From NCBI RefSeq assembly GCF_023078375.1, contig NZ_CP095554.1:620001-684000 (forward strand): a stretch of 64,000 bases of DNA, in the 5' to 3' direction. Within the stretch, counting starts at the first letter, position 1; each line of letters opens with the position of its first letter. Below, piece after piece: positions 1 through 64,000 of this stretch. The position numbers and the translations under genes were made by a program. Under the pieces are notes generated by a model. That model was not told the DNA's origin. It was given only the letters and a program-made list of their open reading frames with translations, and searched no databases. Origin of the DNA: Roseomonas gilardii subsp. gilardii. Lineage in GTDB: Bacteria > Pseudomonadota > Alphaproteobacteria > Acetobacterales > Acetobacteraceae.

Positions 1-11
1 GCCACACCGCA

Positions 12-1325
12 TCAGGCGGCGATGAACTCGTTCCACTTGCGGATGAGGTAGGTGTTCTCATCCATCACCGCGTTCCAGCAGGCCACCCGGCCCATGCGTT
101 GCTCATAGGAACCGCCGTCGCGCACCGTGCCCGCCTTCTCCAGCAGCGATCCGTCCGGCGCCTTGATGTCCTTCTCCGCCGGCTTGCCCTCCATCCAGTA
201 GGCCCATTCGTAGGGCTCCATATGGGCCTTGGCCGTGCTGAGCACCGCCGAGTAGTAGCCCTGCCGGTTCAGGAAGGCGCCGGCCCAGCCGGACAGGAAC
301 CAGTTGATGAAGTCATAGGCCGCATCCAGCTTGCGCCCCTCCAGCGTGCGCGGGATGCCGAAGCCCGAGGCCCAGGCACGATAGCCCTCGCGCAGCGGCT
401 GGAAGACGCAGGGGATGCCCTGCGAGCGCACCTTGGTCACGGCGGGCGACCACATCGACTGGATGACGGTCTCGCCCGAGGCCATCAGGTTCACGCTCTC
501 GTTGAAGTCGCTCCAGAAGGCGCGGAACTGCCCCGCCTTCTTGGCCTCGGTGAGGATGCCGAGGGTCTTGTCGATCTCGGCCTTGGTCATGTTGCCCTTG
601 TCGGCATAGGTGTGGGCGCCCAGCGCCTCCACCACCATCGCCGCGTCCATGATGCCGATGGAGGGGATGTTCAGGATCGAGGCCTTGCCCTTGAACTCGG
701 GGTTCAGCAGCTCCTTCCAGCTCTCGATCGGGCGCTTGATCAGGTCGGGGCGGATGCCCAGCGTGTCGGCGTTGTAGGTGGTGGGGATCAGGCTCATCCA
801 CTCGGTCGGGCCATCGGCGAACTCCTTGGAGTTCCGCCCCTTCATGAACTGCACCTTCTTCGGCGCGGTGCCCTGCTCGCCGATCTTCCTGCCGTCGATC
901 TCACCCTTGGTGAAGACCGGGGTAATGTTGTCGAACTCCTTGATCCGCTTCGCCTCGATGCCCTGCAGGTTGCCCGAGGGCGCGACGCGCTTGGCGGAGA
1001 AGTACTCCATGTCCAGCAGGTCGAAGGTGTTGGGCTGCGTCACCGCGCGGCGGATCACGTCATCCGTCACCACCGGGATGTATTCGATGGTGATGCCCAG
1101 GTCCTGCTTCACCTTGGCGGCTATCTCGGCGCTCTGGTTCACCGCCGTGCCGAGATAGCGCAGCGTCACCGGCTCCTGCGCATGCACCGCCGGGGCGGCC
1201 AGGCGGAAGGCACCGGCCGTGGCCAGGCCGCCCGCGGCGCCGAACAGCGCGCGGCGGCCCAGCGTCCCGAGGGCGCCCCGGGGGGAACCATGGGGCTTCG
1301 CGCCGTTCTTCCTGCTCTCGTTCAT
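12..1325 (-). CDS. ABC transporter substrate-binding protein, polyamine/PotD-like
   Basis: Periplasmic binding protein of 437 residues for a small organic cation or similar solute. The start is set at MNESRKNG because a clear ribosome site (GGAGGAG) lies just upstream, whereas the longer reading frame has none. The N-terminus carries an RRALFGAAGG twin-arginine-like motif, a hydrophobic stretch and an AVHAQ cleavage site, so export, possibly by Tat, is expected. The body has the extended bacterial solute-binding pattern (FDLLDMEYFSAKR, ASGFGIPRTLEGRK). It lies 97 bp downstream of the ABC ATPase on the same strand; the permeases would be expected beyond the left edge. The substrate is inferred only from the PotA-like partner; opines, thiamine-like compounds or other solutes remain possible. 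Confidence 0.85.
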   Translation of the reverse strand: MNESRKNGAKPHGSPRGALGTLGRRALFGAAGGLATAGAFRLAAPAVHAQEPVTLRYLGTAVNQSAEIAAKVKQDLGITIEYIPVVTDDVIRRAVTQPNTFDLLDMEYFSAKRVAPSGNLQGIEAKRIKEFDNITPVFTKGEIDGRKIGEQGTAPKKVQFMKGRNSKEFADGPTEWMSLIPTTYNADTLGIRPDLIKRPIESWKELLNPEFKGKASILNIPSIGIMDAAMVVEALGAHTYADKGNMTKAEIDKTLGILTEAKKAGQFRAFWSDFNESVNLMASGETVIQSMWSPAVTKVRSQGIPCVFQPLREGYRAWASGFGIPRTLEGRKLDAAYDFINWFLSGWAGAFLNRQGYYSAVLSTAKAHMEPYEWAYWMEGKPAEKDIKAPDGSLLEKAGTVRDGGSYEQRMGRVACWNAVMDENTYLIRKWNEFIAA

Positions 1326-1422
1326 GAGCCTTGCTCCTCCGTGGCGGGTGCTGGTCGCCGCCGTGTCTGCGTCATGGCCATCCGGCCCACCGGACCGGGG
1401 ATGGCGGAAAACCGCGCCGCGC

Positions 1423-2469
<1,047 letters not shown>

Positions 2470-2571
2470 GAGCCCCCAGACCAATCCGTGTCCCCACCCC
2501 GAGGAACGCAAAGCCCGTGCCACTCCGCCCATTCCCGGAAGCATGGGTCAGGCGGGTTTTCAGGCGGCCAG

Positions 2572-2882
2572 CCCCGGGTGGAGGCTCCGCCTCCCCCGGT
2601 CCCCCTCCGCTCAGGGAGGCAAGGGCCTCCCCGAGACCCCGCCTCTCATTGGCACCGGTGGCAAGGTCAGCCTATGGCCTGATCCCTGGGAGCAGATGGA
2701 TCGGCGGGGCTCCCGAAGAAGACGATCACCGTGCCTGCGCCGGCAGTCGCCGGAGAGTATCGCTCTCCGGCGCGATGCGGTGTCGGCGAGCGACAACGAA
2801 CCGGGTCCGGCCCGCAGGGTCCTGGCGGATGGGGGGCCAAAGGGGAAAACATGGGGGAAGGCGGAGCCTTGCCCCCGGAGCG
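2572..2882 (+). repeat. Multi-hairpin intergenic element, mosaic copy
   Basis: This gene-free block between the divergent ABC ATPase and copA is a copy of the dispersed hairpin element. The right part matches the long family (hairpin CGCCGGAGAG/CTCTCCGGCG at 2748-2772, then GGTCCTGGCGGATGGGG and a GGCGGAGCCTTGCC hairpin). The left part (about 2580-2650) instead carries the CTCCGCTCAGGGAGG and CGAGACCCCGCC modules of the second family seen at 23.1 and 37.4 kb. It is therefore a mosaic. No open reading frame with normal codon use lies inside; frames predicted here are low-complexity translations of the repeat. Confidence 0.8.
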
Positions 2883-2975
2883 GCGGAAAACGCGGACAAG
2901 TGAACATTCTTTGTGCAGAACGGGCCGTAATGAAGCAGGCGCGGGGCAAACATGCACCGGATTCGCGGAGGAGGC

Positions 2976-2997
2976 TTGACCTTCCCGGAGAGGGAAG
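2976..2997 (+). promoter_or_regulatory. CueR-type copper-responsive promoter/operator
   Basis: TTGACC at 2976-2981 overlaps an inverted repeat CTTCCC-N5-GGGAAG at 2981-2997, which fits the ACCTTCC-N7-GGAAG arrangement bound by CueR inside the long spacer of copA promoters. The repressor/activator gene itself follows in the operon, so autoregulation by Cu(I) is expected. With the usual 19-20 bp spacer the start of transcription falls at or next to the copA ATG at 3013, and no ribosome site is seen between them. The -10 element is poor, as is common for MerR-family promoters. Confidence 0.7.
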
Positions 2998-3012
2998 CCC
3001 CACCTCTGCTCC

Positions 3013-5233
<2,221 letters not shown>

Positions 5234-5247
<14 letters not shown>

Positions 5248-5617
5248 GGCGGCCGCGGCCAGCGGCCTCAGCGCCAAGGCGATCCGCCGCTATGAGGAGG
5301 CCGGGCTGATCCGCCCGCGCCGCCTCGCCAATGGCAACCGCAGCTACAACGAACGCGACGTCGCCGCCCTGCGCTTCGCCCGCCATGCGCGGGAACTGGC
5401 CTTCCCGCTGGCCGAGGTGAAGCGCCTGCTGGAACTCTGGAGCGACGGCAGCCGCGCCAGCGCCGATGTCCGCGCCATCGCGCAGGAGCATATCCTGGCG
5501 CTGGAGGCCAAGGCCGCCTCTCTGCAGGCCATCGCCGGCAGCCTGCGGCAACTCGTTTCCTGCTGCCGGGGCGATTCCCGCCCCGACTGCCCCATCCTGG
5601 AGGAACTGGCGAAGTGA
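5234..5617 (+). CDS. cueR: MerR-family copper-sensing regulator CueR
   Basis: Cu(I)-sensing transcriptional activator of 127 residues that twists the long-spacer copA promoter. The N-terminal winged helix (MNIGEAAAASGLSAKAIRRY) is followed by the dimerisation coiled coil (about residues 75-107) and a C-terminal metal loop with cysteines near 111 and 119 (CRGDSRPDC). These two match the two-coordinate Cu(I) site of CueR and distinguish it from Zn or Hg sensors. It starts at a GTG inside the copA 3' end (14-bp overlap) and overlaps copZ by four bases, so translation of all three genes is probably coupled. Having the regulator inside the target operon gives direct feedback. Confidence 0.95.
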
Positions 5618-5811
5618 TCGAACTGACGGTGAAGGGCATGGACTGCAACCACTGCGTCCATGCGGTGACAGAAGCGGTGAAGAGCGTGGACCCCGCCGCC
5701 AAGGTCGAGGTGGACCTGCCGACCGGCCGCGTCCGTGCCGAGACCGAGGCCGGCCGTGCCCGCCTCGCCGAGGCGATCCGCGCCGAGGGCTATGAGGTGG
5801 CGGAAGGCTGA
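5614..5811 (+). CDS. copZ: Copper chaperone CopZ (heavy-metal-associated domain)
   Basis: Single heavy-metal-associated domain of 65 residues, expected to carry Cu(I) in the cytosol and hand it to the N-terminal domain of CopA. The metal loop GMDCNHC (residues 8-14) has the CxxC pair, and the rest has the beta-alpha-beta-beta-alpha-beta pattern of the fold. GTG start overlaps the cueR stop (GTGA), the last gene of copA-cueR-copZ. Length is normal for the family. Confidence 0.95.
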   Translation: MIELTVKGMDCNHCVHAVTEAVKSVDPAAKVEVDLPTGRVRAETEAGRARLAEAIRAEGYEVAEG

Positions 5812-5850
5812 CCGGGGGGACACTCCACGGGGCGCGGCGGCCGTGGTCCA

Positions 5851-6169
5851 CCCCCGGGGGACAAGGCTCCGCCTTTTCCCCCGGAACCCCCTTATCCGCC
5901 AGGAACCTGAGGTTCCTGGACCTCCCACCCGCTGGCTCCTGCTGAGGCAGATCACGCCGGAGAGCGATGCTCTCCGGCGACGGCCGGTACCACCAGCGCG
6001 GAGAAGGATTCTTTCTTTTTCGGAGCCCACTGATCCACCTGCGCTCAGGGATCGGACAGCAAACTGGCGGCCACCACCAGCGCCCACGAAAGCCCGGGGT
6101 CCGGGGACCGGCTTCGGTCCCCGGCGGTGAGGGGGTCCGGGGCGAGAGGCAGCGCCTCTCCCCCGGGGC
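5851..6169 (-). repeat. Multi-hairpin intergenic element, long copy
   Basis: Reverse-oriented copy of the element found at 13.9, 28.8 and 42.1 kb, filling most of the gap between copZ and dapF. Recognisable parts are the AAGGCTCCGCCTT hairpin at the 5851 end, CCAGGAACC-TGA-GGTTCCTGG near 5909, the core hairpin CGCCGGAGAG/CTCTCCGGCG at 5955-5979, an AGGATTCTTTCTTTTTCGG pyrimidine-rich stretch, and GGGGACCGGCTTCGGTCCCC near 6105. No gene is seen from 5812 to 6288 apart from this element. Confidence 0.85.
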
Positions 6170-6288
6170 AGCCACGAAGCGGAACGCCCAGAGCGGGGAC
6201 AGGGGAGCTCCCGGTGCCGAAGACAGCAGGCACCAGAGCGTGAAGCCCCAGGGTTCCGCCGCGTGGTGCCTGCGCCTATATCGCTGCC

Positions 6289-7104
6289 GTGCTTATTCCC
6301 TTCCGCAAGATGCACGGACTCGGCAACGACTTCGTCGTGCTCGATGGCCGTGAGCAGCCCCTGCCCCTGACGCCCGGGCGCATCGCCGCCATCGGCGACC
6401 GCCGCCGGGGCGTCGGCTTCGACCAGCTCGTGGTGCTGGAACCGGCACCGGAAGGCAGCGACGTCTTCATGCGCATCGCCAACCCGGACGGTTCCGAGGC
6501 CGGGGCCTGCGGCAATGCCACGCGCTGCGTCGCCAGCCTGCTGATGGCCGAGACCGGACGGGATCGCGTCACCATCCGCACCCTCTCCGGCGCCCTGCCG
6601 GCGGAGGCGCTGCCGGACGGGCTGATCCGGGTGGATATGGGCCCACCGCGCCTCGGCTGGCGGGACGTGCCCCTGGCGCGGGAGGCGGACACGCTGCGCC
6701 TGCCGCTGGCCCTCGGCCCGGTTTCCGAACCCGCGGCCTGTTCCATGGGAAACCCGCACGCCACCTTCTTCGTCAAGGATCTGGCGGCGATCGACCCGGC
6801 GGCCCTCGGCCCGGTGCTGGAGCATGATCCCTGGTTCCCGGAGCGGGCCAATATCGGCTTCGCCCAGGTCCTGGCCCCGGATCAGATCCGGCTCGTGGTC
6901 TGGGAGCGCGGGGCCGGGCTGACCCTGGCCTGCGGTTCCGGGGCCTGCGCCACGCTGGTGAACGCGGCGCGGCGCGGGCTGACGGGGCGGGAGGCCACGG
7001 TGTCGTTGCCGGGCGGCGACCTGCGGATCGCCTGGCGGGAGGATGGGCATGTGCTGATGACCGGACCGGTCGCCACCGCCTACCGGGGCGAGATCGAGAT
7101 CTGA
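6289..7104 (+). CDS. dapF: Diaminopimelate epimerase
   Basis: Converts LL- to meso-diaminopimelate, the penultimate step to lysine and the source of the peptidoglycan cross-link residue; cytosolic. Both catalytic cysteines are present: ACGNATRC (Cys near 74) and LACGSGAC (Cys near 215). The N-terminus [13 protein letters not shown] is diagnostic. At 271 residues it is of normal length. The start is GTG; there is no Shine-Dalgarno sequence, and a TATATC box ends six bases before the GTG, so the transcript may be leaderless. ftsY follows after 139 bp on the same strand. Confidence 0.96.
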
Positions 7105-7243
7105 GGGCGGCCCCGCCGCCCTTCGTTCCAGCGGCCCGGGCACCCGTTCCCGCCCCCATCCTCCGGGGCCGGTCGCCCAGGGCCATCATCGAGACACCGC
7201 TTTCCGGGCTCCTGGCCGGGGCGGCAAGGGAGGCAGGAATCGC

Positions 7244-8902
7244 ATGGCGCTGAAGGATCTCTGGAACCGGCTGACCGGCCGCGCGCCAGCCACGGAAACC
7301 CCGACGGAAACCCCGCCCGGTGGGCTGCCGGAACCCTTCGAGCCACCGCCGCCCCCCGATGCGGCGGGCATCGACGTATGGTCCAACCCCCTCCCCGCCG
7401 TGGCCCCGGAAGGCGGCGTGCCCCTGGAGGCACTGGACCCGGCCGCCGCGGCCGAGGAGGAGGTGCAGGCCAGGCTGGCACAGACCCCGCCGCCCCTCGG
7501 GCATCCCGACCTTCCCCCGGCACCGGCACAGGCACCAGCAGCGCCCGCTTCCGTCCCAGGCGCCGTTTCCGGGGCGGGCCCGACCTCCCTCCCCGTGGCC
7601 TATGCACCATCGCCGCTCCCGGCCGTGGCCGCACCGCCTCCCGCTCCATCCGTGGCCTATGCGCCGCTGCCACCGGCCGTGCCCCCGGCTGCACCGGCGC
7701 CCGTGCCCGTCCCGCCGTCCCCCTTCGTGCCGCCCAGCGAGGCCGCCCGCCCCGCCGCACCGCCTCCGCCGCCGGTTCCCGGCTTCGCGGTGCCGCCCGC
7801 CGTGGCGCGGGCCGGGGAACCGGTGCCGGCACCACCGCCGGTCCGCGAGCCGCCGCCGCCCATCCCCGTCCCGCCGGACGAGGCGCCGGATGTGGAGGAA
7901 CCACCCCCCGCCGAGATCCCCGGCATCCCCCCGGCGGAGGAGCCAACCACCCCGCCCCCGGTCCAGGAACCGCCCGCGGCGCCCGCCGGCTTCTTCGGGC
8001 GGCTCAAGGCCGGGCTGCAGCGTTCCACCCAGCGGCTGACGGAGAACCTCACCGGCCTCTTCACCAAGCGCCCGCTGGACGATGCGGCGCTGGAGGATCT
8101 GGAGGACACGCTGATCACGGCGGATCTGGGCGTCGCCGCCTCCCGCCGCATCGTCGAGGGCTTCCGCCGCACCCGCTTCGGCAAGGAGGTTTCGGACGAG
8201 GAGGTGAAGTCCGCCCTGGCCGGGGAGATCACCGAGATCCTCGCCCCGGTCGCCACGCCGCTGGTGCCGGAGCCCGGCACGAAGCCCTTCGTGGTGCTGA
8301 TGGTCGGCGTGAACGGCACCGGCAAGACCACCACCATCGCCAAGCTTTCCGAACAATGGCGGGGCGAGGGCAAGCGGGTGATGCTGGCCGCCGGCGACAC
8401 CTTCCGCGCCGCCGCGGTGGAACAGCTTCAGGTCTGGGGCAGCCGCACCGGCGCCCCGGTGGTGGCCCCGGCCAGGCCCGGCGCCGATGCCGCCGGCCTG
8501 GCGCATGAGGCGCTGGACCGCGCCGTGGCCAAGGGCATGGACGTGCTGCTGATCGACACCGCCGGGCGGCTGCACAACAAGGCCGGGCTGATGGAGGAAC
8601 TGCGCAAGGTGGTGCGCGTCCTGAAGAAGAAGGACCCCGCCGTGCCGCACGCCACCATCCTGGTGCTGGACGCCACCACCGGCCAGAACGCCATCCAGCA
8701 GTGCAAGGTGTTCCAGGAGATGGTGGACATCACCGGCCTCGTGGTCACCAAGCTCGACGGCTCGGCCAAGGGCGGCGTCGTGGTGGCCCTGGCCCAGGAA
8801 TTCGGCCTGCCCGTGCATGCGGTCGGCGTGGGCGAGAAGGCCGCCGACCTCCGCCCCTTCGATCCGCGCGACTTCGCCCGTTCGCTGGTCGGGCTGGCCT
8901 GA
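7244..8902 (+). CDS. ftsY: Signal recognition particle receptor FtsY
   Basis: SRP receptor GTPase that docks ribosome-SRP complexes at the inner membrane. The C-terminal NG domain (from about residue 245) has G1 [11 protein letters not shown]2 [12 protein letters not shown]3 [10 protein letters not shown]4 [10 protein letters not shown] and the closing [12 protein letters not shown]. The first 240 or so residues are an unusually long proline/alanine-rich extension (many PPP runs and PVP/PPA repeats), replacing the acidic A domain of enteric FtsY; some acidic patches remain ([15 protein letters not shown]). Total length is 552, longer than typical alphaproteobacterial homologues. A GGGAGG ribosome site precedes the ATG. 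Confidence 0.95.
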
Positions 8903-8923
8903 TCCGGCCCCGCCCCACCAGCC

Positions 8924-9409
8924 TCAGTAGCTGAAGGGCACCCGCAGCCGGGCGCCGGGCACGATGTCCCGGAACTGGTCCCTGCGCCGTGCCAGATCGT
9001 CCTCGTCGATGCTGGGATTGCTGCCGGGCAGGCGCTGCGGCTCGAAGAGATCGGGGCCGAAGGAAGGGCGATTGTCGGCACCCTGGTCGCGCGGGCGCGG
9101 CGCCTCCATGTTGCGGTTCGGCATCGGCGCGATGTCATAGGGCCGGCTCGCCGCGGGCGGCGGGGGCGGGGGCGGTGCCTCCTGCTGCGCGGGCGGCGCC
9201 GCCCGGCGCTGTGGAGCCCGGCGCGGTGGCGGCTTCCGGCGCGGCGCGGCGGGGGCCGGCGTGGCGGAAGGACGCTCGGGCGCGGCCGCGCTGGCCGCCG
9301 GCGGCGTGGCCTCTCCTCCGGGCGCCTGGGCCTGACCAAGCATCGGCAGGGCAAGCATCGGCAGGGCAAGCAGCAGAAGTGGCAGGCTGCCCCGGTCTTT
9401 GGCGTTCAT
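8924..9409 (-). CDS. Secreted proline-rich hypothetical protein
   Basis: Protein of 161 residues with no family I can name. It begins with a signal peptide (MNAKDRGSLPLLLLALPML... ending at QAQA), followed by an alanine/proline/arginine-rich low-complexity region including a run of prolines, then a more ordered C-terminus (DEDDLARRRDQFRDIVPGARLRVPFSY). The start is fixed by a four-base ATGA overlap with the stop of the upstream Nudix gene. The hydrophobic core of the signal contains a tandem duplication (ALPMLALPML, a 15-bp direct repeat). Periplasmic or cell-surface location is inferred; function is unknown. Confidence 0.72.
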   Translation of the reverse strand: MNAKDRGSLPLLLLALPMLALPMLGQAQAPGGEATPPAASAAAPERPSATPAPAAPRRKPPPRRAPQRRAAPPAQQEAPPPPPPPAASRPYDIAPMPNRNMEAPRPRDQGADNRPSFGPDLFEPQRLPGSNPSIDEDDLARRRDQFRDIVPGARLRVPFSY

Positions 9410-9957
9410 GTGGCATCTCCCGGCAGGCCGGCCGTGCCGCGTGGGTCCTCCGGCGGATTCTGGACGGCCATGGGCAGGGGTTCCAACCGTGTCGCATGCC
9501 AACTCCGCAACGCCCAGCGCACCGAGGGGAAGGCGAGCTCGTCCCAGGGGATGTCCTCCCAGCCGAAGCGGCGGACCTCCAGGCTTTCCGGCCCCGCCGC
9601 GAAGCCCGGCGCGGCCAAGCGTGCCCGGAAGAGGATCTGCACCTGGCCGATCCGGGCGATCGAATAGACCGCCAGGATGCCCTCCAGGGCGATCCGGGCC
9701 TGCGCTTCCTCCCAGGCCTCGCGCGCCGCCCCTTCCGCCGCCGTCTCGCCCAGTTCCATGTAGCCGGCGGGAATGGTCCAGAAGCCGCGCCGGGGCTCGA
9801 TGGCCCGGCGGCAGAGCAGCACCGAATCCCCGTCCAGCGCCACCACGGCGCCGACCACGATCTTCGGGTTCTCATAGGCGATGAAGCCGCAGTCGGCGCA
9901 GGTCAGGCGGTCGCGCTCATCGCCCTCGTGTCGGATGCGTTCGAAGCGGCCACTCAT
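9406..9957 (-). CDS. Nudix hydrolase with partial zinc-ribbon N-terminus
   Basis: Probable nucleoside-diphosphate-derivative pyrophosphatase of 183 residues. The Nudix box is GYMELGETAAEGAAREAWEEAQARI read in two parts: GYMELGE and REAWEEAQ. The catalytic REXXEE core is intact, while the usual glycine after EE-x is glutamine, a variant seen in the zinc-ribbon Nudix subgroup. An N-terminal CADC pair preceding FIAYENPK is the remaining half of the ribbon found in that subgroup. It overlaps the downstream secreted-protein gene by four bases. The exact substrate cannot be told from sequence. Confidence 0.88.
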   Translation of the reverse strand: MSGRFERIRHEGDERDRLTCADCGFIAYENPKIVVGAVVALDGDSVLLCRRAIEPRRGFWTIPAGYMELGETAAEGAAREAWEEAQARIALEGILAVYSIARIGQVQILFRARLAAPGFAAGPESLEVRRFGWEDIPWDELAFPSVRWALRSWHATRLEPLPMAVQNPPEDPRGTAGLPGDAT

Positions 9958-10319
9958 GCTGTCATCATGTGATCCGGCTCAGGCCCCGGCAAGGCGGGCA
10001 GGGCGTCACGCCGAAAGCTGTGTTGGCCCCCAGGCGGATCGCGACGGTCACGCGGAGCCGTCATTCGCATGAGGCCGGGCCATGCCATGCCGCCGATAGG
10101 TTCGCCGCGAAGTCACCACCATGTGGACCGAACAAGTCCTGTTTAAAGGATCATGCAAAAACCGGATGAGATCGCATCATTTTCTTGATAGCAGCCGGCT
10201 TTTCCAGCCCGGATATTATGGAAGAGGGTTCAGGCGGCGCCGTGACGGGTCTATCATCCTCGCCGGGACAACGGATCTTCCCCCGGCGTCCACACCGAAC
10301 GGACGGGAGATCACCCCGC
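9958..10319. other. Intergenic region, divergent promoters, AT-richer than surroundings
   Basis: No gene is supported here. It separates the divergent Nudix gene and the redox operon. From about 10130 to 10230 the base composition is markedly less GC-rich than the rest of the window, as expected for a promoter region, and includes ATCATTTTCTTGAT, a short inverted repeat. No convincing paired -35/-10 could be fixed. Confidence 0.5.
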
Positions 10320-11000
10320 ATGTCCGAGGACACGCAGAGCTCCGCAACCCTGCATCTGGACTTCGACGGCCATGCCGTCGAGGCGCTGCCCGGAACCTCG
10401 CTGCTGCAGGCCTGGATGGCCGCCGGGCTGTCGCTGACGGAGAATGTCGGCTGCATGGGCCAGGGCGTCTGCGGGGCCTGCCGCGTGCTGGTGCGCCGGC
10501 CGGGACAGCGCCTGGCCAGCACGGCGCTGGCCTGCGAAATGCTGGCCGAGGAAGGGATGCAGGTCTCCTTCATCGACCATTTCCCGGCCCACCGCCCGCA
10601 TGCCTATGACCTGCATGCGCTGACCGACAGCTGGACCGCGATCGACCAGATCGACGCCGTCTTCCCCGAGGCCAAGCACTGCCGCCACTGCAACGGCTGC
10701 GACCGCGCCTGCCCCAAGGGGATCGAGGTGCAGCGCATGGTCAACCTCGCCGCCGTGGGGCAGGCCAATGCGGCCGCCGAACTCTTCGACCATTGCGTGC
10801 TCTGCAACCTCTGCGTCGCCGCCTGTCCGGAGCATATCGACCCGGCGCATCTGGGCCAGTTCGTGCGGCGGATGAACGCCTCGCTGACGCTGCGCCCCTC
10901 CGACCTGATCATGCGGCTGCACGAGATCGAGGACGGGCGGCAGCCGATCGACTTCGATGCGCCCGGCGCCAATCCGCCCCCGAAGGGAGCCGCCGCATGA
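10320..11000 (+). CDS. Iron-sulfur protein: 2Fe-2S ferredoxin domain plus two 4Fe-4S clusters
   Basis: Electron-carrier subunit of 226 residues resembling the iron-sulfur subunit of succinate dehydrogenase/fumarate reductase. The N-terminal 2Fe-2S site is C-x5-C-x2-C (CMGQGVCGAC) with a later ALAC cysteine. Then come two classical 4Fe-4S motifs, CRHCNGCDRACPKG and CVLCNLCVAACPEH, instead of the mixed 4Fe-4S/3Fe-4S set of SdhB. The start is at MSEDTQSS, behind GGGAGA. It overlaps the flavoprotein gene by four bases (ATGA). The operon offers a flavoprotein and a NADH-oxidising module, so this protein probably passes electrons between them. There is no membrane anchor nearby. Confidence 0.85.
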   Translation: MSEDTQSSATLHLDFDGHAVEALPGTSLLQAWMAAGLSLTENVGCMGQGVCGACRVLVRRPGQRLASTALACEMLAEEGMQVSFIDHFPAHRPHAYDLHALTDSWTAIDQIDAVFPEAKHCRHCNGCDRACPKGIEVQRMVNLAAVGQANAAAELFDHCVLCNLCVAACPEHIDPAHLGQFVRRMNASLTLRPSDLIMRLHEIEDGRQPIDFDAPGANPPPKGAAA

Positions 11001-12619
11001 GCGCCGCCGGAATCCCCCATGCCCAGGCGCTGGAAGCCTGGCGCGCCGCCTCCCCCGCCCCGGCCAGGGCGCTGGACCTGCCGGTGCCGGAACTGCTGTC
11101 CGCCTATCATCCGGACCGCCAGCCGGGCGCCATGGTGACGCTGCGGGTCGGCGCCAGTGCCGGCCAGGAATGCCCGGCCATCCTGGCGGACCTGCTGCAG
11201 GCGGATTCGCTGCTGGAGGATGTGGACATCGCCGGCGCCCCGATGCTGGACGCGGACGTGCTGGTGATCGGCGGCGGCGGCGCGGGCTGCGTCGCGGCGC
11301 TGACCGCCGCGCGGGCCGGGGCGCGGGTGCTGCTCGCCACCAAGCTGCGCATCGGCGACAGCAACACGGTGATGGCGGAGGGCGGCATCCAGGCCGCGGT
11401 CGGCGCCGAGGACAGCCTGCAACGGCATTTCGAGGACACGCTGCGCGCCGGCCACTTCGCCGCCGACAAGGAACTGGTGGCGGCGCTGGTCTCCGGCGGG
11501 CCGGCGGCGATCCGCTGGCTGATCCAGGAGGGGATGAGCTTCGACCTCACCGAGGGCAGCCAGCGCATGGGCGGCACGCTGCTGCGCAAGAAGCCCGGCG
11601 GCGCCACCGCGGCCCGGCTGCTCTCCTACCGCGACTTCACCGGGCTGGAGCTGATGCGGGCGCTGCGCGAGGCGACGCTGCTGCAACCGGGGATCACCAT
11701 CCTCGACCGCCATCCGGCGCTGGAACTGCTGAGCGACGACCGCGGCCGCTGCGCCGGGGCGGTGCTGCACGACTTCGCGCATGGCCGCCCGGTGCTGGCC
11801 CGGGCCGGGGCGGTGGTGCTGGCCACCGGCGGCTCCGGGCGGCTGCACCTCGCGGGCTTCCCGACCTCGAACCACTACGGCGCCACGGCGGACGGGCTGG
11901 TGCTGGCCTATCGCCTCGGCGCCCCGTTGCGGGAGGTGGACAGCTTCCAGTACCACCCGACCGGCATCGCTTGGCCTCCGCATATGGAGGGTGCCCTGGT
12001 CAGCGAGGCGGCACGCTCCTCCGGCGCCTTCCTGGTGAACGGGAAGGGCGAGCGCTTCGTGGACGAGCTGCAGCCGCGCGACGTCGTGGCCTCCGCCATC
12101 CTGCGCGAGATCGCCGAGGGCCGGGGCGTGGAACGCGATGGCAAGGTGGGGATCTTCCTCGACACGCCGACGCTGGAGAAGGGCAAGCCCGGCATCCTGG
12201 AGAAGAGCCTCGTCACCCTGCGCCATCTCGCCCATCGCGGCGGCTTCGATCCGGCCGAGGAACCCTTCCTGATCCGCCCGACGCTGCACTACCAGAATGG
12301 CGGCGTGGTGATCGACCCGGAAGGCCACACCGCCATCCCCGGCCTGCTCTGCGCGGGGGAGGTGACGGGCGGGCTGCACGGACGCAACCGCATGATGGGC
12401 AATGCCCTGCTGGAGCTGGTGGTCTTCGGCCGCCATGCCGGTGCCGGGGCCGCGGCCGAGGCGCGTGTGGAACGGCCGCGCAATGTGGGCCTGACGCATC
12501 TCGCCGACTGGCGCCGGGCCCTGGTGACGCAGGGCCTGCCCCTCACCCGCAAGGCGCCGATGATCTTTCCGCCCTACGGCAACTTCGATGCCGTCACCGA
12601 CCGGGGGATGGCCGCATGA
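10997..12619 (+). CDS. FAD-dependent flavoprotein, SdhA/FrdA/NadB superfamily
   Basis: Flavoprotein of 540 residues. The FAD Rossmann site is LVIGGGGAGCVAALTAARAG near residue 92, after an unusual 85-residue N-terminal leader. Active-site landmarks of fumarate reductases are kept: QYHPTG, the arginine of PRDVVASAI, the histidine of TLHYQNGG and HGRNRMMGNAL. The GEGG segment that follows the TE motif in succinate dehydrogenase/fumarate reductase is replaced (SEAARSSGAFLVN). The substrate may thus differ from fumarate/succinate. ATGA overlaps join it to the iron-sulfur gene before and the NuoF-like gene after. A cytosolic NADH:dicarboxylate (or enoate) reductase is my inference. Confidence 0.82.
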   Translation: MSAAGIPHAQALEAWRAASPAPARALDLPVPELLSAYHPDRQPGAMVTLRVGASAGQECPAILADLLQADSLLEDVDIAGAPMLDADVLVIGGGGAGCVAALTAARAGARVLLATKLRIGDSNTVMAEGGIQAAVGAEDSLQRHFEDTLRAGHFAADKELVAALVSGGPAAIRWLIQEGMSFDLTEGSQRMGGTLLRKKPGGATAARLLSYRDFTGLELMRALREATLLQPGITILDRHPALELLSDDRGRCAGAVLHDFAHGRPVLARAGAVVLATGGSGRLHLAGFPTSNHYGATADGLVLAYRLGAPLREVDSFQYHPTGIAWPPHMEGALVSEAARSSGAFLVNGKGERFVDELQPRDVVASAILREIAEGRGVERDGKVGIFLDTPTLEKGKPGILEKSLVTLRHLAHRGGFDPAEEPFLIRPTLHYQNGGVVIDPEGHTAIPGLLCAGEVTGGLHGRNRMMGNALLELVVFGRHAGAGAAAEARVERPRNVGLTHLADWRRALVTQGLPLTRKAPMIFPPYGNFDAVTDRGMAA

Positions 12620-13866
12620 CCGCCGTGCTCACCGCCGAGGCGATCCGGGTCGGCCCGGACCTCGCCGCCTGGCTCAGGGCCGGGGGCGGCCAGGGGCTGG
12701 AACGCGCCCTCGCCGATCCCGGCGGCATCATTCCCGCGCTGGAGGCGTCCGGGCTGCGCGGACTGGGCGGTGCCGGCTTCCCCACCCACCGCAAATGGGC
12801 CGCCGTGGCGGCGCAGCCGCCTTTCCCCGGGGGCGGCGGCAAGTGGATCATCTGCAACGGCAATGAGGACGAGCCCGGCACCTTCAAGGACCGCTTTCTG
12901 CTCTCCCGCACGCCGCATCAGGTGATCGAGGGCGCGCTGATCGGCGCCCTGGCGGTGAAGGCGAACCGGATCGCCCTCTACGTCAACCCGCGCGAGACCG
13001 CCTCCGTGAAGGCGCTGCGCGCCGCCGCCGATGCCTGGCGCGCGCATCCGCTGCTGGCCCGCGTCGCGGAATCCGTCGGCACGCCGCTGCAGCTCCGTGT
13101 CTGCGAAAGCTCCGGCCTCTATGTCGGCGGGGAGGAGACGGCGGCGGTGGCCAGCGTCATGGGCGGCTTCCCCTTCCCGTCGCTGAAGCCGCCCTTCCCG
13201 GCGGAAAAGGGCGTGGATGGCGCGCCGACGCTGCTGAACAATGTCGAGACCTTCGCCCATGTTCCCCACATCCTCCGCCATGGCGCGGCATGGTACCGGG
13301 GGCTGGGCATCGGAGAGGCGGTGGGCACCAAGCTCTACTCGCTGTCCGGCGACGTGCTGCGGCCGGGCCTGCACGAGTTGCCGATGGGCACCTCGCTGCG
13401 GGAGCTGGTCTTCCGCTGTGGCGGCGGCATGCTGGCCGGCAAGGCCTTCAAGGCGGTCTTCACCGGCGGCCCGTCCAACACGCTGCTGACCGACCGTGAC
13501 CTCGACGTCGCACTGGATTTCGACAGCCTGCGCGCCCGCGGCTCGCGCCTTGGCACCGGCGCCATGATCGTGGTGGGCGAAGGCACCAGCATCCTGCGCA
13601 AGACGGCGGAATACGTCGCCTTCTTCGCGGCGAGCTCCTGCGGCCAGTGTCCCTCCTGCAAGATCGGCACGCACCAGGTCTCGCGCATCCTCGAACGCAT
13701 CGAGGCCGGGGCCGGCCGCCCCACCGATCTCGCGGCGCTGGAGAACCTGACACGGCTCCTGCCCGGCTCCGGCCGCTGCGGGCTGGTGGACGGCGCAGCC
13801 ACGGTGCTGGCCAGCTCCCTCGCCACCTTCCGGAACGAGTACGAACGGGCCCTCGGCCTGGACTGA
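12616..13866 (+). CDS. NuoF-like NADH dehydrogenase (FMN, 4Fe-4S) subunit
   Basis: 416-residue NADH-oxidising module. The FMN/NADH site motifs GLRGLGGAGFPTHRKW and GNEDEPGTFKDR, the VGGEETA segment and LLNNVETFAHVP all match complex I subunit F, and the C-terminus holds the 4Fe-4S site SSCGQCPSC with a distal cysteine in GRCGLV. The NADEGEPGT of NuoF reads NGNEDEPGT here. No nuoE or other complex I genes are adjacent, so it is not part of respiratory complex I. Together with the two upstream genes (all joined by four-base overlaps) it should take electrons from NADH and pass them to the iron-sulfur protein and flavoprotein. Confidence 0.87.
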   Translation: MTAVLTAEAIRVGPDLAAWLRAGGGQGLERALADPGGIIPALEASGLRGLGGAGFPTHRKWAAVAAQPPFPGGGGKWIICNGNEDEPGTFKDRFLLSRTPHQVIEGALIGALAVKANRIALYVNPRETASVKALRAAADAWRAHPLLARVAESVGTPLQLRVCESSGLYVGGEETAAVASVMGGFPFPSLKPPFPAEKGVDGAPTLLNNVETFAHVPHILRHGAAWYRGLGIGEAVGTKLYSLSGDVLRPGLHELPMGTSLRELVFRCGGGMLAGKAFKAVFTGGPSNTLLTDRDLDVALDFDSLRARGSRLGTGAMIVVGEGTSILRKTAEYVAFFAASSCGQCPSCKIGTHQVSRILERIEAGAGRPTDLAALENLTRLLPGSGRCGLVDGAATVLASSLATFRNEYERALGLD

Positions 13867-13894
13867 ACCGCCCTTGCGTCGCGCTTCGTGTCCA

Positions 13895-14216
13895 GCCCCG
13901 GGGGAGAGGCGCTGCCTCTCCCGCCGGACCCCCTCTCCGCCGGGGACCGAAGCCGGTCCCCAGACCCCGGGCTTTCGTGGGCGTCGGTGGCTGCCGTCAG
14001 TCTGCTGGCTGATCCCCGGGCGCAGGTGGATCCGCGGGTCTCCCGAAAAGAAGAAAAACACCCTCTCTGCACTGGTGGCACCGGCAGTCGCCGGAGAGCC
14101 ATGCTCTCCGGCGTGATCTGGCCGCAGCAGGAGCCAACGAATGGGGTCCAGGGCGCGCAGCGTCCTGGCGGATGGGGGTTCCGGGGGGGAAAGGCAGAGC
14201 CTTGCCCCCCGGGGGA
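13895..14216 (+). repeat. Multi-hairpin intergenic element, long copy
   Basis: Best-formed copy of the dispersed element, between convergent genes. In order: GAGAGGCGCTGCCTCTC hairpin at the left end, GGGGACCG-AAG-CCGGTCCCC at about 13945, a conserved GGACCCCGGGCTTTCG-type stretch, a GATCCCCGGGCGCAGGTGGA stretch, an A-rich GAAAAGAAGAAAAACACC run, the core hairpin CGCCGGAGAG-N5-CTCTCCGGCG at 14089-14113, CCAGGGCG-N5-CGTCCTGG near 14148, and a closing AAGGCAGAGCCTT hairpin. The region 13867-14235 holds no gene. Confidence 0.87.
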
Positions 14217-14235
14217 CAGGGCAACGCCGGACCAA

Positions 14236-14844
14236 TCAGGCCCGCAGGTTCGTCGGCTCGTGCAGGATCAGGCGGCCGGGGGGCCGGCCGTGCAGGGCCC
14301 GCAGCAGTTGCGTGGCGAGGCAGGCATCCTCCAGCGCCCCGTGCTGCTCGCTTTCGCGGGCGAGGCCCAGCGCCGCCGAGGCGGCGTCCAGCCCGGCGCG
14401 TTCGCCAGGGCGGTAGAGGCGCCAGGCACGCAGGGTGCAGTATTCCCCCCGCCAGGGCCGGGCGAGGCCCAGCCGGTCGAATTCCCCGCCCAGCATGCGG
14501 CGGTCGAAGGCCAGGTTGTGCGCACAGGCCACGGCGCCCTCGAAGAAGGCGGCGACCTCTCCGGCATGGGCTTCGAAGGATGGCTGGCGGGCCAGGAAAC
14601 GGTCGGTCAGCCCATGGACCCGCACCGCGCCCGGATGGCAGCGCCGCCCCGGCGCGAAGACGAGGTGCAGCGTGGCCACCACGTCCAGCGCAGGGTCCAG
14701 CCGGACCGCGCCGAGGGAAACGACCCGGTCGCCGATGGTGCAGCCGGTGGTTTCGGTATCGAAGACCACCACGTCGCTCTGGAGGGAAAGCACAGGGTGC
14801 GCCAGGGGAGATAAGGTGGCGGGTTTCGTGGCGAAGTCCATCAT
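14236..14844 (-). CDS. DEDDh 3'-5' exonuclease, DNA polymerase III epsilon-like
   Basis: Stand-alone exonuclease of 202 residues of the DnaQ/RNase T fold. The three acidic motifs are intact: FDTETTG (Asp 29, Glu 31), AHNLAFDRRM and H-GALED (His plus Asp), giving a DEDDh active site. The start MMDFATKP (ATG at 14842-14844) has an AGGA ribosome site; a further ATG three codons upstream is possible. The C-terminus lacks the tau/alpha-binding tail of true DnaQ, so a repair or RNA-trimming role is as likely as proofreading. It diverges from endonuclease V, suggesting a small DNA-repair neighbourhood. Confidence 0.88.
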   Translation of the reverse strand: MMDFATKPATLSPLAHPVLSLQSDVVVFDTETTGCTIGDRVVSLGAVRLDPALDVVATLHLVFAPGRRCHPGAVRVHGLTDRFLARQPSFEAHAGEVAAFFEGAVACAHNLAFDRRMLGGEFDRLGLARPWRGEYCTLRAWRLYRPGERAGLDAASAALGLARESEQHGALEDACLATQLLRALHGRPPGRLILHEPTNLRA

Positions 14845-14964
14845 CCCCGCCATCCTAGGACAGCCCGGCGCGTTCCGGTATGGCCGGTGGCCCGTTCCGC
14901 CCGGCCCAACCGGAGGGTGTCCCACCTGTTTCACATGGAGCAAGGCGAGAGGAACGGCACGGGG

Positions 14965-15729
14965 ATGCGTCAGGAAATCCCGGAGGACTGGCTCCATCCA
15001 CCCGATCTGGGCCGCGCCCGGCAGGTGCAGCGGGAGATGGCGGCCCGGGTGGTGCGGGAGGATGCCTTCGGCCCCATCCACCGTCTGGGCGGGGCGGATA
15101 CCAGCCTGGACCGCTTCGACCCGGCGCAGAGGATCTTCGCGGCGCTGGTCACACTCGAGCCGGAGCCAGGCATCCTGGGGGATGGCGCCGGAGTGGAAAG
15201 CCCGGTGGAAAGCCAGGCGGCGGTGCTGCGCGCGCCCATGCCCTATGTGCCGGGCTTCCTCGGCTTCCGGGAGGTGCCGGTGCTGGTGGAGGCCTGGCGG
15301 CACCTGGAGCGGAAACCCGATCTGGTGATGGTGGACGGCCATGGCGCCAGCCATCCAAGGGGGCTCGGCGTCGCCTGCCATCTCGGCGTGGTGCTGGACG
15401 TGCCCACGATCGGCGTGGCGAAATCGCGGCTCTTCGGCCATCCGGATGGAGAGCTGGGGCCGGAACCGGGCGACCGGGTCAACCTCGTCCATGAGGGGCA
15501 GGTGCTGGCCGTGGTGCTGCGGACGCGGCGGCGCTCCAACCCCGTCTATGTCTCCGTGGGACACCGCATCTCCCTCGCCAGCGCGGTGGAATGGGTGCTG
15601 CGCGGCCTGCGGGGCTACCGCCTCCCGGAAGCGACGCGGCAGGCCCATCTGGCGGCGAACGCGGCGCGCCTCGCCCTGGGAATGCATGCGGAGGCGGCCG
15701 GCGGCGCAACGGAAGGCCGCTCCCCTTGA
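14965..15729 (+). CDS. nfi: Endonuclease V (deoxyinosine 3'-endonuclease)
   Basis: Repair nuclease of 254 residues that nicks DNA one base 3' of deoxyinosine. The catalytic aspartate is in GGADTS (Asp 45), the PYVPGFLGFRE motif and the VDGHGASHPRGLGVACHLG signature are present, with a further PTIGVAKSRLFG block. The ATG at 14965 is preferred because of the GAGAGGA ribosome site; upstream in-frame starts at 14887 (GTG) and 14935 (ATG) lack one. It carries a C-terminal tail slightly longer than in E. coli Nfi. hemH begins 34 bp downstream. Confidence 0.93.
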   Translation: MRQEIPEDWLHPPDLGRARQVQREMAARVVREDAFGPIHRLGGADTSLDRFDPAQRIFAALVTLEPEPGILGDGAGVESPVESQAAVLRAPMPYVPGFLGFREVPVLVEAWRHLERKPDLVMVDGHGASHPRGLGVACHLGVVLDVPTIGVAKSRLFGHPDGELGPEPGDRVNLVHEGQVLAVVLRTRRRSNPVYVSVGHRISLASAVEWVLRGLRGYRLPEATRQAHLAANAARLALGMHAEAAGGATEGRSP

Positions 15730-15763
15730 CCTTGGCCGGCCCCGTGTCATCTCCCGACCATCC

Positions 15764-16935
15764 ATGAGTGTCCCCATTCCCAGGCCCCGCCTCGCCGTGG
15801 TGCTGTTCAACCTCGGCGGACCGGATCGCCCGAGGCCATCAAGCCCTTCCTCGTCAACCTCTTCACCGACCCGGCCATCCTGCGCGTGCCGTCCTTCCTG
15901 CGTGGCGCGCTGGGGCGCTTCATCGCCGGGCGGCGGCTGAAGCCGGCCTCGGAGAACTACGCCCTGCTGGGCGGCCGCTCGCCGCTGCTGGAACTGACGC
16001 GGCAGCAGGCCGATGCGCTGGAGGCGGCGCTGGCCGGGGAGTTCGAGGTCCGCTGCTTCATCGCCATGCGCTACTGGCATCCGTTCTCGGCGGAAACCGT
16101 GGCGGAGGTCGCGGCCTGGGAGCCGGACGAGGCGGTGCTGCTGCCGCTCTATCCGCAATACAGCACCACCACGACCGGCAGCAGCCTGGACGACTGGCAC
16201 GCCGCCTGCGCCGCCGCCGGGTTGCGGGTGCCGACGACGGCGCTGTGCTGCTGGCATTCCGATCCGGGCTTCGCCGCCAGCACCGCGGCCATCCTGCGCC
16301 GGGCCTGGGAGGCGGCGCGGGAGGCGCTGGCACCGGAGGTGCCGCTGCGGGTCCTTTTCTCCGCCCATGGCCTGCCGGAAAGCATCGTGAGGCACGGCGA
16401 TCCCTATCAGTGGCAGGTGGAGCGCAGCGTCGAGGCGGTGGTGGCCCGGCTCGGCCTGCCGGGCGCGGAGCACCGGATCTGCTACCAGTCCCGCGCCACG
16501 CCGCAGAAATGGATCGGCCCTTCCACCGAGGAGGCGATCGCGCAGGCGGCGAAGGACCGTGTGGCGGTGCTGGTCTGCCCCATCGCCTTCGTCTCGGAAC
16601 ATTCCGAGACGCTGGTGGAGCTGGACGTGGAGTACCGCGACCTCGCGGAGAAGGAGGGCGTGCCCGGCTATTTCCGGGTGCCGGCGCAGAACGCCGATCC
16701 GGATTTCATCGCCGCCCTGGCCGGGCTGGTGCGGCAGGCGCGGGACTCGGGCCGGCGGCTCTGTTCCTGGGCGGGCGGGCGGCAATGCCCCAAGGCCCAG
16801 TCCGACTGCCCGCATGCCCGTGCCGCCCAGGGTTCAGCCCAGGGATCATTCCAGGGGGCCATTCCAGGGGGCCATCCCAGGAGTCCGGGCGGACGGCGCG
16901 GCGCGGGCATCGACCGGCCGGCCCGGGTCCAGTAG
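15764..16935 (+). pseudogene. hemH: Ferrochelatase HemH, frameshifted as read
   Basis: Inserts Fe(II) into protoporphyrin IX, the last step of haem synthesis. The N-terminus RLAVVLFNLGGPD is in one frame and the rest (from PEAIKPFLVNLF) in another: one base is missing near 15825, within GGCGGACCGGATCGCCCGAG. The corrected product would be about 390 residues. MRYWHPF, SAHGLPESI (catalytic His) and SEHSETLVELDVEY are present. The C-terminus has CSWAGGRQCPKAQSDC, a cysteine cluster like that of 2Fe-2S ferrochelatases, followed by a low-complexity GGHP-rich tail with a small DNA tandem repeat. hemJ lies two genes downstream. A sequencing indel is the likeliest cause. Confidence 0.85.
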
Positions 16936-16964
16936 GCAGCGGGGAACGGCGACAAGGCGGAGCG

Positions 16965-17635
16965 ATGGGCATGAGGGGTTTCAAGGCGGTCCTGTTCGAT
17001 TGCGACGGCGTCCTGGCCGACAGCGAGCACTTGGTGGACCGGGTGGTGTCGGAGGATCTGACGGCGCGCGGCTGGGCGCTGACGCCGCAGGAATCGGGCG
17101 CCGTCTTCCTCGGCATGGCCCTGCCCGACATGGCGCCGGTGGTGAAGGCGAAGCTCGGCCACCTGCCGCCGGACTGGACACAGGAGCTGAAGCGCAAGGT
17201 GACCGAGACCATGGCGCGGGAGGTGCCGCCCGTGCCGGGGGCGGAGGCGCTGCTGCGACGGCTGCGCCGCTCCCCCTGCCCCTTGCCCTCGCCTCCAACT
17301 CCTCCCGGCTCGAACTCTCCGCCAAGCTCGGCCGGCTGGGCTTCGCGCCGTATTTCGGCGGCCGGATCTTCTCCTTCGAGGATGTGGCGCGGCCCAAGCC
17401 GCATCCCGACATCTACCTCGCCGCGGCGGCGGCCTGCGGCGCGGCGCCGGAGGATTGCGCGGTGATCGAGGACAGCCCGACCGGCGCCCGTGCCGGGGTG
17501 GCGGCGGGCTGCCGGGTCCTGGGCTTCTGCCGGCGGACGGAGCCGGAGGCGCTGCGCGCCGTGGGCGTCTCCGCCCTGTTCCGGGACCTGTCGGAACTGC
17601 CCGGCCTGCTCGGGCTGGAAGAGGAAGCGGCGTGA
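16965..17635 (+). pseudogene. HAD-superfamily phosphatase (phosphoglycolate/beta-PGM type), frameshifted as read
   Basis: Haloacid dehalogenase hydrolase of about 223 residues once corrected. The nucleophile motif FDCDGVLADSE lies in the first frame; the second (ALASNSSRLEL) and third/fourth motifs (KPHPDIYLAAA, VIEDSPTGARAGVAAG) lie in another, with one base lost between about 17262 and 17275 (CTGCGCCGCTCCCCCTG). Residues after the nucleophile aspartate indicate a sugar-phosphate or phosphoglycolate-type phosphatase/mutase; the substrate is not known. A TGATG junction links it to hemJ, so both are probably co-translated. Confidence 0.8.
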
Positions 17636-18090
17636 TGGGCGGCTTTCCGGAGCTGGTCCAGCTCTACCCCTGGACCAAGGCATTGCACCTGATCTCGGTC
17701 ATCGCCTGGATGGCCGGCATGTTCTACCTGCCGCGCCTCTATGTGTACCACAGCGATGCCGCGCCGGGCTCGCCGATGAGCGAGACCTTCAAGGTGATGG
17801 AGCGCCGGCTGCTGCGCGGCATCATCAACCCCGCGATGATCGCCACCTGGATCTTCGGCCTGGCTCTGGTGATGACCCCGGGCGTGGTGGACTGGGGCGC
17901 GGGCTGGTGGCATGCGAAGATGTTCGGCTTCCTGGCCATGAGCGCCCTGCACGGTTACCTCGCCGTCGAGCGCAAGCGCTTCGCGGCCGATGAGCGCCGC
18001 CATTCGGCGGCCTTCTGGCGCGTGGTGAACGAGGTGCCGACGCTCCTGCTGGTGCTGATCGTGATCATGGTGATCGTGAAGCCTTTCTGA
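17635..18090 (+). CDS. hemJ: HemJ-type protoporphyrinogen IX oxidase
   Basis: Membrane haem-synthesis enzyme of 151 residues that oxidises protoporphyrinogen IX to protoporphyrin IX, the substrate of ferrochelatase. Four hydrophobic helices are visible. The family landmarks KALHLISVIAWMAGMFYLPR (conserved His and Arg) and WWHAKMFGF plus LHGYL (second His) are intact. The start overlaps the stop of the HAD gene by one base. Co-location with hemH two genes upstream supports the assignment. Confidence 0.93.
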   Translation: MGGFPELVQLYPWTKALHLISVIAWMAGMFYLPRLYVYHSDAAPGSPMSETFKVMERRLLRGIINPAMIATWIFGLALVMTPGVVDWGAGWWHAKMFGFLAMSALHGYLAVERKRFAADERRHSAAFWRVVNEVPTLLLVLIVIMVIVKPF

Positions 18091-18415
18091 TCCGTCGGCG
18101 GAGGATGCCATCGCCGGACCGGGATAATCACGATAAAGTGATATCAGAACTTGATGTTGTTGCTTCGCAAGGAAGGCTTCGCACGCAAGTGACAGGGCGT
18201 GAGGCCGTGAGAGGAACGGACGCAACCGCGCGGTTTATATTGCGGAATGTCACCTTGGCCCGTGCGGTGTCTGTCCCCCATGGAGCACTGCTGCAATAAT
18301 GCAACAGTGAAACTGGCAGGTTGTGGCTGATCTGCCGCACCCCCATGATGTCAGGGCAGCCAGATCGCGGGACGGATTCGCATCCGGACCCAGCGATGAA
18401 GATGGAGACACGCAA
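18091..18415. other. Intergenic region, promoter-like, AT-richer
   Basis: No gene is supported. Composition drops well below the local GC level around 18120-18330. It includes the inverted repeat ATCAC-N6-GTGAT at 18127-18142 and a second, imperfect one TGCTGCA-ATAA-TGCAACA near 18290-18307. Either could be an operator for the downstream secreted protein, but no regulator family can be assigned. Confidence 0.5.
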
Positions 18416-18958
18416 ATGGCCCAGCGCCATGTGACGATCCTTGCTCTTGCCCTGGCGGCGGGGATCGCGCCGCTCGCCGTTCAGGCCCAGACCACCCTGA
18501 CGCCCAGTCAGGCCACGCCGCGCGACAACAGCAGCTCCGGTTCTACGGCCCGCGAGTTGCGCCCGCTGGCCAGCCAGCCGGACAGCCAGGCCACGCCGGG
18601 CGCGACCCCGCGCGACAACAGCCGCGTCGGTTCCGAAGCACGCGGGCTGCGCCCGCTGACGAGTCAGCCGAACAGCCAGGCCACGCCGGGCGCAACCCCG
18701 CGCGACACGAGCAGCGTCGGCTCCGAGGCCCGTGGCGGCCCCGGCACCGGCCCGTTTCACCGCCGCCCGCGTGCTGCCGCTCCGGCCAAGGCGGCCCCTG
18801 CCAAGGCAGCTCCGGCGGCGCCCGCCGCCACCGGCTCGGGCGTCGTGATCGGCGGTCCGGACGCGGCGAAGAGCACCAGCAACATCAACGGCGCTTTCCT
18901 GGGCGGCGGCGGTGCCTTCGAGCGGATGCCGGACGGCAGCCTGCGTCAGGTCCAGTAA
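18416..18958 (+). CDS. Secreted repeat-containing hypothetical protein
   Basis: Protein of 180 residues with a signal peptide (hydrophobic ILALALAAGIAPLAVQAQ) and, after cleavage, two to three tandem copies of a roughly 28-residue unit built on ATPGATPRDNSRVGSEARG followed by LRPL.SQP. A KAAPAKAAPAAPAA linker and a glycine-rich C-terminus (GAFLGGGGAFERMPDG) follow. The start has GGAG at good spacing. No known domain; the repeats are polar and probably disordered. Periplasmic or surface location is inferred. A strong hairpin terminator follows at 19006. Confidence 0.7.
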   Translation: MAQRHVTILALALAAGIAPLAVQAQTTLTPSQATPRDNSSSGSTARELRPLASQPDSQATPGATPRDNSRVGSEARGLRPLTSQPNSQATPGATPRDTSSVGSEARGGPGTGPFHRRPRAAAPAKAAPAKAAPAAPAATGSGVVIGGPDAAKSTSNINGAFLGGGGAFERMPDGSLRQVQ

Positions 18959-19005
18959 CAACAGCCGCCAGTCCCGCCCTCCGGCGGGGCCGGCCGGAAT
19001 GGCCC

Positions 19006-19038
19006 CAGGGGGAGGCATCGCCTCCCCCTGTTTCATTT
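19006..19038 (+). terminator. Hairpin terminator
   Basis: Perfect 11-bp stem CAGGGGGAGGC/GCCTCCCCCTG (19006-19016 with 19020-19030) closed by a three-base loop and followed by TTTCATTTC. It ends the secreted repeat protein gene and lies before the 3' end of the convergent SCP2 gene. Confidence 0.8.
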
Positions 19039-19105
19039 CATCCGGGCCGCCCTCCGGGCCTCACACGCGATGCCGGTTCGCCGGAGGCCGGACTTTCGCG
19101 GCCTG

Positions 19106-19426
19106 CTATCCATCCTCGTCGAGCAGGCTGGCGAGCTTGAGGGCCACGCCCTTCGAACCCTCGACCCGCAGTCGGCCGGTGGAAAAGGCCAGCATGGGGT
19201 TGAGGCGCCCGGCCATCAGCTTGCCCAGATCCGGCGCGCCCAGGCGCAGCACGGTATCCGCCTCCTCCGAAGGCGAAGCGGGGCGGATGGTGACCTGACT
19301 TCCGGTTGCATCCAGAAGCAGGCTCTCATCCAGATCGGTGATATCGATCCGGACCTTGTAGCCAAGGCTGCGCAAAGCATGAGACCTCGCCAGCATGGCG
19401 TTCATCACATCGTCCGTCGTCACCAT
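19106..19426 (-). CDS. SCP2 sterol-binding domain protein
   Basis: Small protein of 106 residues with the SCP2 lipid-binding fold: DATGSQVTIRPAS, then the GKLMAGRLNPMLAFSTGRLRVEG block that defines bacterial SCP2-like proteins, and a C-terminal ALKLASLL helix. Such proteins bind acyl chains or sterol-like lipids in the cytosol. It is transcribed divergently from the FadL gene, next to a fatty-acid oxidation cluster, which fits a lipid role; this link is inference. Confidence 0.85.
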   Translation of the reverse strand: MVTTDDVMNAMLARSHALRSLGYKVRIDITDLDESLLLDATGSQVTIRPASPSEEADTVLRLGAPDLGKLMAGRLNPMLAFSTGRLRVEGSKGVALKLASLLDEDG

Positions 19427-19548
19427 GGGAAGCCTTTCGCGTTGCAGAATCGAATCCTATTGACCTTAACGTCAACCATCTTCCTAATGGGTCACAAATC
19501 GGAGGGCCGGCCTTGAACGGCTCCGGACAGGAGAGGAGACAGCCAGCC

Positions 19549-20910
19549 ATGGGCGGAACGGCCAGGCGCTGTTACCAGGGTGTCGTAGCGGGTCTCGCCA
19601 CAGGCATCGCCATCGGGGGCTGGGGCGCCGCGCCCGCCCATGCCTCCGGCTATTTCCTGCGCGACCAGAGCGCCATCGGGCAAGGCAGTTCCTTCGCCGG
19701 CAGCACGGCGCGCGCCGACGACCCCTCCATGCAGTTCTTCAACCCGGCCTCCATGGTCCGGCTGCCCGGCTTCCAGACCAGCCTCGTCGGCACCTATGTC
19801 GCGCCCGACGCCACTGTGGAATCGAGCAGCGGCCGCCGCGCCGCCGCGCTGGGTGGAAGCACGATCCTGGGCGGCACCGGCGGCGATGTGGCACAGGATG
19901 CCTTCGTGCCCGCGACCTATGCCACGGCACAGGTCGCGCCCGACTGGTGGCTGGGCCTTTCGGTCAATTCGCCCTGGGGGCTGATCACCAAGACCGGCGC
20001 CGGCGATGTCGGCCGCTACCACGCCATGACCAGCGTGCTGCGCACCGTCGAGGTGGCGCCCTCCGTGGCCTGGAAGGCGACGCCGGAATTCTCGCTCGGC
20101 GCCTCACTGATCCTGCAGTACATGAGCGCGCGGCTGTCGAACGCGGTGGATTTCGGCTCGATCGGCGCCGCCGCCGGGCTCGGCCGGCTGGGCCTGACGC
20201 CCGGCAGCGCCGATGGCATCGGATCGGTGAAGGGCGACGACTATTCCGTCGGCTGGCAGATCGGCGCGCTCTGGGAGCCGCATCCCGGCACGCGGCTGGG
20301 CGCCAATTTCCGCTCCGCGGTCTTCCAGAAGCTGGACGGCTCCTGGCTGAGCTTCGAGAACGTGCCGGCGGCGCTGGCCAACAGCTTCCGCGCCGCGCGG
20401 GCCAGCACCAAGGTCACCACGCCGGAAAGCGTCACGCTCGGCCTGTGGCAGGATCTGGGCCGCGGCTGGACGCTGCTGTCGGACGTGAGCTGGACCAACT
20501 GGTCGCGCTTCCAGGAAATCCGCATCAAGGCGGATGGCCGCGCCGATACGGTGACGGCGGAGAACTGGCGCGACACGGTCTTCGCCTCGGTCGGCGCGGA
20601 GTACCAGGTCAACGAGAAGCTGCGCCTGCGCACCGGCTTCGCCTATGACCAGACGCCGGTGAAGACCGCCTACCGCACGCCGCGCCTGCCCGACACCGAC
20701 CGCTACTGGCTCTCGGCCGGTGCCTCCTACAAGGTCACGGAACGGCTGGAGATCTCGGCGGGCTATTCGCACATCTTCGCCCGGGACGGCATCGTCAACC
20801 TGAGCGCGGGCAGCAGCGCCAGCTCCCCCGACTTCCTGCGGGGCAATCTCCAGCAGCGCTACAGCAACGCGGTCGACGTCTTCGCGCTGCAGGCGCGGAT
20901 CACGCTCTAG
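19549..20910 (+). CDS. fadL: Outer-membrane long-chain fatty acid transporter, FadL/TodX family
   Basis: Beta-barrel channel of 453 residues that lets hydrophobic compounds cross the outer membrane. After the signal peptide (cleavage at AHA-SGYF) the family N-terminus SGYFLRDQSAIGQGSSFAG and the PSMQFFNPASM plug motif are evident; the protein ends in a strand (VFALQARITL). The ATG at 19549 is preferred over an upstream TTG at 19513 because GGAGAGGAG lies before it. The acyl-CoA ligase follows 18 bp downstream, so uptake and activation are coupled. Confidence 0.92.
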   Translation: MGGTARRCYQGVVAGLATGIAIGGWGAAPAHASGYFLRDQSAIGQGSSFAGSTARADDPSMQFFNPASMVRLPGFQTSLVGTYVAPDATVESSSGRRAAALGGSTILGGTGGDVAQDAFVPATYATAQVAPDWWLGLSVNSPWGLITKTGAGDVGRYHAMTSVLRTVEVAPSVAWKATPEFSLGASLILQYMSARLSNAVDFGSIGAAAGLGRLGLTPGSADGIGSVKGDDYSVGWQIGALWEPHPGTRLGANFRSAVFQKLDGSWLSFENVPAALANSFRAARASTKVTTPESVTLGLWQDLGRGWTLLSDVSWTNWSRFQEIRIKADGRADTVTAENWRDTVFASVGAEYQVNEKLRLRTGFAYDQTPVKTAYRTPRLPDTDRYWLSAGASYKVTERLEISAGYSHIFARDGIVNLSAGSSASSPDFLRGNLQQRYSNAVDVFALQARITL

Positions 20911-20928
20911 CGGCCAGGAGGGAAGGCG

Positions 20929-22689
20929 ATGGTGGGCAGCAGGATGATGGCGGAGAACGAAGAGACCCATCCGCCAGCCCCGTCGCCTGCCCTGGCATCA
21001 GGCCCCGCCCGCCCCTGGCTGGCGAGCTACCCTCCGGACGTGGACTGGTCCGCCCCGCTGGAGCCCGGCACCCTGCCGGAGATGCTGCGCGGCGCGGTGG
21101 CGCGCTTCGGCGACCGGCCCTGCCTCGACTTCCTGGGCCGGCGCTGGACCTATGCCCAGATCGGCGACCTGGTGGAGCGGGCGGCGGAGGGCTTCCGGCG
21201 CCTCGGCGTGCAGCCCGGCATCCGGGTCGGCCTCTGCCTGCCGAACTCGCCCTTCTATGTCGTCTGCTATTTCGCGGTGCTGCGGGCCGGGGGCGTGGTC
21301 GTGAACTTCAGCCCGCTGCAGGTGGCGGCGGAACTCTCGGCCCAGGCACGCTCCTCCGGCACGCGGATCATGGTGACGCTGGACCTGGAGCCGATGCTGG
21401 ACCGCGTGCTGGGCCTGCTCGGCGAGGATGGCCCGGTGCGGCATGTGGTGGCCTGCCGCTTCGCCGGGGCGCTGCCGCTGTTCAAGGGAATCGGCTTCCG
21501 CCTGGCGCGCCGCACCAGCCTCGGCACCGTGCCGCAGGACGATCCGCGCGTGAGCGGCTTTGACACTCTGGTGGAGGCGCCGCCGCTGCGCGACGCGCCC
21601 GCCATCGCCCCCGGCGACATGGCGGTGCTGCAATACACCGGCGGCACGACCGGCCGGCCGAAGGGCGCGATCCTGACCCATGCCAACCTGACCGCCAATC
21701 TGGAGCAGGTGCGGCGCTGGTTCCATGGCTGCCGGGAGGGCGAGGAACGTGTCCTCGCCGTGCTGCCCTTCTTCCATGTCTTCGCCATGACCGTGGCACT
21801 GAACGCGGGGCTGGCCTGGGGCGCCGAGATCGTGCTGCTGCCGCGCTACGACCAGGCCGGCTTCCAGGCCGCGCTGCGCCGCAAGCGGCCAACCCTGCTG
21901 CCCGGCGTGCCGACGCTGTTCAAGGCGGTCCTCGATGCCGGCACGCCACGCGCGATGCTGTCCTCCGTACGCTTCTGCATCTCCGGCGGCGCCCCGCTGC
22001 CGCTGGAGGTGAAGCATGATTTCGAGGCGGCGAGCGGTTGCGTGCTGGTGGAGGGCTACGGCCTCACCGAAGCCTCGCCGGTCTGTTTCTGCAACCCGCT
22101 GGTGGGCGAGAACCGCGCCGGCAGCATCGGCCTGCCGCTGCCCGGCGTGGAGGCGGAGATCCGCGCCCTGGACGATCCCAGCCGCGCCCTGCCGCCCGGC
22201 GAGCGCGGCGAGCTCTGTGTGCGCGGGCCCAATGTGATGCAGGGCTACTGGGCGGAACCGGAGGAGACGGCGCGCGTGCTGCGCCCCGATGGCTTCCTGC
22301 GCACCGGCGATGTCGGGATCATGGCGCCGGATGGCTATGTGACCCTGGTGGACCGGATCAAGGACATCATCCTCTGCTCCGGCTTCAACGTCTATCCGCG
22401 CATGATCGAGGAAGCACTCTACACCCATCCCGACGTGGCGGCGGCGACGGTGGTGGGAATGCCCGATCCGTATCGCGGCGAAAGCGCCGCCGCCTTCGTG
22501 CAGCCCCGCCCTGGCGCCTCCCTCACGGTGGAGGACCTGAATGCCTTCCTGGCGGAACGCCTCTCGCCCATCGAGCGGCCGCGGCTGATCGAGCTGCGCG
22601 AGGAACTGCCGCGCACGGCGGTGGGCAAGCTCTCCAAGACCGAGCTGCGCCAGGAACTGCGCGAGCGCCATCCGGGCGGCCAGGCGTGA
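20929..22689 (+). CDS. fadD: Long-chain fatty-acid--CoA ligase (AMP-forming)
   Basis: Activates fatty acids to acyl-CoA using ATP; 586 residues, cytosolic or membrane-associated. Adenylate-forming motifs: LQYTGGTTGRPKGAILTH (P-loop), EGYGLTEASPV, TGDVGIMAPDGYV, the linker DRIKDIILCSGFNVYPR and catalytic lysine in PRTAVGKLSKTELR. The start at 20929 has AGGAGGG. It forms an operon with fadL and is followed by a MerR-like regulator and beta-oxidation genes. Chain-length preference cannot be told. Confidence 0.93.
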   Translation: MVGSRMMAENEETHPPAPSPALASGPARPWLASYPPDVDWSAPLEPGTLPEMLRGAVARFGDRPCLDFLGRRWTYAQIGDLVERAAEGFRRLGVQPGIRVGLCLPNSPFYVVCYFAVLRAGGVVVNFSPLQVAAELSAQARSSGTRIMVTLDLEPMLDRVLGLLGEDGPVRHVVACRFAGALPLFKGIGFRLARRTSLGTVPQDDPRVSGFDTLVEAPPLRDAPAIAPGDMAVLQYTGGTTGRPKGAILTHANLTANLEQVRRWFHGCREGEERVLAVLPFFHVFAMTVALNAGLAWGAEIVLLPRYDQAGFQAALRRKRPTLLPGVPTLFKAVLDAGTPRAMLSSVRFCISGGAPLPLEVKHDFEAASGCVLVEGYGLTEASPVCFCNPLVGENRAGSIGLPLPGVEAEIRALDDPSRALPPGERGELCVRGPNVMQGYWAEPEETARVLRPDGFLRTGDVGIMAPDGYVTLVDRIKDIILCSGFNVYPRMIEEALYTHPDVAAATVVGMPDPYRGESAAAFVQPRPGASLTVEDLNAFLAERLSPIERPRLIELREELPRTAVGKLSKTELRQELRERHPGGQA

Positions 22690-22731
22690 CGATGGCGCGC
22701 CACCCGCCAACCGCAGACAGGGGAGCGCAGG

Positions 22732-23109
22732 CTGCGCCAGCTCTATACGGTCAACCAGCTCGCCGAGGAGCTGGGCATCACGCCACGCGCGATCCGCTTC
22801 TACGAGGCCAAGGGGCTGCTCGCCCCGGAGCGCGCCGGCACCACGCGGGTCTTCGACCGGCGCGACCGGGCACGGCTGATGCTGGTGCTGCGCGGCAAGC
22901 GCCTCGGCTTCTCGCTCAGCGAGATCCGCGAATACCTCGACCTCTACGACGCGCGGCACGGCCAGGCGGAGCAGATCCGCTGGCTGCTGGACAGCGTGCG
23001 CGAACGCATCGCCCGCCTGGAACAGCAGCGCGCCGACCTGGAACAGACCCTCGCCGAACTGCGCGATATCGAGGCCCAGGCGGCGAACGCCCTCTCCGGC
23101 CAGGGCTGA
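22732..23109 (+). CDS. MerR-family regulator (LiuR/AtuR type), start codon unclear
   Basis: Transcriptional regulator of about 125 residues. The winged helix reads YTVNQLAEELGITPRAIRFY, then a long dimerisation helix (about residues 75-115, ARLEQQRADLEQTLAEL). Without cysteines it is likely to sense an acyl-CoA or similar metabolite, like LiuR/AtuR-type regulators of acyl-CoA degradation, which fits its place between fadD and the thiolase. No ATG, GTG or TTG lies in frame between the preceding stop (22687) and the helix-turn-helix. A CTG at 22732 sits six bases after AGGGGAG; alternatively the ATG at 22692 with one extra base in the sequence would lead in. Confidence 0.75.
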   Translation: MRQLYTVNQLAEELGITPRAIRFYEAKGLLAPERAGTTRVFDRRDRARLMLVLRGKRLGFSLSEIREYLDLYDARHGQAEQIRWLLDSVRERIARLEQQRADLEQTLAELRDIEAQAANALSGQG

Positions 23110-23140
23110 CCTCCGGGTCTTTGTGCTCTGGCCAGCGAAC

Positions 23141-23366
23141 CGGGAGGCTCTGCTTCCCGGACCCTTTGCTGAGGGAGGGGCCGCTCAGGGGCATAGTATG
23201 CCCCCGAGACCCCGCCATGAGCGCTCCGCGAGGAGGGGGTTATTCCGCCGTCGCGCCAATGGCGAGCGCTGCCCCAATCCCCCTCCTCGCGGAGCGCTCA
23301 TAGGGTTCCAAGGGACCCACGTCCCTTGGCGGGAGGGGTCCGGGGAGGGCGGAGCCCTTCCCGGAG
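23141..23366 (+). repeat. Second-family hairpin element with 23-bp inverted repeat
   Basis: Gene-free element between the MerR regulator and the thiolase. Its centre is a perfect 23-bp inverted repeat (23217-23239 with 23279-23301, arms starting ATGAGCGCTCCGCGAGG) with a 39-base loop. Flanking hairpins: CGGGAGGC/GCTTCCCG near 23150, GGGGCATA-G-TATGCCCC near 23190, CCAAGGGA/TCCCTTGG near 23308 and GGGAGGGC/GCCC.TTCCC near 23345. The same layout recurs at 37391 with compensatory base differences. Confidence 0.87.
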
Positions 23367-23403
23367 CGCCGCGCCCAAACACCAAGGACCAGAGGAACGA
23401 GCC

Positions 23404-24543
23404 ATGACGGATGTGGTGATCGCGGCCTATCGGCGTTCGCCGTTTCACTTCGCCGGCAAGGGCGAGCTGGCGAGGACGCGGCCCGACGAGCTGGTGGCGC
23501 AGGTGATGCGGGCGCTGCTGGCGGAATCCAGGGCGGACCCGGCGGCGATCGAGGATGTGGTCATGGGCTGCGCCTTTCCGGAGGGCGAGCAGGGGCTGAA
23601 CATCGCCCGGCTGGCGAGTTTCCTCGCGGGGCTGCCGCAGGCGGCGGGCGGGGTGACGGTGAACCGCTTCTGCGGCTCCTCGATGCAGGCGGTGCACCAG
23701 GCGGCGGGGGCGATCCGCATGGGGGCAGGGGAGGCCTTCCTCTGCGCCGGGGTGGAAAGCATGTCGCGGGTGCCGATCATGGGCTTCAACCCGCTGCCGC
23801 ATCCGGGCCTCGCGAAGGACTTCCCGCAAGCCTACATCTCCATGGGCGAGACGGCGGAGAATGTCGCGCGGCGGCACCAGATCTCCCGCCGGGAGCAGGA
23901 GGAATTCGCCACCGAAAGCCAGCGCCGCGCGGCGAAGGCCCAGGCGGAAGGCTATTTCGCCGCCGAGATCGTGCCGATCCGCACCGGGGCCGGCACGGTG
24001 GAGGCGGATGGCTGCATCCGTCCCGACACGACGCCGGAAGGGCTGGCGGCGCTGAAGCCCGCCTTCGCCCAGGAGGGCACGGTGACGGCCGGCACCTCCT
24101 CGCCGCTCACCGACGGCGCCGCTGCGCTGCTGGTCTGTTCGGAGGAACACGCGCGGGCGCGGGGGATGGAGCCGCTGGCGCGCATCCGCGGCATCGCCGT
24201 GGCAGGCTGCGCGCCGGAGATCATGGGGATGGGGCCGGTCGAGGCCTCGCGCAAGGCGCTGGCCCGGGCGGGGATCGGGGTGGGCGACCTCGACGTGGTG
24301 GAGCTGAACGAGGCCTTCGCCAGCCAGTCCATCGCCTGCATCCGGGAGCTGGGGCTCGACCCTGCCATGGTGAACATCGATGGCGGCGCCATCGCGCTCG
24401 GCCATCCGCTGGGCGCGACGGGGGCGCGCATCGTGGGCAAGGCGGCTTCGCTGCTGCGGCGGCAGAACGGGCGCTATGCGCTCGCCACCCAGTGCATCGG
24501 CGGCGGCCAGGGCATCGCCACGGTGCTGGAGGCGGTGGAATGA
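23404..24543 (+). CDS. fadA: Acetyl-CoA C-acyltransferase (3-ketoacyl-CoA thiolase)
   Basis: Cleaves 3-ketoacyl-CoA to acetyl-CoA and a shortened acyl-CoA, the last step of beta-oxidation; 379 residues. The nucleophilic cysteine is in NRFCGSSMQ (near Cys 90), the active-site histidine in LGHPLGATGAR, and the second cysteine in CIGGGQG. NEAFASQ is also present. Start at MTDVVIAAYRR with GAGGA upstream. It overlaps the fadB-type gene by four bases (ATGA), as in fadAB operons. Confidence 0.95.
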   Translation: MTDVVIAAYRRSPFHFAGKGELARTRPDELVAQVMRALLAESRADPAAIEDVVMGCAFPEGEQGLNIARLASFLAGLPQAAGGVTVNRFCGSSMQAVHQAAGAIRMGAGEAFLCAGVESMSRVPIMGFNPLPHPGLAKDFPQAYISMGETAENVARRHQISRREQEEFATESQRRAAKAQAEGYFAAEIVPIRTGAGTVEADGCIRPDTTPEGLAALKPAFAQEGTVTAGTSSPLTDGAAALLVCSEEHARARGMEPLARIRGIAVAGCAPEIMGMGPVEASRKALARAGIGVGDLDVVELNEAFASQSIACIRELGLDPAMVNIDGGAIALGHPLGATGARIVGKAASLLRRQNGRYALATQCIGGGQGIATVLEAVE

Positions 24544-26854
24544 GCGCGATCCAGCGGGTCGGCGTCATCGGCGCCGGGGTAATGGGCGCGGGCATCGCGG
24601 CGCAGATGGCCAATGCCAGCCTGCCGGTGGTGCTGCTGGATGTCGTGCCGGGCGGCGCGGCGAAATCCGTGGCGGCGATGCTCAGGGCCGATCCGGCGCC
24701 CTTCATGCATCGCGGCGCGGCGAAGCTGGTGCAGCCGGGCGATCTGGAGGGCGACTTGCCCCTCCTCGCGGATTGCGACTGGGTGGTGGAGGCGATCACC
24801 GAACGGCTGGAGGCCAAGCGCGAACTCTACGCACGCCTCGACGGGGTGCTGAAGCCAGGGGCGGTGCTGTCCTCCAACACCTCCACCATCCCGCTGCGCG
24901 CCCTGGCCGAAGGGATGCCGGAGGAACGCGCGCGGCGTTTCCTGATCACGCATTTCTTCAACCCGCCCCGCTACATGCGGCTGCTGGAGGTCGTGGCCGG
25001 GCCGCGGACCGATGCGGGCGCGCTCGCCACGATCCGGGAGACCGCCGACCGCCGTCTCGGCAAGACGGTGGTGATGGCGAAGGATACGCCAGGCTTCATC
25101 GCCAACCGCATCGGCACGCTGTGGATGCAGTCGGCGGTGAACCATGCGACGGATCTGCGCCTCTCGATCGAGGAAGCCGATGCCGTGGCCGGGCGGCCGA
25201 TGGGCGTGCCGAAGACGGGCGTCTTCGGCCTGCTCGACCTGGTCGGGCTGGACCTGATGCCGCATGTCTCCCGCAGCCTGCTGGCCAGCCTGCCGGAGGG
25301 CGATGCCTATCGCGCCCTGTACCGCGAGCATCCGGTGGTGGCGAAGCTGATCGGGAGCGGCCGCACCGGGCGCAAGAGCAGCCTGGGCGGCTTCTACACG
25401 CGTGGCAAGGATGCCGGCGGCAAGAGCCTCAGGCGCGCCATCGACCTCTGGACCGGCGAGGACCGCGACAGCGAGAAGCCCGTGCTGGAAAGCCTGGAGG
25501 CCGGGGCGAAGGATCTGCGCAGGCTGGTGGCGCATCCCGATCGTGGCGGCCGCTTCGCCCGGGCCCTGCTGCTCGACACGCTGTCCTATGCCGCCGCGCT
25601 GGTGGGTGAGATCGCGGATGACGTGGATGCCGTCGATACGGCGATGCGGCTCGGCTACAACTGGAAATATGGGCCCTTCGAGCTGATCGACCGGCTCGGC
25701 CCCGGCTGGCTCGCCCAGGCGCTGCGGGAGGATGGACGCCCGGTGCCACCGCTGCTGGAACGGGCCGGGGAGCGGAGCTTCTACCGCACCGAGGAGGGCG
25801 TTCTGCAGTTCCTCGGCCTGGATGGCGAATACCATCCCGTGCCGCGCCCCAGGGGGTGCTGCTGCTGGCCGACATCAAGCGCCGCTCGAAGCCGCTGCTG
25901 CGCAACGGCTCGGCCAGCCTCTGGGATATCGGCGACGGCGCCGCCTGCCTGGAATTCCACACCAAGATGAATGCGCTGGACCCGGAGGTCATGGCGCTGA
26001 TCGGCAAGGCCATCGCGCTGGGGAAGAAGGGCGGCTTCCGCGCGCTGGTGATCCACAACGAGGGCACGCATTTCTCCGCCGGCGCCAATCTCGGCCTCGC
26101 CCTCTTCGCCGCGAACATCGCCGCCTGGGGCGAGATCGAATCCCTCATCGAACTGGGGCAGAAGACCTATCGCGCGCTGCGCGACGCGCCCTTCCCCGTG
26201 GTCGGCGCGCCGTCCGGCATGGCGCTCGGCGGCGGCTGCGAGATCCTGCTCCATTGCGACGCGGTGCAGGCGCATGCGGAAAGCTATATCGGGCTCGTCG
26301 AGGTCGGCGTCGGGCTGATCCCCGGCTGGGGCGGCTGCGCCAATCTGCTGCGCCGCTGGCAGGAAGCGCCGGGCCTGCCACATGGGCCGATGCCGCCACT
26401 GGCCCGGGCCTTCGAGATGATCTCCACCGCCCAGGTGGCGAAATCCGCCTTCGAGGCGAAGGAGTTGCGCCTGCTGCGGCCGGAGGACGGCATCACCATG
26501 AACCGTGACCGCCTGCTGGCCGAGGCCAGGGAAAGGGCGCTGGCCATGGTGGCGGGCTACCAGCCGCCGCAGGTGGCACCGCTGCGCCTGGCCGGGCCAT
26601 CCGGCCGGGCCGCGCTGGACCTGGCGGTGCGCGGCGCGGCGCAGACCGGCAAGGCGACGCCGCATGACGAGGTGGTCTGCGCGCATCTCGCCGACACGCT
26701 CACCGGCGGCGAGGGCGCGGACTACACCGAGGAAGTATCGGAGGACCGCGTGCTGTCCCTCGAACGGAAGCACTTCATGGCCCTGCTGCGCCACCCCGCC
26801 AGCCTCGCCCGGGTCGAGCACATGCTCGAAACCGGGAAGCCGCTGCGGAACTGA
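24540..26854 (+). pseudogene. fadB: 3-hydroxyacyl-CoA dehydrogenase/enoyl-CoA hydratase fusion, frameshifted as read
   Basis: Bifunctional beta-oxidation enzyme: NAD-dependent 3-hydroxyacyl-CoA dehydrogenase first (GVIGAGVMGAGIAAQMA; HFFNPPRYMRLLEVV; GFIANRIG), enoyl-CoA hydratase second (GGFRALVIHNEGTHFSAGAN; GMALGGGCEI). This domain order is that of FadN-type proteins. About 771 residues if intact. The frame changes at about 25846: GCGCCCCAGGGGGTG reads through only if the C4 run is C5, giving VPRPQGVLLLAD. The two halves are otherwise undamaged, so a homopolymer error is likely. Four-base overlap with the thiolase. Confidence 0.88.
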
Positions 26855-26886
26855 TGCCCGGCTCCGCCCGTTGCCGCCGACGGCGC

Positions 26887-26968
26887 GAACCAGCGAATGG
26901 GAGGTCCAGGAACCCTGGGTTCCTGGCGGATGGGGACCGGGGAAGGCGGCGCCTTCCCCGGTCCCCGG
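26887..26968 (+). repeat. Partial hairpin element (right-end modules)
   Basis: Short copy comprising only the right end of the long element: AACCAGCGAATGGGAGGTCC, the hairpin CCAGGAACC-CT-GGGTTCCTGG and a closing GGGGAAGGC/GCCTTCCCC hairpin. It occupies the 137-bp gap between the fadB-type gene and the acyl-CoA dehydrogenase inside an operon. No gene is present. Confidence 0.78.
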
Positions 26969-26991
26969 CCTGAACGGAGAGAGGAACGGAC

Positions 26992-28776
<1,785 letters not shown>

Positions 28777-28781
28777 GGTCC

Positions 28782-29091
28782 GGCCCCGGAAGAGGCTCCG
28801 CCTCTCCCGGACCCACTCCGCCGGGGACCGAAGCCGGTCCCCGGACCCCGGGCTTTCGTTGGTTCCGGTGGCGACCGGCGTTCTACGCTCCGATCCCTGG
28901 GCGCAGGTGGACCAGCGGGGCACCCGAAGAAAAACAAACACCGTGTCCGCTGCGGTGGCACCGGCAGTCGCCGGAGAGCATCGCCCTCCGGCGTGATCCG
29001 ACCACAGCGAGCACCAACGAGTGGGGTCCAGGGCGCGCAGCGTCCTGGCGGATAGGGGGTCCGGGGGAAAGGCAGCGCCTTGCCCCCGGAG
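28782..29091 (+). repeat. Multi-hairpin intergenic element, long copy
   Basis: Copy of the dispersed element between the acyl-CoA dehydrogenase and the amidase. It holds GAGGCTCCGCCTC, GGGGACCG-AAG-CCGGTCCCC (about 28823), CCCCGGGCTTTCGTTGG, the A-rich GAAGAAAAACAAACACCG run, the core hairpin at 28969-28993 (one mismatch in the right arm, CGCCCTCCGGCG), CCAGGGCG/CGTCCTGG and the closing AAGGCAGCGCCTT hairpin. Nothing else is seen between 28777 and 29182. Confidence 0.86.
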
Positions 29092-29182
29092 GGACAGCAC
29101 GACGCCGGAGCACCCCCTCGACAAGCCCCTGCCCCACCCGGAGACTGCCGCGCGCAGACCACCGCAGAGGAGTCCCGGGGGC

Positions 29183-30589
29183 ATGGGGGGTTATTGGCGC
29201 CTGACGGCCAGCGAACTGGCGGCGAAGCTGCGGGGCCGGGAGGTTTCGGCCGAGGAGGTGGCGCGGGACGCCCTGGCCCGGCTGGATGCGGCCAATCCCG
29301 CCATCAACGCCGTGGTGGACCACCGGCCGGAGGAGGTCCTGGCCGAGGCGCGCGCGGTGGACCGCCGCCTGAAGGCAGGCGAGGCGGTCGGCCCGCTGGC
29401 GGGCGTGCCGGTGACGATCAAGGTGAATGTCGATCAGGCGGGCCACGCCACCACCAACGGCCTGCAGATCCAGCGGGAGCTGATCGCGAAGGAGGACAAC
29501 CCGGTCGTCAGCAATCTCCGCCATGCCGGGGCGGTGGTGCTGGGCCGGACCAACACGCCCGCCTTCTCGCTGCGCTGGTTCACCCGTAACGCCCTGCATG
29601 GCAACACGAGGAACCCCCGCGACCCGCGCCTGACGCCCGGCGGTTCCTCCGGTGGCGCCGCGGCCTCGCTGGCGGCGGGAATCGGGGCGCTGGCGCATGG
29701 CACGGATATCGGTGGCTCGGTGCGATACCCGGCCTATGCCTGCGGCGTGCATGGACTGCGGCCAACCCTGGGGCGGATCGCCGCCTTCAATGCCAGCAGC
29801 CCGGAACGCGCGATCGGCGCCCAGTTGATGGCGGTGTCCGGCCCGCTGGCCCGCTCCATCCCGGATCTGAGGCTGGCGCTGAGGGCCCTGGCCGCCCCCG
29901 ATCCGCGCGATCCCTGGTGGGTGCCCGCACCGCTCGAAGGGCCGCCCGTGCCGAAGCGTGCCGCCCTCTGCGTGCGGCCCGAGGGGCTGGCCACCCATCC
30001 CGTGGTGGAAAAGGCCCTGCGCGCCGCCGCCCTGGCCTTGCAGGAGGCGGGCTGGACCGTGGTGGAGACCCCCTGCCCGCCGCTGCGGGAGCCGGCGCAT
30101 CTGCAGGCCCTGCTCTGGCTGGCGGAAAGCCGGCGTGGCGGCAACAGGGCCTATCAGGCCGAGAACGAGCCGGAATCCCTGGCCGTCCTGGCCCGGATGG
30201 AAGCCCGCGCCCCGGAGGCCGGGGAACACGGCGTCGCCGATGCCCTGACCCGGCGGGCCGGCTTCCTGCGGCAGTGGAGCCTCTTCCTGGAGCGCTATCC
30301 GCTGGTCCTCCTGCCCGTCTCGGCGGAACCTCCCTTCCCGGATGCGCTCGACATCGAGAGCGATGCCAGCTTCGAGCGGGTGATCGAGGCCCAGCTCGTG
30401 CAGGTCGGCCTGCCGCTGATGGGTCTTCCCGCCCTGACGGTCGCCACCTCCGGGGCCTCCACGGCACCGATGGGGGTGCAGCTGGTGGCCGGACGCTACC
30501 GCGAGGACCTGTTGCTGGAAGCCGGGGCCGTGATCGCGCCGGAGCCCATCGCGCCCGTGGAGCCAGTCACGGAGCCCGTTACAGAGTGA
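29183..30589 (+). CDS. Amidase signature family enzyme
   Basis: Hydrolase of 468 residues with the Ser-cisSer-Lys triad: Lys 80 in TIKVN, cis-Ser 155/156 in GGSSGGAAAS and nucleophile Ser 179 in DIGGSVRYP. The amidase signature block is complete. Not GatA: the context lacks gatB/gatC and the C-terminal half differs, so a small-molecule amide or carbamate hydrolase is more likely. Start at MGGYWRLTASELA, preceded by AGAGGAG. The C-terminus has a short PVTEPVTE repeat. It stands alone on its strand after a hairpin element. Confidence 0.88.
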   Translation: MGGYWRLTASELAAKLRGREVSAEEVARDALARLDAANPAINAVVDHRPEEVLAEARAVDRRLKAGEAVGPLAGVPVTIKVNVDQAGHATTNGLQIQRELIAKEDNPVVSNLRHAGAVVLGRTNTPAFSLRWFTRNALHGNTRNPRDPRLTPGGSSGGAAASLAAGIGALAHGTDIGGSVRYPAYACGVHGLRPTLGRIAAFNASSPERAIGAQLMAVSGPLARSIPDLRLALRALAAPDPRDPWWVPAPLEGPPVPKRAALCVRPEGLATHPVVEKALRAAALALQEAGWTVVETPCPPLREPAHLQALLWLAESRRGGNRAYQAENEPESLAVLARMEARAPEAGEHGVADALTRRAGFLRQWSLFLERYPLVLLPVSAEPPFPDALDIESDASFERVIEAQLVQVGLPLMGLPALTVATSGASTAPMGVQLVAGRYREDLLLEAGAVIAPEPIAPVEPVTEPVTE

Positions 30590-30666
30590 TGCAATTCGCC
30601 CCAGGGTGAAGGCAAGTCCGCCTCGATTCCGCCATGGGGCGGCACCATCTTGGGTATCGAGGAGCA

Positions 30667-31047
30667 ATGACCATGCGCCGCATCACCAAGATCAGTCTGG
30701 CCGCGATGGCCGCCCTTTCCCTGGGCGCCGTCGCCGCAGCCCCGGCCGAGGCCCAGCCTTACTGGGGACCGGGCGGTGGCTACCACCACCATCACGGCCC
30801 TGGCCCCGGCGGCGCGCTTGCCCTGGGCCTGGGGGCCGGTGTCCTGGGCGGTCTCGCCCTCGGCCTGGCCACGCAGGCGCCTCCGCCTCCGCCCCGCGTC
30901 TATTACGCACCGCCCCCGCCGCCGGTCGTGTACGAATACGCGCCGCCGCCGGTGGTCTATCAGCCGCCGCCCGTGGTGTACCGCCCGGCGCCGGTCTATG
31001 CCCCGCCGCCCGCCGGCTATGTGGTCCGCGGCCCGGGCTACTGGTAA
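30667..31047 (+). CDS. Small secreted Pro/Tyr-rich protein
   Basis: 126-residue protein with a signal peptide (cleavage near APAEA-QPYW), a histidine/glycine patch (YHHHHGPGP), a glycine-zipper-like hydrophobic segment (GALALGLGAGVLGGLALGLA) and a C-terminal run of PPP, VVY and PPPVVY repeats. Such glycine-zipper plus PxYY tail proteins are common, mostly uncharacterised, envelope proteins of alphaproteobacteria. Start at ATG 30667 after CGAGGAG. A strong terminator follows at 31097. Function unknown. Confidence 0.75.
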   Translation: MTMRRITKISLAAMAALSLGAVAAAPAEAQPYWGPGGGYHHHHGPGPGGALALGLGAGVLGGLALGLATQAPPPPPRVYYAPPPPPVVYEYAPPPVVYQPPPVVYRPAPVYAPPPAGYVVRGPGYW

Positions 31048-31096
31048 CGCGGTGGCCGCCTGGCGCGGCCACCCCGCCATCGGACGCATTCAGCAG

Positions 31097-31130
31097 AAAG
31101 GCCTTTCCCCTGTGGGGGAAAGGCCTTTTT
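31097..31130. terminator. Bidirectional rho-independent terminator
   Basis: Stem AAAGGCCTTTCCCC with GGGGAAAGGCCTTT, four-base loop, then TTTTT on the plus strand; the mirrored A-run gives a T-run on the minus strand. It lies between the 3' ends of the convergent secreted protein and DUF3576 genes and should serve both. Confidence 0.93.
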
Positions 31131-31154
31131 CGTCGGGGCCGGAGTGGCCCGGTC

Positions 31155-31685
31155 TCAGCGCGCGGCGGTCGCCTGCCCGCTGCGGAGTTCCCTCGCCCGG
31201 GCGAGGACCTTGTCCTCGAGCTCCGCGCTGGTGGCGCTGGACACGGGGGCATCCTGCCAGACGCCGTTGTGCAGTTCCTGGCGGAAGACCGACACGCGGA
31301 CGCCATCGGAGCGGAGCTGCCGGCCCAGGATATAGGCCGTGGCCCGGAAACGCTCTCCGTTGGCGGCGCTCGGCGTGTACCAGTCGGTGATGATCACCCC
31401 GCCGAAGGGGTCGGCCGAGGAAAGCGGCATGAAGGACAGGGTATCCAGCGCGGCCCGCCACAGATAGGCGTTCACGCCGAGCCCGGTGCCGGACTGGTCG
31501 CCCGCGCCATCTCGGTTGGTGCGGTCGGTCCCGAACAGCAGGATGCCGTCGGAGCCGCCCAGGCGCCCCTGGACACGGGCGCGCCGGCTGTCATCCGTAT
31601 ATTCGTCGTTGCCCACTTGGCGGGTCTGGGAACAGGCCCCCACCAGGACGGGCAGCAGCAGCAGAGCGAGGCGTGTCTTTGGCAT
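31155..31685 (-). CDS. DUF3576 lipoprotein
   Basis: Predicted outer-membrane or periplasmic lipoprotein of 176 residues. The signal peptide ends in a lipobox (VLVGAC), so the cysteine at residue 18 would be lipidated. The body matches the alphaproteobacterial DUF3576 family: GVNAYLWRAALDTLSFMPL, then SADPFGGVIITDWYTP. The biological role of the family is unknown to me. It lies downstream of the porin on the same strand but behind its own terminator-containing gap. Confidence 0.9.
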   Translation of the reverse strand: MPKTRLALLLLPVLVGACSQTRQVGNDEYTDDSRRARVQGRLGGSDGILLFGTDRTNRDGAGDQSGTGLGVNAYLWRAALDTLSFMPLSSADPFGGVIITDWYTPSAANGERFRATAYILGRQLRSDGVRVSVFRQELHNGVWQDAPVSSATSAELEDKVLARARELRSGQATAAR

Positions 31686-31769
31686 GGCGGGCGCACAGTA
31701 GAAGCCAGCGCGCCACTTGCAAGAGGGGAAAAAGCAGAGGGACCACGAAGAAATCGTGGCGGCCGATAC

Positions 31770-31798
31770 AAAAAGGGCGGCGGATGGACCCGCCGCCC
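31770..31798 (-). terminator. Rho-independent terminator of the porin gene
   Basis: On the minus strand GGGCGGCGG-N6-CCGCCGCCC is followed by TTTTT (A-run at 31770-31774 on the plus strand). It lies 26 bp past the porin stop. Confidence 0.85.
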
Positions 31799-31823
31799 CT
31801 TCTGCACCGGATAGACGCCGCGA

Positions 31824-33161
31824 TCAGAAGGCGATGCGGGTACCCAGGATGAAGACCTTGGACTCGACCTTGTTGTTGGCGGTGCCCGCCGAGCCGGCGA
31901 TGAAGTTGTAGCCGGCTTCCTTGCGGTAGACGTCCGTGTAGTCGGTCACGATGGTCAGGCCAGGAGCTACGACATAGGTCGCGCCGACCGACCAGGCGAA
32001 TTCGCGACGGCCAGCCGCCACAGCCTGCGCACCGGCGGTCTGCAGGTCGTAGTAGTTGGCACCGACCGTGACCGGGCCCCAGGTATAGGACACGCCGGCG
32101 AAGACCTGGCCCATGTTGCGCGTATCCACGGCACCGCGAACCAGCGGGGCATAGGTCGCGTTCGCCTGGCCCCAGTAGTACTCGCCGCCAAGGGTCACGC
32201 CATAGGCCTTCGCCTGCAGGCCGCCATAGCCCATCCACATCGGCTTGGCGGAGGTGATGGCGCTGCCGTTCACCGAGGCGCCCTTGGTGGCATCGGCGGT
32301 CATGCCGCCGATCGCGGCCTGCAGGCCGACGCCACCGAAGGAACCGCGCCAGCGGGCGATGCCGAACACCTCGTTACGGCGGCGCGGCGTACCGGAGAAG
32401 GCATTGGCCGTGTCGCAGTCGCCGGTCGGCGTGGACAGGATGCAGCCCGTGTCCTCGCCCTCGCCCTGATTGAAGGCGAAGGAGGCGCCGAAGTCGAAGC
32501 CATAGAACTGCGGCGACAGATAGATGATCTTGGTGTTGTCGCCCGGGTCGGCGGTGAACATCGTCGCGGCGCGGTGCGTGCCGGTCACGCTGTCGAACCA
32601 GTCACCGTCGACGCCACCGGTGCCGAAGTTGGCGACGTGACCGACGCTCATCAGGTTCCAGGCGACGTCCTCGTCACCGAAGCGGACCTGGCCGAAGTCA
32701 CCGGCCACGTACATCCACATCTCGTCGGTATCGAGAGCGGTCTTCGAGATGCTCGCGCGGGCGCCCGAGTAAGGCGTGTAGCGGCCGTCGCTGTTGTCGA
32801 CCTGCAGCTCGATCGCGACACCGTAACGCAGGCCGTTCGTGGCCTTGCCGTTGGCGACGATGTGGATCTCGGCATCGGAGGCGAAGTCGGACTTGCCGAG
32901 GCGCGCGGAGGTCGCGGGCGTCGTGCTCGTGCCGGCCAGCGGCACGCCGGCTCCGCTGTCCTTGTTCCGGCCGTTCTGGTCCTGCTCGGTGAAGTTGTAG
33001 TTGAAGCGGAAATAGCCGCCGACGCGCACTTCAAGGGCGCGGTGGGACATCATCGGCGGGCCGGGCGGCAGGAACGGGTCCGCACCCTGCGCCAGAGCGC
33101 CCTGCGGGGCGAACAGAGCGGCAGCGGCGATGGCCGTGCTGCCCAGAAGAAGCTTACGCAT
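31824..33161 (-). CDS. Outer-membrane porin (alphaproteobacterial general porin)
   Basis: Trimeric 16-strand porin of 445 residues for diffusion of small solutes. The signal peptide MRKLLLGSTAIAAAALF is cleaved after GALAQ. The family N-terminal strand is VRVGGYFRFNYNF, many amphipathic strands alternate with aspartate/glycine-rich loops, and the C-terminal signature strand ends in phenylalanine (FILGTRIAF), needed for BAM recognition. A single disulfide is possible in loop DTGCILSTPTGDCDT. A strong AGGAGGG ribosome site precedes the start; codon choice is more biased than neighbours, as in highly expressed genes. Confidence 0.92.
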   Translation of the reverse strand: MRKLLLGSTAIAAAALFAPQGALAQGADPFLPPGPPMMSHRALEVRVGGYFRFNYNFTEQDQNGRNKDSGAGVPLAGTSTTPATSARLGKSDFASDAEIHIVANGKATNGLRYGVAIELQVDNSDGRYTPYSGARASISKTALDTDEMWMYVAGDFGQVRFGDEDVAWNLMSVGHVANFGTGGVDGDWFDSVTGTHRAATMFTADPGDNTKIIYLSPQFYGFDFGASFAFNQGEGEDTGCILSTPTGDCDTANAFSGTPRRRNEVFGIARWRGSFGGVGLQAAIGGMTADATKGASVNGSAITSAKPMWMGYGGLQAKAYGVTLGGEYYWGQANATYAPLVRGAVDTRNMGQVFAGVSYTWGPVTVGANYYDLQTAGAQAVAAGRREFAWSVGATYVVAPGLTIVTDYTDVYRKEAGYNFIAGSAGTANNKVESKVFILGTRIAF

Positions 33162-33296
33162 CAAATCCCTCCTCACGCGCAGGGGCCGTACTGCCCCGCG
33201 ATCCCTCAGCCCGCCTGCCCCCCTGACAGGGAGCCCCTCATCCGGCGCACCACAGCGATGCACCCGGCGTGGAGCCAGGCCCGGGCGGACTATGGT

Positions 33297-34000
33297 TCAG
33301 GCCATTCGGAAGGGGCAATGGCCCGGATCACGAGGGCGCGACTTCTGCGAAACACTGTGACCTGCGGGCAACAACCCCTCCAGTGCCGAGATGCCACAGG
33401 CCCAGGCGGGGAGGCGCCGGGCGCGCCGGGAATCCACGCCGCCCAGCGCCACGGCGCCGCAGGCGGCGCGCCGGGCCAGCGCCGCCCAGCGCAGCGGCCC
33501 CAGCGCCGGAGCACCCGGATGGCTGGCGGTGGGAAAAGCGGGAGAAAGCAGCACGCCGTCCGCGCCGAGTCGCCGGGCGCGGGCGAGGCCGGAGCGGCCA
33601 TGCGCGGCCTGGCTGAGCCGCCAGCGGCGCGGGTTCCGCCGCCGCGCCAGGAGATAGGGCAGCAGCCCCGTGGCGGGCCGGCGGTCCGGCAGGTGCAGCC
33701 CCCCCCCAGCCGCAGCGCCGCGCGCCCGTCCCCCGCCAGCATCAGCACCAGCCCCCGCGCCCGGCAGAGCCGCGCCAGGCCGGGCAGCAGCGCCGGCGCC
33801 ACGTCGCGCGCCAGCACCGCCGCGCCGCGTGGCAGGCCGAGGGCGGCCCCGCGCGGGTCGGGCAGGCGGCGGGCGTCGGAGACCAGCCAGAGCCGGGGCA
33901 ACCCGTCCCGCCCCGGCGGCGGCCGGAAGCGGCGCGCCGCGAGGATGGTCCTCCCCGCGGCTATCTTCTTCGGGCGCGGGCGTTTATCCCTCCCTTCCAT
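33297..34000 (-). pseudogene. Thiamine-phosphate synthase-like (ThiE/TenI fold), frameshifted as read
   Basis: The frame LPRLWLVSDARRLPDP starts like ThiE/TenI proteins, and a second frame holds the phosphate-binding end (DGVLLSPAFPTASHPGA, then ALGGVD). The join lies at a run of nine G/C bases near 33700: ten would give GLHLPDRRPATG in frame, which fits the family. Total about 200 residues if corrected. The only in-frame start, at 34000, overlaps the ATG of the divergent yggS gene, so the true start is uncertain. Substrate residues of genuine ThiE are only partly present; it may be a TenI-type relative. Confidence 0.62.
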
Positions 34001-34700
34001 GAGCGACGCTTCCTCCCTCGCGGATGCCTCCATCCCGGCCGCCCTGGCCCGGGTGCGGGCCGAGATCGCCGAAGCCTGCGCCAGGGCCGGCCGCTCCCCC
34101 GACTCGGTACAACTGGTCGCGGTCTCCAAGAGACATCCGGCGGAAAGCGTGGTCCAGGCCCTGGCGGCCGGCCAGGCCGTCTTCGGCGAGAACCGCGTGC
34201 AGGAGGCGCAGGGCAAGTTCCCCGCCCTGCGCCCGGCCCATCCGGAGCTCCGCCTGCACATCATCGGCGGGCTGCAGACCAACAAGGCCCGCGATGCGGT
34301 GCGGGTGGCGGATGTGATCGAGAGCCTGGACCGGCCGAAGCTCGCCGAGGCCCTGGCCGCCGCCATGGCGAAGGAAGGCCGGCGGCCCGATTTGCTGGTG
34401 CAGGTGAACACGGGCGAGGAACCGCAGAAATCCGGCGTCGCCCGGGCGGAGGCCCGGGATTTCCTGCGCGCCTGCCGGGACGAGCACGGCCTCACCATCT
34501 CCGGCCTGATGTGCATCCCCCCGGCCGGGGAGGACCCGGTGCCGCATTTCGCCTTCCTGGCCGATCTGGCGGCCCGCCACGGGCTGAAGCGCCTTTCCAT
34601 GGGCATGAGCGGCGATTTCCCGCTGGCCATCGCCCAGGGCGCCACCCATGTGCGGGTCGGGACCGCCATCTTCGGCCACCGGCCCGCTCCCGCCGCCTGA
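33999..34700 (+). CDS. yggS: YggS-family PLP homeostasis protein
   Basis: Cytosolic pyridoxal-phosphate-binding protein of 233 residues with the alanine-racemase-like barrel fold; it helps keep vitamin B6 pools balanced. The PLP lysine is in LVAVSKRHP (near residue 47), with FGENRVQEAQGK, HIIGGLQTNKA and SMGMSGDFPLAIAQGATHVRVGT marking the family. secB follows on the same strand after 130 bp. The divergent ThiE-like gene begins within the same few bases. Confidence 0.94.
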   Translation: MSDASSLADASIPAALARVRAEIAEACARAGRSPDSVQLVAVSKRHPAESVVQALAAGQAVFGENRVQEAQGKFPALRPAHPELRLHIIGGLQTNKARDAVRVADVIESLDRPKLAEALAAAMAKEGRRPDLLVQVNTGEEPQKSGVARAEARDFLRACRDEHGLTISGLMCIPPAGEDPVPHFAFLADLAARHGLKRLSMGMSGDFPLAIAQGATHVRVGTAIFGHRPAPAA

Positions 34701-34830
34701 CCGTCCCAACCCGTTTCCCCCTTCCGAGGGGCACGCGAATGGCGAGGCCGCCGCGCCGCATTCGCCTTCCGATGGCGGGGCGCCCATGCTACCCGCCGCT
34801 TCACATCACCCAGCCGATCGCAGGTTTGCC

Positions 34831-35322
34831 ATGTCCGATCCGATCCAGCCCGCCAATCCCGGCGACACCAGCGCGCCGCCGGCCCCCCTGGTCGTCAACC
34901 TGCAATATGTGAAGGACCTGTCCTTCGAGGTGCCGGGCGCACCGGAGGTCTTCACCCAGCTCCGCGAGCAGCCGCGCATCGATATCGGCCTCGACGTGCA
35001 GGCCCGGCCGCTGCAGCAGGACGGCAACACCTTCGAGGTCTCCCTGCAGATCCGCTGCGACGCCAAGTCCGGCGAGACCACGGCCTTCATCGCCGAGCTG
35101 GTCTATTGCGGCATCTTCACCGTCAACGTGCCGCAGGAAAGCCTGGAGCCGGTGCTGCTGGTGGAATGCCCGCGCCTGCTCTTTCCCTTCGCCCGCAACG
35201 TCCTGGCCGATGCGACGCGCGAGGGCGGCTTCATGCCCGTGCTGCTGACGCCGATCGACTTTGTGGCGCTGTGGCAGTCCCGCCGTGCCCAGGCCGGCCA
35301 GCCGCCCGTCGGCAACGCCTGA
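34831..35322 (+). CDS. secB: Protein-export chaperone SecB
   Basis: Homotetrameric chaperone of 163 residues that keeps preproteins unfolded and passes them to SecA. Family blocks VNLQYVKDLSFEVPGAP, the acidic strand ending in ELVYCGIFTV and LLVECPRLLFPFARNVLADATREGGF are intact. The start at MSDPIQPANPG is the only sensible one. Consistent with a Gram-negative exporting many envelope proteins, several of which are in this window. A GGGGAGGG/CCCTCCCC hairpin lies just after the stop. Confidence 0.96.
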   Translation: MSDPIQPANPGDTSAPPAPLVVNLQYVKDLSFEVPGAPEVFTQLREQPRIDIGLDVQARPLQQDGNTFEVSLQIRCDAKSGETTAFIAELVYCGIFTVNVPQESLEPVLLVECPRLLFPFARNVLADATREGGFMPVLLTPIDFVALWQSRRAQAGQPPVGNA

Positions 35323-35339
35323 GCCCGGACGGGCCGCCG

Positions 35340-35359
35340 GGGAGGGTCCGCCCTCCCCG
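35340..35359. terminator. GC hairpin between convergent genes
   Basis: Stem GGGGAGGG-TCCG-CCCTCCCC lies between the 3' ends of secB and the convergent Usp gene. No T-run follows, so it may act as a rho-assisted stop or mRNA end rather than an intrinsic terminator. Confidence 0.5.
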
Positions 35360-35374
35360 TCACGCCCCCCTTGC

Positions 35375-35843
35375 TCACGTCACCCGGTCGAGCTCCTCAT
35401 AGCTCATGCCGCCCGGCACGATGGTGACGGGGCAGCGCAGCCGGTGGGAATGGCGGCTGGTCATCGCCGTGACCAGCGGCCCGGGATTGCCGCCGGAGGC
35501 CGAGGCGGCCAGCACCAGGATCGAGATGCGCGGATCGCTCTCGATGAGGCCCAGCACCTCCTCGATCAGGTCGCCCTCGCGGATGATGATCAGCGGCAGC
35601 CCGTCGGTGATCTCCTGCACCTCGGCGGCCAGGGCGGACATCATCTGCTCCGCCTCCTCCCGCCGCTCCTGCTGCAGCAACTGGCCGACGCCGGCCCATT
35701 CCTTGCAGGCCCACGGGTTCCGTCACCCGCAGCAGGGCCACCCGCCCGCCGGACTTCTTCACCCGCAGGCAGGCATAGCGCATCGCCAGCACCCGTTCCG
35801 GGCTGTCATCCACGACGACGAGAAAGACGCGGTCGCTCGGCAA
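35375..35843 (-). pseudogene. Universal stress protein (UspA family), frameshifted as read
   Basis: Usp-domain protein of about 155 residues. The N-terminal half (RVFLVVVDDSPERVLAMRYAC, ATP-binding Asp; GGRVALLRVTEP) is in one frame and the C-terminal half (WAGVGQLLQQERREEAEQ; VLAASASGGNPGPLVTA; CPVTIVPGG) in another. One base differs near 35700-35715 (CTGCAAGGAATGG would be in frame as CTGCAGGAATGG). The start is a TTG with GGGAGA upstream. The nucleotide-binding G-x2-G-x9-G motif is only partly kept. Confidence 0.72.
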
Positions 35844-36037
35844 GCCAGTTCTCCCGGAATCCGCCTTGCGGCGGTATGGTCAGCGATCCCCGGACGGGAA
35901 GAAGCCGGGCTCCATCCCTCGCAGCCTGCCATCGCGGCCTTCCGGAAGGCCAGGATTATAGGGAAGGCCGCGATGCACGCCATGCCCACGCCCCGCCGCC
36001 CCGGAATGCGGGCCGCCCCGGGTCATTGCCTCCGGGG

Positions 36038-37351
36038 TCACTTCCCGATGCAGAAGCTGCCGAACACGACATCCAGCACCTGCTCGACACCCACCCGGCC
36101 CGTGAGGCGCCCCAGGGCCAGCGAGGCGGCGCGCAGCCCTTCGGAGGCCAGCTCCGGCACGGGCGCGGCCTCCGCCTCGGCCAGGTGCCGCGCCACCTCC
36201 TCCAGCGCGGCGCGGTGGCGCGGGCGGGTCAGCAGGGCGGCGCCGCCGGCCCGCCGCTCCGCCTCCGCCTCCAGCCGGGCCCGCAAGGCGCCGAGTCCCC
36301 TGCCGGTCCGCGCCGAGACCGGCAGCGGCGCCACGCCCGCGTAATCCGCCGGCGGCTCCGCGAGGTCGCAGCGGTTGGCCACCACCACGCAGTCCCGCCG
36401 CGCCAGCAGGGCCAGCGTCTCCGCATCCGGCGGCGCGTCGGCCGCGAAGACGGCCAGCACGATATCGGCTTCCTCGCCCCGCCGGTGCGCGCGCCGGATG
36501 CCCTCGGCCTCGATCTCCTCGGCCCCCTCGCGCAGCCCGGCCGTGTCCGCCAGCACCGTCGGCACCCCGGCCAGGTCGAAGCGCGCCTCCACCACATCCC
36601 GTGTGGTGCCCGCCCGGGCCGAGACGATGGCGGCCTCCCGCCCCGTCAGCGCGTTCAGCAGCGAGGACTTGCCGACATTCGGCGCGCCGAGGATCGCCAC
36701 ATCCAGCCCCTCGCGCAGCCGCTCGCCGCGCCCACCATCCGCCAGCGCCGCCGCGATCTCCGCCCGCAGCGCCCCGGCCCCCGCCCGCACCACCGCGTCC
36801 AGGTCGGAGGGCAGCCCTTCCTCGGCGAATTCCAGCGCCGCCTCCTGCTGCGCCAGCAGGCGCGTCAGCCGCTCCGCCCAGGCCCGTGCCTCCCGCGACA
36901 GGGCCCCTTCCGTCTGCCGCAGCGCCTGCCGCCGCTGCGCCTCGGTCTCCGCCTCGATCAGGTCGGCGATGCCCTCGGCCTCGGTGAGGTCCAGCTTCCC
37001 GTGCAGGAAGGCCCGCCGGGTGAACTCCCCGGGCTCCGCCACCCGCGCCCCGGCCGCCACCAGCGCCTCCGACACCGCCGCCACCACGGCCCGCCCGCCA
37101 TGCAGGTGCAGTTCCGCCGCATCCTCGCCCGTGTAGGAGCGCGGCGCCGGGAACCACAGCACCAGCGCCCGGTCCAGCGCCGCCCCCGCCGCGTCCCGCA
37201 GCGTCCGCAGCGTGGCCATCCGCGCCGCCGGCCGCCGGCCGGCCAGCCGGTCCAGCACCGCCCCGCAACCCGGCCCCGACAGCCGCAGCACCGCCACCGC
37301 CGAACGCCCGGCCCCCGTCGCCAGCGCAAAGATCGTGTCCGCCGTGCTCAT
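36038..37351 (-). CDS. mnmE: tRNA uridine-5-carboxymethylaminomethyl modification GTPase MnmE
   Basis: With MnmG it makes the cmnm5 modification at the tRNA wobble uridine. 437 residues. The N-terminal folate-binding domain (TIFALATGAGRSAVAVLRLSG), helical domain, and G domain with GAPNVGKSS, DTAG and NRCD are in order; the C-terminus is the conserved CIGK with the functional cysteine. The ATG at 37351 follows AGGGGAAG. Usually near mnmG/rho in alphaproteobacteria; here a hairpin element separates it from the divergent DUF255 gene. Confidence 0.95.
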   Translation of the reverse strand: MSTADTIFALATGAGRSAVAVLRLSGPGCGAVLDRLAGRRPAARMATLRTLRDAAGAALDRALVLWFPAPRSYTGEDAAELHLHGGRAVVAAVSEALVAAGARVAEPGEFTRRAFLHGKLDLTEAEGIADLIEAETEAQRRQALRQTEGALSREARAWAERLTRLLAQQEAALEFAEEGLPSDLDAVVRAGAGALRAEIAAALADGGRGERLREGLDVAILGAPNVGKSSLLNALTGREAAIVSARAGTTRDVVEARFDLAGVPTVLADTAGLREGAEEIEAEGIRRAHRRGEEADIVLAVFAADAPPDAETLALLARRDCVVVANRCDLAEPPADYAGVAPLPVSARTGRGLGALRARLEAEAERRAGGAALLTRPRHRAALEEVARHLAEAEAAPVPELASEGLRAASLALGRLTGRVGVEQVLDVVFGSFCIGK

Positions 37352-37390
37352 GCTTCCCCTGGGGTTGCTCGTCGAGGATCGGGCGTGGCG

Positions 37391-37593
37391 CTCCGGGAGG
37401 CTCTGCCTCCCGGACCCTCCGCTCAGGGGGATAGTATCCCCCCGAGACCCCGCCATGAGCGCTCCGCGAGGGGCTGACCGCCGTTCCGCCAAATGGCGAC
37501 CGGCATCCTGTTCCCCTCCTCGCGGAGCGCTCACAGGGTTCCCAGGGACTAACGTCCCTGGGCGGGGTGTCCAGAGGGGCAGAGCCCCTCTGG
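37391..37593 (+). repeat. Second-family hairpin element with long inverted repeat
   Basis: Between divergent mnmE and the DUF255 gene. Central inverted repeat TGAGCGCTCCGCGAGG (37456-37471) with CCTCGCGGAGCGCTCA (37518-37533). Flanking hairpins CGGGAGGC-TCT-GCCTCCCG, GGGGGATA-G-TATCCCCC, CCCAGGGA/TCCCTGGG and AGAGGGGC-AGA-GCCCCTCT occur in the same order as in the copy at 23141, with paired base changes in the stems. The 306-bp gap holds no gene. Confidence 0.87.
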
Positions 37594-37657
37594 CCCCGGC
37601 CTGAAACCTCCGAGAGCCCTCTGGCGGGCGAGGTGGGGGCACCTTAGGTGCGCTGGC

Positions 37658-39693
37658 ATGGGCCAGACCTATCCGAGCGAGAACATGCTGCGCCACGAGG
37701 CCAGCCCCTATCTGCTCCAGCATGCGGGGAATCCGGTGCACTGGCGGCCCTGGGGGCCGCGGCGCTGGCGGAGGCGCGGGCGACCGGGCGGCCGATCCTG
37801 CTCTCGGTGGGCTATGCCGCCTGCCACTGGTGCCATGTGATGGCCCATGAATCCTTCGAGGACCCCGGGACGGCGGCGCTGATGAACCAGCTCTTCGTCA
37901 ATGTGAAGGTGGACCGGGAGGAGCGGCCCGATATCGACGCCGCCTACATGAACGCGCTGCACCTGCTGGGGGAGCAGGGCGGCTGGCCGCTGACCATGTT
38001 CCTGACGCCCGCGGGCGAGCCCTTCTGGGGTGGCACCTACTTCCCGCCCGAGCCGCGCTGGGGCCGCCCCTCCTTCCGCCAGGTGCTGCGCGGCGTGGCC
38101 GCCACCTATGCGCGGGAGCCGGAGAAGATCGCCCAGAACACCGCCGCGCTGGGCCAGGGCCTGGCGCAGCTCGCCGCCAGCCACCCCGGCGCCCTGCCGG
38201 ACCGGGATCTGCTGGAACGCGTGACCGAGGCGCTGATGGGCATCCAGGACCCTGTGCAGGGCGGGCTGCGCGGGGCGCCGAAATTCCCCAACGCGCCGAT
38301 CTTCCGCTTCCTGTTGCAGATGGCGCAGCGGCTGGAACGCCCGGATTGCGCCGGCGCCGCGCATCTTCTGCTGCGGCGGATGAGCCAGGGCGGGATCTGG
38401 GACCATCTCGGTGGCGGCTACGCCCGCTATGCCGTGGATGGCGTCTGGCTGGTGCCGCATTTCGAGAAGATGCTCTACGATAACGCCCAGCTCCTGGAAC
38501 TCCTGGCGCTGGCCTATGCGCAGCAGCCGGACGCCCTCTACGCCATCCGCGCGGAGGAGCTGGTCGGCTGGCTGGAGCGCGAGATGGTGGCCCCCAACGG
38601 CGCCTATGCCGCCGCGCTGGACGCGGACAGCGAGGGCGAGGAAGGCCGCTTCTATGTCTGGACCGCCGCCGAGGTGAACGCGGTGCTGGGCGAGGAGGCC
38701 GCGCTGTTCCGCGAGGTCTATGACGTGAGCGGCGAAGGCAACTGGGAGGGCAAGGTGGTGCTGAACCGCTCCGCCCATCCCGACCCCTTGCCGGAGGATC
38801 AGGAGGAAGCCCTCGCCGGGGCCCGCGCCCGGCTGCTGGAGGCCCGGGCCGCGCGGGTGCGCCCGGGGCAGGACGACAAGGTGCTGGCCGACTGGAACGG
38901 GCTGATGGTCTCCGGCCTGGTGCGCGCCGCCCTGGTCTTCGACCGGCCGGACTGGCTGGACCTCGCCCGCCGGGTCTTCGAGGCGGTGGCGCGCGACCTC
39001 GCGGCACCGGACGGGACCCCAGATGGGCGGCTGCTGCATTCCTGGAAGGACGGCCAGGCCGGCGCCACCGGGCTGCTGGAGGATCACGCCGCCATGGCCC
39101 GCGCCGCGCTGGCGCTGCATGAGGCGACGGGCGAGGCCGGCTTCCTCGACCGGGCCGCCGGCTGGGCCGAGGCCGCCGAGCGCCACTTCGCCGCGCCGGA
39201 CGGCGCTTATTTCAGCAGCGCCGGGGATGCCGCCGACGTCCCCTACCGGACCCGTAGCGCGGGCGACGGCCCCAGCCCGAACGGCAACGGCATGCTGGCC
39301 GAGGTTCAGGCCCGGCTCTTCCACCTGACCGGGGAGGACCGCTGGGCCCGGCGGGCGGAGGCGACGGTTTCGGCCTTCACCGGGCTGGAGGGCGGCGTGA
39401 CCGCCATGCCGACCCTGCTGGGCGCGGCGGACCTGCTGGTCTCCGGCCGCAGCGTGGTGGTGGCGGGGCCGCCGGGCGCGGTGCAGCCCCTGCTGCGCGC
39501 GGCGCTGCGGGCACCGGACCCCGCCACGGTGGTGCTGCGCGCGCCGGGGCCGGAAACGCTGCCACCCGGCCACCCCGCGGCCGGCAAGGGCATGGTGGAG
39601 GGCGAACCCGCCGCCTATCTCTGCGCCGCCGGGCGCTGCGGCCTGCCGGTGACGGAGGTGGCGGCGCTGGTCGCGCGGCTGCACCAGACCTGA
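37658..39693 (+). pseudogene. Thioredoxin-domain DUF255 protein (YyaL/spermatogenesis-20 type), frameshifted as read
   Basis: About 678 residues if corrected. The N-terminal thioredoxin-like domain has [21 protein letters not shown], then [20 protein letters not shown] with the CHWC pair; the rest is an alpha/alpha-barrel domain (GLRGAPKFPNAPIF, LVPHFEKMLYDNAQLLEL, ADWNGLMVSGL). The frame changes near 37757 at a G5 run: CCTGGGGGCCGCGG needs six Gs to read [17 protein letters not shown]. Everything downstream is intact, so the gene is probably functional and the break a homopolymer miscount. Cellular role is not established. Confidence 0.88.
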
Positions 39694-39902
39694 TCCCCGG
39701 CCCCGGTCGCCTTTCGCCCACCGCCCCCGGCCAGCGGGACCGGGCTGGCCACACCTCGCCGGAGGCGGGCGGAGCCTGGACGGCCATGCCCGGATCGCGT
39801 GAAGGGCCTGGTCCGATTCCACCACAGCCATGCGCCGGTCCGGAGCGGTCCCCGGCCAGGGAGCTTGACGATCGCGGGCAGGAGAGGGCCAATCCGCCCG
39901 AC

Positions 39903-40367
39903 ATGCCGCAACTCACGCTTCACTCGCCGCTCGGCGAGCTCACCGTGTCGGAAGAGGATGGCCGGATCGTCGCCCTCGACTGGGGGCGCGGAAGGGACCA
40001 GACCGTGACACCCTTGCTGGCCGAGGCGCGGGAGCAACTCCATGACTGGTTCGACGGCAAGCGGAGCGATTTCCGCCTGCCGCTCTCCCCCTACGGCACG
40101 GATTTCCAGAAACGCGTCTGGCAGGCCATGCGGGAGATCCCGACCGGCCGCACCGCCACCTATGGCGAGATCGCCCGGGACCTGAACTCCTCCGCCCGGG
40201 CGGTGGGCATGGCCTGTGGCGCCAACCCGATTCCGATCATCATCCCCTGCCACCGTGTGGTCGCCGCCAGCGGCCGGCTCGGCGGCTATTCCGGCGAGGG
40301 CGGCGCGGAGACCAAGCGCTACCTCCTCCGTCTCGAAGCCGCCTTCGTCCAGGAACTCCTGCCATGA
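39903..40367 (+). CDS. ogt: Methylated-DNA--protein-cysteine methyltransferase
   Basis: Suicidal repair protein of 154 residues that removes methyl from O6-methylguanine onto its own cysteine. The acceptor motif IIIPCHRVV and the helix-turn-helix RTATYGEIARDLN, RAVGMACGANP are intact; GYSGEGGAETKRYLLRLE closes the family signature. Start at MPQLTLHSPLGEL follows an AGGAGAGGG at somewhat long distance; an upstream start is not supported by homology. Ends in an ATGA overlap with the quinone oxidoreductase. Confidence 0.93.
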   Translation: MPQLTLHSPLGELTVSEEDGRIVALDWGRGRDQTVTPLLAEAREQLHDWFDGKRSDFRLPLSPYGTDFQKRVWQAMREIPTGRTATYGEIARDLNSSARAVGMACGANPIPIIIPCHRVVAASGRLGGYSGEGGAETKRYLLRLEAAFVQELLP

Positions 40368-41341
40368 ACCATGCCATCCGCATCCATGAATATGGCGGCC
40401 CCGAGAGGATGCTCTGGGAGGAGGTCCCGCTGCCCGCGCCCAAGCCCGGCGAGGCGCTGGTGCGGCACACCGCCGTCGGGCTGAACTACATCGACGTCTA
40501 TTTCCGCACCGGGCTCTACAAGGCGCCCAGCCTGCCGGCGGTGATCGGCATGGAGGCCGCGGGCGTGGTCGAGGCGGTGGGCGAGGGCGTGACCGAGGTG
40601 GCCCCCGGCGACCGCGTCGCCTATGGCACCGGCCCGATCGGCGCCTATTCCGAGGCCCGGGTGGTGCGGGCCGACCTGCTGGTGAAGCTGCCCCGGGAAA
40701 TCCCGGACGAGACCGCGGCGGCCATGATGCTCCAGGGCATGACGGCGCAGTACCTGCTGCACCGGACCTTCCCGGTGAAGGCGGGCCAGACGATCCTGGT
40801 CCATGCCGCGGCGGGCGGGGTCGGGCTGATCCTCTGCCAGTGGGCCCGGGCCCTGGGCTGCACCGTGATCGGCACGGTCAGCACGCCGGAGAAAGCCGAT
40901 CTCGCCCGGGCGCATGGCGTGGCGCATGTGATCCTGCCGGGCGAGGACCTGCCGGAGCGGGTGAAGGAGATCACCGGCGGCGCGATGCTGCCGGTCGTCT
41001 ATGACAGCGTCGGCAAGGACACCTTCATGGCCTCGCTGGACTGCCTGGCGCCGCTCGGCACCATGGTCACCTACGGCAATGCCTCCGGCCCCGTGCCGCC
41101 GGTCGATCCCGGCCTGCTGGCGGCCAAGGGATCGCTCTTCCTGACGCGGCCGACGCTGGCGACCTATACGGCGAAGCGTGCCGACATGGTGGCCAGCGCG
41201 GAAAGCCTCTTCGACGCGGTGAAGACGGGCAAGGTCGAGATCGTGGTGAACCAGCACTGGCCGCTGCACGACGCGGCGGAGGCGCATCGCGCGCTGGAAG
41301 CCCGCCGCACCACCGGCAGCACGGTCTTCATCCCCGGCTGA
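40364..41341 (+). CDS. NADPH:quinone oxidoreductase, zinc-independent MDR family
   Basis: Medium-chain reductase of 325 residues resembling QorA/crystallin-type quinone reductases: GLNYIDVYFRTGLYKAP, PAVIGMEAAGVVEAVGEGV, and NADPH site VHAAAGGVGLILCQWA. No zinc-binding cysteines or GHE motif, so it is the Zn-free type, which reduces quinones or enals. Four-base overlap with ogt suggests a stress-linked pair; the physiological substrate is unknown. Confidence 0.92.
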   Translation: MNHAIRIHEYGGPERMLWEEVPLPAPKPGEALVRHTAVGLNYIDVYFRTGLYKAPSLPAVIGMEAAGVVEAVGEGVTEVAPGDRVAYGTGPIGAYSEARVVRADLLVKLPREIPDETAAAMMLQGMTAQYLLHRTFPVKAGQTILVHAAAGGVGLILCQWARALGCTVIGTVSTPEKADLARAHGVAHVILPGEDLPERVKEITGGAMLPVVYDSVGKDTFMASLDCLAPLGTMVTYGNASGPVPPVDPGLLAAKGSLFLTRPTLATYTAKRADMVASAESLFDAVKTGKVEIVVNQHWPLHDAAEAHRALEARRTTGSTVFIPG

Positions 41342-41391
41342 AAACCGGGACCGGCCCTGGCCTCACGGCAAGGGCCGCCGGGCAGGGGCGG

Positions 41392-41958
41392 TCAGACCTC
41401 GACCTGCTCCACCGCCACGACCTCCGGCACATAATGCCGCAGCATCGTCTCGACGCCATGCTTCAGCGTGGCGCGGGAGGACGGGCAGCCGGAGCAGGCG
41501 CCCTGCATGTGCAGGCGCACGATGCCGTCGCGGAAGCCGCGGAACACGATGTCGCCGCCATCGCCGGCCACGGCCGGGCGGACGCGGGTGTCCAGCAGTT
41601 CCTTGATCTGGGCCACCACCTCGGCATCGGCGGGGTCGGTGTCCTCCTCCTCGATGGCCTCGGCGGGTTCGCCGGCCAGGATCGGGCGGCCGGCCATCAG
41701 ATGCTCCATCAGCGCACCCAGCACCTGGGGACGCAGGCTCTGCCAGTCGGCCTCCTCACCCTTGGTGACGGTCACGAAATCGGCGCCCAGAAAGACCCGC
41801 GCCACGCCCTCCAGCCGGAAAAGCCGCTCCGCCAGCGGGGAACGGGACGCCTGTTCCGCATCGGGGAAATCGGCCGTGCCGCGCGCGCCCATCACATCCT
41901 GCCCCGGCAGGAATTTCAGCGTGGCGGGATTGGGGGTGGATTCGGTCTCGATGAACAT
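41392..41958 (-). CDS. NfuA/NifU-type iron-sulfur cluster carrier
   Basis: 188-residue scaffold/carrier delivering 4Fe-4S clusters to targets. The N-terminal Nfu domain (TPNPATLKFLPGQ) and C-terminal NifU domain with GACSGCPSSRATLKHGVE (CxxC cluster ligands) are both present, and RPAVAGDGGDIVF is diagnostic. The start MFIETESTPN is backed by an AAGGA ribosome site. An acidic linker (EEEDTDPADAE) joins the domains. A hairpin element lies upstream. Confidence 0.94.
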   Translation of the reverse strand: MFIETESTPNPATLKFLPGQDVMGARGTADFPDAEQASRSPLAERLFRLEGVARVFLGADFVTVTKGEEADWQSLRPQVLGALMEHLMAGRPILAGEPAEAIEEEDTDPADAEVVAQIKELLDTRVRPAVAGDGGDIVFRGFRDGIVRLHMQGACSGCPSSRATLKHGVETMLRHYVPEVVAVEQVEV

Positions 41959-42080
41959 GCGGCGGATTCCTTCACGCCGCATGTGGTCCCGTCCGCCGCC
42001 TGGTGCAACATGGTTTCGCAACATGGCTTCTAGGCGGATCGGCCCGGCCACATGCACGGCATGGGTTGCTCTCCGTGGCC

Positions 42081-42410
42081 GCCCCCGAGGGCAAGGCGCT
42101 GCCTCGCCCCCAGCCCCCCACACCGCCCATGACCATGATGGGGGACCGAAGCCGGTCCCCGGACCCCGGGCTTTCGTTGGCGCCGGTGGGTGCCGTCGGT
42201 CTGTGAGCTGTCCCTGGGAGCAGGTGGTTCAGCGGGGCACCCGAAAGGAAAAATGCACCCTCTTCGCGCTGGTGGCGCCCGCAGCCGCCGGAGAGCATGG
42301 CTCTCCGGCGCGATCCGATGTCAGCGAGAGCCAACGAATGGGGTCCAGGGCGCGCAGCGTCCTGGCGGATGGGGGGTCCGGGGGGAAAGGCGGAGCCTTG
42401 CCCCCCGGGG
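42081..42410 (+). repeat. Multi-hairpin intergenic element, long copy
   Basis: Copy filling most of 41959-42462. It shows GGGCAAGGCGCTGCCTCGCCC, GGGGACCG-AAG-CCGGTCCCC (about 42143), CCCCGGGCTTTCGTTGG, GTCCCTGGGAGCAGGTGG, an AAAGGAAAAATGCACC run, the core hairpin CGCCGGAGAG/CTCTCCGGCG at 42286-42310, CCAGGGCG-N5-CGTCCTGG and the closing AAGGCGGAGCCTT hairpin. No gene in this stretch. Confidence 0.86.
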
Positions 42411-42462
42411 ACAGAGCAACGCCGGACGTAAAGCCACCACCGGGCGGGGCCGCCATTCCGGA

Positions 42463-42771
42463 TCAGACCCGCAGATCAAGCAGGCTGCCACGCGGCGGTG
42501 TTCCGCTTTGTGGGGAGGCTGCGACGCTGCCTGCTTCCGTGCCACGGGGCTCCGCCATGCGGCGCGGCGCCGGGGCGACCTGTTCCACGCTGGGGCCGCG
42601 GCTGGGCGAGACCGCCGAGACGCTCGCGGCGGGTTCGCCCCGGGCGAGGCTCTGCGAGAAGGCGGCCAGGGAGTTGAACGCGATCATGCGCAGGATCGTC
42701 GCCGACAGATCCGAAGAATCGGTGAATGGCAGGGGCCGGTGATGGACGGGACGAGCAGGGCGGGTCTGCAT
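42463..42771 (-). CDS. Small hypothetical protein
   Basis: 102-residue frame with strongly GC-biased third positions, like real genes of this genome. It has one more ordered segment (LSATILRMIAFNSLAAFSQSLARG) that could be an amphipathic helix, followed by a proline/serine-rich, probably disordered tail. No signal peptide or known domain. A CAGGG lies upstream of the ATG. It is on the same strand as the epimerase but is convergent to nothing obvious; I cannot assign a function. Confidence 0.5.
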   Translation of the reverse strand: MQTRPARPVHHRPLPFTDSSDLSATILRMIAFNSLAAFSQSLARGEPAASVSAVSPSRGPSVEQVAPAPRRMAEPRGTEAGSVAASPQSGTPPRGSLLDLRV

Positions 42772-42838
42772 ATCCCTGGCATCGCCCGGACCGCCGTTAA
42801 CGCTCCAGCAACCGGAAGGCGTGTTTTAGAGACAGTAC

Positions 42839-43885
42839 TCAGTTATTGATCCGATAGTACTGGCGGTACCAAGCCACGAACCGCCCCAGCCCTTCCTCCA
42901 GCGGCGTGCGCGGCGCGAAGCCCACCGCGGCTTTGAGCGCCGAGACATCGGCCCAGGTGCGCTCCACATCGCCCGGCTGCATCGGCACCGGGCGGCGCAG
43001 CGCAGTGCGGCCGGTGTGCCGCTCCAGGATGTCGATCATCTCTCCCACCGGGACCGGTGTGTGGTTGCCGATGTTGAAGACGCGGTGCGGCGCCTCGGGC
43101 ACCGGGCGGCCGGGCTCGTCCGGCGCGGCCGGCGGGCGCGGCAGCAGGCGGGCGATGGCCTCCACCACCTCGTCCACATAGGTGAAGTCCCGCCACACCT
43201 GCCCGTGGTTGAAGACCCTGATCTCCCGATCCTCGTAGAGCGCCTGGGTGAAGCCCCAATAGGCCATGTCCGGCCGCCCCCAGGGGCCATAGACGGTGAA
43301 GAAGCGCAGCCCCGTCAGCGGCAGGGCGAAGAGATGCGCATAGGAATGCGCCATCAGCTCGTTGGCCCGCTTGGTCGCGGCATAGAGCGAGGAGGGCCGG
43401 TCCACCGGATCGTCCTCGCGGAACGGCACGCGCGTGCTGGCGCCATAGACGGAGGAGGAGGAGGCATAGACGAGATGGCGCACCGGATGCGCCCGCGCCG
43501 CTTCCAGCACCTCCAGGAACCCGTCGAGATTGGCCCGGCCATAGGCGCGCGGCGCCTGCAGCGAATAGCGGACCCCCGCCTGGGCGGCGAGATGCGCCAC
43601 CATGTCGGGCGCGAAGCCGGACCAGTGCCGCGCCAGCAGGCCGGGCTCGGCGAGATCGGCCTCGGCGAAGCGGAAGCGCGGATGGTCGAGCATCGCCGTC
43701 AGCCGCGCCCGCTTCAGCGCCGGGTCGTAATAGGGGTTCAGGTCGTCGAGGCCGAGGACCTCCGCCCCTTCCTCCAGCAGCCGGCGCGACAGATGCGCGC
43801 CGACGAAGCCCGCCGCCCCGGTGACGAGGATGCGGGCCCCGGCCAGGGTTCCGGCCAGGGCGGGTGGCGCGCCCTCCCCGCTCAT
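42839..43885 (-). CDS. NAD-dependent sugar-nucleotide epimerase (UDP-glucuronate 4-epimerase type)
   Basis: Extended SDR of 348 residues. The NAD site is VTGAAGFVGAHL near residue 20, the catalytic YxxxK is SLYAATKRANE, and LRFFTVYGPWGRPDMAYWGF is the block typical of UDP-glucuronate epimerases. It probably supplies UDP-galacturonate for surface polysaccharide. The start at 43885 overlaps the upstream glycosyltransferase stop (ATGA), so the two work together. Dehydratase activity is unlikely, as the RmlB-type DxE is not seen. Confidence 0.9.
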   Translation of the reverse strand: MSGEGAPPALAGTLAGARILVTGAAGFVGAHLSRRLLEEGAEVLGLDDLNPYYDPALKRARLTAMLDHPRFRFAEADLAEPGLLARHWSGFAPDMVAHLAAQAGVRYSLQAPRAYGRANLDGFLEVLEAARAHPVRHLVYASSSSVYGASTRVPFREDDPVDRPSSLYAATKRANELMAHSYAHLFALPLTGLRFFTVYGPWGRPDMAYWGFTQALYEDREIRVFNHGQVWRDFTYVDEVVEAIARLLPRPPAAPDEPGRPVPEAPHRVFNIGNHTPVPVGEMIDILERHTGRTALRRPVPMQPGDVERTWADVSALKAAVGFAPRTPLEEGLGRFVAWYRQYYRINN

Positions 43886-46053
43886 GCCGCCAGTTCCCGC
43901 AGGCGCTGGCCCTCGATCCAGCCCAGCCGCCCGGCGAGGTCGTCCTCCCGGCACAGCATCACCCGCACCAGCGCGGCGCCGAGGACGCGCTCGTCGCCTT
44001 CCGGGTGGACGGGCGTGCTCTCGATATCGGCGCGCAGCAGGCGGCAGCCCTCCGGCATCGCCAGGCGCAGCGCGCAGCCACCCTGGGACCCGCCCTCCAG
44101 ATAAAGGCTGCCGGAGGCGAGTTCGATGCCTTCCGCCTCGGCCCGCAGGCGCACCTCACCGCCGCCGGGGGGTGCCACCAGTTCCAGATACAGGCGCCAG
44201 GACGCGGCAGGGCCCGGCGGCACCGGCAGGCGCAGCGTCGCCGCGCCGCCCTTGGTCCAGACCCCCCAGTCCTCCGGCATGTGCCAGTTCGGCCCGTCGC
44301 GGAGGACCTGCCGCACCGCCATGGCGGCGTCGGGCCGCGTCTCGTCGCCCAGCACCATGCGGTAGGGCTGCCCGGGCTCCAGCGCCAGCCTCTCCTCCAG
44401 CGGCGAGGTGGCGCGGGCGGCCATGGCCTGGAGATGGCCGAAGACCTCGTCGCGCAACGCCTCCCAGCGGCGCAGCCCGGCATGCTGGCGCACCGCCGCC
44501 TCGCGCTCCGCCAGGAAGGATGGGTCGGCGATCAGCCGCTCCAGCTTCGCCGCCAGGTCCGGCTCGTGCTGCGGGGCGAAGTAGACCGCCGCGGGCCCGC
44601 CGGCCTCCGGCAGGGCGGAATGCCCGGGGATCACCGGTACCTTGCCATGGGCGAGGCTTTCGGTGACCGGCAGGCCCCAGCCCTCGTAGAAGGAGTTGTA
44701 CACGGTGAAGCGGCAGCCGGCGTAGAGCGCGGCCAGGGCGGCATCCGAGACGCCGTGCAGCAGCACGACATGGCGCTTCAGCTCGGCGCTGTTGGCCAGG
44801 AGTTCCAGCGCCCCCTGGGCGTGCCAGCCGGGCTGGCCGACGCAGACCAGGCGCGGCACCCGGCCGGCGCCGAGGCGGCGGATCAGCGAGAGCCAGGCGC
44901 GGAAGACCAGGAGATGGTCCTTGCGGCTCTCGATCGTGCCGACGAAGAGGGTATAGGGCTGGCCGGGGCGGAAGCCGCGCAGCCCTTCCAGCGCCAGCGG
45001 GTCGGGCTCGGTGCCGTCCGACATCGGATCGGCGTCGAGGCGCACCACCTCCATCGGCAGGTCCAGCCCCGGCAGCAGCCGCGCGAGCTGCGCCCGCCCG
45101 TCGCGCCGCGTGCATTCGGAATTGCACAGGAAGCCATGGGCATGCACGCCGACCGCGGCGAACCAGCGGACATAGTCGCGCACCATCTGTTCCTGGCAGT
45201 GCTCCGGCACCACCAGCGGCACGCAGTCGTGCAGGAAGGGGATGTAGCGGATGCGGCGCTCGCGCTGCGCCGCGCGCAGGCCGCGGAAATAGTCCGGCAG
45301 GCCCCAGGAATTGCCCAGGTTCACCAGCAGCCCGCCCAGGGGGAAGAGGTGGCGCGGCGCCTGGGCCAGGGCCTCGTCCGTCCGTGCCAGCGCGGCGATC
45401 CAGGCGGGATCGTCGGTCTCGGCGCCGGTGTGGGAGGCCTCGATCACCCCGCGCAGGGCGGTGGCGGGCACGGCGCGCCAGCAGGCTTCCCGCAAATCAT
45501 AGGAGACATAGGCGATGCGGGCCTCCGCCGGGTTGCCGCCGCGCAGCGCGGCGCCGACGATGCCGCACTGGACGCGCTGGATGCCCGTGGGCGTGCGCTT
45601 GCCCCGGAAATAGTCGAGCAGGTCGGTGACGTCGAAGGCGACATCCAGACCCGCCACCGCATCCGGGCCGCTGTCCTGGCCGCCCAGGGGAAGGGCGGAA
45701 AGCGGCGCGCCGGACGGGCCGTGCCATGCGCCGTCACCGGAGAACCCGGCCTCCACCACCGGTTGCGGGGCAACGGGGCGGCCCAGGCGGCGCAGCGTGG
45801 CGGCGATCTGGCGCTGGATCTCCGGGTCGCGCGGGCTGAGGGATTCGGCCTCGCGGAAGCTGTCGAGTGCCTCCTCCGGCAGGTCCGCCGCCAGCAGGCA
45901 GAGGCCCCGTTGCAGCATCAGCGGCCAGGCATCGGGCCGCTGCCGGATGACGCCCGCATAGGCTTCCGCCGCGGACAGCCAGTCCCCCGCATCGCGCCTG
46001 GCATCCGCCTCCGCCAGAAGCGCTGCCGCCCCGTTCGCCCGATCGCCCGACAT
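43882..46053 (-). CDS. TPR-containing family 4-type glycosyltransferase
   Basis: 723 residues. N-terminal TPR-like helical repeats (residues about 5-95, AEADARRDAGDWLSAAEAY), a large middle GT-B glycosyltransferase region (TLFVGTIESRKDHLLVFRAW; VLLHGVSDAALAALYAGC; YNSFYEGWGLPVTESLAHG with the E-x7-E sugar-nucleotide motif), and a C-terminal beta-rich domain of about 150 residues (LYLELVAPPGGG). The start at 46053 has GGAG upstream. Paired with the sugar epimerase, it likely builds an O-antigen, capsule or similar. No transmembrane segment is seen. Confidence 0.88.
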   Translation of the reverse strand: MSGDRANGAAALLAEADARRDAGDWLSAAEAYAGVIRQRPDAWPLMLQRGLCLLAADLPEEALDSFREAESLSPRDPEIQRQIAATLRRLGRPVAPQPVVEAGFSGDGAWHGPSGAPLSALPLGGQDSGPDAVAGLDVAFDVTDLLDYFRGKRTPTGIQRVQCGIVGAALRGGNPAEARIAYVSYDLREACWRAVPATALRGVIEASHTGAETDDPAWIAALARTDEALAQAPRHLFPLGGLLVNLGNSWGLPDYFRGLRAAQRERRIRYIPFLHDCVPLVVPEHCQEQMVRDYVRWFAAVGVHAHGFLCNSECTRRDGRAQLARLLPGLDLPMEVVRLDADPMSDGTEPDPLALEGLRGFRPGQPYTLFVGTIESRKDHLLVFRAWLSLIRRLGAGRVPRLVCVGQPGWHAQGALELLANSAELKRHVVLLHGVSDAALAALYAGCRFTVYNSFYEGWGLPVTESLAHGKVPVIPGHSALPEAGGPAAVYFAPQHEPDLAAKLERLIADPSFLAEREAAVRQHAGLRRWEALRDEVFGHLQAMAARATSPLEERLALEPGQPYRMVLGDETRPDAAMAVRQVLRDGPNWHMPEDWGVWTKGGAATLRLPVPPGPAASWRLYLELVAPPGGGEVRLRAEAEGIELASGSLYLEGGSQGGCALRLAMPEGCRLLRADIESTPVHPEGDERVLGAALVRVMLCREDDLAGRLGWIEGQRLRELAA

Positions 46054-46404
46054 ACGGTTCTCCGCCCTTGTGGCTACAACCCATGCGTATGGCGAGCCGC
46101 CCCTCCGCGCTAGGGGGAAGTGGCGCCGCCCCCGGATGGAAGGGCGGTGGTGGCCGCCCCCCTGGCCGCCCCCCTGGCCGCCCCCCTGGCCGCGGCACCC
46201 GGCAGCCATGCGGCCGGTGGCGGTCGCGCCCCCTTGCCCCCGCCCCGCCGCCCCGCTATAGGCCGCCCCTCTCCGCGCGTCCGGGCCGTGTTGGGCTGCC
46301 CGGCCGTGGAAGCGTGTCCCCGCCGCATGGTGTGGTGCCTGCCTGGGCCGGATTTCCGGCACGGGCTTCCGGGATGCGCCGGCCTGAACCACAGGAGGTC
46401 CGAA
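46054..46404. other. Intergenic leader of rpmI with a 12-bp tandem repeat
   Basis: No gene is supported. It separates the divergent glycosyltransferase and rpmI-rplT. A perfect 12-bp tandem repeat lies at 46151-46195. The part after about 46255 is probably the promoter and leader of the ribosomal operon: CTATAGG at 46255 could be a -10 box, and CCGGGC/GCCCGG arms near 46284-46302 form a hairpin that might be a regulatory leader. No infC precedes rpmI. Confidence 0.5.
46151..46195. repeat. 12-bp tandem repeat
   Basis: Unit TGGCCGCCCCCC repeated perfectly three times with a truncated fourth (TGGCCGCGG). It lies between divergent genes outside any coding frame. Such GC-only minisatellites are prone to slippage. 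Confidence 0.9.
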
Positions 46405-46611
46405 ATGCCCAAGATGAAGACCAAGTCCGCGGTCAAGAAGCGGTTCAAGATCACGGCGACGGGCAAGGTGCTCGCCGGTCCGGGCAAGAAGCGCCACAAC
46501 CTGTCCGCCCGCCCCCAGAAGGCCAAGCGCCAGAACCGCGGCACCCAGGTGCTGCGGCATCAGGACGGCCTGACGGTGAAGCAGTGGCTGCCCTACGGGC
46601 TGGATCGGTAA
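46405..46611 (+). CDS. rpmI: 50S ribosomal protein L35
   Basis: Basic 68-residue ribosomal protein. The family N-terminus [20 protein letters not shown] and [16 protein letters not shown] are clear. A strong AGGAGG ribosome site lies seven bases before the ATG. It is followed by rplT after 12 bp. The usual third partner infC is not upstream. Confidence 0.97.
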
Positions 46612-46623
46612 GGGAGCGCACAG

Positions 46624-46986
46624 ATGGCTCGTGTTAAGCGCGGCGTTACCGCCCATGCCCGTCACAAGAAGGTCCTCAAGCTCGCCAAGGGCTATGTCGG
46701 CCGTTCCTCCACCGCCTACCGTCCCGCGCTCGAGCGGGTCGAGAAGGCGCTGCAGTACGCCTACCGCGACCGCCGCAACAAGAAGCGCGAGTTCCGCGGC
46801 CTGTGGATCCAGCGCATCAACGCGGCCTGCCGCGAGCACGGCGTGGTCTATTCCCGCTTCATCGCGGGGCTGAAGGCCGCCGGGATCGAGCTGGACCGCA
46901 AGGTCCTGGCCGCGATCGCCTATGAGGACGCGGCCGGCTTTGGCGCCCTGGTCGAGAAGGCCAAGGCGTCCCTGCCCGCGGCGTAA
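46624..46986 (+). CDS. rplT: 50S ribosomal protein L20
   Basis: 120-residue protein that binds 23S rRNA and is needed for early 50S assembly. [24 protein letters not shown] and [13 protein letters not shown] are diagnostic. Second gene of rpmI-rplT; in many bacteria L20 represses its own operon by binding the leader. A terminator-like hairpin follows before pheS. Confidence 0.98.
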
Positions 46987-47055
46987 GCAGCCGCATAACG
47001 GGGCACCGGAATGGGCTCAGGCCCGCCGGCGCCCCGATCCGGATTTCGGCAGATG

Positions 47056-47105
47056 GGGCCGCCTTCGCCTCTCGGGACACCCCCGGGAGCGAGGCGGCCC
47101 TTTTT
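47056..47105 (+). terminator. Terminator or attenuator between rplT and pheS
   Basis: Perfect outer stem GGGCCGCCT/AGGCGGCCC (47056-47064 with 47092-47100), an inner stem around CTCTCGGG/CCCGGGAG, and TTTTT directly after. It lies 70 bp past rplT and 38 bp before pheS, so it either ends the ribosomal operon or attenuates read-through into pheST. Confidence 0.85.
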
Positions 47106-47143
47106 GCTTTGAACAGCCATTGAATCCCCGTCGGGAGATCGAG

Positions 47144-48229
47144 ATGTCGGACGACCTCGCCGCGCTGCAATCGGAGACGGAAGCCGCCATCGCGGCCGCC
47201 GCCGACCTGCGCGCGCTGGATGCGGTGCGCGTGGGCGCGCTGGGCAAGAGCGGCCAGGTGACCGCGCTGCTGAAAGGGCTGGGCGCCGTGCCCGCCGAGG
47301 AGCGCAAGGCGCGCGGTGCCGCCGTCAACGCGTTGCGGCAGGCGGTCGAGCGCGCGCTCGAAGCCCGCAAGGCCGTGCTGGAGGAAGCGGCGCTGGAGGC
47401 GAAGCTCGCCGCCGAGCGCCTCGACGTCTCGCTGCCCCCCCGCCCGCATCCCCCCGCCGGGGCGGAAGGCGGCGCGATCCACCCCATCGCCCGCACGGTG
47501 GAGGAGCTGACGGCGATCTTCGGCGCCATGGGCTTCGCCGTGGCCGAGGGGCCGGACATCGAGAGCGACTGGTACAACTTCAACGCCCTGAACATCCCCG
47601 GCCACCATCCGGCGCGGCAGGACCAGGACACCTTCTACCTGCCCCCCGCCCATGGCGCGGGCTTCGAGACGGTGCTGCGCACGCACACCTCGCCGGTGCA
47701 GGCGCGGACCATGCTGTCGCAGGAGCCGCCGATCCGCGTGATCGTGCCGGGCCGCACCTACCGCGCCGACCATGACGCCACGCATTCCCCGATGTTCCAT
47801 CAGGTGGAAGGGCTGGTGATCGGGCGCGACATCACGCTGGGCCACCTCAAGGGCTGCCTGATCGACTTCCTGCGCGCCTTCTTCGGGATCGCGGAGCTGC
47901 CGGTGCGCTTCCGCGCCTCCTACTTCCCCTTCACCGAACCCTCGATGGAGGTGGATATCGGCTGGGACCGCAGGACCGGCGAGCTGGGGAAGGGCTCCGA
48001 CTGGCTGGAGATCCTGGGCTCCGGCATGGTGCATCCGAAGGTGCTGGCCAATTGCGGCATCGACCCGCGCCAGTGGCAGGGCTTCGCCTTCGGCATGGGG
48101 ATCGAGCGCATCACCATGCTCAAGCACGGCATCGCCGACCTGCGCCCCTTCTACGAGAGCGATGTGCGCTGGCTGCGCCATTACGGCGCGCCCGTCCTCT
48201 CCCCCTACACCCTCCATGATGCGGGCTGA
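47144..48229 (+). CDS. pheS: Phenylalanyl-tRNA synthetase alpha subunit
   Basis: Catalytic subunit of 361 residues of the alpha2-beta2 enzyme charging tRNA-Phe. The N-terminal coiled coil (about 1-95) is followed by class II motifs: motif 2 region [22 protein letters not shown], and motif 3 [16 protein letters not shown]. The start MSDDLAALQ follows GGGAGA. It is six bases from pheT. Confidence 0.97.
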
Positions 48230-48235
48230 CCGGCG

Positions 48236-50729
48236 ATGAAGTTCACCCTGTCCTGGCTGCGCGACCACCTGGAAACCGAGGCTTCGGTCGAGCGGATCGC
48301 CACCACCCTCTCCGCCATCGGGCTGGAGGTGGAAAGCGTCGAGAACCGCGCCGACGCCCTGGCGCCGTTCCGCATCGGCTATGTGGTCGAGGCGGTGCAG
48401 CACCCCAATGCCGACCGTCTGCGGGCCTGCAAGGTCGATGTCGGTGACGGCGTCATCCGCTCCGTGGTCTGCGGCGCGCCGAATGCGCGCACCGGCATGA
48501 AGGCGGTGGTGGCGCTGCCCGGCGCCTATGTCCCCGGCACCGGCATCACGCTGAAGGCGGGCGAGATCCGCGGCGTGAAGAGCGAGGCCATGATGTGCTC
48601 GGCGCGCGAGCTCGGGCTCGGCCAGGACCATGACGGCATCCTGGACCTGCCGGAGGATGCGCCGGTGGGCGAGGTCTATGCGAAGTGGCTCGGCATGGAC
48701 GACCCGGTCTTCGACATCAGCATCACGCCGAACCGGGGCGACGCGCTGTCCGTGCGCGGCGTGGCGCGCGACCTCGCCGCCGCGGGCCTCGGTACGCTGA
48801 AGCCCTGGAAGCCGGAGCCGGTGGCGGGGCGCTTCCCCTCCCCGCTGCGCTGGGCGATCGAGGATGCCGAGGGCTGCCCCTGGGTGCTCGGACGCTCCGT
48901 GCGCGGCCTGCGCAACGGCCCCTCGCCGCAATGGCTGCGGGACCGGCTGACCGCCATCGGCCTGCGCCCGATCTCGGCACTGGTGGACGTGACCAACTGG
49001 TTCACCTTCGACCTCGGCCGGCCGCTGCATGTCTTCGATGCGCGGAAGGTGGCGGGCGAGGTGCTGACCCTGCGCCGCGGGCGCGAGGGCGAGAGCTACC
49101 TGGCCCTGAACGGCAAGGAGATCGCCGTCACGCCGGAGGATCTCGTGATCGCGGATGCGGAGGGGGTGGAAAGCCTCGCCGGCATCATGGGCGGCGAGCA
49201 TTCGCTGCGACGCGGACACCACCGAGTGCTTCATCGAATGCGCGCTGTTCGACCCGGTGCGGATCGCGCTGACCGGCCGCCGCCACGGGCTGCATTCCGA
49301 TGCCCGCGCCCGCTTCGAGCGCGGCGTGGACCCGGCCCTGCTGCCGGAGGCGCTGGAGGCCGCGACGCGGCTGATCCAGGAGCTTTGCGGCGGCGAGGCG
49401 AGCGAGGTGGTTTCCGCCGGGGCCGAGCCGCGGTGGCGGCGCGAGGCCAGGCTGCGCTTCGAGCGTATCCGGGGGCTCGGCCATTCCGCCATCACGGCGG
49501 ATGAGGCGGTGTCCTCGCTGGAGCGGCTGGGCTTCGCCACGGTCGCGCGCGACGCGGAAAGCGTGACGGTCGCCGTCCCGTCCTGGCGCAACGACATCGC
49601 CTCCTCGGCCTCCGCCTACCGCGCCGGGGGCACCGATCTCGACCAGTTCACCGCCCTGGCGCCGGAGCGCGCGGCGCAGGCCGCCGAGGGCGTGGAGCGG
49701 ATCGAGGCCGAGTGCGACCTGCTGGAGGAGGTGCTGCGCCTGCCCGGGCTGGACGCCGTGCCGCCGGTCTCGCTGCCCGTCTCCTCCCCCGTGCCGCTGC
49801 CCTCGCTGACCCCGGCGCAGTCGCGCGCCGTGCTGGCCCGCCGCGTGCTCGCCGCGCGCGGCATGCTGGACTGCGTCAGCATGGGCTTCCTGGCGCATGA
49901 GGTGGCGGCGCTGTTCGGCGAGGCGCCGGAATCGCTGCGGCTGCTGAACCCGATCGCTTCCGACCTCGACCAGATGCGGCCGACCCCGGTGGCGAGCCTG
50001 CTGCTCGCCGCCGGGCGCAACGCCGCGCGCGGCTATCCCGACCTGGCGCTGAGCGAGGTGGGCGGCGCCTATCGCGATCCCTCGCCCGCCGGGCAGCTCA
50101 CCGTGGCGGCCGCGCTGCGCGCCGGCGCCACGCCGCGCCACTGGAGCGAGCCGTCGCGCCCGGTGGATGCGATGGACGCCAAGGGCGACGCGCTGGCCGT
50201 GCTGGGCGCCCTGGGCGCGCCGCTGGCCGGGATCACGGTGACGGCGGATGCGCCCGGCTACTACCACCCGGGCCGGTCCGGCGTGCTGCGCCAGGGGCCG
50301 AAGGCGGTGCTCGCCCAGTTCGGCGAGATCCACCCCAAGGTGCTGGCGGCGCTCGACATCAGCGGCCCGGTGGTGGCCTGCGAGGTCTTCCTCGATGCCA
50401 TCCCGGAGCCCAAGCGCCGGAAGAAGTCGGCCCTCGCCCTTTCCGCCCTGCAGCCGGTGCGGCGCGACTTCGCCTTCCTGGTGGATGCCGCGGTCCCGGC
50501 CGAGAACGTGCTGCGCGCCGCCCGGGGCGCCGAGCGGAACCTGATCGCCGATGTGGCGCTCTTCGACCGCTATGCCGGCGACAAGCTGCCGGAGGGCAAG
50601 GTCTCGCTGGCGGTCGAGGTGACACTCCAGCCGCGCGACGCCTCCCTCACCGATGCCGAGATCGAGGCCGTGGCGGCCAAGGTCGTGGCGGCGGTGACCA
50701 AGGCCACCGGGGCCGTGCTGCGGGCCTGA
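48236..50729 (+). pseudogene. pheT: Phenylalanyl-tRNA synthetase beta subunit, frameshifted as read
   Basis: About 831 residues if intact: tRNA-binding domain ([20 protein letters not shown]), B3/B4 and B5 domains, and the C-terminal anticodon-binding domain (LQPVRRDFAFLVDAAVP). The frame changes at about 49205: GGCGGCGAGCATTCGCTGCG lacks two bases, expected as GEHS-G-CDADTTE by comparison with the family. The protein is essential, and both halves are otherwise perfect, so a sequencing indel is far likelier than loss. Starts six bases after pheS. Confidence 0.92.
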
Positions 50730-50765
50730 GGCGGCACCGCGGCCTCCGGCCCCCGCCCCGGCCCC

Positions 50766-50858
50766 GGCCCCGCTGGGGGCAAGGCGCTGCCTTGCCCTCG
50801 AGACCCCCACCCCGCCGGGGACCGTAGCCGGTCCCCGGGACTTTCGCGGGTGCTGGTG
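50766..50858 (+). repeat. Partial hairpin element (left-end modules)
   Basis: Only the left part of the long element: GGGCAAGGCGCTGCCTTGCCC and GGGGACCG-TAG-CCGGTCCCC, then GGGACTTTCGCGGG, after which similarity stops. It lies between the convergent pheT and Bug genes; no gene is seen from 50730 to 50900. Confidence 0.75.
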
Positions 50859-50900
50859 ACTGTCCTTGTTCTGCGGCCCGCGCCGCCTGACCGCCCGATC

Positions 50901-51902
50901 CTACTCCGCGCGGATGCCGGCGGCGCGGATCACCGGCTCCAGCAGGCTGCGCTCCTCCTCCACCACGGCGGCGAACTGCGCCGGGGTGCCGCCGCCGATC
51001 TGCGCCCCCTGCTCCACGAAGCGCCCGCCGATCTCCGGATCGTGCAGCGCCGCCGTGACCAGCTCCGCCACGCGTCCGGTGATGGCGGGCGGCGTGCCCG
51101 CCGGCGCCGCCATGCCGAAGGCGGTGCCGAAGACGAAGTCCACGCCCTGTTCGCGCATGGTGGGGACCTCCGGCAGTTGCGGCAGGCGCTGCGGGCTGGC
51201 CACCGCCAGGGGCCGCACGCCATGGCCGCGGATCTGGCCCAGGATGTTCGGCACGTTGTCGATGACCATGTCGATGTTCCCGGCGACGAGATCCGTCACC
51301 GCCGGGGCCGCGCCGCGATAGGGGACGTGCTGGATGTCCACGCCCGTGCGCTGCTTGAACAGTTCCAGCGCCAGATGGAGGCTGCTGCCCGCCCCGGCCG
51401 AACCGGCGGTGAGCCGGCCCGGCGCCGCCTTCGCCGCCGCGATCACCTCCCCCACATCGCGCCAGGGGCGCGCATTGGCGACGCAGAAGACCTTCGGCGT
51501 ATGGGCCAGCAGCACGATCGGCGCGAAGGCGGTCTGCGTGTCATAAGGCATGCTGCGATAGATGTACTGGTTGACCGCGAGGGGGCCGAGCGCGCTGGCC
51601 AGCAGCGTGTGGCCATCGGGCGGCGACTTCACCACCACATCGGCGCCGATATTGCCGCCCGCGCCGGCCCGGTTCTCCACCACCACCGGCTGGCCGAGCT
51701 GTGCCGTCATCCGCTGCGTCACGGCGCGGGCCAGCGTGTCCACCAGCCCGCCGGGCGGGAAGGGCACGATGACGCGCACCGGCTTGCTCGGCCAGGGAGC
51801 GCCAGATGCGTCCTGGGCGCGGGCCATGCCCGGCATGGCCGCGGGCACGGACAGGGCGAGGCTGCCGAGGGCGAGCCCCCGGCGGGTGACGATCCCGGAC
51901 AT
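50901..51902 (-). CDS. Bug-family tripartite tricarboxylate transporter binding protein
   Basis: Periplasmic binding protein of 333 residues. Signal peptide ends at ARAQD. The family blocks WPSKPVRVIVPFPPGGLVDT, VVVENRAGAGGNIGADVV and HVPYRGAAPAVTDLVAGNIDM are clear. Bug proteins usually bind carboxylates or aromatic acids with high affinity, often without adjacent membrane subunits, as here. It follows benzoylformate decarboxylase on the same strand (64-bp gap), suggesting the ligand is a related alpha-keto or aromatic acid; this is inference. Confidence 0.93.
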   Translation of the reverse strand: MSGIVTRRGLALGSLALSVPAAMPGMARAQDASGAPWPSKPVRVIVPFPPGGLVDTLARAVTQRMTAQLGQPVVVENRAGAGGNIGADVVVKSPPDGHTLLASALGPLAVNQYIYRSMPYDTQTAFAPIVLLAHTPKVFCVANARPWRDVGEVIAAAKAAPGRLTAGSAGAGSSLHLALELFKQRTGVDIQHVPYRGAAPAVTDLVAGNIDMVIDNVPNILGQIRGHGVRPLAVASPQRLPQLPEVPTMREQGVDFVFGTAFGMAAPAGTPPAITGRVAELVTAALHDPEIGGRFVEQGAQIGGGTPAQFAAVVEEERSLLEPVIRAAGIRAE

Positions 51903-51966
51903 TGCTTTTCTCCTCCTCCTGAAGCGCCGCCCTGCTTCTTCCGGCGGGTGGCGCGGATCTCCGGGG

Positions 51967-53592
51967 TCAGGGCTTGTGGTAGAGGGCGGGGATCGCCGGA
52001 TCGACCGCGACTTCCACCAGCATCGGCCCCTCGCACTGGCAGGCGTCGCGCAGCGCCTCGTCCAGCGCGGCGGGATGCGTCACGCATTGCCCGGGACAGC
52101 CCAGCCCGCGCGCCAGATCGACGAAGCCGATGCCCGGCAGGTCGATGCCCGGCACGTCGCGCACCTGCATCACCTGGCTGAAGGACCGCATGGCGCCGTA
52201 GCCGCCGTTGTTGATCACCACCACGGCCAGCGGCAACCGGTGCTGCACGGCGGTCCAGAGCGCCTGGAAGGAATACATCGCCGAACCGTCGCCGATCAGG
52301 CAGACCACGCGCTGCCCCGGCTTCGCCAGCGCGATGCCGACCGCCGCCGGCAGGGAGTAGCCGAGCCCGCCGCTGGCCATGGTGAAGAAGCTGCCCCAGC
52401 GGTTGCGCGGCATCTGCGCCTGGATGGCCGGGCGGTGCGAGGGCGCTTCCTCCACCAGCACCGCATCCGCCGGCAGGGCGGCCTGGAGGCGATGCAGCAG
52501 CCAGGCGGCGGGGATCGGCTCGGCGGGGCGGGGTGGCGCCGGGCGCGGGCGCGGGGCCGGCAGGGCGCGCTCCGCCACCGGCAGGGCGGCGGCCAGCGTT
52601 GGCAGGCCGAGGCGCAGGCTGCCCAGGATGGCGGTGCCGGCGGGGGCGGAGGCGGCGGCCTCCCCATCCATGGTGAGCTGGAAGATCGGGATGCCGCTGC
52701 GGAAGAGGGGCGCGTCGCCCTCGATATGGAAGGTGAAGACCGGCGCCCCTACCACCAGCACGAGGTCATGAGCCATCAGCCTGTCGGAGACCGCCTGGGG
52801 CGCCGCGGGCAGGAAGCCGGCGAAGAGCGGATGCTCCTCCGGGAAGGCAAGGCGGGATGCGAAGGGCGCGGTCATCACCGGCGCGCCGAGACGCTCGGCC
52901 AGGGCGACCAGCGCTTCGCCCGCGCCCTCGGCATCCACCTCCGACCCGGCCACGATCACCGGCCGCCGTGCTGCGGCGATGGCCTGGGCGGCGGCCGCGA
53001 TGGCGGCGGGGTCGGGCGCCATCTCCGCCGAGAGCCGCCGGGGCTGCACCGGCTGGCAGGCAGCCGACCAGTCGTCGGAGGGGATGGAGACGAAGCAGGG
53101 GCCGAAGGGGCGCTGCATGGCGATGCGGTGTGCCTGGGCGATGGCCGCCGGCACATCCGCCGCCCGCGCCGGCTCGATGCTGAACTTCACATAGGGGCGC
53201 GGGAACTGCGCCGCGTCCGTGGCGCCGAGGAAGGGCAGGTTCGGCAGCAGCGAGCGCGCCTGCTGCCCCGCCGTCACCACCAGCGGCGTCTGGTTGCGCC
53301 AGGCGGTGAAGAGGTTGCCCAGCGCATGGCCCACCCCGGCGGCGGAATGCAGGTTGACGAAGGCGGCCCGCCCCGTGGCCCGGGCGTGGCCATCCGCCAT
53401 GCCGACCACGCTCGCTTCCTGCAGGCCCAGGACGTAGCGGAAATCCGCCGGCCAGCGGTCGAGCAGGCCGAGCTCGGTGGAGCCGGGATTGCCGAAGACC
53501 GTGGTCATGCCGAGGTCGCGCAGCAGGTCGAGCACCGCCTGCCGCACGGTGGTCGTGCCGCCGGGGCGGGCGGTGGCGGAAGGGGCGGACAT
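51967..53592 (-). CDS. mdlC: Benzoylformate decarboxylase-like ThDP enzyme
   Basis: 541-residue thiamine diphosphate decarboxylase. Active-site residues of benzoylformate decarboxylase are all present: Ser 38 in GNPGSTE, Glu 59 in LQEAS, His 82 in NLHSAAGVG and a second His in VFTFHIEG. The ThDP/Mg site is GDGSAMYSFQALWTA...NNGGYGAM. It would convert benzoylformate to benzaldehyde, or a similar 2-keto acid. The start at 53592 follows AAGG. Sandwiched between a MarR regulator and a Bug binding protein on the same strand, it suggests a mini pathway for an aromatic keto acid. Confidence 0.87.
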   Translation of the reverse strand: MSAPSATARPGGTTTVRQAVLDLLRDLGMTTVFGNPGSTELGLLDRWPADFRYVLGLQEASVVGMADGHARATGRAAFVNLHSAAGVGHALGNLFTAWRNQTPLVVTAGQQARSLLPNLPFLGATDAAQFPRPYVKFSIEPARAADVPAAIAQAHRIAMQRPFGPCFVSIPSDDWSAACQPVQPRRLSAEMAPDPAAIAAAAQAIAAARRPVIVAGSEVDAEGAGEALVALAERLGAPVMTAPFASRLAFPEEHPLFAGFLPAAPQAVSDRLMAHDLVLVVGAPVFTFHIEGDAPLFRSGIPIFQLTMDGEAAASAPAGTAILGSLRLGLPTLAAALPVAERALPAPRPRPAPPRPAEPIPAAWLLHRLQAALPADAVLVEEAPSHRPAIQAQMPRNRWGSFFTMASGGLGYSLPAAVGIALAKPGQRVVCLIGDGSAMYSFQALWTAVQHRLPLAVVVINNGGYGAMRSFSQVMQVRDVPGIDLPGIGFVDLARGLGCPGQCVTHPAALDEALRDACQCEGPMLVEVAVDPAIPALYHKP

Positions 53593-53647
53593 GGCTGGCG
53601 TTTCCTTATGCCTATTCTTTTCGGTTTCTTTTTGGTTTCGCGGTGGC

Positions 53648-54202
53648 TCAGCCGATCCCGGCGGCGATGCGCCGCAGGATGGCCAGGAACACCTGCCGCT
53701 GCTCCGTCCCGACCAGCGCATCGAGCGCCGCGTCATGCGCCGCCGCATGGCCCGACAGGTCCCGCAGCACGGCCTCGCCTTCCGGCGTGATGTGGAGGGC
53801 GTAGCTGCGCCGGTCCCGCGGCGCGCGCCGGCGCTGGATCAGGCCGCGCTTCTCCAGATCGGCCAGGACGGGGGTCAGGGTGGATTTGTCGCGCCCCGCC
53901 GCGGCGCTGAGCGCCGTCTGCGACAGGCCGGAATTCGCCGCGATGATGCGCAGGATCGCGAAGCGGCCGGGCCGCAGGTCGCTCTGCCCCGTGCGCCGCG
54001 CGAAGGCGGCGAAGGCGGCTTCCTGCGCCAGGCGCAGGTTGAAGCCCAGCATCTCCTCCAGGCCGCCCAGATGGATCTCCGGGCGCGCCTCGTCATCCTG
54101 GCGGGCGGCGGCTGGGGGAGCGGGCGGCTGATCCGGGGAGGCGGGGCCGGCCTCCTCCGAAGGCAGGAAGGCACCGGGCCGCGAGGCTCGCAGCGGGGCC
54201 AT
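53648..54202 (-). CDS. MarR-family transcriptional regulator
   Basis: 184-residue regulator. The helix-turn-helix reads LRPGRFAILRIIAANSGLSQ, TALSAAAGRDKSTLTPVLADLEKRG, and the wing contains RRRAPRDRRSYALHIT, all canonical for MarR. A 50-residue proline-rich N-terminal tail precedes it. The start at 54202 has AGGAG. It is upstream of and co-directional with the decarboxylase and Bug genes, and probably controls them in response to an aromatic acid. Confidence 0.9.
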   Translation of the reverse strand: MAPLRASRPGAFLPSEEAGPASPDQPPAPPAAARQDDEARPEIHLGGLEEMLGFNLRLAQEAAFAAFARRTGQSDLRPGRFAILRIIAANSGLSQTALSAAAGRDKSTLTPVLADLEKRGLIQRRRAPRDRRSYALHITPEGEAVLRDLSGHAAAHDAALDALVGTEQRQVFLAILRRIAAGIG

Positions 54203-54339
54203 GACTGTCGCTCCTCTCCCTGTGCAGCGGGCTCTGGCGGCCCGCCTGCCTGATTGGTAGGGTATCCAACTTTCTGCCGGCAGGACAAGGGGGGATGCGG
54301 CGGCCATCGCCCACCCGGACGGGGGCAGCGCCCCGGCCG

Positions 54340-55823
54340 CTATCCCGCCCGCCGGAAGCGGAGCCAGCGCATGCCCGGCCCGACCTCCAGCACCGCCTGC
54401 CGCCCCCGCGGGCCGTCCGAGAGCGTGACCCCGTCCGCCCGCCAGCGGCTGTCGCGCAGGGCGTCGCCCAGCGCCACCTCCTCCATCCCCCCGGCCACGG
54501 ACAGGGTGATGCGGCGGGACGGCGGAGGCTCCAGGCGGCGCCTGGCCACCACGTCGTAGAGTGGCGCGCCGAGCTGCATTCCGTAGAAGAAGGTTCCGGC
54601 GGAATCCTGCAGCAGGCAGGTCACCACCCCATCCGTGACCTCCTCCGCCCAGGGGTTGGACAGGTCGCCGGACAAGGCGAGGCCGAGCGTGGCAGGCGTG
54701 AAGGCCGAGGCGCCAGGCGCATCGTCGCGCAGCAGCGCCAGGGTGTTGCGCAGGGCGTGGAAGCCCGGCTTGCGGCTGCCATCGCCGCGCACCAAGCCGA
54801 AATGTGCCTCGTTGGAGCGGCCGCGCGACAGCGGCTCGTCCAGCAGTTCGTAGAAGTACCAGCGCTCCAGCCCGTTCTTCAGGCAGTAGGCGCCATAGCC
54901 GGTCATGTAGAGGCCGGCGATGTCCTCGGGGCAGGGGTGGTTGCCTTCGTCCAGCCCCGTCGGATCGGTGTTGTAGCCCAGCTCCGTCGCCCAGAAGGGC
55001 TTGCCCGGCGCCAGCGGGTTGGCGGCATAGGTGGCGCCATACCGCAGGCTGCCATAGCGCAGTGTTTCCCCGCCCCGCCTCAGGGACGCGCCCTGTCCCC
55101 GCAGCCAGGGCGGCCGTCCGCCGGGATAGGGGTGGAAGGTGCCGCGGTCGTTGAACGGGATCGAGCCCGCGATGCGCCAGGACTGGCGGAAGTCGATCAC
55201 CTCGGCGCCCCGATCGGCAGGCCGGCGAAGCGCGGATCGGCATCCCGCGCCGCCCGCAGCTCCCGCTGCCACCGTACCGCCTCGGCATCGCCGTCGCGGT
55301 TCTGGCGGCGCATAAAGCCCTGGTACCAGCCGTCGATCTCGTTGGAGCCCTCGAACCCGTCCACCGCCCCCGGCACCAGCTTGCGCGCGATGGCGATGCA
55401 GCGGGCCGCCGGGAAGTCGTTCGCCCCCGCATGGCTCAGCAGGGTGATGCCGTGCCGCTCCTGCAGCGTGTTCACCCAGCCGATCGGCGCCGGCCGGTCG
55501 GGCAGGGAGCCACGGATGCGCCGGATGCCCAGCTCCGCCAGGGCAGGGCGGACACGGCCCTCGAAATCCTCGTAGTCGCGGCTGTTCTGCAGATGCACGT
55601 TGATGCCGTGCCCGCGATGGAAATCCGCCACCCGCAAGGCGGTGACGCGCCCCTGCATCGGCTGTGGCGGCGGCAGGGGGCCGGCATAAAGGTCCCGGGC
55701 ACGTTCCGCCTTGGCATCCTGGAGGGCCGGAGCGGTGATCAGGCCCGACAGGGCCAACCCGGCCAGATGGCGGCGGGCGATGGGGGTGGCGATAGGTCGT
55801 CTCCCTCCTGGCATGAAGGCCAT
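54340..55823 (-). pseudogene. Putative secreted glycoside hydrolase (TIM-barrel, clan A type), frameshifted as read
   Basis: About 494 residues if corrected. N-terminal signal-like region (RRHLAGLALSGLITAPAL). First half in one frame: HGINVHLQNSRDYEDF, FEGSNEIDGWYQGF (SNE, likely acid/base Glu). Second half: EVIDFRQSWRIAGSIPFND, ATELGYNTDPTGL (likely nucleophile Glu), WYFYELLDEP, then a beta-sandwich C-terminus. One base missing near 55205 joins them (ATCGGGGCGCCGAGG). Two glutamates in the places expected for a retaining glycosidase support the call, but the substrate is unknown. The start could be 55823 or 55814. Confidence 0.68.
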
Positions 55824-55889
55824 GGTCCCGACCGCACCCTTGGCGTCAAGCCTCCTGGCCGGACCCGGATGCTCCAGCCGATCCAACGC

Positions 55890-56019
55890 AAACCACCCGC
55901 GCCCAGGGATCGGCTGGCAGACTGAGGGCCACCACCAGCGTCAGCGAAAGCCCGGGGTCCGGGAACCGGCTTCGGTTCCTGGCGGGGAGGGTGTGGGAGA
56001 GGCTCCGCTTCTCCCGCAG
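55890..56019 (-). repeat. Partial hairpin element (left-end modules), reverse
   Basis: Reverse-oriented left half of the long element: GAGAAGCGGAGCCTCTC, the hairpin GGAACCG-AAG-CCGGTTCC, CCCCGGGCTTTCG, and GATCCCTGGGCGCGGGTGG. The stem reads GGAACCG/CGGTTCC where other copies have GGGACCG/CGGTCCC, a compensated change. Confidence 0.8.
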
Positions 56020-56218
56020 GGCGGCCATCGGCGCGGCGCCGGCAGAAGCCGCTGCATGTTGCGGGCAGCCAGGGCGATTTTCCGCATAGGCTTCAGGCAA
56101 TGGCGTCTTCAAAATAGGCAATTAGCCCAGAGTGAAGGCAATCCCTTCGCAGTTGCACAGTAGAATTCCGGAAGATCGCAGATTCCTGTTGAAGCCTGGA
56201 CCAGATTGCGCGAGGGTT

Positions 56219-56245
56219 TTGAACATTAAGTTCTTATTTGAACAT
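56219..56245. promoter_or_regulatory. Candidate IclR-type operator
   Basis: GAAC-N5-GTTC (56221-56233) with TTGAACAT occurring twice, 19 bp apart (56219-56226 and 56238-56245). GAAC/GTTC half-sites with extra direct repeats resemble operators bound by IclR-family regulators of aromatic catabolism, and such a regulator is encoded in the operon that starts 28 bp downstream. The link is inference. Confidence 0.5.
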
Positions 56246-56272
56246 CCACCCCGAACAGCGTGGACATCCGAC

Positions 56273-56533
56273 GTGAACCCTTCGCACGACACCCTGGCCC
56301 GCCAGAGCCTCGCACGACCGCTGACCGAGGCGGAGGTAACGCTGGCGGCCGCGCTGGAACGGGCCTTCGCCGAAGGCATCCACGACTTCGCGGCCCTGGC
56401 GGAGTGGCTGCAACGGGACGGCGTGCCGGCGCCGTCGGGCGAGGCCGCGCCCTGGACGGTGGAGAAGCTCGGGGCCGAGCTTTCCGCCATCAACGCCTCG
56501 CTGGACGATGCCTATGCCCGCCGCGACGCCTGA
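56273..56533 (+). CDS. Small recombinase-like helix-turn-helix protein
   Basis: 86-residue protein from a GTG start (NPSHDTLARQ). The region GIHDFAALAEWLQRDGVPAP followed by WTVEKLGAELSAI resembles the helix-turn-helix segment of large serine recombinases (GxSLRxIAxxLNxxGVPTP, W-x2-x-V), but no catalytic domain exists. I recall such small proteins beside ring-hydroxylating oxygenase genes. Its role, perhaps a partner of the regulator, is unknown. It overlaps the ATPase gene by 26 bp. A longer frame from 56132 runs through AT-rich DNA and is unlikely. Confidence 0.65.
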   Translation: MNPSHDTLARQSLARPLTEAEVTLAAALERAFAEGIHDFAALAEWLQRDGVPAPSGEAAPWTVEKLGAELSAINASLDDAYARRDA

Positions 56534-57305
56534 CACGCCCGCACTGGAATTCCGGCACGTCACGCGGCGCTTCGCCTCGGGCGGCGGCAGCTTCACCGCC
56601 GTGCAGGACGTCACCTTCGCCGTGCGGCCGGGCGAGTTCGTGTCGGTGATCGGCCCCTCGGGCTGCGGCAAGAGCACGATCCTGAACATGACGGCGGGCC
56701 TCGACCGGCCGAGCGAAGGCTCCGTCGCGGTCAGCGGCGTGCCGGTGACGGGACCGAACGAGCATGTCGGCTTCATGCTGCAGAAGGACCTGCTGCTGCC
56801 CTGGCGCAGCATCCTGCGCAATGTCGAATTCGGCCTGGAATCCCGGAACGTGTCCCGCGCCGAAAGGCGCGAGCGGGCGCTGCGCGAACTCGCGCGCTGC
56901 AAGCTGAAGGATTTCGCGAACCACTACCCGCACCAGCTTTCCGGCGGGATGCGGCAGCGCGCGGCGCTGGCGCGCACCCTGGCGATCGAGCCGGACATCG
57001 TGCTTCTGGACGAGCCCTTCTCCGCCCTCGACGCGCAGACCAAGCTGGTGCTGCAGGCGAGCTTCGCACAGACCATCGCGGCCTCCGGCATCACCACCGT
57101 GCTGATCACGCACGACCTTGCGGAAGCAGTGGCCATGTCCGACCGCATCCTGGTGATGAGCGAGCGGCCGGGCCGCATCGTGGAGGAGATCATGCTCGAC
57201 CTGCCTTCCCGCGACGAGCCCGCGGCGCGGCGCGCGCATCCGCGCAGCGGCGAATACGCCGCCTATCTCTTCGACAAGCTGCACCTGGCCGACCAGGCCG
57301 CCTGA
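56508..57305 (+). CDS. ABC transporter ATP-binding protein, SsuB/TauB-like
   Basis: 265-residue ATPase of the nitrate/sulfonate/aromatic-acid importer group. Walker A GPSGCGKST, Q-loop FMLQKDLLLPWR (typical of this group), signature LSGGMRQRAALAR, Walker B IVLLDEPFSALD and H-loop LITHDLAEA are intact. It starts inside the 3' end of the small HTH gene and is followed by the binding protein and permease, so a full importer is encoded. The substrate is presumably the aromatic compound degraded by the operon. Confidence 0.92.
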   Translation: MPMPAATPDTPALEFRHVTRRFASGGGSFTAVQDVTFAVRPGEFVSVIGPSGCGKSTILNMTAGLDRPSEGSVAVSGVPVTGPNEHVGFMLQKDLLLPWRSILRNVEFGLESRNVSRAERRERALRELARCKLKDFANHYPHQLSGGMRQRAALARTLAIEPDIVLLDEPFSALDAQTKLVLQASFAQTIAASGITTVLITHDLAEAVAMSDRILVMSERPGRIVEEIMLDLPSRDEPAARRAHPRSGEYAAYLFDKLHLADQAA

Positions 57306-57333
57306 GACCCGCGAGAGAAGAAGGCCACCGCCG

Positions 57334-58335
57334 ATGCGCCATTTGTCCCGCCGCAGCCTGCTGCGCACCGCCCCGCTGCTGACCGGCCTGCTCGCCGCCC
57401 CTGCCCTCCGGGCGCAGGGCGGGGCCGCGGAGAAGCTGACCTATCTCTTCCCGGCGCCCGACACGCTGCCGGCCTTCGCGCCCTTCCAGATCGCGCGGCA
57501 CAAGGGCTATTACCGCGCGGCGGGGATCGAGCCGGTCTTCCAGACCGGGCGCGGCGGCGCCGATGTGGCGAAGCAGGTGGCGGTGGGCAATGCCGATCTC
57601 GGCGGCGGCATCGGCGACACGCCGCTGGTGGTGCGGCCCAACGGGCTGGCGGTGCGCGGCGTGGCGCTGCTGGGCAACCGGCCGCTGAGCCAGATCATCA
57701 TCCGCAAGGACAGCGGCATCACCGACATCCAGGGGCTGCGCGGCAAGAACATCGGCGTCATCGCCTTCCAGGACACGACCTACTACAACCTGCTCGCCGT
57801 GCTGGCCTCGGCCGGGATGCGGCGCACCGACGCGAACATCCAGGCGCTGGGGCCGGCGGGGCTGGTGCAGCTGATGGGCTCGGGTGGCATCGTCGCCATG
57901 TCGGGCGTGCCGGAATGGGCGGTGACGGTGGAACGCGCCGGCGTGCCGGTGGATGTCATGACCATCGACAAGATCTTCCCGGCCATGGCGCAGGCGATCC
58001 TGGCCTCCGACAAGATCATCGCCGAACGCCCGGCCCTGGTGCGCGGCTTCGTGCAGGCGACGCTGCGCGCGGTGCAGGAGATCGCCGCCGACCCGGCCGC
58101 CGCCGCGCGCACCTATGTCGAGGCGGTGCCGAGCCAGGCGGAGAACCTCGCCGCGAACGAGGAGATCCTGAAGCGCTACGCCACGCTGATCTACGCGGTG
58201 AACGAGCGGCCGGATTTCGGCAGCTTCGACCCGGCGCGCATCGCGGCGGTGGGCAAGTTCTATCTGGAGCACGGCATCGTGCAGAAAGCGGTGCCGGTCG
58301 GCGACACCTACACCAATGATTTCGTGGTGAAGTGA
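57334..58335 (+). CDS. ABC transporter substrate-binding protein, SsuA/NMT1-like
   Basis: 333-residue periplasmic binding protein. N-terminal SRRSLLRTAPLLTGLLA suggests a Tat-type signal with cleavage near ALRAQ. The NMT1/SsuA pattern includes FQIARHKGYYRAAGIEPVF, GRGGADVAKQVAVGNAD and DIQGLRGKNIGV. Overlaps or abuts the permease gene. The substrate is inferred from the operon, not the sequence. Confidence 0.9.
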   Translation: MRHLSRRSLLRTAPLLTGLLAAPALRAQGGAAEKLTYLFPAPDTLPAFAPFQIARHKGYYRAAGIEPVFQTGRGGADVAKQVAVGNADLGGGIGDTPLVVRPNGLAVRGVALLGNRPLSQIIIRKDSGITDIQGLRGKNIGVIAFQDTTYYNLLAVLASAGMRRTDANIQALGPAGLVQLMGSGGIVAMSGVPEWAVTVERAGVPVDVMTIDKIFPAMAQAILASDKIIAERPALVRGFVQATLRAVQEIAADPAAAARTYVEAVPSQAENLAANEEILKRYATLIYAVNERPDFGSFDPARIAAVGKFYLEHGIVQKAVPVGDTYTNDFVVK

Positions 58336-58337
58336 CG

Positions 58338-59171
58338 ATGTCGGCGACCGAACAGCTCGCGGTGTCCCCGGCCCTCGTCCCCACGCCCGTGGCGCGCCGC
58401 GCGCTGCCGCCGGCGGACCTGCTGCGCTGGCTGGCCATGGGCGGCATCTTCCTGGCCTTCCTCGCCGCCTGGCAATGGCTGCCGGCGATCCTGGCGATCC
58501 CCTATATCCTGCCGCCGCTCTCCGACACGATGGCGGAGATGGCGCGGATGTGGGCGCAGGAGGACCTGCTGGCGAATGTCCTCTCCACCCTCAGCATGAC
58601 CATCCTGGGCTTCCTGGTGGGCGGGCTCTGCGGCGCGGCGGGCGGCTACCTGCTCGGCATGTCGCGCTTCTGGGAACAGGCGCTCTCGCCCTTCCTGCTG
58701 GCCTTGCAGATCGCGCCCAAGGTGGCCTTCGCGCCGCTCTTCATCATGTGGTTCGGCTACACCGCCTGGCCGAAGCTGCTGGTGACGATCCTGGTCGTCT
58801 TCTTCCCGATCCTGGTGAACGTGCTGCAGGCGATGAAGACGGTGGACCGGGACCTGATCAACCTCGCCCGCGCCTATTCCCTGAACCGCTTCCAGATCTT
58901 CCTCAGGATCGAGCTGCCGGCCTCGATGCCCTCGCTGATGGCGGGCCTGCGCATCGGCGCCACGCTGGCGGTGATCGGCGTCACGGTGGGCGAGCTGGTC
59001 GGCGGCAATACCGGCCTGGGCTACCTGATCTCCTATGGCGAGGGCCAGGCCAACGCGGCCATGGTGTTCAACGCCATCCTGCTGCTGACCGCGATCGGCA
59101 TCGCGCTCTACGCCGCCGTCGCCGCGGTGGAGAAGCGTGTCCTGCACTACATCCCCCGCGCCCGTTCCTGA
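58338..59171 (+). CDS. ABC transporter permease, SsuC/TauC-like
   Basis: Inner-membrane permease of 277 residues with about six hydrophobic helices and the coupling EAA-type loop (RAYSLNRFQIFLRIELPASMP). Starts at ATG 58338; a GTG at 58332 overlapping the binding-protein stop is an alternative. With the ATPase and binding protein it completes the importer. Confidence 0.93.
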   Translation: MSATEQLAVSPALVPTPVARRALPPADLLRWLAMGGIFLAFLAAWQWLPAILAIPYILPPLSDTMAEMARMWAQEDLLANVLSTLSMTILGFLVGGLCGAAGGYLLGMSRFWEQALSPFLLALQIAPKVAFAPLFIMWFGYTAWPKLLVTILVVFFPILVNVLQAMKTVDRDLINLARAYSLNRFQIFLRIELPASMPSLMAGLRIGATLAVIGVTVGELVGGNTGLGYLISYGEGQANAAMVFNAILLLTAIGIALYAAVAAVEKRVLHYIPRARS

Positions 59172-59200
59172 CGCGCCACAAGACGAGGGAATTCCCGACG

Positions 59201-60250
59201 ATGAGCGAGGCCATCACCCTGAAGGAGCGCATCGAGGACCGCGTCAACAGCGGCATCCTCGGCCAGTGGTACGCCGTGGCGAAATCCAGCCATGTCCGGC
59301 CGGGCAAGCCTCATGGCGTGAAGGCGCTGGGCCGCAACCTCGTGCTGTGGCGCGACCAGGGCGGCGCCATCCGCTGCATCGAGGACTACTGCCCGCATCG
59401 CGGCGCGCGCCTGTCCTATGGCGTGGTGCATGAGGGCAACATCGCCTGCGGCTATCACGGCGTGGTGCTGGATGGCGACGGGCGGATCCTGCGCGTGCCG
59501 GCCATGCCGAAATGCTCGCTGGAGGGCAAGAAGGCCCTGGCCAGCTATCCGGTGCGGGAGCTGGCGGACTGCGTCTTCGTCTACTTCGCCTCGGTGGAGA
59601 AGCCGGAGGCGCCCGGGTTGCCGACCCCGCCGGAACTGGCGGACCCGGACTGGACGGGCTTCCTCTGCTATTCCCACTGGGCCTGCAACTACCGCTACGC
59701 GCTCGACAACCTGGCCGACCCGATGCATGGCTGCTACCTGCACGCCAACAGCTTCACCCTGGCCTTCGGCGCGAAGCAGGACCACATGAAGCTGGAACAG
59801 CGGGAGGACGGCTTCCTCGTTTCCCGCGTCGAGCAGGCCGGCGAGAATTTCGACTGGACGGACATGGTGGTGACGCCGGATGGCAGCTATTGCCGCCTCG
59901 ACATCCCCTATCCCAAGGCGGCCGGCCCGGGCGGCGTGTTCCGCATCATCGGCTTCACCACCCCGGTGGATGACACGCACTGCATGGTCTTCTTCTGGCG
60001 GCTGCGGAAGGTGCAGGGCCTGGCGCGGGAGGTCTTCCGCTTCATGTACCGCACCACGCTGGAGCCCCGGCACTGGGCGGTGCTGGAGCAGGACCGCGTG
60101 ATGCTGGAAGGCATGCCGGACGATGCCCGCAAGCGGGAAATGCTCTACCAGCACGATATCGGCGTGGCCCGCATCCGGCAGTTGCTGAACCGGCAGGCCA
60201 AGGCGCAGATCGCCGCCGAGGACGCGGCGCTGACGCGGGCGGCGGGCTGA
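59201..60250 (+). CDS. Rieske non-haem iron aromatic oxygenase, large subunit (VanA type)
   Basis: 349-residue oxygenase. The Rieske cluster ligands are CPH (Cys 64, His 66) and CGYH (Cys 83, His 86); the mononuclear Fe site is DNLADPMHGCYLH (Asp 173, His 176, His 181). Such single-subunit enzymes hydroxylate or O-demethylate aromatics, as VanA does; no reductase gene is in the cluster, so a shared one is needed. The ATG at 59201 is the family start. Its product would feed the SDR and extradiol enzymes downstream. Exact substrate unknown. Confidence 0.93.
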   Translation: MSEAITLKERIEDRVNSGILGQWYAVAKSSHVRPGKPHGVKALGRNLVLWRDQGGAIRCIEDYCPHRGARLSYGVVHEGNIACGYHGVVLDGDGRILRVPAMPKCSLEGKKALASYPVRELADCVFVYFASVEKPEAPGLPTPPELADPDWTGFLCYSHWACNYRYALDNLADPMHGCYLHANSFTLAFGAKQDHMKLEQREDGFLVSRVEQAGENFDWTDMVVTPDGSYCRLDIPYPKAAGPGGVFRIIGFTTPVDDTHCMVFFWRLRKVQGLAREVFRFMYRTTLEPRHWAVLEQDRVMLEGMPDDARKREMLYQHDIGVARIRQLLNRQAKAQIAAEDAALTRAAG

Positions 60251-60254
60251 GCGC

Positions 60255-61001
60255 ATGTCCGACGTGATGCTCTCCGGCCGCACCATCCTCGTCACCGGCG
60301 CGGCGCGCGGGCTGGGCCTGGTGCTGGCCGAGGCGCTGCGGGATTGTGGCGCGCATCTGGTGCTGGCCGACCGCGACGCGGAGGCCGGCGCGGCGGCGGC
60401 GGAGCGGCTGGGCGCCCGCTTCGTGCCGGTGGACCTCGCCGATCCCGCCTCCATCCGCGCCATGGCGGCGGATGTGGCGGCGCATGAGGGCACGCTGGAC
60501 GGGCTGGTGAACAACGCCGCCATCGCCACCGGCATCGGCGGCGTCACCTTCGAGGAGATCGAGCAGGAGAGCTGGGACCGGGTGATGGCGGTGAATGTCC
60601 GTGGCACCTGGCTGGTGATCCGTGCCCTGGCGCCGCTGCTGCGGAAGGGGCGCGGGGCGCGCATCGTCAACGTCGCCTCCGACACCGCGCTCTGGGGCGC
60701 GCCGCGCCTGCTCTCCTACACCGCCAGCAAGGGGGCGGTGATCTCCATGACCCGCTCCCTGGCGCGGGAGCTGGGGCCGGAGGGCATCGGCATCGCCGCC
60801 GTGGCACCCGGCATCCTGCGCACGGAATCCACGGAATACGTGCCGCCGGCCCGCCACCGCCTCTACGAGGAAGGGCGCGCCGTGCCGGGGGTGCAGGAAG
60901 CCGCCGACATCGCCCCCACCGTCGCCTTCCTGCTGACGCCGGGCGCGCTGGCGCTCACCGGGCAGGTGCTGCCGGTGAACCGGGGCTTCGTCTTCACATG
61001 A
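60255..61001 (+). CDS. Short-chain dehydrogenase/reductase
   Basis: 248-residue NAD(P)-dependent SDR. Cofactor motif TGAARGLGL at residue 14, NNAA near 90, and catalytic YTASK. Probably oxidises an intermediate of the pathway (a dihydrodiol or alcohol), inferred from location four bases after the oxygenase gene. Overlaps the hydrolase gene by four bases. Confidence 0.92.
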   Translation: MSDVMLSGRTILVTGAARGLGLVLAEALRDCGAHLVLADRDAEAGAAAAERLGARFVPVDLADPASIRAMAADVAAHEGTLDGLVNNAAIATGIGGVTFEEIEQESWDRVMAVNVRGTWLVIRALAPLLRKGRGARIVNVASDTALWGAPRLLSYTASKGAVISMTRSLARELGPEGIGIAAVAPGILRTESTEYVPPARHRLYEEGRAVPGVQEAADIAPTVAFLLTPGALALTGQVLPVNRGFVFT

Positions 61002-61786
61002 AGCTGGAACGCATCCGCCTCGGCAGCCTCGGCGCCCTGCGGCGCGGCGGGGAGGGCCTGCCCTTCGTCCTGCTGCACGGCATCGGCAGCGCGCCGGAAA
61101 GCTTCCTGCCGCTGGCCGAGGCCCTGGGAGAAGAGGCGCCGGTCCTGGCCTGGGACATGCCGGGCTATGGCGGCTCCGCCGACCTCGCACCGGAATGGCC
61201 CGATGCCGGGGACTATGCCGCCGCCCTCTCCACGCTGCTGGAGGGTGCCGGCATCGCCCGCTGCGTGCTGCTGGGCCATTCCCTCGGCGTGGTGACGGCG
61301 GCGCGCTTCGCCCGCCTCTATCCGGAGCGCGTGGCGCTCTTCGCCGCCCTGTCCCCGGCGCTCGGCTATGGCGTGCCGCGCGGCGGCGCCCTGCCCGCCG
61401 GCATCCAGGCGCGGCTGGACGACCTGGACCGCGAGGGCCCCGAGGGCATGGCCGCGCTGCGGGCCGGGCGGCTGGTCTTCGAGCCGGAGAAGCACCCCGC
61501 CGTGCTCGGTGCGGTGCGCGGCGCCATGGGACGTGTCCGCCCGCCAGGCTATCGCCGCGCCAGCCTGCTCCTGGCCGGGGCGGATGTGCTGGCCGATGCC
61601 GCCACGATCCGCGTGCCCTCCCTGGTGGTCTCGGGGGCGGAGGATGTGGTGACGCCGCCCGCCAATGCGGAAAGGCTGGCCGCCGCCCTGGGCATCGGGG
61701 CCCATCTGGTGCCCGGCGCGGGCCACGCCCTGCCGCAGGAGAAGCCGGAGACGGTGGCCGCCCTGCTGCGGGAGGCCCTGTCGTGA
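60998..61786 (+). CDS. Alpha/beta hydrolase
   Basis: 262-residue hydrolase. Nucleophile elbow GHSLGVV (Ser), oxyanion LLHGIGSAPESF, acid in VVSGAEDVV and histidine in GAGHALPQE form the triad. In meta-cleavage pathways such enzymes hydrolyse the ring-fission product; alternatively it opens a lactone. Joined by ATGA and GTGA overlaps to its neighbours, so it belongs to the pathway. Confidence 0.9.
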   Translation: MKLERIRLGSLGALRRGGEGLPFVLLHGIGSAPESFLPLAEALGEEAPVLAWDMPGYGGSADLAPEWPDAGDYAAALSTLLEGAGIARCVLLGHSLGVVTAARFARLYPERVALFAALSPALGYGVPRGGALPAGIQARLDDLDREGPEGMAALRAGRLVFEPEKHPAVLGAVRGAMGRVRPPGYRRASLLLAGADVLADAATIRVPSLVVSGAEDVVTPPANAERLAAALGIGAHLVPGAGHALPQEKPETVAALLREALS

Positions 61787-62607
61787 GCGAGAGCACCACC
61801 TATGCCGTGCCGCCGGTCGAGCGCGCGCTGAAGCTGCTGCGCCATATCGGCGCCGGCGACCCGGTGATCAATGTCAGCCGCAGTGCCGCCGCGCTGGGCA
61901 TCAACCGCACCACGCTGATCCGCCTGCTGCACACGCTGGAGGCCGAGCGCTTCATCGAGAAGCGCCCCGGCGGCGTGGGCTGGCGCCTGGGCATCGGTGC
62001 CTTCGCCGTGGCGGCAGAGGCGCTGGCGCAGCAGGACATCGTGCGCGTCAGCACCGAAGTTCTGCAGGCGCTGGTGAAGGAGATCGGCCTTTCCGCGCAT
62101 CTCGCGGTGCTGGACGAGCTCTCCATCGTCTATCTGCTGCGGCTGACGCCGGACATGCCGCTGGTGAGCAATGTGCGCGTCGGCAGCCGCCTGCCGGCCC
62201 ATGCCACGAATATGGGCCGTGCCATCCTGGCACAATTGCCGGAAGCGAAGGTGCGCGGCCTGTTCGCCGGCGTGGCGCTGGAGAAGGTGACGGCCCAGAC
62301 CCCCACCACGGTGGAGGCGCTGCTGGCCCAGCTCGCCCAGGACCGCGCGGCCGGGCTGGCCTGGAGTGCCGGCTATTTCGAGACCGGCGTCAGCTCCGTC
62401 GCCGCCCCGGTCTTCGATGCCACCGGCCACTGCGCCGGGGCGATCAATGTCACGGGCCATGCCGACTGGTTCGGCGACGACCAGGGGCGGCGCGAGGCGA
62501 TCGGCCGGTCGCTGGCCCGGGCCGCCGCCGAGATCTCCTCACGGCTCGGCTTCAACAGCAAGGACAGGAAGGCACCATGGCCGGCGTCGATTTCCTCCGC
62601 GGCATAG
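61783..62607 (+). CDS. IclR-family transcriptional regulator
   Basis: 274-residue regulator. N-terminal winged helix (YAVPPVERALKLLRHI, then SRSAAALGINRTTLIRLLHTLE) and the C-terminal effector domain (ATNMGRAILAQLPE, AGLAWSAGYFETGVSSVAAPVFD). GTG start overlaps the hydrolase stop. Being inside the operon it probably autoregulates it, perhaps through the GAAC repeats upstream of the first gene. Effector unknown, likely a pathway aromatic. Confidence 0.93.
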   Translation: MSESTTYAVPPVERALKLLRHIGAGDPVINVSRSAAALGINRTTLIRLLHTLEAERFIEKRPGGVGWRLGIGAFAVAAEALAQQDIVRVSTEVLQALVKEIGLSAHLAVLDELSIVYLLRLTPDMPLVSNVRVGSRLPAHATNMGRAILAQLPEAKVRGLFAGVALEKVTAQTPTTVEALLAQLAQDRAAGLAWSAGYFETGVSSVAAPVFDATGHCAGAINVTGHADWFGDDQGRREAIGRSLARAAAEISSRLGFNSKDRKAPWPASISSAA

Positions 62608-63521
62608 TGATGCGCGCCCCCGGGATCACCGCGACCCGGGAGTTCTACGAGAAGAACTGGGGCCTGCGCGTGGCGGCGGAGGCGGACGGCACCGTCTATC
62701 TCCGCGGCACCGGGCCGGAGCCCTTCATCTACGGGCTGCGCGACGACAATGTCTTCGGCGTGGACTTCGTGCATTTCGGCATGCGCGACCGCGCGGGGCT
62801 GGAGGCGCTGCACGCCTCGCTGCGGGAGAAGGGCGCGCGCGGCCTGACGGAGATCGTGCCGCTGGCGACGCCCGGCGGCGGCGAGGGTTTCGAGCTGCTG
62901 GACCCCGATGGCCGCCGCCTGCGCATCAGCGTGGACGTGGCCCGCAACCCGGACACGGAGGACGAGGTCGGCAAGCCGCGCAAGGCCTCGCATGTCGTGC
63001 TGAACACGCCGGACATGGAGCGCACGCAGGAATTCTTCGAGACCCTGCTGGGATTCAAGGTCTCCGACTACTCGGCCAACCAGATGGTCTTCCTGCGCTG
63101 CGCCAGCGACCACCATTCCATCGCGCTGAACCGCGCGCCCTATGCCAGCGTGAACCATGTCGCCTTCGAGATGCCGAGCATCGACAGCTTCATGCGCGGC
63201 ATCGGGCGCATGCGCGTGGCGGGACAGGCGGCGGCCTGGGGGCCGGGGCGGCACGGGCCGGGCAACAACCCCTTCGCCTATTTCGTCTCGCCCTCCGGCT
63301 TCGTGATCGAGTTCACCTCCGAGGTGCAGCAGATCGACGAGGCGACGCACCAGCCGCAGGTCTGGCCGCGCGACCGCCCGGACGCCATGGACCAGTGGAT
63401 GACCGCCGGCCCGCCGACGCCCGCCATGCGCGCGGTGATGCAGGGCCGCCCCGATCCGGGCTTCACCGAAACGGCGCTCGCCGCGCCTGCTGCCACGGCC
63501 CCTTGGGCGAAGGCGGGCTGA
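62577..63521 (+). CDS. Extradiol ring-cleavage dioxygenase, VOC family
   Basis: 314-residue two-domain type I extradiol dioxygenase. Iron ligands are His 139 (ASHVVLNTP), His 194 (NHVAFEM) and Glu 245 (GFVIEFTSE), all in the second domain, as in 2,3-dihydroxybiphenyl dioxygenases. It would open a catechol next to the hydroxyls. The 31-bp overlap with the IclR gene and AGGAAGG site fix the start. The last 45 residues form an alanine/proline-rich tail. Substrate unknown. Confidence 0.9.
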   Translation: MAGVDFLRGIVMRAPGITATREFYEKNWGLRVAAEADGTVYLRGTGPEPFIYGLRDDNVFGVDFVHFGMRDRAGLEALHASLREKGARGLTEIVPLATPGGGEGFELLDPDGRRLRISVDVARNPDTEDEVGKPRKASHVVLNTPDMERTQEFFETLLGFKVSDYSANQMVFLRCASDHHSIALNRAPYASVNHVAFEMPSIDSFMRGIGRMRVAGQAAAWGPGRHGPGNNPFAYFVSPSGFVIEFTSEVQQIDEATHQPQVWPRDRPDAMDQWMTAGPPTPAMRAVMQGRPDPGFTETALAAPAATAPWAKAG

Positions 63522-63526
63522 GCGCC

Positions 63527-64000
63527 ATGGATCTGGGCTATGCGGGCCGCGTCGCGGTCGTGACCGGCGGCACTTCCGGCATCGGCCTCGCCTGCGCGCG
63601 GCTGCTGCTGGCGGAGGGCGCCTCGGTCGCCATCTGCGGGCGGGACGAGGCGCGGCTGGCCTCGGCGCGCGAGGCGCTGGGCGGCGGGGAGAGCCTCCTC
63701 GCCCATCGCTGCGACGTGCTGGACGGGGCGCAGGTGTCGGGCTTCGCGGAGGCGGTGCGCGGCTGGCGCGGGCGCTGCGACCTGCTGGTGAACAATGCCG
63801 GCCAGGGCCGCGTCTCCACCTTCGCCGGGACCACGGACGAGGCCTGGCGGGAGGAGCTGGAGCTGAAGTTCTTCAGCCAGATCCGCCCGCTGCGCGCCTT
63901 CCTGCCGCTGCTGCGGGAAAGCGACGCCGCCGCCATCGTCGGCGTGAACTCGCTGCTCGCCCTGCAGCCCGAGCCGCACATGGTCTGCACCTCCGCCGCG
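63527..64000 (+). CDS. Short-chain dehydrogenase/reductase, cut by window end
   Basis: First 158 residues of an SDR. Cofactor site VTGGTSGIGLACARLL, then NNAGQGRVSTF; the catalytic Tyr/Lys are beyond the edge. Last visible gene of the aromatic operon, five bases after the dioxygenase. Role unknown; could be a second dehydrogenase of the pathway. Confidence 0.88.
   Translation, partial: MDLGYAGRVAVVTGGTSGIGLACARLLLAEGASVAICGRDEARLASAREALGGGESLLAHRCDVLDGAQVSGFAEAVRGWRGRCDLLVNNAGQGRVSTFAGTTDEAWREELELKFFSQIRPLRAFLPLLRESDAAAIVGVNSLLALQPEPHMVCTSAA

Follow-up and report, generated by a model that had tools for sequence, protein, structure and literature searches.

In the Roseomonas genome analysed here (G000; 4.62 Mb in two contigs), the convergent stop codons of the genes at 12616-13866 (plus strand) and 14236-14853 (minus strand) are separated by a gap that is filled by a full-length copy of a dispersed element (13870..14237, plus strand), as placed by a profile match of 372 bits and by gene calls. 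These positions refer to the window, the whole 64,000-nucleotide stretch of DNA that was analysed, which corresponds to 620001-684000 of the 4.20-Mb contig C1. Read along the plus strand, and defined from sequence and pair counts, hairpin A (13902..13922) is GGGAGAGGC-gct-GCCTCTCCC, and GGACCCCC follows a few bases later. Hairpin B (13942..13961), GGGGACCG-aagc-CGGTCCCC, is followed in the sequence by AGACCCC. The central purine tract GAAAAGAAGAAAAA (14045..14058), visible in both sequence and alignment, precedes the core hairpin CGCCGGAGAGC-cat-GCTCTCCGGCG (14089..14113), which was traced through its 73 genome copies. Further to the right lie hairpin B' (14148..14168), CCAGGGCGC-gca-GCGTCCTGG, after which ACCCC follows on the minus strand, and hairpin A' (14184..14210), by sequence and pair counts a mirror of A with one mismatch. 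The right end GGCAACGCC (14220..14228) mirrors the GGCGTTGC-type left end in the end alignment.

Copies were located with a profile built from 30 of them, which found seven in the window, five of them long and two partial. The first-pass annotation of this DNA had described a block of about 310-330 bp in five intergenic gaps, and the profile recovered all five, with a true extent that is slightly wider. Besides the focal copy, the long copies lie at 2557..2880 (plus strand), in a divergent gap and, according to the orthologous-gap comparison, in common with the related genome G004; at 5840..6192 (minus strand); at 28779..29110 (plus strand), in a tandem gap and also in common with G004, where it is in two pieces; and at 42058..42433 (plus strand), adjoining a rearrangement breakpoint relative to G004. 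The partial copies (50773..50879, plus strand; 55891..56027, minus strand) form the opposite edges of a 5-kb segment that is inverted in G004. At 26887..26931 (plus strand) there is a B'-side fragment, in a place where G004 has a longer copy. The window also contains two 90-bp tandem repeats (18512-18691) that are 82% alike.

Architecture and paired changes

Allowing one mismatch at most, a search of G000 for the core hairpin gave 73 matches, against one for the reversed-pattern control, and the copy number is about 75. With the focal copy as blastn query, the best 40 of 228 candidates were copies of about 265-335 bp with 78-100% identity. The element is an imperfect inverted repeat of approximately 350 bp with five hairpins. 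On the left, the consensus of 60 aligned copies comprises GGCGTnGCGCTTCGTGGC, hairpin A, GGACCCCC, CTCCGCC, hairpin B and GGACCCCGGGCTTTCGTTGGC; the rest consists of the purine-tract centre, the core hairpin, B' and A' in mirror order and a mirror ACGCC end. This alignment bears out the conserved hairpin order and core that had been noticed in the window. The end regions match one another inverted at 79-90% identity, and GGCGTTGCGCT-like ends (at least 7 of 11 bases, a lenient threshold) were present on both sides of 38 of the 63 anchored copies. The longest open runs had medians of 80-108 codons in each of the six frames; since all six are alike in this GC-rich DNA, no coding frame is favoured. 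This agrees with the earlier observation that no copy carries a protein, and a protein-coding element was rejected.

As RNA, most of the plus strand folds into a single long, imperfect stem that bears side hairpins (z -4.77), and the minus strand folded as DNA reached z -4.14. The strong RNA fold would suit a discrete, trans-acting structured RNA as a candidate. However, Rfam gave 0 matches at gathering score across the window and 0 even at E<=1 for 13850-14260, and the near strand symmetry and the dozens of copies squeezed in between two stop codons likewise argue against such an RNA, which we consider very improbable.

In the 60 aligned copies, paired columns were more conserved than unpaired ones (0.946 versus 0.844). 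Pair-keeping double changes occurred in three pairs of B' (37 cells; shuffle mean 13.4), three pairs of A' (31 cells; shuffle mean 11.1) and one pair of A (19 cells; shuffle mean 5.0), and the core hairpin showed double changes in one pair (2 cells). Hairpin B is almost invariant across these copies and has no double changes because it hardly varies; in the diverged relative G013 both of its sides are altered, and the stem GGGGACCG/CGGTCCCC reads GGGGCC.../...GGCCCC. Most of 12 aligned G013 copies have G-C in place of one A-T pair of the core. The RNAalifold covariation term was only -2.55 out of -89.35 kcal/mol. The paired stem changes reported by the first-pass annotation are real, but they are concentrated mainly in B', A and A'; they also occur between lineages. 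As the copies are paralogues with 11 discrete B' variants in common, paired change alone is weak evidence of selection, and the between-lineage comparison with G013 is stronger evidence than that among within-genome paralogues. Selection for structure, as RNA or cruciform, had been proposed from these changes. What stands is that structure is kept through paired change, also between lineages; what does not is the step to selection, because hairpin-templated DNA correction or a swap of whole hairpin variants would mimic its signal and, the signal being identical, paired change alone is no proof.

Potentially, mutation mechanics and not selection keep the hairpins, through intrastrand template switching, which makes palindromes perfect, and through recombination between copies, which swaps variants. 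The occurrence of B' as 11 discrete variants among 60 copies and the presence of copies at inversion and translocation edges are both consistent with this mechanism, but it leaves gene context, tails and spacing unexplained. We regard it as rather unlikely, and it can coexist with the other readings.

Gene context and chromosomal position

To place the copies relative to genes, 72 G000 copies of at least 100 bits were considered, of which 70 were classified and two lay at locus edges; the gene calls came from a codon model trained on annotated Roseomonas CDS and are approximate. Forty copies were convergent, 29 tandem (15 in the same and 14 in the opposite orientation) and one divergent, so that 69 of the 70 have a convergent or unidirectional 3'-end intergenic location. 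Background gaps (20 bp or longer, counted over 264 kb on the origin side, element gaps included) numbered 22 convergent, 101 tandem and 29 divergent, which gives a convergent excess (Fisher, p 1.7e-10) and a divergent deficit (p 9.8e-5). Where a profile end faces a gene 3' end, the median distance to the stop codon is 11 bp for left ends (n = 55) and 10 bp for right ends (n = 54); where it faces a 5' end, the distances are 87 and 114 bp (n = 15 and 16). It had been stated that copies lie between convergent, divergent and tandem genes alike; this is true of the five copies in the window (one convergent, three tandem, one divergent) but not genome-wide. A strict terminator scan was positive at 3/88 convergent ends with the element versus 11/162 without it (p 0.39), and terminator replacement was rejected on this lack of a difference. 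The Roseomonas hairpins have no U-tracts, and the GC stem followed by a U-tract that characterises intrinsic terminators is absent from the element.

As origin marker we used a putative parS-like site, the sole one found in G000 (at 736,758, with two mismatches); G003 and G013 have one such site each. In G000, the circular mean of 76 positions is 41 kb from this site (KS p 1.5e-13 versus uniform), and four of the 76 fall in the outer 40% of the chromosome. For G003, at least 65 positions are centred 15 kb from its parS-like site (p 8.9e-11), with 1/65 among the matches listed in the outer 40%, degraded copies excluded. The bias is also present in G013 and is less sharp than in G000 and G003 (39 chromosomal places of 40 scored, p 4.6e-4; 7/39 in the outer 40%; centre displaced by 486 kb). 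On the terminus side of G000, eleven stretches (220 kb, within 2.35-3.67 Mb) contained no profile match, versus nine matches, two of them weak, in ten origin-side stretches (200 kb). Convergent gaps were occupied in 13/40 cases on the origin side (404 kb) versus 0/21 on the terminus side (p 0.0024). Convergent gaps as such exist on both sides.

A second dispersed intergenic repeat of about 205 bp, with a similar hairpin style, occurs in the window at 23130-23340 and about 37388-37566. This family has 14 places each in G000 and G003 and has the same origin bias (p 2.4e-4 and 2.7e-4), and therefore the bias is not private to the five-hairpin element. A DNA topology or nucleoid element, i.e. a putative gyrase or architectural-protein site that would relieve supercoils between converging origin-domain genes, might account for the convergent preference together with the origin-centred distribution, and E. 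coli REPs are gyrase targets according to PMC3733652. However, a second family of similar style has the same bias, which need not belong to this sequence itself, and we judge the topology reading improbable.

Gain, loss and spread among genomes

Gain, loss and REARRANGEMENT were followed by setting 204 kb of G000 against G003 (400 kb) and G004 (254 kb). A mappable orthologous gap was available for 10 of 17 G000 copies, and in 15 comparisons the gap contained the element ten times and had no profile match five times. Three of the five element-free gaps are short (138, 10 and 73 bp), and the others, of 558 and 481 bp, are long and contain other sequence; for the copy at 5840..6192, the orthologous G004 gap is 138 bp, has no profile match and retains a small hairpin. 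Further state changes, both unpolarised, are a G003 gap of 416 bp versus 45 bp in G000 and a G004 gap of 375 bp versus 37 bp in G003. One mapping (G004 135249), based on 72% identity, is probably to a paralogue. Target duplications gave no clear signal versus shuffled flanks in 38 copies (the best of many offsets reached 2.6 sd). Thus, of the two signs of mobility that had been suggested, presence or absence at orthologous loci was found and supports a mobile palindrome, whereas the duplications expected at empty sites were not found in these 38 copies. Flanks are too diverged for exact junctions. The idea that the copies are decayed remnants of one ancient duplicated segment was rejected, because they are single units in unrelated gaps and some orthologous gaps are element-free.

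The two halves of the focal junction lie 73 kb apart in G003, and each bears the element. Together with the partial copies that edge the inverted segment of the window, this split junction is as expected of recombination between copies. An open frame with the IS110-family transposase domains PF01548 and PF02371 is located at L213 2412-4886 (about 706.4-708.9 kb in G000); it lies in an enlarged gap of 1582 bp, where it apparently interrupts an element copy near hairpin B'. PF01797 (Y1-type/RAYT transposase) had 0 matches in G000, the same search being positive in 5/14 control genomes, and RAYT mobilisation was rejected on these grounds. Viral carriage was also rejected, with 0 exact core matches in viral contigs.

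Searching with the focal copy gave any match in 13/60 genomes, G000 included, and long matches only in G000, G003, G004 and, diverged, G013, whose longest matches were 72% and 68% identical. Within the genus, long copies were present in 2 of 14 other genomes, and a third had a version with approximately 70% identity. The 286-kb plasmid pOT10-1 carries one copy of the diverged family (L090 4001-4295). A core pattern with 27 fixed bases was found only in Roseomonas mucosa ATCC BAA-692 (34 stretches) in a named genome collection from which the own or very near genomes are possibly left out. A covariance model of the core, B' and A' matched 15/120 family genomes at E<=1e-4, namely G000, two of the same genus and 12 of other genera with weak matches. 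At loci from other genera, the plan is wholly or partly present in 6/8 (L249, L252-L256); the stems there are unrelated in sequence yet self-complementary. The fullest arrays (e.g. L258) run from a stop codon through two ACCC-tailed hairpins, a centre and two GGGT-headed hairpins to the opposing stop. In a set of 25 loci, 21 were classified (12 convergent, 8 tandem, 1 divergent), and the full array is not in every locus. In L249, from another genus, the array centre (around 1501-1612) is a terminator of the canonical intrinsic type, perfect and two-way, and has A- and T-tracts.

Beside perfect intergenic hairpins, ACCC is the most frequent tetramer in G003 (27/196 hairpins), in G004 (18/118) and in two other-genus locus sets (6/27; 16/33 with the seed hairpin excluded). 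On the G000 origin side it is fourth (13/194), the commonest being CGGA, which begins CGGACCC in many copies; on the terminus side it is beside 0/70 hairpins (p 0.023), and in 12 G013 loci beside 3/32. Over seven locus sets, ACCC tails point toward the gap centre in 75/83 cases; the sets are not independent, because G000, G003 and G004 have orthologous copies in common. Allowing up to one mismatch, 11 of 22 chosen genomes contain the motif GGGCTCTGCCC-N-GGACCC: three other genera have 74, 69 and 65 occurrences and eight further genomes 1-11. It is missing from the other eleven, among which are G000, G013 and four class outgroups. Class-wide, GGGGCTCTGCCCCNGACCC was found in 1/385 genomes and 0 times in G000, a pattern too narrow for such a survey.

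These data bear on the possibility of a purely selfish, non-autonomous element (MITE- or REPIN-like) without host function, whose 3'-end location and origin bias would reflect tolerated or targeted insertions and whose hairpins would be retained because a mobilising enzyme needs them. Presence and absence at orthologous gaps, the inverted-repeat end regions and the patchy spread among the 60 genomes, with long matches in four, agree with such an element, and the first of these also favours the non-autonomous mobile palindrome of the first-pass annotation. However, neither a target duplication nor a PF01797 match in G000 was found, and a single transposon family would not be expected to share its inward grammar with arrays of unrelated stems in other genera. 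We consider it unlikely, although it ranks close behind the gene-end reading set out below.

A possible gene-end array and its known counterparts

The copies sit behind stop codons and keep their hairpins even where the sequence differs, and most are found on the origin side. Our preferred explanation, to which we give a probability of roughly 45%, is a BIME-like mobile palindrome array that acts as a putative two-way gene-end structure. The element would be a non-coding dispersed array in which inward, ACCC-tailed hairpins are set head-on and so form the imperfect inverted repeat. A transcript that passes either stop codon would fold the first hairpins it meets, and the folded 3'-end structure might limit read-through into the opposing gene and shield the mRNA from 3' exonucleases; as the array is symmetric, we propose that it serves both strands. 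Copies may be spread by a putative mobilising activity that acts in trans, and may be retained at 3' ends because they do no harm or are of use there. In favour of the gene-end reading are the 3'-end and convergent context, the presence and absence of copies and the structure that is kept, also relative to G013; the same grammar at gene ends of other genera, the inward tails, the predicted two-way terminator of L249 and the recurrence of GGGCTCTGCCC-N-GGACCC in three other genera but in none of the four class outgroups point in the same direction. Against it speak the hairpins without U-tracts and the terminator scan that shows no difference, and a 3'-end location is also expected of neutral repeats after purging of harmful insertions. 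Neither a mobilising enzyme (PF01797 search) nor a target duplication was found, ACCC is only the fourth commonest tetramer in G000, and neither G000 nor G013 contains GGGCTCTGCCC-N-GGACCC. Transcript ending also leaves the origin bias unexplained. A broader proposal, possible though more doubtful than the gene-end reading itself, is a third, 'ACCC-tagged' palindrome superfamily across many genera of Acetobacteraceae, with head-on arrays that span opposing stops, stems that turn over and a fixed grammar; in Roseomonas it would be an origin-domain, bidirectional gene-end and topology element at chromosome scale.

If the gene-end reading is true, convergent pairs with versus without the same element in close relatives are a natural experiment that would expose effects on read-through, mRNA stability and supercoiling. 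The interplay of repeats and chromosome domains could be approached through the origin-sided distribution, which the second repeat family shares and which offers a testable clue. Open-licence PMC literature on palindromic or extragenic repeats of Roseomonas and Acetobacteraceae contained no description of the element that we could find.

Among known repeats, those of the ERIC/RUP type resemble the element as intergenic inverted repeats with dozens of copies; they differ from it in bacterial group and in sequence. With MITEs the element has in common that it is non-coding, dispersed and has inverted-repeat ends; unlike for MITEs, no target duplication was seen. The TMECO triplex motifs of E. 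coli are reported to be intergenic and to cluster near the origin in K-12 (PMC4666352), a bias not seen by the authors in other strains or bacteria; they resemble the element as an origin-clustered intergenic repeat and differ in motif and in their 23 copies. REPINs, inverted palindromes that form a mobile unit (PMC3116915), are alike in this respect, whereas the Roseomonas element has five hairpins over approximately 350 bp, and its genome no PF01797 match. The GTAG and CGTC superfamilies of REP/BIME repeats are short, tetranucleotide-tailed palindromes, intergenic and often in opposed orientation, located between unidirectional and convergent ORFs near coding ends; CGTC repeats are reported missing from Acetobacteraceae (PMC3733652). 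Unlike these, the Roseomonas element has ACCC-type tails (beside perfect hairpins of the seven locus sets, GTAG occurred once, CGTC 8 times and ACCC 83 times), is a fixed five-hairpin unit and has no RAYT found in its genome. The element thus departs in tested defining features from GTAG/CGTC REPs, REPINs and MITEs, and it has the location of the REP superfamilies without their GTAG/CGTC tails. If the gene-end reading is true, it is an undescribed gene-end repeat class in a family from which the known CGTC class is reported missing. With its tailed, opposed, intergenic palindromes close to coding ends, as described for REP/BIME repeats, the element looks like an undescribed relative of these repeats and may mark gene ends on both strands.
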